A DNA stretch of 21,491 nucleotides, from the IMG/VR virus record IMGVR_UViG_3300008517_000045, positions 1 to 21,491 of that record; one strand, 5' to 3'. Under the pieces are notes generated by a model. The model made no database searches. It saw nothing but the letters and a program-made list of their open reading frames with translations, and was not told the origin of the DNA. Shown piece by piece: positions 1 to 21,491 of this stretch (its first letter is position 1; the number at the start of each line of letters is the position of its first letter). Source of the stretch: a virus. The position numbers and the translations under genes are program-made.

Positions 1-1
1 G

Positions 2-67
2 TATTATAATGAAACGGATGAAGTAAAAAAACACCAAATTTTAAAAAGATGGTGGGGAATTAGGTAA
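2..67 (+). CDS. C-terminal tail of an unknown protein (5' truncated)
   Basis: An open frame enters from the left edge and ends at TAA (65-67). It encodes about 21 residues ending in KRWWGIR. The start lies outside the window, so nothing can be said about function. It is followed by a 64-bp gap with a late promoter, so it is probably the last gene of the preceding transcription unit. The frame is supported only by its charged, Trp-rich tail and by the regulatory gap after it. Confidence 0.5.
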   Translation, partial: YYNETDEVKKHQILKRWWGIR

Positions 68-91
68 TAACTATTCAAATTGTTAAATTTT

Positions 92-99
92 TATAAATA
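92..99 (+). promoter_or_regulatory. T4-type late promoter (TATAAATA)
   Basis: TATAAATA followed by TAGAT lies 32 bp before the ATG at 132, in the gap after the upstream gene. The same extended string TATAAATATAGAT occurs at 6964 before the gene at 7008, and TATAAATATAAGT at 8518 before the gene at 8568. In T4, TATAAATA alone defines late promoters read by host polymerase with gp55, gp33 and the sliding clamp. An SD site (AGGGAGA) follows before the ATG. Confidence 0.75.
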
Positions 100-131
100 T
101 AGATGAATAATAATATATTAGGGAGATCATT

Positions 132-626
132 ATGGAACTTAAAATAAATGAATCAAAACTACTTGAATTTAATGCAGTTATTGAAGGGGGAAAAGCTGAT
201 GATCTTTCAGGAACATTTAGAATAAATATTGATAATATTGAGTATGGATTTCCTGTTAGTTTAGAAGATAAAAAAATTAAAGTCAAAATTCCCCCCTTAA
301 AAGACTATGTTAAAGAAGAAAATTTAAGAAATGTCAAAAGTTCTTTTGTCAGATTGGATATTGTAGCAAAGGGAAAGGTATTTACTCCGTGGAAAGAAGA
401 TATCAACATAGAAATTCCCCTTGAAGTCAAAGCAGAAATGACGGACATAAAAGGATTTCTTGAAGAAGCTGATAACATTATTAGGGTTTCTAAAGTAACT
501 GAAGATAAAGCTGTTGTAAAAGAGAAAACTAAAGAAATTGTTATCAGAGATGAAAATAAAAGGAAATCTAAATTTTCCATTATGCTAGAACAGGATAAAG
601 AATGTCCTGAAGGGCAAAAATTCTGA
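132..626 (+). CDS. Phage protein of unknown function, paralogue of the 10184 gene; ends at an in-frame TGA
   Basis: This 164-residue protein starts at ATG 132 with an AGGGAGA site upstream, the first gene after the late promoter. Its body (about residues 1-105) is paralogous to the protein at 10184-10552: both start MEL, share an IPPLK motif near the middle, then a [TI]PW motif. The fold looks all-beta, with alternating hydrophobic strands, and the function is unknown. The C-terminal part is charged and ends ECPEGQKF, then TGA (624-626). The frame continues open for 21 more codons (PVKKKCVPVG...) to TAA at 690-692, which overlaps the ATG of the next gene as TAATG. The full ECPxG(7)KxCV motif recurs intact in the protein at 1927. 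The gene may therefore be recently truncated, miscalled at one base, or recoded; if read through, the product is about 186 residues and ends at 692. Confidence 0.8.
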   Translation: MELKINESKLLEFNAVIEGGKADDLSGTFRINIDNIEYGFPVSLEDKKIKVKIPPLKDYVKEENLRNVKSSFVRLDIVAKGKVFTPWKEDINIEIPLEVKAEMTDIKGFLEEADNIIRVSKVTEDKAVVKEKTKEIVIRDENKRKSKFSIMLEQDKECPEGQKF

Positions 627-642
627 CCTGTTAAAAAGAAAT

Positions 643-659
643 GTGTTCCAGTTGGAACC
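643..659 (+). other. RNA hairpin downstream of an in-frame TGA
   Basis: GTTCC (645-649) pairs perfectly with GGAAC (654-658) across an AGTT loop. G643 can also pair with C659 if U644 is bulged. The hairpin begins 18 nt after the TGA at 624-626 and lies within the conserved continuation of the same frame. A stem with a bulged U and a GU-containing loop downstream of UGA is reminiscent of a bacterial SECIS element, but it is small and could be chance. Confidence 0.35.
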
Positions 660-691
660 GGAAAAAAAGAAAGAAATAGGGGGGATGCATA

Positions 692-970
692 ATGAAAATA
701 TTGGATAAAATTGATGAGCTTTTTGAAGCATCAAGAACTTCAAGATTTAAAGATATGAAGGCACTCAAATCTGCTTTAGATGAGTTGGATGAATTACGTG
801 ATGCTTTGAAAATGGAAATAGATGCTAGGAGTACATTTACTGATATAGAACGTCTTACTTTTCTTGAACATTATACGGTCAGAGCTATGAGAAATGTAAA
901 AGCTTTAGAACCTAAGTTAAAAGCTTTTCAAAGTTCATTAAAAGCAAAAATAGATTTTGTTAAGGGGTAA
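692..970 (+). CDS. Small helical protein with capsid-targeting-like leader (candidate internal head protein)
   Basis: A 92-residue protein. The ATG overlaps the TAA that closes the continued frame of the 132 gene (TAATG), with a GGGGGG site 8 bases upstream. The leader MKILDKIDELFE followed by AS matches leaders of neighbouring genes and ends in L-F-E before Ala. T4 prohead protease cuts after [LI]-x-E, and T4 internal proteins carry similar short amphipathic N-terminal targeting peptides. The rest (residues 20-92) is rich in Leu, Lys, Glu and Asp with heptad-like spacing and is probably a helical bundle or coiled coil. No enzyme motif is visible. The packaged-protein role is inferred from the leader and the operon. 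Confidence 0.85.
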   Translation: MKILDKIDELFEASRTSRFKDMKALKSALDELDELRDALKMEIDARSTFTDIERLTFLEHYTVRAMRNVKALEPKLKAFQSSLKAKIDFVKG

Positions 971-972
971 TA

Positions 973-1566
973 ATGGATTTAGTAAAGAAAATAGATAGTT
1001 TGATAGGTGAAGCTTCTTGGGATGATTCTTGGGAAACTCCTATGAAAAATCTTGGTAAAAATTGGTGGAGTGATGATGGAGTTTCATCTAGAGTTGTGGA
1101 TAGGAATACTCAAGTAGAAGTTATTTGGAAACCGGGTCAAAAACATGTAAAAGTTCAATTTAGGAATATGAAAAATAGAGAATATATAGGTCATGCTATG
1201 GTTCCCACAAGTGGTATGAAGTCAAAGGAATTTTTGAAACATGTTGATAAGGATATGAAAAATATTTGGAAATCAAAGAAAAGAGGAATGAAAGAGGGGA
1301 GGATTAGTCCTTATTTTAATTTTGGTTTGCCAAAAGTTAAAGGTTGGGAACTTGAAGCTGATAATTATGAAATGGATTATTCAAAAGAACTTCCTGATGG
1401 TAGGATACTTCATTTGGTTTTGAATGATATGGATTTTCCTACAGATGGAAGTGCTATTGTTACTTATCCTGAAGGTTCTAAAAGAACAATGCAAACTTCT
1501 TGGGAAGTTAAATCCGAAAAAGATATTCCTAACGTACTAAAGAGAATTGAGAAATGGGGGAAATAA
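973..1566 (+). CDS. Unknown protein with capsid-targeting-like leader (candidate internal head protein)
   Basis: A 197-residue protein starting 2 nt after the previous stop, with AAGGGG as the SD site. Residues 1-13 (MDLVKKIDSLIGE) are the same leader type as at 692 and 2950, ending I-G-E before Ala14. The mature part looks like mixed alpha/beta with many Trp, Lys and Asp residues: strands around residues 45-75 (VEVIWKPG, VKVQF), a helix around 85-105, and a second strand set around 130-180. I recognise no family. It may be made of two related beta-rich halves, which a structure prediction would settle. Position and leader suggest a virion-internal protein. Confidence 0.85.
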   Translation: MDLVKKIDSLIGEASWDDSWETPMKNLGKNWWSDDGVSSRVVDRNTQVEVIWKPGQKHVKVQFRNMKNREYIGHAMVPTSGMKSKEFLKHVDKDMKNIWKSKKRGMKEGRISPYFNFGLPKVKGWELEADNYEMDYSKELPDGRILHLVLNDMDFPTDGSAIVTYPEGSKRTMQTSWEVKSEKDIPNVLKRIEKWGK

Positions 1567-1567
1567 T

Positions 1568-1927
1568 ATGCCAAGTACATTAAATGAATTTTTAGAAAAA
1601 GCATTAAATGAGACAATGAATGAGAAAGATGATTATGGAAACATAAAATCAACGGCAGATTATCTAGTTAAAAAAAGCATAAAAATGTTTGATAGTAAAA
1701 AAGCAGATTCAGTTTATTTATTTCTAGATGATTTGATACTCAAAAAAAAGGGGATTTCACAATTTATAGGAGAATTAGAAAGCTTTTCTAAAGGAAAAAA
1801 GGTTGAATTTGGGAAACAAAGCAGTCTAGGAGCATATATAGGTGCTTTAAAAGATATGGAAAAGGCAGGTATGAAATTTATATCTGCATGGGATAAAGCT
1901 ATGGATCAAGTAGGGTGGTCAAAATAA
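1568..1927 (+). CDS. Small unknown protein, possible internal head protein
   Basis: A 119-residue protein. The start is placed at ATG 1568, one base after the previous stop, because a GGGGGAAA site lies just upstream; an in-frame start at 1547 would lie inside the previous gene. The N-terminus (MPSTLNEFLEKALNE) is amphipathic and contains two L-N-E sites but lacks the K-I-D core of its neighbours. The rest is Lys- and Ser-rich and mostly helical, with no known motif. Its TAA overlaps the next ATG (TAATG), so translation of the two is probably coupled. Confidence 0.8.
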   Translation: MPSTLNEFLEKALNETMNEKDDYGNIKSTADYLVKKSIKMFDSKKADSVYLFLDDLILKKKGISQFIGELESFSKGKKVEFGKQSSLGAYIGALKDMEKAGMKFISAWDKAMDQVGWSK

Positions 1928-2289
1928 TGGATATCTTAGATAAATTAAATTTGATGGTTGATACTACAGTTGTGGGGAATGTAGCTACTAATACTGCTAA
2001 AGGGCATATAGATATTATTGGTGGTGAATGTCCTAAAGGTTATGTCTATGATAAAGTCAAGAAAGTTTGTGTTTCTTCTAAGAATGAATCTTCTGTATCC
2101 GGTATGGTTGCAGGTTCGGGACAGACAAGAATATGGGGAGTTAAGAGAGATTTAATGCCTGATTTGAATAGAAAAGAACCTGTAGAAATAGAAATGGATG
2201 ATCCTACAGATAAAAATATTATAGGAAGAAAAGCATTGAGATTCAATAAGCTAACGGGTGCTTATACTCCTTCTTTATGGAGAGAATAA
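1927..2289 (+). CDS. Unknown virion-type protein with ECPxG...KKxCV motif
   Basis: A 120-residue protein. The ATG at 1927 overlaps the preceding TAA, with an AGGGTGG site. It begins MDILDKLNLMVD, like the neighbouring leaders, but lacks the acidic [LI]-x-E end. Residues about 36-51 hold ECPKGYVYDKVKKVCV, a two-Cys motif also present, interrupted by TGA, at the end of the first gene (132). The C-terminal half (RDLMPDLN through TPSLWRE) is polar with no known domain. The two cysteines could bridge or bind metal, but that is a guess. The stop is again a TAATG overlap with the next gene. Confidence 0.82.
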   Translation: MDILDKLNLMVDTTVVGNVATNTAKGHIDIIGGECPKGYVYDKVKKVCVSSKNESSVSGMVAGSGQTRIWGVKRDLMPDLNRKEPVEIEMDDPTDKNIIGRKALRFNKLTGAYTPSLWRE

Positions 2290-2948
2290 TGGATAAAGTA
2301 GATAAATATCTGAATGAAGAAAAGACTAGTATGGATATCTTGGACAAGATAGAAATTGAAACTCTTATTCGTGAGACCAAAGAATTTCTTGATGATGATG
2401 AGCTAAATGAAAAAGCAATTGAAGCAGCAGGTTGGGGAAAATCTTCAGTTGAAAAATTTGGTGAAACTATAGGTCATAGTCCAAATAAACATGGATTTTT
2501 TGATGCATGTGTAAGTAGGATGAAAGGCAAATCTGGTTGGGATAAAGAGAAAGCTAATGGATTTTGTGCAAGGCTTATTGATACTGCAAAAGGGACTACG
2601 AAATGGAGAAATGAAGAAAATTACTTGGGTGAAGCAAAATCACATAAAGCAATTGAAAATAGAGTTAAAAAATTAAATGCCTATATAGATAGAGCTAACA
2701 AAGATGATGTGTTAGCTATTGAACCTGATTCTACATGGGAAGAACCATATGAATTTAAACCAATTCAAATAAAAGGCAACTTCATTTATTTTGAATGGAC
2801 TGAACCATATAAAAAGAATAAAAAAAATAAAGAGAGATTTAATTTAAATAATGAAGACCATGAAGATGATATAAAGTATCAATTGAATTGGGTATTAAAG
2901 GCATTGAAAAAAGGGTATAAAGAAGACGGTAAAACATTTGGGAAATAA
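2289..2948 (+). CDS. Putative internal head polyprotein with tandem leaders and several protease-like sites
   Basis: A 219-residue protein. The ATG at 2289 overlaps the preceding TAA. Three candidate [LI]-x-E sites are visible: L8-N-E10 at the end of the first leader (MDKVDKYLNE), I27-R-E29 after a second leader-like stretch beginning at Met15 (MDILDKIEIE), and L113-G-E115 before Ala116 in the middle. Residues about 65-108 contain a Cys/Trp module (FFDACVSRMKG, then FCARLIDTAKG, then TTKWR) that I associate with small phage proteins of unknown role. Residues 116-219 are a separate Lys-rich alpha/beta unit. If the prohead protease acts on these sites, the product would be split into two mature proteins. 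An alternative start at 2331 (Met15) cannot be excluded. Confidence 0.82.
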   Translation: MDKVDKYLNEEKTSMDILDKIEIETLIRETKEFLDDDELNEKAIEAAGWGKSSVEKFGETIGHSPNKHGFFDACVSRMKGKSGWDKEKANGFCARLIDTAKGTTKWRNEENYLGEAKSHKAIENRVKKLNAYIDRANKDDVLAIEPDSTWEEPYEFKPIQIKGNFIYFEWTEPYKKNKKNKERFNLNNEDHEDDIKYQLNWVLKALKKGYKEDGKTFGK

Positions 2949-2949
2949 A

Positions 2950-3246
2950 ATGTCAATTTTAGAAAATATAGACAAATATTTAGGTGAAGCTACTTTTACA
3001 AAGTTAAGACTAAAAAGGGATTATCCGGGTAGTTACTCTGCTGTTATAGGACGAATACGTGTTAGTGTATATCAAGCTGAAAGCAAACAATATTGGTCTT
3101 CAACAGTAGAGATAGGTACATATGGTGATGATGATTATAGTGAGGAAATAATACAGGGTTCGACAAAAGCAGAAGTTGTGAAATATATAGAAAAACACAT
3201 AAAAAATAATTTAGATGTAATCAATCGAAAACCTAAGAGATATTAA
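2950..3246 (+). CDS. Small beta-rich protein with capsid-targeting-like leader
   Basis: A 98-residue protein. The start is set at ATG 2950, one base after the previous stop; the in-frame start at 2938 would lie inside the previous gene. Residues 1-13 (MSILENIDKYLGE) are the clearest member of the leader family, ending L-G-E before Ala14. The mature region alternates strand-like segments (SAVIGRIRVSVYQAE, WSSTVEIGTYG) and ends with a helix (residues about 70-90), so a small alpha/beta domain is likely. No family is recognised. Internal head protein is inferred only from the leader and the operon. Confidence 0.85.
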   Translation: MSILENIDKYLGEATFTKLRLKRDYPGSYSAVIGRIRVSVYQAESKQYWSSTVEIGTYGDDDYSEEIIQGSTKAEVVKYIEKHIKNNLDVINRKPKRY

Positions 3247-3777
3247 ATGAAAAAAAGAAAAGGAAGACTAAATTTATTGGAAGCTCTTTTGTTTTTGGAA
3301 GCTACTGTTAGTAGAGGATATCCTGATGATGGTACGGGTATAGCAGGTGATGATGATCGTCCACCTGGAAATATCGTATATGGAGAGAAGTATAAAAAAG
3401 TTCCTTTTTTCAATAAATTAACAGACTATCAAAAAAGGTGGGGTGTTGATTTAAGTGATTGGTCATGGGATGAGTTTGAACATTCAGGGGGAATGGAAGA
3501 TTTTGATAACTACAGTAATACTTTGGATAGCATGAGAGATTTATTTCCAAAGGAGACATGGAATAGAGTTTGGAATAGAATGAAAAATGTTCCAGATGCT
3601 TTGGTTACGAAAAGATTTAAGCAAGCAGGACAACCTTGGAGAAAAGGTGGTGAAGATCAACTAGGTGTAGATAAAGAGACTCATGTGGATGTGGATGTAG
3701 ATAAGGGGGGTTCTTTCAAAGATGCTGATGTAAAGGATGAGTCTTTGTTAGCTAAAATTGACAATATTATATTGTAA
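3247..3777 (+). CDS. Unknown acidic protein with LLEA leader, last of the leader-bearing run
   Basis: A 176-residue protein starting directly after the previous TAA (3244-3246). The N-terminus is basic then hydrophobic (MKKRKGRLNLLEALLFLEA) with L-L-E before Ala13 and a second E-A step at residues 18-19, so it may be cleaved like its neighbours. After that it has an Asp/Gly/Pro-rich stretch (residues 22-40), a Trp-rich core (WGVDLSDWSWDEF, ETWNRVWNRMKN) and an acidic C-terminus. The last residues, SLLAKIDNIIL, resemble the leader core LDKIDxLL but sit at the wrong end. No enzymatic motif is seen. Confidence 0.82.
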   Translation: MKKRKGRLNLLEALLFLEATVSRGYPDDGTGIAGDDDRPPGNIVYGEKYKKVPFFNKLTDYQKRWGVDLSDWSWDEFEHSGGMEDFDNYSNTLDSMRDLFPKETWNRVWNRMKNVPDALVTKRFKQAGQPWRKGGEDQLGVDKETHVDVDVDKGGSFKDADVKDESLLAKIDNIIL

Positions 3778-3931
3778 CAAATGTAGTGAATATTATGAAG
3801 ATATGAAGTACTGTACTAAATGGAAATTATTATCCTTTACACCTGAATTCAAACTGATTGATATAATTGAGAAAAAATGTTTTAGGAATAAATACCTTCT
3901 CACAAAGGAGAAAATATGTCAAATCAATTAG
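3758..3931 (+). CDS. Possible small Cys-rich (zinc finger-like) protein, TTG start
   Basis: The 138 bp between the genes at 3247 and 3916 contain an open frame with coding-like composition: YCNKCSEYYEDMKYC, then KLLSFTPEF, then a further Cys in EKKCFRNKY, ending at TAG 3929-3931. Three closely spaced Cys (C-x2-C-x10-C) suggest a metal site. The only upstream start is TTG at 3758, overlapping the previous gene by 20 bp without a good SD site; an ATG at about 3803 would omit the first two Cys. It overlaps the next gene by 16 bp. It is followed by another Cys-cluster protein at 4281. This may be a real 57-residue protein or a decayed fragment. Confidence 0.4.
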   Translation: MTILYCNKCSEYYEDMKYCTKWKLLSFTPEFKLIDIIEKKCFRNKYLLTKEKICQIN

Positions 3932-4281
3932 AAGTATTTAGAATGAGATTGGAGCAATTAAAAGAACAAGGGGTAGATATTGATCCAGACAAAATAACAG
4001 AAGAAATATTAAATCCACCGATACCTGAAGATTTAGGGGAAAAAGAAAAAGAACAAAAATTATTTGATTTGACTTTAAGTAAAGTAATTGAGCTTGTAAC
4101 TGATTTTAATGAGCACTATAAACCAAAAGGAAGAAAGCTGAAAGTTATAATAAGAATTGAAAAAGAAAATTCTGCTGATGGTTATGGTGAAAAATTTGTT
4201 TATAGTGAAGATATGGAAGTAATTTCTATGATTGAGATTGGAACAAAGGGAAAGTATGAGAAAGTGTTAGAGGAAAAATAA
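3916..4281 (+). CDS. Small acidic hypothetical protein
   Basis: A 121-residue protein with a strong AAGGAG site six bases before ATG 3916. Residues 1-60 are helical and charged (LEVFRMRLEQLKEQG, then an acidic Pro-rich loop). Residues 60-121 include a predicted beta segment (KLKVIIRIEKEN) and end in a Lys/Glu-rich tail. No known domain is visible. Its TAA overlaps the next ATG as TAATG, suggesting translational coupling with the Cys-cluster protein. The function is unknown. Confidence 0.8.
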   Translation: MSNQLEVFRMRLEQLKEQGVDIDPDKITEEILNPPIPEDLGEKEKEQKLFDLTLSKVIELVTDFNEHYKPKGRKLKVIIRIEKENSADGYGEKFVYSEDMEVISMIEIGTKGKYEKVLEEK

Positions 4282-4721
4282 TGCAATGTGATGGATGTAC
4301 TTTGTGCTGTAAGTTATTGCCTGTTCCTTGGATGGATTCTAAAGCAGGTGAATATTGCAAAGAATGTGATATTGATATTGGGTGTAAGATATATGCTCCT
4401 AAAGAATGTTTAAGTTTTAAGTGTGCATATAATCAGATGGAAAAATGTCATATTGATTTAAGACCTGATAATTGTGGTGTAGTATTTGAAAGAATCGGTG
4501 ATGATATTTTTATTGGAACTACTGATTCAAATTTAAAAAAATTAAAAGATGTTGTTACTGGTCAAATTATGTCATTTGTTAAAGAAGGGTTTTCAGTAAT
4601 TTTATTTAATAAAAAAATTCCTGTTCCTTACATATTTCCATCTAATTGTACAAAAGAAGAAGTATGGAATAAATATAATTTGGAGTTAGAAAAAAATGGC
4701 AGAACCTTGGTACACAACTGA
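4281..4721 (+). CDS. YkgJ-like cysteine cluster protein
   Basis: A 146-residue protein opening with MQCDGCTLCCKLL, followed by EYCKECDIDIGCKIY, PKECLSFKC and RPDNCG. This pattern (CxxCxxCC, then GCxIY, then ECxxFxC and RPxxC) matches the YkgJ/UPF0153 family of proteins proposed to bind zinc or an Fe-S cluster; their biochemical role is not established. The C-terminal 60 residues form a separate strand/helix region (ISFVKEGFSVILF-type). The ATG overlaps the preceding stop (TAATG), and the 3' end overlaps the next gene by 26 bp. In phages such proteins are usually unassigned; a role in metal or redox modification of a virion protein would be speculation. Confidence 0.85.
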   Translation: MQCDGCTLCCKLLPVPWMDSKAGEYCKECDIDIGCKIYAPKECLSFKCAYNQMEKCHIDLRPDNCGVVFERIGDDIFIGTTDSNLKKLKDVVTGQIMSFVKEGFSVILFNKKIPVPYIFPSNCTKEEVWNKYNLELEKNGRTLVHN

Positions 4722-6897
4722 TTTACAAACTATTAACCTTGCTCAAGATACGGGAAGTTGGGATGAATTAGATGATTGGGCAGGTGGTGGTACAATCTAT
4801 ACTGATGAAACTGATTACTATATTCAAGGTGGTAATTGTAGTTCACAATTAGCTACTAAAACTGGTGCTCAAGATGAAACATCTTTAATAGTAGATTATG
4901 GTTCTGATTTAAGTGCTTCATTTACTTCAGGTATATGTGTCTTTATGTGGCATGTGTTTTTACCTGCTAATGCTCTTGATACATTTGCTAATGGGGGAAC
5001 AAGATTAATAGTTGCTGCTGATGTAACTGAATTTGATGCATGGAAAACTGGTGGTAAAGATTTTGGTAGAAATCCTTATGGTGGTTGGCAGAATGTAGCT
5101 GTTGACCCTACTTTTCCACCTGATTATCAAGATGATGGTGCTGTTGGTAATGGTGGAGTTTATAGATGGTTTGGTGGTGGTGTATATCTTCTTGCAGCAA
5201 TTGGTAAAGGTGCTCCACATGGAGTAGATGCTATTAGATATGGCAGAGGGAATATTATAGTTTCTGAAGGAACAGTAAGTACACCATGTAATTTTATTCA
5301 AATGGCACAAAAGAATGACGATCCTGATTTAAGATGGGGGTTGTTTCAGGAACAAGCTGGAATTTATCTATGGAAAGGTTTAATGACTATCGGTACTGCT
5401 ACAAGTGCTGCATATTTTGATGATGAGAATATTAATATAACCATAGATGATACACCAAGAACATATCCTGATTTTAATAAAATTGAAATTAGGAATTCAA
5501 GTTCTAATGTTTATTGGACTAATATCAATTTTGCTGCTGTAAATGCTGCTGGATTATCTGTAGGTAGACTTGTAGTTGTAAATAATGCTACTTTTATTCT
5601 AAATGGTTGTTCATTTACTGATATGAATGAATTAACATTTCAGTCTAATAGTGATATTAATGGTACTACTTTTAGAAGATGTGATTTGGTTACTCAAGGT
5701 GGTGCTCCATTTGATGGATGTTCTTTTTCTGTTCCATCTTCTGCTGTTGGATTACTTGTAAACAGTAATTTAGAAACTATTACTAATTGTGATTTTATTA
5801 GTGATGGAACGGGACATGCTATTGAGTTAACAGCTTCAGGAGATGGTGGTTTAACATTTGATGGTAATACATTTTCACAATATGCTTCGGCTGATGGAAG
5901 TACAGGAAATGAAGCTTTATATAATAATTCAGGTGGGAATATAACTATAAATCTTCAAAATACCACAAGTATTCCATCAATAAGAAATGGAGTAGGGTCT
6001 AATACTTCAGTACAACTTGCAGTTACTTTGACATTATCAGGTATAGTTTCAGGTTCAGAAGTTAGAATTCAAACGGCAAGGGGAATAAATCCATCAGGAG
6101 CAGAACTATTTCATGTTGAGACTACAACAGGGGCAGATGTTGAATGGACATATAATTTTAGTGATTTTGGAGCAGAGTATTTAATTGATATTATTATGCA
6201 TCATGTTGAATATACTCATTTGAGAATAGATGATCTTGAGTTACCTGATGCAAATTCAACTATTCCTATACAGCAATCAGGTGATAGATGGTATGCAAAT
6301 CCAATTATAACTAAGACTGAAACATTTGGGAAAAGACCTACTGATACATGGCAAACGTGGGTAGATTCTTATATGGATTCAGATAATCCTACTCTAAAGT
6401 ATAATACAGAGGAAAGTTTACTTACTTATCTTTCTGTAGATATTCCAATTTTTAGTCCTAAGATTGGGGATTCTATCATTCCAAGTTTTTCTACTGTAAA
6501 TTCAGCTAAGATTTGGTTATATATATATGCTAATGATCAAACAGGATCAGAAGGTGCTGCTGCTAAATTGCTTAGAAGGAATTGGGTAACTACTGAAGTA
6601 ACTTGGAATGAATGGAGTAATGGAAATGCTTGGACAACGGGTGGGGGTACTGATACTACTGATGATATATATGGAAGTTCAGGTGATATAACTATTGTTG
6701 GAGCAGGTCAAACAGGATGGGTAAGTTGGACTGTTACAGATGATATTCAAGATTGGCTAGATGGAACATATCCAAATCTTTATGGATGGTTAATAATTGG
6801 TGGTGGTATAGGTGGGTTGGGATGGGAAGCTAGGTCTAGTAATTATTTAGCAAATACATCTTTGAGACCTTATCTTTCAATTAATTGGACTCAATAA
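4696..6897 (+). CDS. Large virion surface/tail protein with beta-helix-like region and C-terminal DNRLRE/CBM96-like domain
   Basis: A 733-residue protein starting at ATG 4696 with GGAG ten bases upstream, overlapping the previous gene by 26 bp. The composition is rich in Gly, Asn, Thr, Ser and Asp, typical of phage adhesins. Residues about 1-230 look like a beta-sandwich, lectin-like module. Residues about 245-430 show repeated short turns (NCSFTDMNEL, TNCDFISD, FDGNTFSQ) as in right-handed beta-helices. The C-terminal about 170 residues contain the hallmark DNRLRE-type pattern: SAKIWLYI, WVTTEVTWNEW, GWVSWTVTDDIQDWL, GWLII, and RPYLSINW. That domain is linked to carbohydrate binding in secreted bacterial and archaeal proteins. 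The likely role is a tail or capsid fibre contacting host glycans. No catalytic residues can be assigned. Confidence 0.85.
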   Translation: MAEPWYTTDLQTINLAQDTGSWDELDDWAGGGTIYTDETDYYIQGGNCSSQLATKTGAQDETSLIVDYGSDLSASFTSGICVFMWHVFLPANALDTFANGGTRLIVAADVTEFDAWKTGGKDFGRNPYGGWQNVAVDPTFPPDYQDDGAVGNGGVYRWFGGGVYLLAAIGKGAPHGVDAIRYGRGNIIVSEGTVSTPCNFIQMAQKNDDPDLRWGLFQEQAGIYLWKGLMTIGTATSAAYFDDENINITIDDTPRTYPDFNKIEIRNSSSNVYWTNINFAAVNAAGLSVGRLVVVNNATFILNGCSFTDMNELTFQSNSDINGTTFRRCDLVTQGGAPFDGCSFSVPSSAVGLLVNSNLETITNCDFISDGTGHAIELTASGDGGLTFDGNTFSQYASADGSTGNEALYNNSGGNITINLQNTTSIPSIRNGVGSNTSVQLAVTLTLSGIVSGSEVRIQTARGINPSGAELFHVETTTGADVEWTYNFSDFGAEYLIDIIMHHVEYTHLRIDDLELPDANSTIPIQQSGDRWYANPIITKTETFGKRPTDTWQTWVDSYMDSDNPTLKYNTEESLLTYLSVDIPIFSPKIGDSIIPSFSTVNSAKIWLYIYANDQTGSEGAAAKLLRRNWVTTEVTWNEWSNGNAWTTGGGTDTTDDIYGSSGDITIVGAGQTGWVSWTVTDDIQDWLDGTYPNLYGWLIIGGGIGGLGWEARSSNYLANTSLRPYLSINWTQ

Positions 6898-6963
6898 ATA
6901 AAACTAAAACCCCTAAATTGTAAATTTTTTATAAGATCATTTGTGAAAAAAGGGAAAATTAAA

Positions 6964-6971
6964 TATAAATA
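6964..6971 (+). promoter_or_regulatory. T4-type late promoter (TATAAATA)
   Basis: TATAAATA extended by TAGAT lies in the 110-bp gap before ATG 7008, with a strong SD (TTTAGGAGG) in between. The extended string is the same as at 92-104. A dedicated promoter fits with the 460-residue product being highly expressed. The rest of the gap shows no clear terminator. Confidence 0.75.
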
Positions 6972-7007
6972 TAGATAAGAATTATTTATATTTAGGAGGA
7001 TTAAAAA

Positions 7008-8390
7008 ATGGCTAAAATAGTTGACCCTGATGATCTTAACCAAGGGGTAGAAGTTACAATCACACCGGGGGCAAGTGGTACTATCACACTAAATCCTGGG
7101 TCTGGTAATCTAGTCTATGCTGATGGGGCTACCGGACAGGCAATTTACTCATTCATGAAAGAGGAATGGAAAACGGATGCTAATTTGATTAAATTTCCAT
7201 TTCCGTTTATTGCTATTACTGAAGAACAGTTTGAGTTGATTGATGCATGGAATTGGGCCGATCAAACTACAAAAAATACCATTAGAGATGCTGGATGGGC
7301 TTATAAAAATGATGCAGGTGTAAGTAGAGAAGAATATATGAATGTTACCACTCTTGGTTCATTTCAAGATTCGGTTAACGATAAAGCATATTATGTTCAG
7401 GCTACTCCTGCTTCTGCTGCAACTCCTGTAGATATGGTTTTTGCAGGGGAAGTCAATCAAGCAGTCAAGATTTTTGGTAATACCAATTTCGGCAATTTTG
7501 ACTATCGTGATCTTTTTATTATTTATCTTAGAGAAGAAGCAAAAATTTATGACAGTTACGATCTTTTGACTGAACAGAATTTGACAGCTTTGACTTATAA
7601 GAAATATGCTATGCCTTTGGCAAATGCACTTGATATTAAGGTAACTCATACTGATGCTCAAATTGCTTCAGGTGCAAATTATCAAAATATTGATGTTTCG
7701 TATTACTACTCACAGCAAGGAAGATTGATTGGTGATACGGTTTATTATTTCCATGTTATCATTGATGGTAATGGTAAACTTGCTGAATTGGTCTATGAAA
7801 AGATTCAGTATTTACTAAGACAAACGGGTAATATTAATTCTAATGCTCTTACTTCTGCTGCTTCACCTATAAGAGGTGACATTGCTGATGATATGTTACT
7901 TTTCATTGGTGATACCTTAAGGACTCTCAATGTAGCAGGATGGGGTGGTACTTATATTGATAACTATAACTTACAAGATATCAATAGATTGGAATTTACT
8001 GATGATGCAGATGAAATCAGGACATTTCCATATACAGCTACAGGTACATTGGATTTTAACTCTAACCTTGTAGATGATGCTGCTGCTGAATATTGGATGT
8101 TTTTTACTAGTATTGGGGTAAGTGCTTACGGTACATCAGATGCTATTCTTGTAGAGGATGCTAATTCTAATACCATTTCAGGTTTTGCTTCTGCTGCTAG
8201 CATACCTTGGTCATTTGACTATGATGGTAATACTCAAGGTGGAAGGACTATTAAAACTGATGCTCCTGTAACTGTAGTTGCCATTGGTCTGCTTACAGCA
8301 CAATATGTTAGAACTACTTCAACAATTACAAGAGCTACGGGGCAAACTATTTCATTGGTTGCTTCTCTTGAAAGAAACTATAGTACTTAA
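7008..8390 (+). CDS. Virion structural protein (abundant-type), function not assigned
   Basis: A 460-residue protein with the best SD in the window (AGGAGG, 9 bases before ATG), its own late promoter and its own terminator, which together indicate strong, separate expression. The composition is rich in Ala, Thr, Asn, Asp and Gly, with long strand-like segments, no Cys, and no signal peptide. Its codons use more C-ending triplets (ATC, TAC, ACC) than neighbouring genes, another sign of high expression. The middle (residues 80-300) alternates aromatic-rich helices and strands (RDLFIIYLREEAKIYDSY, YYFHVIIDGNGKL). The C-terminus is Thr/Ser rich. I recognise no family. A tail, tail-sheath-like or appendage protein is plausible from context and size, but not shown. 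Confidence 0.8.
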   Translation: MAKIVDPDDLNQGVEVTITPGASGTITLNPGSGNLVYADGATGQAIYSFMKEEWKTDANLIKFPFPFIAITEEQFELIDAWNWADQTTKNTIRDAGWAYKNDAGVSREEYMNVTTLGSFQDSVNDKAYYVQATPASAATPVDMVFAGEVNQAVKIFGNTNFGNFDYRDLFIIYLREEAKIYDSYDLLTEQNLTALTYKKYAMPLANALDIKVTHTDAQIASGANYQNIDVSYYYSQQGRLIGDTVYYFHVIIDGNGKLAELVYEKIQYLLRQTGNINSNALTSAASPIRGDIADDMLLFIGDTLRTLNVAGWGGTYIDNYNLQDINRLEFTDDADEIRTFPYTATGTLDFNSNLVDDAAAEYWMFFTSIGVSAYGTSDAILVEDANSNTISGFASAASIPWSFDYDGNTQGGRTIKTDAPVTVVAIGLLTAQYVRTTSTITRATGQTISLVASLERNYST

Positions 8391-8438
8391 TTACTATAGA
8401 AAATAGGTGTTGTGGAAGTGGTTAATATAATTCAAATA

Positions 8439-8484
8439 AAAAGTTTCATCATTAGGATAGGAATATTCTTTTGATGAAACTTTT
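8439..8484 (+). terminator. Rho-independent terminator after the 460-residue structural gene
   Basis: AAAAGTTTCATCA (8439-8451) pairs perfectly with TGATGAAACTTTT (8472-8484): 13 bp with a 20-nt loop. The stem contains a T tract on its 3' arm running to 8484, followed by CCC. It sits 48 bp after the stop at 8390 and 34 bp before the next late promoter, so it separates two transcription units. The flanking A and T tracts make it potentially bidirectional. Confidence 0.75.
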
Positions 8485-8517
8485 CCCTCCATTTCATCTA
8501 TTTTTGACCCATTTATA

Positions 8518-8525
8518 TATAAATA
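8518..8525 (+). promoter_or_regulatory. T4-type late promoter (TATAAATA)
   Basis: TATAAATA followed by TAAGT lies directly after the terminator and 43 bp before ATG 8568, so it heads the operon of small structural genes 8568-11649. It differs from the two other late elements only downstream of the octamer. Confidence 0.72.
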
Positions 8526-8567
8526 TAAGTAATAAGACCAAAGGGATTACTGAGAGGATTACTATAA

Positions 8568-9113
8568 ATGGCAGAAAAAGTAACCTTTGATGGGCCAAAT
8601 AAAATCATCAACGTCAATTATGGAATTACAGAATTAGATGCTCAAAGGGATATTTACTCTGCATGGAAAAGATGGGTAACAACTCCCCCTTCAGCATCAG
8701 ATGTTCCGGTTAATGCAGGATACTTGGATGCATTAAGGACTGTTGGTGGAGACCCTATAGGTGGTGGTCAATTTGTTTCTGCTTATTTCTTTTTATTGAA
8801 TGGATGGAGAGTACGTTCATGGGCAGGAAATCATTTTCTGCAAGTACTTGGAAATTTATATGTTGATGAAGGGGGGAGTCCTGTAGTTCCTACTGTTGGA
8901 GATTACCAGATTGTAGTTACTTTTGTTGTTTCCCCTCAATCTATTACTACTACTTCCCCGACAGTTACAGCAGGAATTATCACGACTGAAGATAAGAAAG
9001 ATATTACTCAAGGAGTATGGTCTGAACCTGCAAGTGCAGGTGGAACTGATTCAATGGGTGAATTGCAGAGAGATATCAAAACGGATACTTCATTGATTCC
9101 AGGAACAGTGTAA
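8568..9113 (+). CDS. Phage structural protein (tail/appendage region), conserved type
   Basis: A 181-residue protein with a GAGAGGA site upstream of ATG 8568, first gene after the third late promoter. It begins VTFDGPNKIINVNYGITELDAQRDIYSAWKRWV, followed by TVGGDPIGGGQFVSAYFFLLNGWR and GNLYVDEGGSPVVPTVG. I recognise this arrangement as a widespread phage protein of unknown role usually found near tail or appendage genes; the recognition is from memory and should be tested by search. It looks all-beta with a short helix at residues 25-36. No catalytic motif is visible. The TAA overlaps the next ATG (TAATG). Confidence 0.82.
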   Translation: MAEKVTFDGPNKIINVNYGITELDAQRDIYSAWKRWVTTPPSASDVPVNAGYLDALRTVGGDPIGGGQFVSAYFFLLNGWRVRSWAGNHFLQVLGNLYVDEGGSPVVPTVGDYQIVVTFVVSPQSITTTSPTVTAGIITTEDKKDITQGVWSEPASAGGTDSMGELQRDIKTDTSLIPGTV

Positions 9114-9472
9114 TGGGAGTAATAGTAACAAGACAGACAACGGGTAGTGGTTCAGCTAGTGGTGGTGGAGCATATACTTTATTAGAAAAACTTGCTAATG
9201 AAATGGAGATGGAGTTTAAATCCATTTCTTTATATGCATATAAAGAATTTGTTTATAATGTTCAAAAGCAATTAACAAATATAGGAATATGGGCAGATAA
9301 TACAAAGGCAAGTAAACTATTTAATAAAGATTTATCATATAATGTTCAGAAGCAATTAATAAGAACAGATTTGATTAGAATTTCAGATGGAGAGACTATG
9401 GCAAAATTGTTTACCTATAATGGTCAGAAGCAATTAGAATCAATTACTACGAGTGGAAGTGGGCCATATTAA
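9113..9472 (+). CDS. Small structural protein with YNxQKQL repeats
   Basis: A 119-residue protein starting in a TAATG overlap, with AGGAA upstream. After a Gly/Ser-rich N-terminus (residues 9-20) it contains three copies of YN[VG]QKQL at about residues 48, 76 and 102, spaced 28 and 26 residues apart, each preceded by a [KL]-[FED]-x-type segment. This suggests a short repeated helical or coiled module. It lies between the conserved structural protein at 8568 and the protein at 9473, so a role in tail appendages is likely, though unproven. No enzymatic residues are seen. Confidence 0.82.
   Translation: MGVIVTRQTTGSGSASGGGAYTLLEKLANEMEMEFKSISLYAYKEFVYNVQKQLTNIGIWADNTKASKLFNKDLSYNVQKQLIRTDLIRISDGETMAKLFTYNGQKQLESITTSGSGPY
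9254..9436 (+). repeat. Three degenerate direct repeats of 21 bp encoding YNxQKQL
   Basis: Copies at 9254-9274, 9338-9358 and 9416-9436 have the form TATAATG[TG]TCA[AG]AAGCAATTA, each differing from the next at only one position. Starts are 84 and 78 bp apart, in the same reading frame, so the repeat is of the protein. The DNA is more conserved than the intervening sequence. Confidence 0.8.
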
Positions 9473-9997
9473 ATGAATATATTAGCATTTTTCACAAGTA
9501 ATGGTGTTCCCATAACAGGTTTGACACCTACAATCAGAATAAGGGATGTTGCTGATAATTCTCTTGTGGTAACAGATGCAGTAATGCCTGAAGTGGGGGA
9601 TGGAAATTACAAATATGATTATACTGCCTATGATCTTCATAAAGATTATGCCATTAGATGTGATGGTGGTGTAGTATTACCTATAAATGAAAGATATACT
9701 TTTGGTGGTAATGAGAATTATATTGAAGATATCGAAACAACTACATTAGCAATTTCAGCAGGGGTAAAAGAAAATTCTGATGATCTAAAAAGAATTCTTG
9801 GATTAGTTCATGAAAATATATTTATTGATAATCCATCTTATGATGGAGATGGAAATATGACTTCTGCAAGATTAAGGATTTATTCAAATCCTGCTTCAGT
9901 GGGTACGGGAAGTGATGTAATCGGGACATATCAAATAACTGCTCCCTCTACTGCCCCTGGGGAATTTACCTCATGGAGACAAGTAAGGACAAGCTAA
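9473..9997 (+). CDS. Phage structural protein, beta-sandwich N-terminus
   Basis: A 174-residue protein starting immediately after the previous TAA. The N-terminal 90 residues (ILAFFTSNGVPITGLTPTIRIRD, GDGNYKYDYTAYD, YAIRCDGG) have the pattern of an Ig-like or carboxypeptidase-regulatory-like beta-sandwich. A helical linker follows (residues 95-120), then a C-terminal strand region (SARLRIYSNPASVGT, GTYQITAP). Proteins of this shape commonly accompany the 8568-type gene in phage genomes, as far as I recall. The function is not known; a tail tip or appendage component is the best guess. Confidence 0.82.
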   Translation: MNILAFFTSNGVPITGLTPTIRIRDVADNSLVVTDAVMPEVGDGNYKYDYTAYDLHKDYAIRCDGGVVLPINERYTFGGNENYIEDIETTTLAISAGVKENSDDLKRILGLVHENIFIDNPSYDGDGNMTSARLRIYSNPASVGTGSDVIGTYQITAPSTAPGEFTSWRQVRTS

Positions 9998-9998
9998 G

Positions 9999-10193
9999 AT
10001 GAGTGTTGCAATTGCCACAATGGGAAAATTTATACCTAGAGTAGCAGGTGGTGGTGATATTATAGTTGAGGAAGGTGGTGGTGGTTCGTCTTATGGTTGG
10101 GAAAGAAAAAAACCTCAAATCATAGTAAATAGTGTGTATGATGAAGAAGATGATTTTAGAATAAAAATTACAAAGGTTACAGAATGGAGTTAA
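9999..10193 (+). CDS. Small Gly-rich hypothetical protein
   Basis: A 64-residue protein, ATG two bases after the preceding stop, with AAGGA upstream. It has a short hydrophobic start, a Gly-rich acidic middle (VAGGGDIIVEEGGGGSS) and a charged tail. It overlaps the next gene by 10 bp, which supports a real gene in a coupled operon. No function can be proposed. Confidence 0.65.
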   Translation: MSVAIATMGKFIPRVAGGGDIIVEEGGGGSSYGWERKKPQIIVNSVYDEEDDFRIKITKVTEWS

Positions 10194-10552
10194 ATGTATC
10201 AAAACCAAAAAAAATTGTGTTCAAAATATCTATAGCTAATGTAGATGTAACCAATGTAGAAGGAACATTTATTTTATTTCTCACTGATTCATTATTTATA
10301 GGTGTTTCAACAATTGTTGAAAATGGAAGATTGGCTGTTACTATTCCACCATTGAAGAAATTTGGTTTTAAAGAAGGAAAAGAATATAAAGTTGAATTGA
10401 GAGTAGTTGCTAACAGAGATTACTATACTATTCCTTGGACTGATAAAGTCATAATAAAAAAATCAATTAACGTGAATGCTTCTGTTAAAAGTATATCGGA
10501 AGAAGGAGAACCGTATATATTAGTGACTAAACCCATTGTAATAAAGATTTAA
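10184..10552 (+). CDS. Paralogue of the protein at 132; unknown beta-rich phage protein
   Basis: A 122-residue protein starting MELNVSKPKK. It matches the first 105 residues of the protein at 132: MEL start, a GTF[RI] strand, VxIPPLKxF in the middle, then LR/LDxVA and [TI]PW, then two terminal strands. It lacks the Cys-motif tail. The all-beta pattern suggests a small sandwich domain. The two copies lie at opposite ends of the structural region, each with small virion-type genes around it. The start overlaps the previous gene by 10 bp. The function is unknown. Confidence 0.82.
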   Translation: MELNVSKPKKIVFKISIANVDVTNVEGTFILFLTDSLFIGVSTIVENGRLAVTIPPLKKFGFKEGKEYKVELRVVANRDYYTIPWTDKVIIKKSINVNASVKSISEEGEPYILVTKPIVIKI

Positions 10553-10554
10553 TT

Positions 10555-10827
10555 ATGGAAATTGTGTTAGAAAAAGACCCATTTGAATATAGAATCTTTA
10601 AACATATCTTAAAATTCGATCAAAAAAAATTAGACAATAATGATGCAAAAGTTTTGAGTATGAGAATATGTAGACAGTTAAAGGAAATAACAAATATGAG
10701 GTGGATGGTAAGGTCATGTGTTGGTGGGAAGTGTACTATTGCTACTTCTATGATACCGAATAAAAAAAAGAGACAGAAATGGAAGGGAAAAAAGATAGTT
10801 GTCAATGACGTGCCTTATATTTCTTAG
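10555..10827 (+). CDS. Small basic hypothetical protein
   Basis: A 90-residue protein, ATG two bases after the previous TAA. The C-terminal half is strongly basic (NKKKRQKWKGKKIV) and contains one Cys pair (SCVGGKCT). The N-terminal half is helical. The basic patch suggests nucleic-acid contact or a virion-packaged role, but there is no recognised motif. It ends at TAG and is followed by an AGAGGGGG site for the next gene. Confidence 0.75.
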   Translation: MEIVLEKDPFEYRIFKHILKFDQKKLDNNDAKVLSMRICRQLKEITNMRWMVRSCVGGKCTIATSMIPNKKKRQKWKGKKIVVNDVPYIS

Positions 10828-10838
10828 AGGGGGATATT

Positions 10839-11324
10839 ATGAAGTTTAGAGATTGGGATGAAAAGAAGACAAATGAAGCTATGGGATTTGTTCAAAAACT
10901 TCCATATCAATTGAAGAAGAAAGAAAAATCTACTGTTGGTAAAGTGAATACATCCAATATAACGAGAAAGGTTGATGAACCTAAAGACATTAAAAAAGCT
11001 ATTATAGCATATGTTAAGGGTGTTCAGGAAATTTATAACAAGAATGATTCTTATAATAAAGAAGTAACTCCACCTAAAATAGAATTTAAAAAAGGTGGTA
11101 GATATTATAAGATTATAACAAAACAAACTTTTGGTTCAGGAACTAGTGTTCATTCTTTTGTCGATGCAAAAGAAGGGCCAGAATTTGGAAATGTTTATAA
11201 AGCAGCTAGTTGGAAAGCACCTGCTAAAGGTGCAAGAGGTAATGTTTTTAGTCCTACAAATGGATTAGAAGCAATATCAAAAAGTGGAGGTAATGTTTGG
11301 TATGCTAAATCAGGAAGAAGATAA
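10839..11324 (+). CDS. Unknown protein with MKFRDWDEK leader
   Basis: A 161-residue protein with a strong GAGGGGG site before ATG 10839. The N-terminus MKFRDWDEK is nearly the same as that of the protein at 11702 (MKFKDFDEK), although the rest of the two proteins differ, so this is a second shared leader type. Residues 15-75 are Lys-rich and helical. Residues 80-161 form a Gly-rich beta region (FKKGGRYYKIITKQTFGSG, SVHSFVDAKEG, NVFSPTNG, NVWYAKSG) that looks like a compact domain. No catalytic site is recognised. It is probably virion associated by operon context. Confidence 0.8.
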   Translation: MKFRDWDEKKTNEAMGFVQKLPYQLKKKEKSTVGKVNTSNITRKVDEPKDIKKAIIAYVKGVQEIYNKNDSYNKEVTPPKIEFKKGGRYYKIITKQTFGSGTSVHSFVDAKEGPEFGNVYKAASWKAPAKGARGNVFSPTNGLEAISKSGGNVWYAKSGRR

Positions 11325-11325
11325 G

Positions 11326-11649
11326 ATGATGAAAAAGGTGTTTTTAATATTAGTTTTATTATTTATTGTTTTTGTTTCTAATAGTATAGCACAAAGTACA
11401 GCAGCAAAGAAGATTTACATTATTGGTGATGCTTCAGTATTATCAGGATTAAATATTTATGATAAAGATTCAGGTAATCTTATATGTCATGCAGAAATGG
11501 GTGATGATGGAAAATTTACCTGTAAATTAAATCCAGATGCAATTTTTTCTGAAGAAGAAATTTTTAAGATAGTAACAGAAGTTATAGTTAAGGTTTTAAA
11601 GGATATAAACATACAAGCAGAACCAGTATGGACAAAAGTTCAGGAATGA
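11326..11649 (+). CDS. Small exported protein with N-terminal signal peptide
   Basis: A 107-residue protein. The start is taken as ATG 11326, one base after the upstream stop, preceded by AGGAAGAAG; an in-frame ATG at 11284 would add 14 residues inside the previous gene and spoil the signal peptide. Residues 1-22 are a classic signal sequence: MMKK, a hydrophobic core VFLILVLLFIVFV, then SNSIA before QS, with no lipobox Cys. The mature part of about 85 residues is a small alpha/beta protein with two Cys (LICHAEM and FTCKL) that could form a disulfide. Signal peptides are rare in phage structural operons. An envelope role such as superinfection exclusion, lysis control (spanin-like) or an acquired host gene is possible. 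The family is not known. Confidence 0.8.
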   Translation: MMKKVFLILVLLFIVFVSNSIAQSTAAKKIYIIGDASVLSGLNIYDKDSGNLICHAEMGDDGKFTCKLNPDAIFSEEEIFKIVTEVIVKVLKDINIQAEPVWTKVQE

Positions 11650-11701
11650 ATTAAATCGGATCACCAGTTGATGAAAGAAAGATTTATAGAAGAACTTAAA
11701 A

Positions 11702-12139
11702 ATGAAATTCAAAGATTTTGATGAAAAAACATTTCTTGTAAAGAAATTGAAACCTCATAAAGTTAAGGATTTGAATCCTAAAACTCTTAGGATGAAAACT
11801 TATAAGAGAGTTGATTATATAAAGACTGATGTTCCTATGGAGAAAAGAACTTTAGGCAATGTACCTAGATATGCTAATAAAAAGCCTAAAGTTCATTTCA
11901 AAGATTGGATGGGAATTAAAGGACAAAAAATTCACTCTGATCATTCTGCTCAATCATTTGGAAAGGCTGAATCAGATGGTAAATGGTATGGTTGGAGTCA
12001 TAGGGCTATCTATGGATTTGGTGTAGGTGATTGTGTAAAACCTGATACTTGTGGTAACAGTTCAGGCAAGGAATATGTGATTAAGACAGATGATCAAGCT
12101 AGAGATACTGCAATAGCATTTGCTAAGGATATTTCTTGA
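11702..12139 (+). CDS. Conserved-type phage protein with MKFKDFDEK leader and GKWYGWSHRA motif
   Basis: A 145-residue protein. It shares the MKF[KR]D[FW]DEK start with the protein at 10839. Residues about 80-145 hold HSDHSAQSFGKAESDGKWYG, then SHRAIYGFGVGD, and a helix DQARDTAIAFAKDI. I recall this module from many unassigned phage proteins, and no activity is known to me. Two Cys occur in GDCVKPDTCGN. The 52-bp gap upstream holds no good SD, only AAGAA. The gene ends in TGA at 12137-12139, overlapping the 3' end of the convergent uvsW by 46 bp. Confidence 0.78.
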   Translation: MKFKDFDEKTFLVKKLKPHKVKDLNPKTLRMKTYKRVDYIKTDVPMEKRTLGNVPRYANKKPKVHFKDWMGIKGQKIHSDHSAQSFGKAESDGKWYGWSHRAIYGFGVGDCVKPDTCGNSSGKEYVIKTDDQARDTAIAFAKDIS

Positions 12140-13557
12140 TTTTGATCAAAATAGAATTTTTTTATATCGAATCCTTCTGATTCATAATATTGCAATCTTT
12201 TTTCTCCATGTTTATGTAAGAATTTTACTTCATCTATAATGTCAAATATAATTGCTCCATCTTCTTTATTCTCATGGGTTCTTAAAGTTCTTCCTATACT
12301 TTGTAGAGTTCTTATTTTACTTTTAGTTGGGGAAGCTAGTATGGCATATTTTAGATTTGGTATATTTATACCTTGCTGGAATATACCGTAAGTTGCAATA
12401 AGGGCAATATTGTTGCTTCTCATCATTTTTTTTCTCCATTCTTCCCTTATATCAACCTTATCCTTTCCTGAAAGAAATACTATCTCTTTTTTTGTGTGTC
12501 TATTTAATAATTTTATCAATTTATCCCCTTCATTTATTTTTGACACAAGAAGAAGGACATTATCATTTAAATGATGAACTAATAAAGATACGACTCCTAA
12601 TCTATATTTGTGATTAAATATTTCTTCTTTAATTCCATTATAAGAGTCTGCTTCAACTCCAAAGGGATAGTTTATTTTAAATATTTTAACATTGCATTTT
12701 GCAATATATCCTTGTTCTGCAAGAAGACCTGAAGGATATTCTTTTATAATTGGGCCTAAGTATGATTTTATATTATAAAGTTCTGTTTGGTCATTCGGAA
12801 GTGTTCCGGTAAAGCCAAGTCTATACCTTGCTTTTGATTTAGAAAATATCTTTTTGAGTTCATGGGCTTTTACTTGATGGCATTCATCCCCAATCATACA
12901 ATCGTATAATTCTATTTTTTTATGATTATTTTTTAAAGTTTGCCATGTGGATATGACGATTGCATTATCCCATTCTTTATATCCTGTATAAACTCTACCG
13001 ATATATTGACTAGGTATACCATATTCGATCATATCATCTCTGAATTGTTCCACAAGCTGAACTGATGGAACTATAATCAATCCCCTATATACTTTAGTGA
13101 TTGGTCGATTATCTAGTAGGGTTTTGATTATATAGGATATTGCAAGAGATTTCCCTGAAGCTGTAGCTGATCTTATTATGCCTTTTGTATATCTTAGAGT
13201 AGTTTCAATGGATTCTTTTTGATATGGTCTTGGATATAAAGACAAATCATACTTGATATCTAAAGGATTTCCCTTGAAAAGACTTTTGACATTATCATCA
13301 GGTTCTAATTTTATATCTGGAAATAGTCTTTTGTGTGTTCTTAAAAAATCAAGTAAAAGTCCAAATGGCATTAAAGATGCTTCAGTTATGAAATGTACTT
13401 TTCCATCCCATAATCCTGATTTGTATTTTCCAGACCAAAAGTAATTTTTTACATGAAGGGAGAATTCGTTTTTCATTATCTTCATGTAATCATAGTGATT
13501 TGTTTTTATTCTAATTTTATAGTTATTGCCTAAATTTAATTCTACTTTATATGCCAT
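12094..13557 (-). CDS. uvsW: UvsW-like superfamily 2 DNA helicase
   Basis: A 487-residue protein, close to T4 UvsW (about 500). Visible motifs: Walker A ATASGKS (131-137), motif II DECH (224-227), motif III FTGT (249-252), motif VI QSIGRTLR (419-426), and the Q-type YPRPYQ (108-113). The N-terminal about 95 residues match the small substrate-binding domain of UvsW (WSGKYKSGLWDGKVHF). T4 UvsW reverses stalled forks, unwinds branched DNA and R-loops, and shuts down origin replication late. Here it lies downstream of uvsY with an 11-bp overlap, so the two are co-transcribed. The last residues (after about 470) overlap the convergent gene at 11702 and may be a species-specific extension. Confidence 0.95.
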   Translation of the reverse strand: MAYKVELNLGNNYKIRIKTNHYDYMKIMKNEFSLHVKNYFWSGKYKSGLWDGKVHFITEASLMPFGLLLDFLRTHKRLFPDIKLEPDDNVKSLFKGNPLDIKYDLSLYPRPYQKESIETTLRYTKGIIRSATASGKSLAISYIIKTLLDNRPITKVYRGLIIVPSVQLVEQFRDDMIEYGIPSQYIGRVYTGYKEWDNAIVISTWQTLKNNHKKIELYDCMIGDECHQVKAHELKKIFSKSKARYRLGFTGTLPNDQTELYNIKSYLGPIIKEYPSGLLAEQGYIAKCNVKIFKINYPFGVEADSYNGIKEEIFNHKYRLGVVSLLVHHLNDNVLLLVSKINEGDKLIKLLNRHTKKEIVFLSGKDKVDIREEWRKKMMRSNNIALIATYGIFQQGINIPNLKYAILASPTKSKIRTLQSIGRTLRTHENKEDGAIIFDIIDEVKFLHKHGEKRLQYYESEGFDIKKFYFDQNQEISLANAIAVSLA

Positions 13558-13969
13558 GTCTCTCTCTGTCAGAAAATGTCTTCATGCTCCATCCCATTGA
13601 ATTAAATGCTCTCCAACACATGTCAAAGAATCTTACTCTAACTTGTTGTTTTGCCATTATTTTTTTCATTTTTATGATTTTTTCATCAGATGGTAAGCAG
13701 TAATCTTCTATTTCTTTTTTTGCCCATTCCTCATCTACATTAAATCTATAATGTTTATATCTTATTCCTCTCAAAGCATCCATTTTTCTTTCTAAAACTT
13801 CATATTTTTCAAGCTCTGCATAGTAGAATTCTTTGTATCTAATGACCATCATTTCATTTTTTTGTAGTTTTTCTGCTATATCAAGGTCTGAAAAAGTTGC
13901 CAGTTGTTCAATATCATGATTACTTCTTAATTCGTCAAATATTTGTTTTAATTCGTCAAGTTCATTCAT
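13547..13969 (-). CDS. uvsY: UvsY-like recombination mediator
   Basis: A 140-residue protein, similar in length to T4 UvsY (137). The start is set at the ATG at 13969, preceded by GAGGG at 9-bp spacing; an upstream in-frame start at 14008 is not preceded by a better site. It is Lys/Glu rich and helical in the middle. The C-terminal pattern FFDMCWRAFNSMGWSMKTFSDRERHG corresponds to the C-terminal segment of T4 UvsY (LDFCSGALDAIKSRGFAIKHIQDM). UvsY displaces gp32 and loads UvsX on single-stranded DNA. Overlap with uvsW supports the call. Similarity is weak by eye, so the identification rests on context as well. Confidence 0.75.
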   Translation of the reverse strand: MNELDELKQIFDELRSNHDIEQLATFSDLDIAEKLQKNEMMVIRYKEFYYAELEKYEVLERKMDALRGIRYKHYRFNVDEEWAKKEIEDYCLPSDEKIIKMKKIMAKQQVRVRFFDMCWRAFNSMGWSMKTFSDRERHGI

Positions 13970-13993
13970 TTCATTTATCCCTCTATTTATAAT

Positions 13994-14001
13994 TATAAAT
14001 A
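13994..14001 (+). promoter_or_regulatory. Possible late-type promoter upstream of gp41 helicase gene
   Basis: TATAAATA followed by ATAAC lies in the divergent gap, 62 bp before ATG 14064. A mirrored TATAAATA on the minus strand (13984-13991) lies only about 15 bp before the uvsY start and would leave almost no leader. In an AT-rich gap such octamers can occur by chance, and T4 gp41 and uvsY are normally middle genes, so this is tentative. Confidence 0.35.
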
Positions 14002-14016
14002 ATAACATGAGAAGTG

Positions 14017-14038
14017 AAATTTGTTAATTAACAAATTT
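14017..14038. promoter_or_regulatory. 22-bp perfect palindrome between uvsY and the gp41 helicase gene
   Basis: Half-site AAATTTGTTAA is followed directly by its exact reverse complement, with the axis between 14027 and 14028. It lies in the only divergent intergenic gap of the replication module, 26 bp before the helicase start. As DNA it could be a dimeric protein operator or an origin element. As RNA it would fold to a 9-bp stem with an AATT loop in the helicase leader. Confidence 0.6.
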
Positions 14039-14063
14039 GAAAAAGTGGTGTAAAATATTATTA

Positions 14064-15464
14064 ATGGAAAAATTAAATTCAAATTTTTTAGAGAAGATCA
14101 TACTCAAAGGCATTTTATCTAATAGGGATTTTCTTATTTTGACTTCATCTGTCTTTGAAGCAGAATATTTTGATGATCCCAATATTAGTTATGCCTTTAA
14201 ATTTTGTAAGGATTATGTTGATGAATTCAATGGGATACCATCAAATGATACAGTAATCAATTCTTCTGAAAATCCTGATGAAATTAGGTCTATTATAGAG
14301 CAAGCTGTTTCAACAGATTTTAGTATAACAGAAAGTTATGAGTTTTTATTATCTCAATCTAATGATTATTTGAAAGAGAAAGCACTTAAGCTTGCTATTA
14401 TAGAGTCTGTTGATGAAGTTGAAGACCCCGAAAAAAGAAATTTAATTCAACAGAGAATTGAACAGGCTTTAACCAAGGATATTAAAATTGATTTGGGTCT
14501 GAAGTATTTTGAGGAAATGGGAGATAGGCTTAGAAGGATATTTACTACTTCAGAAAATAGAGTTCCAACATATTTTCATGCTTTTGATGAGCTAATAAAT
14601 GGTGGATTCCCCCCTTATACTTTTAATGTATTTACAGCAAAGATTCATGGGGGGAAGTCAAATACAATGGCTAATTTTGCTGCAAGGCAAGTTTTAAATG
14701 GCAAGAATGCTGTTGTTATTTCTTTGGAAATGTCTCAAGATGCTTTTGCTCAAAGATTTGATGGGATTTATTCAGGGTTTGATGTTAATAGGATGTATTT
14801 AACTGGTACATATAGAACGAGATTAGCTAGAAAATTAAGAGGTATTAGAGAAGATGAGAGTAGAGGTGAATTATTCATAAAACAATATCCAACAGGGGAT
14901 GCATCAGTATTAGATTTTCGAATATATCTAAGGGAATTAGCTCTTAGGGATATTAAGATTGATATTATATATGTTGATTACATAAATTTGATGAAGACAG
15001 CATATAAGACTGATAAGAATATGTATACAGTAGTAAAAAGGGTATCGGAAGAACTTAGATCATTATCTTTTGAATTTGAGTGTCCTATTGTGTCAGTTTC
15101 ACAGTTAAATAGAGAAGGATTTTTTGTGGCATTTAATGAGTTGGATTTTAATTATGTTGCTGAATCAATGGGAGTTCCTGCTACTGCTGATTTTATGGCT
15201 ATTTTAGGAGTTGATGAAGAACAAATGATATATGAATCTGAAATTCTTTATAAAATAACAAAGTCAAGAATTGGTGGTAGAGTTGGTCATATGGATAGGT
15301 TTTATCTTGACAAAAGAAGCTTGAAGATGTATGACAGCATTGAACTAGATGAATGGATTGAAGATGCTACAATTTCAGGGGATGATAGAGAACAGATTGA
15401 TCAAGAAGAATTAGCAGAAAGAGCAGCAAGAAGAAGAAGGGGGGGTAGAAGGAATAACAATTAA
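14064..15464 (+). CDS. 41: gp41-like replicative DNA helicase (DnaB/RecA fold)
   Basis: A 466-residue protein from ATG 14064; T4 gp41 is 475. A TTG at 14037 lies in frame but inside the palindrome, and the SD is weak for either. Motifs: Walker A AKIHGGKS (192-199; T4 also has Ala at the first position), VVISLEMS after it, FIKQYPTGDAS, Walker B IIYVDYINL, YTVVKRVSEELR, CPIVSVSQLNREG, and SMGVPATADFM, nearly the same order as T4 gp41. The N-terminal domain (1-150) is the helical hexamerisation part. The C-terminal tail is acidic then Arg-rich (ARRRRGGRRNNN). The protein forms the hexameric 5'-3' helicase of the primosome with gp61, moving on the lagging strand. gp61 and the gp59 loader are not in the window. 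Confidence 0.95.
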   Translation: MEKLNSNFLEKIILKGILSNRDFLILTSSVFEAEYFDDPNISYAFKFCKDYVDEFNGIPSNDTVINSSENPDEIRSIIEQAVSTDFSITESYEFLLSQSNDYLKEKALKLAIIESVDEVEDPEKRNLIQQRIEQALTKDIKIDLGLKYFEEMGDRLRRIFTTSENRVPTYFHAFDELINGGFPPYTFNVFTAKIHGGKSNTMANFAARQVLNGKNAVVISLEMSQDAFAQRFDGIYSGFDVNRMYLTGTYRTRLARKLRGIREDESRGELFIKQYPTGDASVLDFRIYLRELALRDIKIDIIYVDYINLMKTAYKTDKNMYTVVKRVSEELRSLSFEFECPIVSVSQLNREGFFVAFNELDFNYVAESMGVPATADFMAILGVDEEQMIYESEILYKITKSRIGGRVGHMDRFYLDKRSLKMYDSIELDEWIEDATISGDDREQIDQEELAERAARRRRGGRRNNN

Positions 15465-16094
15465 ATGCTTTCTAACAAAAAAATAAGAATGCTTGAATTG
15501 CTTGATAAACAAGTGGGAACATGTCAGAAATGTTCATTAAGTCCTAATGGTACGGCTATTCCACATTGGAGTCCTGTATCTAAATATGTGATAATAGGTG
15601 AAGCTCCGGGGTATAATGAAGTTAGAAACAAAACTCCTTTTGTTGGTGCTGCTGGAAAAATATTAACTGATTTATTAGGAGAAATTGGTTTTAAGAAAAG
15701 TGAATTCCTTATAATAAATTCGGTACAGTGTAGACCAGTAGAAGGCAATAGAAATGCTAAACCCAATCTAACTCAACTTTCAGTATGTCAACATTATATA
15801 CGAAAGTATATAACTGTTATAAATCCTGAAAAAATACTTTGTTTGGGAAATTATGCAAAGTATATTTTTACAGAAGACATTACGGGAATTTTAAGGCAAA
15901 GGGGAGTATTTAAAACTTTATCACTAAGAGAAAAAGAATATCCTGTATTATTTACAATTCATCCTGCTTATTGTATCTATAATCAGGAAGATGGAGTTCC
16001 AATGTTACGAGAAGATATTAAACTTTTCAAAGATACAGAATTTGAAAAGGAAAGTGAGTGGTTATTTACTGAGGATGAATTTACTATATTTTAA
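15465..16094 (+). CDS. Family 4 uracil-DNA glycosylase (4Fe-4S type)
   Basis: A 209-residue protein, ATG directly after the helicase stop, with AGAAGGAAT upstream. It has the UDG fold motifs: GEAPGYNE (motif 1), TPFVGAAGKILTDLL, INSVQCRPVEGN, CLGNYA and HPAY near the end (motif 2). Four Cys sit where family 4 enzymes bind a 4Fe-4S cluster: CQKC near residue 20-23, VQC and SVC further on. The enzyme removes uracil from DNA. In a phage it may repair cytosine deamination; a role tied to replication is suggested by its place between helicase and polymerase. T4 has no equivalent at this position. The stop TAA abuts the first tRNA with no gap. Confidence 0.9.
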   Translation: MLSNKKIRMLELLDKQVGTCQKCSLSPNGTAIPHWSPVSKYVIIGEAPGYNEVRNKTPFVGAAGKILTDLLGEIGFKKSEFLIINSVQCRPVEGNRNAKPNLTQLSVCQHYIRKYITVINPEKILCLGNYAKYIFTEDITGILRQRGVFKTLSLREKEYPVLFTIHPAYCIYNQEDGVPMLREDIKLFKDTEFEKESEWLFTEDEFTIF

Positions 16095-16172
16095 GGGAGT
16101 ATAGCCGAATTTGGTATAGGCATTGGTTTTAGGAACCAAAATTTGTAGGTTCGATTCCTACTACTCCCACCA
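16095..16172 (+). tRNA. tRNA with Leu anticodon UAG, short variable loop
   Basis: Acceptor GGGAGTA/TACTCCC (7 bp), discriminator A, encoded CCA (16170-16172). D-stem GCC/GGC with a 12-nt loop containing GG. Anticodon stem TTGGT/ACCAA, loop TTTAGGA, anticodon TAG (16130-16132), which reads Leu CUA/CUN. T-arm GTAGG TTCGATT CCTAC. The variable loop is only 5 nt (AATTT), unlike normal class II Leu tRNAs, so the amino-acid identity is inferred from the anticodon and Leu-like D-arm. It starts directly after the stop codon of the uracil-DNA glycosylase gene. It is 65/78 identical to the third tRNA. Confidence 0.85.
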
Positions 16173-16177
16173 AAAAA

Positions 16178-16363
16178 ATGAAAAAGCAGAAAAGGGAAAA
16201 AATTAGACAAAGAACTGTTTATAAATGTCCGATATGTAAAGGGCCAGTTGTATTAGAATTATTAAATCTACATATGATGTTTGTTTGTTGTAAGTCATGT
16301 AATGCAGTTTATGATTATTATGATCCATTGGATGAGAGAGATATTTATAATTATGATATATGA
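16178..16363 (+). CDS. Small zinc ribbon protein
   Basis: A 61-residue protein lying between two tRNA genes. It has a basic start (MKKQKREKIRQR), then KCPICKGP and VCCKSCNAVYDYYD: two CxxC knuckles about 20 residues apart, the classic zinc ribbon. Such proteins often bind nucleic acid, but the partner is unknown. ATG 16178 lies only 5 nt after the CCA end of the first tRNA and has no SD, so tRNA processing would leave a nearly leaderless message. Its TGA abuts the next tRNA. Cys spacing argues that the frame is real despite its size. Confidence 0.75.
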   Translation: MKKQKREKIRQRTVYKCPICKGPVVLELLNLHMMFVCCKSCNAVYDYYDPLDERDIYNYDI

Positions 16364-16452
16364 GCTAGCGTGGTGGAACTTTGGTATACACGTAAGACTT
16401 AAAATCTTATGCTTGAAATGGATTGAGGGTTCGAATCCCTCCGCTAGCACCA
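16364..16452 (+). tRNA. tRNA-Leu (UAA), class II
   Basis: Acceptor GCTAGCG/CGCTAGC (7 bp), discriminator A, CCA encoded (16450-16452). Anticodon stem TAAGA/TCTTA, loop CTTAAAA, anticodon TAA (16400-16402), reading Leu UUA. The long variable arm (about 15-17 nt) and GG in the D-loop are as expected for Leu. T-arm GAGGG TTCGAAT CCCTC. The 5' end follows the TGA of the zinc ribbon gene with no gap. Confidence 0.93.
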
Positions 16453-16456
16453 TCAT

Positions 16457-16534
16457 GGGAATGTAGCCGAATTTGGTATAGGCATTGGATTCAAAATCCA
16501 AAATTTGAAGGTTCGACTCCTTTCATTCCCACCA
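16457..16534 (+). tRNA. tRNA with Leu anticodon CAA, short variable loop
   Basis: Acceptor GGGAATG/CATTCCC, discriminator A, encoded CCA. Anticodon stem TTGGA/TCCAA, loop TTCAAAA, anticodon CAA (16492-16494), reading Leu UUG. T-arm GAAGG TTCGACT CCTTT with one G-U pair. D-arm and the 5-nt variable loop (AATTT) are identical to the first tRNA, so the two are duplicates that have diverged in anticodon. The polymerase SD and start follow 9-19 bp later. Confidence 0.87.
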
Positions 16535-16552
16535 ACAATATTAGGAGAAAGG

Positions 16553-19219
16553 ATGTTTAAAAATATATGGTATAATACAAAAAAATCACAAATCCATCTA
16601 TGGGAGCAAATTAATGGTGAAGATTTATATACTGAAATTCCTTGGACACCATATGTTTTCTTGCCTTCCGAAAAAAAGAATGCTGATGCTAAAACCATTT
16701 TTGGTGGTTTAGTTAAGAAGCAAACTTTCCCTACCTACTATGCATATCATAATTTTTTAGAAGGAAATAGTACTTCCAATGTTTTTGAAAATAAAGCTAA
16801 AAATGAAATTCAATATCTTGCAGAAAGATATTATGGTATACCGGATGATGAGCTATATGTACCTAATCTGAAAATTTATTATATAGATATTGAAGTAATT
16901 ACGGGAGAAGGATTTCCAGATTTTAAAGACCCTAAAGACCCTGTAGTACTTGCATCAATTAGAAATGGATTAACAGGAGAAACTATCACATTTGGATATG
17001 ATGTTTATGGATTAAAAAATTATGAAGGAAATATGCAAAATTTAAAATATTATGTATGTGATAGTGAAGAAGATTTAATGAGATATTTTTTTAATTACTT
17101 ACACAAGTATCCTTGTGATGTGATGAGTGGTTATAATATATGGGCTTTTGATTTGCCTTATATGGTTAATAGGGCAAAGGTTTTATGGGGGGAAGAAAAA
17201 GGCAAAAAAATCTATAGTAAAATGTCACCTATTAACGTAGTTAGTATATGGAAGCAAAATTTGTCTGAATCTCTCAATATTGATATGGGGGGAGTGACGA
17301 TTTTAGATTATTATAATGTCTATAAATGGTATGGGAAAAAGCTTGAAAGGTATACTCTTGAGTATGTTAGTCAAGTAGAACTAAAGAAAGGAAAATTGGA
17401 AAATCCATATGATTCTCTTAATGAATTGGCTGAAAAGGATTGGGATAAGTTTGTTGATTATAATGTGATAGATTGTGAACGGGTGAATGATCTTGAAATT
17501 CAACTTGGATATATTAGGATGATTCAAGCAGTAAGTCTTTTATGCAAATCACCAATGAAATATTATAATGCTCAAACCCAATTAATTGAAGGGTTAATGC
17601 TAACGTATTTTAGGAGAAATAATCTATGTGCTCCCCATTTTGCAGGTGGAGACAAAGAAGAATTTAAAGCTGCATGGGTCAAAGAACCTGATAAGGGATT
17701 GCATGAGTGGATTGTAGATGTGGATATAACGTCAAGCTATCCATCCCATATTATTACAATGAATATGTCAAATGAAACTTTTATGGGTAAGATTATCAGA
17801 CTTCAGGAAGAAGAAATCATTTCTTGTACAAGAAATAGGGAGTTTCAATCATTCAAAATGATAAAGGAAGTTAATGGTGATTGGAAAACGATTATATTTG
17901 ATGAGTCTAATCTTGATAAGTTTAATCTTGCTCTGAAAAAAGGTCTATTGTCTATATCTCCAAATGGTTCTGTTTTTTCGACTAAAAAAGAAGGGGTGGT
18001 TGCTAAAGTTGAAAAGAATGTATTTTTCAAAAGAAAAGAGGTTAAAGGCAAAAGGTATGAATATGGGATGAAGGCTAATGCATGTGAAGAAGGTACAGAT
18101 GATTATAAGAGGTATAAAGAACGAGAAAAAGAACTTAATTCTTTACAGTTAGCTCTTAAGGTTATGATGAATGCTTTCTTCGGCATTCTTTCAGTTCCTT
18201 ATTCAAGGTACTTTAATGTTTACATTGCTGAAGCTATTACAGCAGGGGGAAGGCATACCATCAAATCAGGAGAAAGGTTCTGTAATGAGCTTCTGAATAG
18301 CCCTAATCAGGAATTATTAGATATATTAACTGATCTATCAGCAGAGAAGATTCCATCAAAAAATAAGGATTATGTGAAGTATATTGATACTGATTCTCTT
18401 TTTGTTGGGTTGGGGGAATGGATAAAGGACAGTGGGGATTCTGTATGGGATAGTTTGGATGATGATGAGAAAATTGATATCATCAAAGATATATCCGGTA
18501 TCATGGAAAGATATATTGATGATCGGATATATAATGAAATTCAGTTAGGAGATTATAACTCCCAAGTTCATGATTTCAAGATAGGATTCAAACAGGAAAT
18601 TATTGCTAAGACTGCTCTTTTCGTCAAAAAGAAAAAATATGCTTATTGGTTGCTTGATAAAGAGGGAGTCCCACAAAATGATATAAAGGTAACGGGCCTT
18701 GAAATTGTTAGGTCTGAATCCGCTGAAGCTATAAGACCTAGATTAAAAGAAGTCATGGAAATGATCATGAAGCAAAAGGGGGATGATGTACTTTCTAAAA
18801 ATATTAGAAAGTTTAAAAAGGAATTGAGTATATTAGAACCTGAAGAATTAGCTGCAAATATTGGTATTAATAATATCAGAAAATATTTGAATAGTGGTTC
18901 ACCAAAAAAAGGTACACCTTGGCATGTAAAAGGAGTCTATGGGTATAGACTCCTTTTAGATAAACTTGGGTTAAAAGATAAATATGAGGATATTAAGGAA
19001 GGTCTTAAAGCCAAAGTAGTTTACATCAAAAAGAATCCTTGGAATATCGAAACAATTTCATTTTACAATTGGCCTGAAGAATTTGATACTTTAATACAAT
19101 TTGATTCAAGTATTATGATTGATAAGTTTTTCATAAAGAAAGTACGATTATTACTTGAACCGATTGATAAAGAACAACTAATTGATGTAGATACTAGTGC
19201 TTTTAAAACTTTCTTTTAA
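16553..19219 (+). CDS. 43: T4 gp43-like family B DNA polymerase
   Basis: An 888-residue protein; T4 gp43 is 898. The start is ATG 16553 with TTAGGAG seven bases upstream; an earlier in-frame TTG lies inside the third tRNA. The 3'-5' exonuclease has D112 and E114 (YIDIEV), the same numbers as T4, then NIWAFD (195-200) and YNVID (303-307). Polymerase motif A DITSSYP (391-397), motif B KVMMNAFFG (536-544), motif C YIDTDS (610-615; catalytic D612 and D614). The motif B aromatic is Phe-Phe rather than the usual Tyr-Gly. The C-terminus SAFKTFF resembles the sliding-clamp peptide of T4-like polymerases. It is the replicative polymerase, downstream of helicase, UDG and tRNAs on the same strand. Confidence 0.97.
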   Translation: MFKNIWYNTKKSQIHLWEQINGEDLYTEIPWTPYVFLPSEKKNADAKTIFGGLVKKQTFPTYYAYHNFLEGNSTSNVFENKAKNEIQYLAERYYGIPDDELYVPNLKIYYIDIEVITGEGFPDFKDPKDPVVLASIRNGLTGETITFGYDVYGLKNYEGNMQNLKYYVCDSEEDLMRYFFNYLHKYPCDVMSGYNIWAFDLPYMVNRAKVLWGEEKGKKIYSKMSPINVVSIWKQNLSESLNIDMGGVTILDYYNVYKWYGKKLERYTLEYVSQVELKKGKLENPYDSLNELAEKDWDKFVDYNVIDCERVNDLEIQLGYIRMIQAVSLLCKSPMKYYNAQTQLIEGLMLTYFRRNNLCAPHFAGGDKEEFKAAWVKEPDKGLHEWIVDVDITSSYPSHIITMNMSNETFMGKIIRLQEEEIISCTRNREFQSFKMIKEVNGDWKTIIFDESNLDKFNLALKKGLLSISPNGSVFSTKKEGVVAKVEKNVFFKRKEVKGKRYEYGMKANACEEGTDDYKRYKEREKELNSLQLALKVMMNAFFGILSVPYSRYFNVYIAEAITAGGRHTIKSGERFCNELLNSPNQELLDILTDLSAEKIPSKNKDYVKYIDTDSLFVGLGEWIKDSGDSVWDSLDDDEKIDIIKDISGIMERYIDDRIYNEIQLGDYNSQVHDFKIGFKQEIIAKTALFVKKKKYAYWLLDKEGVPQNDIKVTGLEIVRSESAEAIRPRLKEVMEMIMKQKGDDVLSKNIRKFKKELSILEPEELAANIGINNIRKYLNSGSPKKGTPWHVKGVYGYRLLLDKLGLKDKYEDIKEGLKAKVVYIKKNPWNIETISFYNWPEEFDTLIQFDSSIMIDKFFIKKVRLLLEPIDKEQLIDVDTSAFKTFF
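18928..18957. terminator. Perfect 13-bp hairpin with A/T tracts inside the polymerase gene
   Basis: AAAAGGAGTCTAT (18928-18940) pairs without mismatch to ATAGACTCCTTTT (18945-18957), with a GGGT tetraloop. It has the form of an intrinsic terminator on either strand. It lies within the gp43 coding region (codons for HVKGVYGYRLLLD, about residues 791-802), 270 bp upstream of the convergent stop codons. On the minus strand it would stop transcripts that run past the end of the 19228 gene. Confidence 0.55.
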
Positions 19220-19227
19220 CTCATTCT

Positions 19228-19728
19228 CTATTTACGAACTTGAGAATCATCATCTCTACCTGCTGCTGTAGTTGTTGGGTCTTCAAGAATGCCAAATACC
19301 CTTCTATAACCTGCTTCCTTAGTACTATCAGTTACATACCAAGAAACTTTATGTCTGATTGCTGCTGTTTTCTGATTAGATACAGTTTCTTGATTTACGA
19401 ATGTTCCCCCACCAGGAGAGGTATTTGCATATCCATTTGGTTTATTTCCTACTGCTGGTAAATTACCAGAAGGAGAAGCAGTTACGGTAGATGCTGCACT
19501 TATTTTATTTCTAGTTACTGTGGGATTAAGCGTCCTTGCTTTTTGTCTTTGCACACCTTTTTTGTATGTATTTTCATCGGTGTTTGCTGCTCTTGGATTT
19601 CCCATAGTTCCATCTTGAAAAATCTTAGTTTCATTCAGTAACCATGCATCTCCATCTGTTCCGTTTGCTGCTATTGCTGCTACTACTGTATCGTAATTGG
19701 TTAATGCTGCAAATGTTGAGTAATTCAT
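19228..19728 (-). CDS. Unknown Ala/Thr/Asn-rich protein, last gene of the minus-strand late cluster
   Basis: A 166-residue protein with an AAAGGAG site upstream of its ATG. The first about 40 residues are hydrophobic/Ala-rich helix (FAALTNYDTVVAAIAANG), then a polar region rich in Asn, Thr, Gly and Pro with few secondary-structure cues, then one strand segment (AAIRHKVSWYVTD). It resembles small phage decoration or structural proteins in composition, but no family is recognised. It is convergent with gp43, with 8 bp between the two stops. Confidence 0.75.
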   Translation of the reverse strand: MNYSTFAALTNYDTVVAAIAANGTDGDAWLLNETKIFQDGTMGNPRAANTDENTYKKGVQRQKARTLNPTVTRNKISAASTVTASPSGNLPAVGNKPNGYANTSPGGGTFVNQETVSNQKTAAIRHKVSWYVTDSTKEAGYRRVFGILEDPTTTAAGRDDDSQVRK

Positions 19729-19743
19729 AATTTTTCTCCTTTG

Positions 19744-20127
19744 TTAAATGATTTCTCCACCTAAAAATCTTTTGAGTTTACCTTCTTTTGGCTGTTCTTG
19801 TGGTTTTTTTTCAGGTGGTGGTTCTTGTTGCTGTTGGTCTTCGGGTGGTTCTTCTCCTTGATCGGGTGGAGGTTCAGTTATAGTCTTTTTTGGTTTAGTT
19901 TCTTGATCTACATTTTTCCACTTCTTTTTCTTATCTCTTAAATCTTCAACTATAGCATCATTAGCTTCATTTTCTTCTTTCTTTTGCATTGTAGCTAATG
20001 CTGCATCAATCATTTTAATATATCTTTGTACTTTTTCAGATGGATATGATTGACCAACTTTAGGTTCACCTAAACCAAGAGCTTTTGAAACGGCATCTTC
20101 ATTTAATAAAAAACTGTGGTATCTCAT
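19744..20127 (-). CDS. Hypothetical protein with Pro/Gln/Glu-rich tail
   Basis: A 127-residue protein. The N-terminal 65 residues are helical (MRYHSFLLNEDAVSKAL, then VQRYIKMIDAALATMQKK). The rest is a low-complexity linker rich in Pro, Gln, Glu and Lys (EPPEDQQQQEPPPEKKPQ) ending KRFLGG. Such linkers occur in phage structural or lysis-associated proteins; no catalytic motif is present. It lies 7 bp from the holin-like gene and probably shares its transcript. Confidence 0.75.
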   Translation of the reverse strand: MRYHSFLLNEDAVSKALGLGEPKVGQSYPSEKVQRYIKMIDAALATMQKKEENEANDAIVEDLRDKKKKWKNVDQETKPKKTITEPPPDQGEEPPEDQQQQEPPPEKKPQEQPKEGKLKRFLGGEII

Positions 20128-20134
20128 ATTCTCT

Positions 20135-20551
20135 TTAGCACTCCTTTTTAATTTTATTCTGTTTTAAATAATATACCATTTCCTCAATTTTTGAATCTAT
20201 GAAATCATCAAAGTTATTTAGATTTTTTTTCAAAATAATTTCAGTTGATTTTGGTATTTGAGTTTTAATGTCATTGAATACACTATATTTTAATTTAGTT
20301 GCTTCTTCTGTTGTGATTTTACCATTAGCTGTAAATTCCTTTATTAATTGCTCTGCTCTTACTACTGCTCCCTGTGTAATTAGATTGAGTTGTTTGAAAG
20401 CAGTGTCAATTACTTGACTATTTGTTTTACTTGTTGCCCACCTTCTTAATTCATTTAATAACCAAGTTGCTATTATTCCAACTGATGTTACTATGATTGG
20501 GGCTACTACTACCATTATTTGAGACAATATTTGACTTGTAATTTCATTCAT
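20135..20551 (-). CDS. Holin-like membrane protein (LLH/superfamily 6 type)
   Basis: A 138-residue protein with an AAGGGAAG site upstream. One N-terminal membrane segment (residues about 10-32, SQIMVVVAPIIVTSVGIIATWLL) is followed by a cytoplasmic helical, Lys-rich tail with LLNELRRWA, AVVRAEQLI, and a Lys-rich end. This shape (single TM, then LxxA-type helix and a long charged tail) matches holins of the LLH/Phage_holin_6_1 group. It is preceded by a Cys-hydrolase gene, consistent with a lysis pair. Holin activity is inferred only. Confidence 0.65.
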   Translation of the reverse strand: MNEITSQILSQIMVVVAPIIVTSVGIIATWLLNELRRWATSKTNSQVIDTAFKQLNLITQGAVVRAEQLIKEFTANGKITTEEATKLKYSVFNDIKTQIPKSTEIILKKNLNNFDDFIDSKIEEMVYYLKQNKIKKEC

Positions 20552-20561
20552 GATTCTTCCC

Positions 20562-21107
20562 TTAGTAGATTTTTATTCTTGGTTTGTATATCCCAAGATT
20601 GCTGAATTCCCCCGGTTTTAATGCTCTGTCTTGTTTTTTTAATATACCGGACTCTTGTAATACCCATTGAGCAAATTCTGAACAGAAGCTATGTTTTTCA
20701 ACGTCTACACTAACTTTTCTATACATTTGCCTTAATAGTGATAGATAGTCATATCTTAATTCATCTGTTCTTCCTTCAGCTAAGAGACAAATACATGCTA
20801 CTTCATCCCTATATTCACTGAATTCATCTTTTAGGGAGTACCAATATGCTGTTCCTTTGTAGTTTTTTAATCTGGTTGATAGTAGATTCAGTTCAATTCC
20901 TGCATTAAGAGCTTCCATAATGAATCTTCTATCTCTAATATTTTTAAATTCATCGACACACCATAAAAGGGCAGTATGATTAACATCCTTTTTTGTGAAA
21001 AGGCGAATCATTTTTCCTATCATTGAAAAAGTAGAAAACTCTATAAGGTCTCCATTGTCCATCAAATGACGATATATCAAATATTGATCTAAATTTATTT
21101 TGTCCAT
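20562..21107 (-). CDS. Permuted NlpC/P60-type (YiiX-like) cysteine hydrolase
   Basis: A 181-residue protein. It opens with a short N-terminus then GDLIEFSTFSMIGKMIRLFT, followed by VNHTALLW (His44), FIMEALNAGIEL (Glu65), YDYLSLL (119-125), SFCSEFAQWVL (Cys142) and LKPGEFSNLG. This order (GDLI, then His, then Glu, then YD, then CSE) is that of circularly permuted papain-like NlpC/P60 hydrolases such as YiiX/YycO. They act on peptide or lipid amides; in a phage the target could be peptidoglycan. No signal peptide is visible, so export would need the holin-like protein downstream (11 bp). Its start overlaps the upstream gene by 13 bp. Confidence 0.8.
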   Translation of the reverse strand: MDKINLDQYLIYRHLMDNGDLIEFSTFSMIGKMIRLFTKKDVNHTALLWCVDEFKNIRDRRFIMEALNAGIELNLLSTRLKNYKGTAYWYSLKDEFSEYRDEVACICLLAEGRTDELRYDYLSLLRQMYRKVSVDVEKHSFCSEFAQWVLQESGILKKQDRALKPGEFSNLGIYKPRIKIY

Positions 21108-21415
21108 ATATCTAGCCTTTTGACTTCTTGTACAAGATCATCAATGGATGATAATACCAGTATTGTATCATCCTGTTCAATTATTTCATTTTGTGGAAGC
21201 TGTACCATTACATTACCCAATAAAAGGATTTGTGCTCCTACCATTTTATTTATTTTGGTGAATTGTTCCAAAGCAATGCTTTGGAGTGTACCAAATGTTA
21301 TTCCTGCTTTAACACGGTCTCTTACATAATTTGCCCATGCTTCAAATTCTTCGAATGTATATCCTTCCAATACTAAGCCTTCTTGGGAGACTACTTCTAA
21401 TCCTCTATGTAGTAC
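21095..21415 (-). CDS. C-terminal part of an unknown phage protein (5' end lost at contig end)
   Basis: 106 residues remain, ending at TAA 21095-21097. The true start lies beyond the genomic edge at 21415. Any start read in 21416-21430 is adapter sequence and would add the artefact residues YKRQ. The visible part is alpha/beta: a helix (FEEFEAWANYVRDRVKAG), a Leu-rich helix and a C-terminal strand/helix (TILVLSSIDDLVQEV). No motif is recognised. It is the first gene in this window of the minus-strand cluster. Confidence 0.75.
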   Translation of the reverse strand, partial: VLHRGLEVVSQEGLVLEGYTFEEFEAWANYVRDRVKAGITFGTLQSIALEQFTKINKMVGAQILLLGNVMVQLPQNEIIEQDDTILVLSSIDDLVQEVKRLDIWTK

Positions 21416-21491
21416 CTGTCTCTTATACACATCTCCGAGCCCACGAGACTAGGCATGATCTCGTATGCCGTCTTCTGCTTGAAAAAAAAAA
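21416..21491. other. Nextera/Illumina adapter read-through (not genomic)
   Basis: The Tn5 mosaic end (21416-21434), Nextera read 2 tail CCGAGCCCACGAGAC (21435-21449), an 8-base index TAGGCATG (21450-21457), the P7 sequence (21458-21481) and a run of 10 A (21482-21491) follow one another exactly as in a library molecule read into its adapter. Nothing after 21415 should be annotated. Confidence 0.98.

Follow-up and report, generated by a model that had tools for sequence, protein, structure and literature searches.

The N-termini of several genes in a viral DNA fragment resemble each other, and this locus raises the question of whether they are capsid-targeting and prohead-protease signals of the T4 type, placed on proteins that are packaged in the head and delivered to the host. 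The internal proteins injected by T4 are the textbook example of counter-defence carried in a virus head, of which a handful of families are known. The window (the whole stretch of DNA that was analysed, 21,491 nucleotides) is a 21 kb fragment from an uncultivated T4-superfamily phage, with a polB at most 29% identical to those of cultured phages. We conclude that the leaders are very probably T4-type capsid-targeting propeptides carried by internal head proteins whose repertoire is greatly expanded and recombining, which is inferred from sequence, with no proteomics available for the clade.

Leaders in the window operon

Positions 692-3777 hold seven abutting genes, separated by gaps of -1 to +2 nt and each starting with a leader of 10-18 residues. 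The features are listed below, with a slash marking the cut. The p values were obtained with profiles trained on related phages, excluding the window and its nearest relative, G007, by comparison with internal protein stretches.

692..727, + strand: leader MKILDKIDELFE, cut site LFE/A (gene 692-970, 80-residue cargo; profile p=0.0016)
973..1011, + strand: leader MDLVKKIDSLIGE, cut site IGE/A (gene 973-1566; profile p=0.0001)
1568..1612, + strand: leader-like start MPSTLNEFLE/KALNE/T (gene 1568-1927; profile p=0.0034)
1927..1962, + strand: leader MDILDKLNLMVD, a conserved Asp-ended variant (gene 1927-2289; profile p=0.0001)
2289..2318, + strand: leader MDKVDKYLNE, cut site LNE/E (gene 2289-2948; profile p at most 0.0001)
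2331..2375, + strand: second, internal leader-like helix MDILDKIEIETLIRE/T (within gene 2289; from sequence)
2619..2633, + strand: internal NYLGE/A site (within gene 2289; from sequence)
2950..2988, + strand: leader MSILENIDKYLGE, cut site LGE/A (gene 2950-3246; profile p at most 0.0001)
3247..3300, + strand: divergent leader MKKRKGRLNLLEALLFLE, probable cut FLE/A (gene 3247-3777; alignment of 7 homologues)
3739..3774, + strand: C-terminal leader-like tail ESLLAKIDNIIL (gene 3247; conserved in homologues)

The earlier note, made from the sequence alone, had listed five leaders ending in [LI]-x-E on unrelated mature proteins, in the genes at 692, 973, 2289, 2950 and 3247. All five held as written, except that the cut in 3247 is probably placed six residues later, and no similarity was detected among the mature parts of the seven genes (phmmer, E up to 10). 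Gene 1568, which the note did not list, has a leader-like start that fits the [LI]-x-E pattern too. The leader of 1927, described there as degenerate, is a conserved variant in which Asp is kept at the leader end in five compared family members (LMVD, LIVD, MISD, ILQD and FLTD). Processing of T4 IPIII was blocked by Asp at residue 10, while targeting was not (PMC9026906). The highest window score against the short-leader profile was obtained for the leader of 2289, and none of the other window genes fell below p=0.016 against the leader profiles.

Two genes show more than one leader-like element. A homolog of 2289, G002_165, has an extra domain between the first leader and the counterpart of the internal helix, and the NYLGE/A site in 2289 is likely the joint of two cargo modules; G007 lacks the stretch running from near this site to the 2950 leader. 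In 3247, the start given previously (MKKRKGRLNLLE...) is present. We prefer the later cut, at ...LLFLE/ATVSRGYPDDG, as the probable site because homologs have E/A, E/T or E/S at this position, and two of them have a standard leader at the same place (...FDKYLSE/STW..SYPDDGSG and MNNKLITKYLIE/ATVTNSYPD). In G003_158, the stretch corresponding to the 3247 tail (MNLLDRIDNLLID) precedes a second cargo domain. The weak points of the set are the Asp-ended 1927 family and the poor score of the 3247 leader, which taken alone was not significant against the profile (p=0.21).

Conservation and exchange of leaders among related phages

The short-leader profile matched 143 of 1587 N-termini in the related contigs, as compared to about 3 (3.2) expected. 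Adding the window, G007 and proteins with the long leader form brings the total to 188 leader proteins, which fall into about 102 families, 68 of which were seen once. The leaders are 9-18 residues long, which meets the criterion for T4-type propeptides (about 10-19 residues), and come in two wordings, M[KR][LF]xx[YF][LI]xE and the longer M-x-[IL]-x-x-[KR]-[IL]-D-x-x-[LI]-x-E. When related phages were searched for the leader on other proteins, it was found on many unrelated ones; the set is larger than the earlier note described and is spread genome-wide, beyond the counterparts of the window operon. Each clade genome encodes about 10-30 leader proteins, mostly unrelated in sequence. The clade has several cargo loci, the operon being one.

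Among 84 proteins chosen by the M[KR][LF]xx[YF] start of the leader alone, 65 had [LI]xE exactly next, against a background of 1.4% and 0-3 hits at other offsets. In the clade, [LI]xE peaks at residues 9, 10, 11 and 13, with no comparable peak in T4, S-SSM7, HTVC008M or Mel-JY01; the latter three are the nearest cultured relatives by polB, and the leader is not enriched in them. The conserved profile columns are P7 [LFI], P4 [YF], P3 [LI] and P1 E, plus K/R at P8. Glu is conserved at P1 in 87% and [LI] at P3 in 92%, while P2 and P1' vary, which is the pattern expected of a cut site. P7, P4, P3 and P1 correspond to residues 4, 7, 8 and 10 of T4 IPIII, for which mutagenesis demonstrated that residues 4 and 7 matter for targeting and residues 8 and 10 for processing (PMC9026906). 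The leaders have a hydrophobic moment of 0.53; after shuffling it is 0.33, and internal stretches give 0.29. The leader and its position-specific conservation are directly shown by these data.

Leader exchange is evident between the window and its nearest relative. Near-identical cargo is preceded by different leaders in two pairs, 692 with G007_22 and 2950 with G007_25, and the leaders switch either at the cut site or a short way upstream. The G007 ortholog of 692 has the leader MSVTDKIDRIFE (7/12) on a cargo that is identical at 78 of 81 positions, while that of 2950 starts with MDLVDKYLNE/ATFTKLRLKRDYPG, the leader having been switched upstream of the cut site. In G007_23, a 973-type leader start is joined to the 1927 cargo. 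Sequence comparison shows that leader and cargo are recombined, with junctions located at the leader or close to it. Cargo from 973 is also related to G002_167, the leader of which is MDITEKIDGVINE/T. No tblastn-confirmed locus for 973 was found in viral contigs, and only the near-identical G007 gene for 2950, so that both are essentially orphans in that scan; 3247 and 2289 had no match in 50,697 phage records.

The similar N-termini could also be explained by recent duplication with fast downstream divergence, or by DNA repeats that drive recombination, without any function at the protein level. The leader DNA is indeed a recombination point, as seen in G007_23. However, neither DNA nor length is constant among the leaders, whereas the four positions are preserved throughout and the hydrophobic moment stays high. 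The same pattern is present in distant phages with another leader wording, and we regard this explanation as very improbable.

The T4-type reading depends on a matching protease and capsid, and the gp21 gene is absent from the 21 kb window. Relatives encode T4-type gp20, gp21 (the protease), gp22 and gp23 and a gp67-like protein. A gp21-like protease, whose presence the earlier note proposed to check, was identified in them (PF03420, Peptidase_S77, E 2.4e-31) and keeps the ELxHPP and SSRGLG blocks of T4. The sites sought in head proteins were likewise found, as a conserved [LI]xE near the N-termini of gp23 and of gp21 itself. gp23 matches PF07068 with an E-value of 4.3e-76 in G003, and with values as low as 9e-97 elsewhere among the contigs. 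In G003, all five head genes are on one contig with about 25 leader genes. In addition, G001, which carries a homolog of the window operon, and G013, which carries gp20-gp23, share a 126-bp overlap at their ends (tetranucleotide r=0.986), and the identities of polB and of gp20/gp23 are correlated across paired contigs (r=0.95). The genes themselves show that relatives have a protease, a scaffold and a capsid of the T4 type.

Two other contig links were rejected. The last 76 bp of the window (21416-21491) are an Illumina Nextera adapter with index, and a 76-bp end match to the gp21-bearing contig G015 was dropped since it is this adapter, both contigs being from one library; they share a library index and source metagenome only, without genomic overlap. 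The end match between G002 and G014 is a low-complexity Ser-rich repeat and was not used. No host is claimed, as binning errors may explain why a Thermoplasmata MAG contains two polB-like contigs (49-50%).

An alternative is that the leader is a helical address tag directing the protein elsewhere, to the tail, the portal, the replication compartment or a host factor, for instance, with [LI]xE as part of the docking helix rather than a protease site. In its favor, no cleavage has been observed and some leaders lack the P1 Glu (the Asp-ended 1927 family, MSRIDKYLNN, MSLIDKYLNP and ...DGYLSI). We consider it very unlikely, given that P1 and P3 are kept while P2 and P1' vary, that leaders are switched at or just upstream of [LI]xE, and that gp23 and gp21 of the clade have the same motif near their own N-termini. 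The T4-type signal is the reading supported at the sequence level.

Putative packaging and roles of the cargo

According to the T4-type model, the amphipathic helical leader would bring the precursor into the prohead core, the gp21-family prohead protease would then remove it after [LI]-x-E, and the mature protein would remain in the head alongside the DNA. Entry into the prohead and cleavage are highly probable but inferred, neither packaging nor cutting having been observed. Ejection of the cargo into the host with the DNA is a likely further step, inferred by analogy with T4 Ip1-Ip3 and from the enzyme cargo. Whether most of the cargo acts in host takeover or counter-defence could go either way. 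The proposal in the earlier note of head packaging and anti-host delivery thus remains an inference, as do cleavage and injection; an anti-host function is plausible.

Cargo function is known for few families. Searches of the window operon cargo against Pfam and PHROGs gave nothing significant. Enzymes on clade leaders include a tRNA nucleotidyltransferase (PF01743, 1e-34), a Zeta-toxin/polynucleotide-kinase-like P-loop protein and a 5'-deoxyribonucleotidase. The structure model of the 3247 family is poor (pLDDT 44). For a shared cargo family the model is good (pLDDT 81.5), but nothing in PDB matched it significantly, and its only significant fold matches are other phage proteins; the family is not claimed as an ADP-ribosyltransferase (LYRG motif), for which there was only a sub-threshold match (TM about 0.2).

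The mature proteins might instead be packaged and cut but stay in the head as core or DNA-condensing structural parts. T4 IPIII also influences head assembly (PMC9026906), and several window cargo proteins are small with a net positive charge (+4 to +6). This is nevertheless unlikely, because some 102 unrelated families, mostly seen once, suggest an arms race instead, because enzymes are among the cargo, and because T4 Ip1-Ip3 counteract GmrSD enzymes once in the host (PMC12373910).

If the cargo are effectors, more than a hundred phage gene families without annotation become probable virion-carried effectors through the sequence-readable leader, and the leader/cargo data show how they spread: the same cargo, with a new tag. 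The leader on the CCA-adding tRNA enzyme predicts action at the first moments of infection. New packaging tags, possibly mutually independent, would also be available for loading proteins into phage heads. A bolder reading, which may as easily be wrong as right, is that a general protein-delivery system operates in the clade and, in parallel, in other giant phages of the T4 superfamily: any gene could acquire the head tag by recombination, and each virion would carry some 10-30 different, fast-turning proteins. Asp-ended tags that stay on would be one variant of it; others would be multi-cargo fusions in which internal tags are the cut points, and a protease that itself carries cargo at its C-terminus. 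If true, the host would receive RNA-handling enzymes, the tRNA nucleotidyltransferase for example, right as infection begins.

Comparison with known systems

Similar arrays occur in two cultured phages. In Agrobacterium phage Atu_ph07, which encodes an S77 protease, gp53-gp63 are hypothetical genes with M[KR]Wxx[LI]xE leaders, sharing one cargo family with the clade. This array is located inside CDS 31-76, from which 29 proteins were identified in virions by mass spectrometry (PMC6102473), and is the closest physical support for packaging, albeit indirect. The main text of that study does not specify which of CDS 31-76 were detected, and the leader array could be among the undetected. In Salicola phage SCTP-2, gp213-gp219 are hypothetical genes near the terminase gene, with MK[IV]NxxLxE leaders. 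As in the clade, hypothetical genes stand in tandem in both arrays and share a short leader that ends in [LI]xE; the differences are in leader dialect, genome size (440-490 kb) and cultured hosts.

Giant phages of the phiKZ/SPN3US type carry a large load of internal proteins with propeptides cut by the prohead protease (PMC5694885). Their ejection proteins are, as proposed for the clade, head proteins with N-terminal propeptides. However, SPN3US propeptides are mostly longer than 100 residues, as compared to 9-18 in the clade, and the gp21 and gp23 of the clade, unlike those phages, belong to the T4 families.

The closest resemblance is to T4, in which IPI, IPII, IPIII and Alt (e.g., MKTYQEFIAE/A) also have a short amphipathic N-terminal leader ending in [LI]xE. 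In both, the mature proteins are unrelated, the four key positions coincide, variable loci are clustered, and the genome holds the gp20, gp21, gp22 and gp23 machinery. The leader wording differs, and the clade has about 10-30 cargo proteins per genome where T4 has a few, with at least 10 internal proteins reported across T-even phages (PMC12373910). Unlike T4, the clade has enzyme cargo (the tRNA nucleotidyltransferase), an Asp-ended variant and fused multi-cargo proteins.

Leader-bearing genes in the window and its relatives

Similar short N-terminal peptides were identified on seven abutting genes of the window, named by their start positions (692, 973, 1568, 1927, 2289, 2950 and 3247), with gaps of -1 to +2 nt. 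The mature parts behind these leaders, referred to as cargo, have no detectable similarity to each other and no significant match to a Pfam or PHROGs family. The earlier note had described an operon at 692-3777 with a shared leader and unrelated mature proteins; this observation held.

For these statistics, 51 contigs were picked by polB similarity, together with the larger records behind them, and genes were then called. Two polB relatives (L225 and L226, 49-50%) are binned in a Thermoplasmata archaeon MAG, which is either a host hint or a binning error. Profiles of short and long leaders were trained without the window and without its nearest relative, G007. The short profile was passed by 143 of 1587 N-termini, as compared to 3.2 expected at the same threshold from internal protein stretches, and the long profile added further N-termini. 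In the cultured controls T4, S-SSM7, HTVC008M and Mel-JY01, only 11 of 1014 passed (~1%), as compared to 5-36% in each clade contig. Within the window, six consecutive genes scored p <= 0.0034, and none of the remaining genes fell below 0.016. When N-termini were chosen by M[KR][LF]xx[YF] alone, independently of the cut site, [LI]xE began at the very next residue in 65 of 84 (background 1.4%; other offsets 0-3), although the nominal p should not be read literally since homologs among the 84 are not independent. Over all N-termini, [LI]xE peaks at residues 9, 10, 11 and 13.

Elsewhere in the window we identified a DnaB-type (gp41-like) helicase, a UvsW-like helicase and a family B DNA polymerase, the latter assigned by homology; this content marks the window as belonging to a T4-superfamily phage. 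No phage in the collection has a polymerase more than 29% identical to this one. Several long genes have no database match. This record, a 21 kb fragment, ends in 76 bases of sequencing adapter (21416-21491; Nextera adapter plus index); an ORF at 21095-21430 begins within the adapter (MYKRQ...), and the related contig G015 bears the identical adapter and index. Three tRNA-Leu genes (16095-16534; anticodons UAG, UAA and CAA) adjoin polB, and the relatives G001, G002, G007 and G008 likewise have a Leu-tRNA cluster. Two tRNAs in relatives could be amber suppressors:

L064, 3421-3496, tRNA with anticodon CUA (ARAGORN 'Pyl')
L071, 3166-3239, tRNA with anticodon CUA (ARAGORN 'Pyl')

In the region 132-692, gene 132 ends at a TGA (624-626) inside CPEGQKF-TGA-PVKKKCVPVG. 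The frame 3' of this TGA is still protein-like and conserved in five phages (the window, G007, G008, G002 and G003), with 0-1 second-position and up to 7 third-position substitutions per 10 codons. The stop context is invariably TGA-CC, with a small hairpin ~20 nt beyond. The same motif in the 1927 family has Asp in place of the TGA, and in G003 the TGA motif is located in a different gene. The site is a candidate for programmed UGA readthrough or recoding. Homologs of the gene 132 product (132-626) share K[KR]S[KR]Fxx[IM]LE near the C-terminus, conceivably the leader's equivalent at that end of the protein.

Modularity of leader and cargo

Each leader and each cargo is a module of its own. 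The 188 leader proteins fall into ~102 sequence families, of which 68 are singletons. The window and G007 are ~89-94% identical in DNA; in gene 692 the leaders match at 7 of 12 residues and the cargos at 78 of 81, and in gene 2950 at 6 of 13 and 78 of 85, respectively, with MSILENIDKYLGE/ATFTKLRL in the window corresponding to MDLVDKYLNE/ATFTKLRL in G007 (the slash marks the putative cut site). G007 is without genes 973 and 1568, and the join falls within a leader that begins as the 973 type and continues into the 1927 cargo. Gene 2289 contains two additional internal leader-like elements, and the stretch from the last of these to the 2950 leader is missing from G007. Some homologs of 3247 have the divergent leader of the window and others the standard leader. 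In G003_158, a protein of the related contig G003, a leader-like helix connects a cargo of the 3247 type to another cargo, which is related to that of G009_25, where it stands alone behind its own leader.

Cargo and head machinery in relatives

Cargo in the relatives includes a tRNA nucleotidyltransferase (PF01743, 1e-34), kept with its leader in four genomes, a Zeta-toxin/polynucleotide-kinase-like protein and a 5'-deoxyribonucleotidase; the DHH and HAD phosphatase families are matched only weakly.

The 120 kb contig G003 encodes gp20, a gp67-like protein, gp21, gp22 and gp23 together with ~25 leader genes. These head genes are absent from the contig G001 (132 kb), which has a homolog of the window operon. 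One end of G001 has 126 bases in common with an end of G013, which carries the gp20-gp23 machinery; both come from one metagenome (tetranucleotide r=0.986), and polB identity predicts gp20/gp23 identity across six contig pairings of this kind (r=0.95). The clade gp21 keeps the T4 blocks ELxHPP and SSRGLG and has LITE/ close to the N-terminus. In the clade gp23, the N-terminus is a leader-like helix that ends VLxE/G, and further on comes FLME/T or YLME/Q, a possible counterpart of the T4 cut. In three phages, gp21 extends beyond a leader-like helix ending in Glu (KTIDSMIPE/A, DTLDGIGE/A and ETIDVMFE/G, the last being M-x-E rather than [LI]xE) into mutually dissimilar C-terminal domains, while gp21 of G013 stops at the helix (...STIDELFGE). 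The extended gp21 genes are:

L171-L173 (contig G016), C-terminal extension following a helix of this kind
L174 (contig G015), the same
L167 (contig G014), the same

These extensions may be cargo set free by self-cutting. The interpretation in the earlier note, T4-type packaging and cutting, agrees with such tests as the sequence allows; for the products of the window itself, packaging, cutting and injection are inferred without direct observation.

Comparison with T4 and other phages

One 11-member cargo family is shared with Agrobacterium phage Atu_ph07 and Salicola phage SCTP-2. Its Atu_ph07 members make up an array whose leaders read M[KR]Wxx[LI]xE, a motif found at 12 N-termini and no internal positions in that genome. 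The array, gp53-gp63 by order in the GenBank record (checked by the helicase-primase as gp70, in agreement with the Atu_ph07 paper), falls within CDS 31-76, which contains 29 virion proteins identified by mass spectrometry (PMC6102473). SCTP-2 has a similar array with MK[IV]NxxLxE leaders close to the terminase gene.

The principle of leader-based loading is already known, since a review suggests that T4-like phages can use the leader to load a variety of proteins (PMC9026906); no description of the scale, the new leader forms, the enzyme cargo or the fused forms was found in the literature searched. T4 Ip1-Ip3 are injected, each blocking particular GmrSD enzymes, and the leader is their only shared part (PMC12373910). 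The T4 IPIII leader directs the protein to the prohead core, with residues 4 and 7 important for targeting and 8 and 10 for processing (PMC9026906); in numbering back from the cut, they correspond to P7, P4, P3 and P1, which are conserved columns in the clade leaders. Asp at residue 10 of IPIII retains targeting and abolishes processing (PMC9026906), and since the 1927-family leader ends in Asp in all five members compared, it may by analogy be a tag that stays on the protein.
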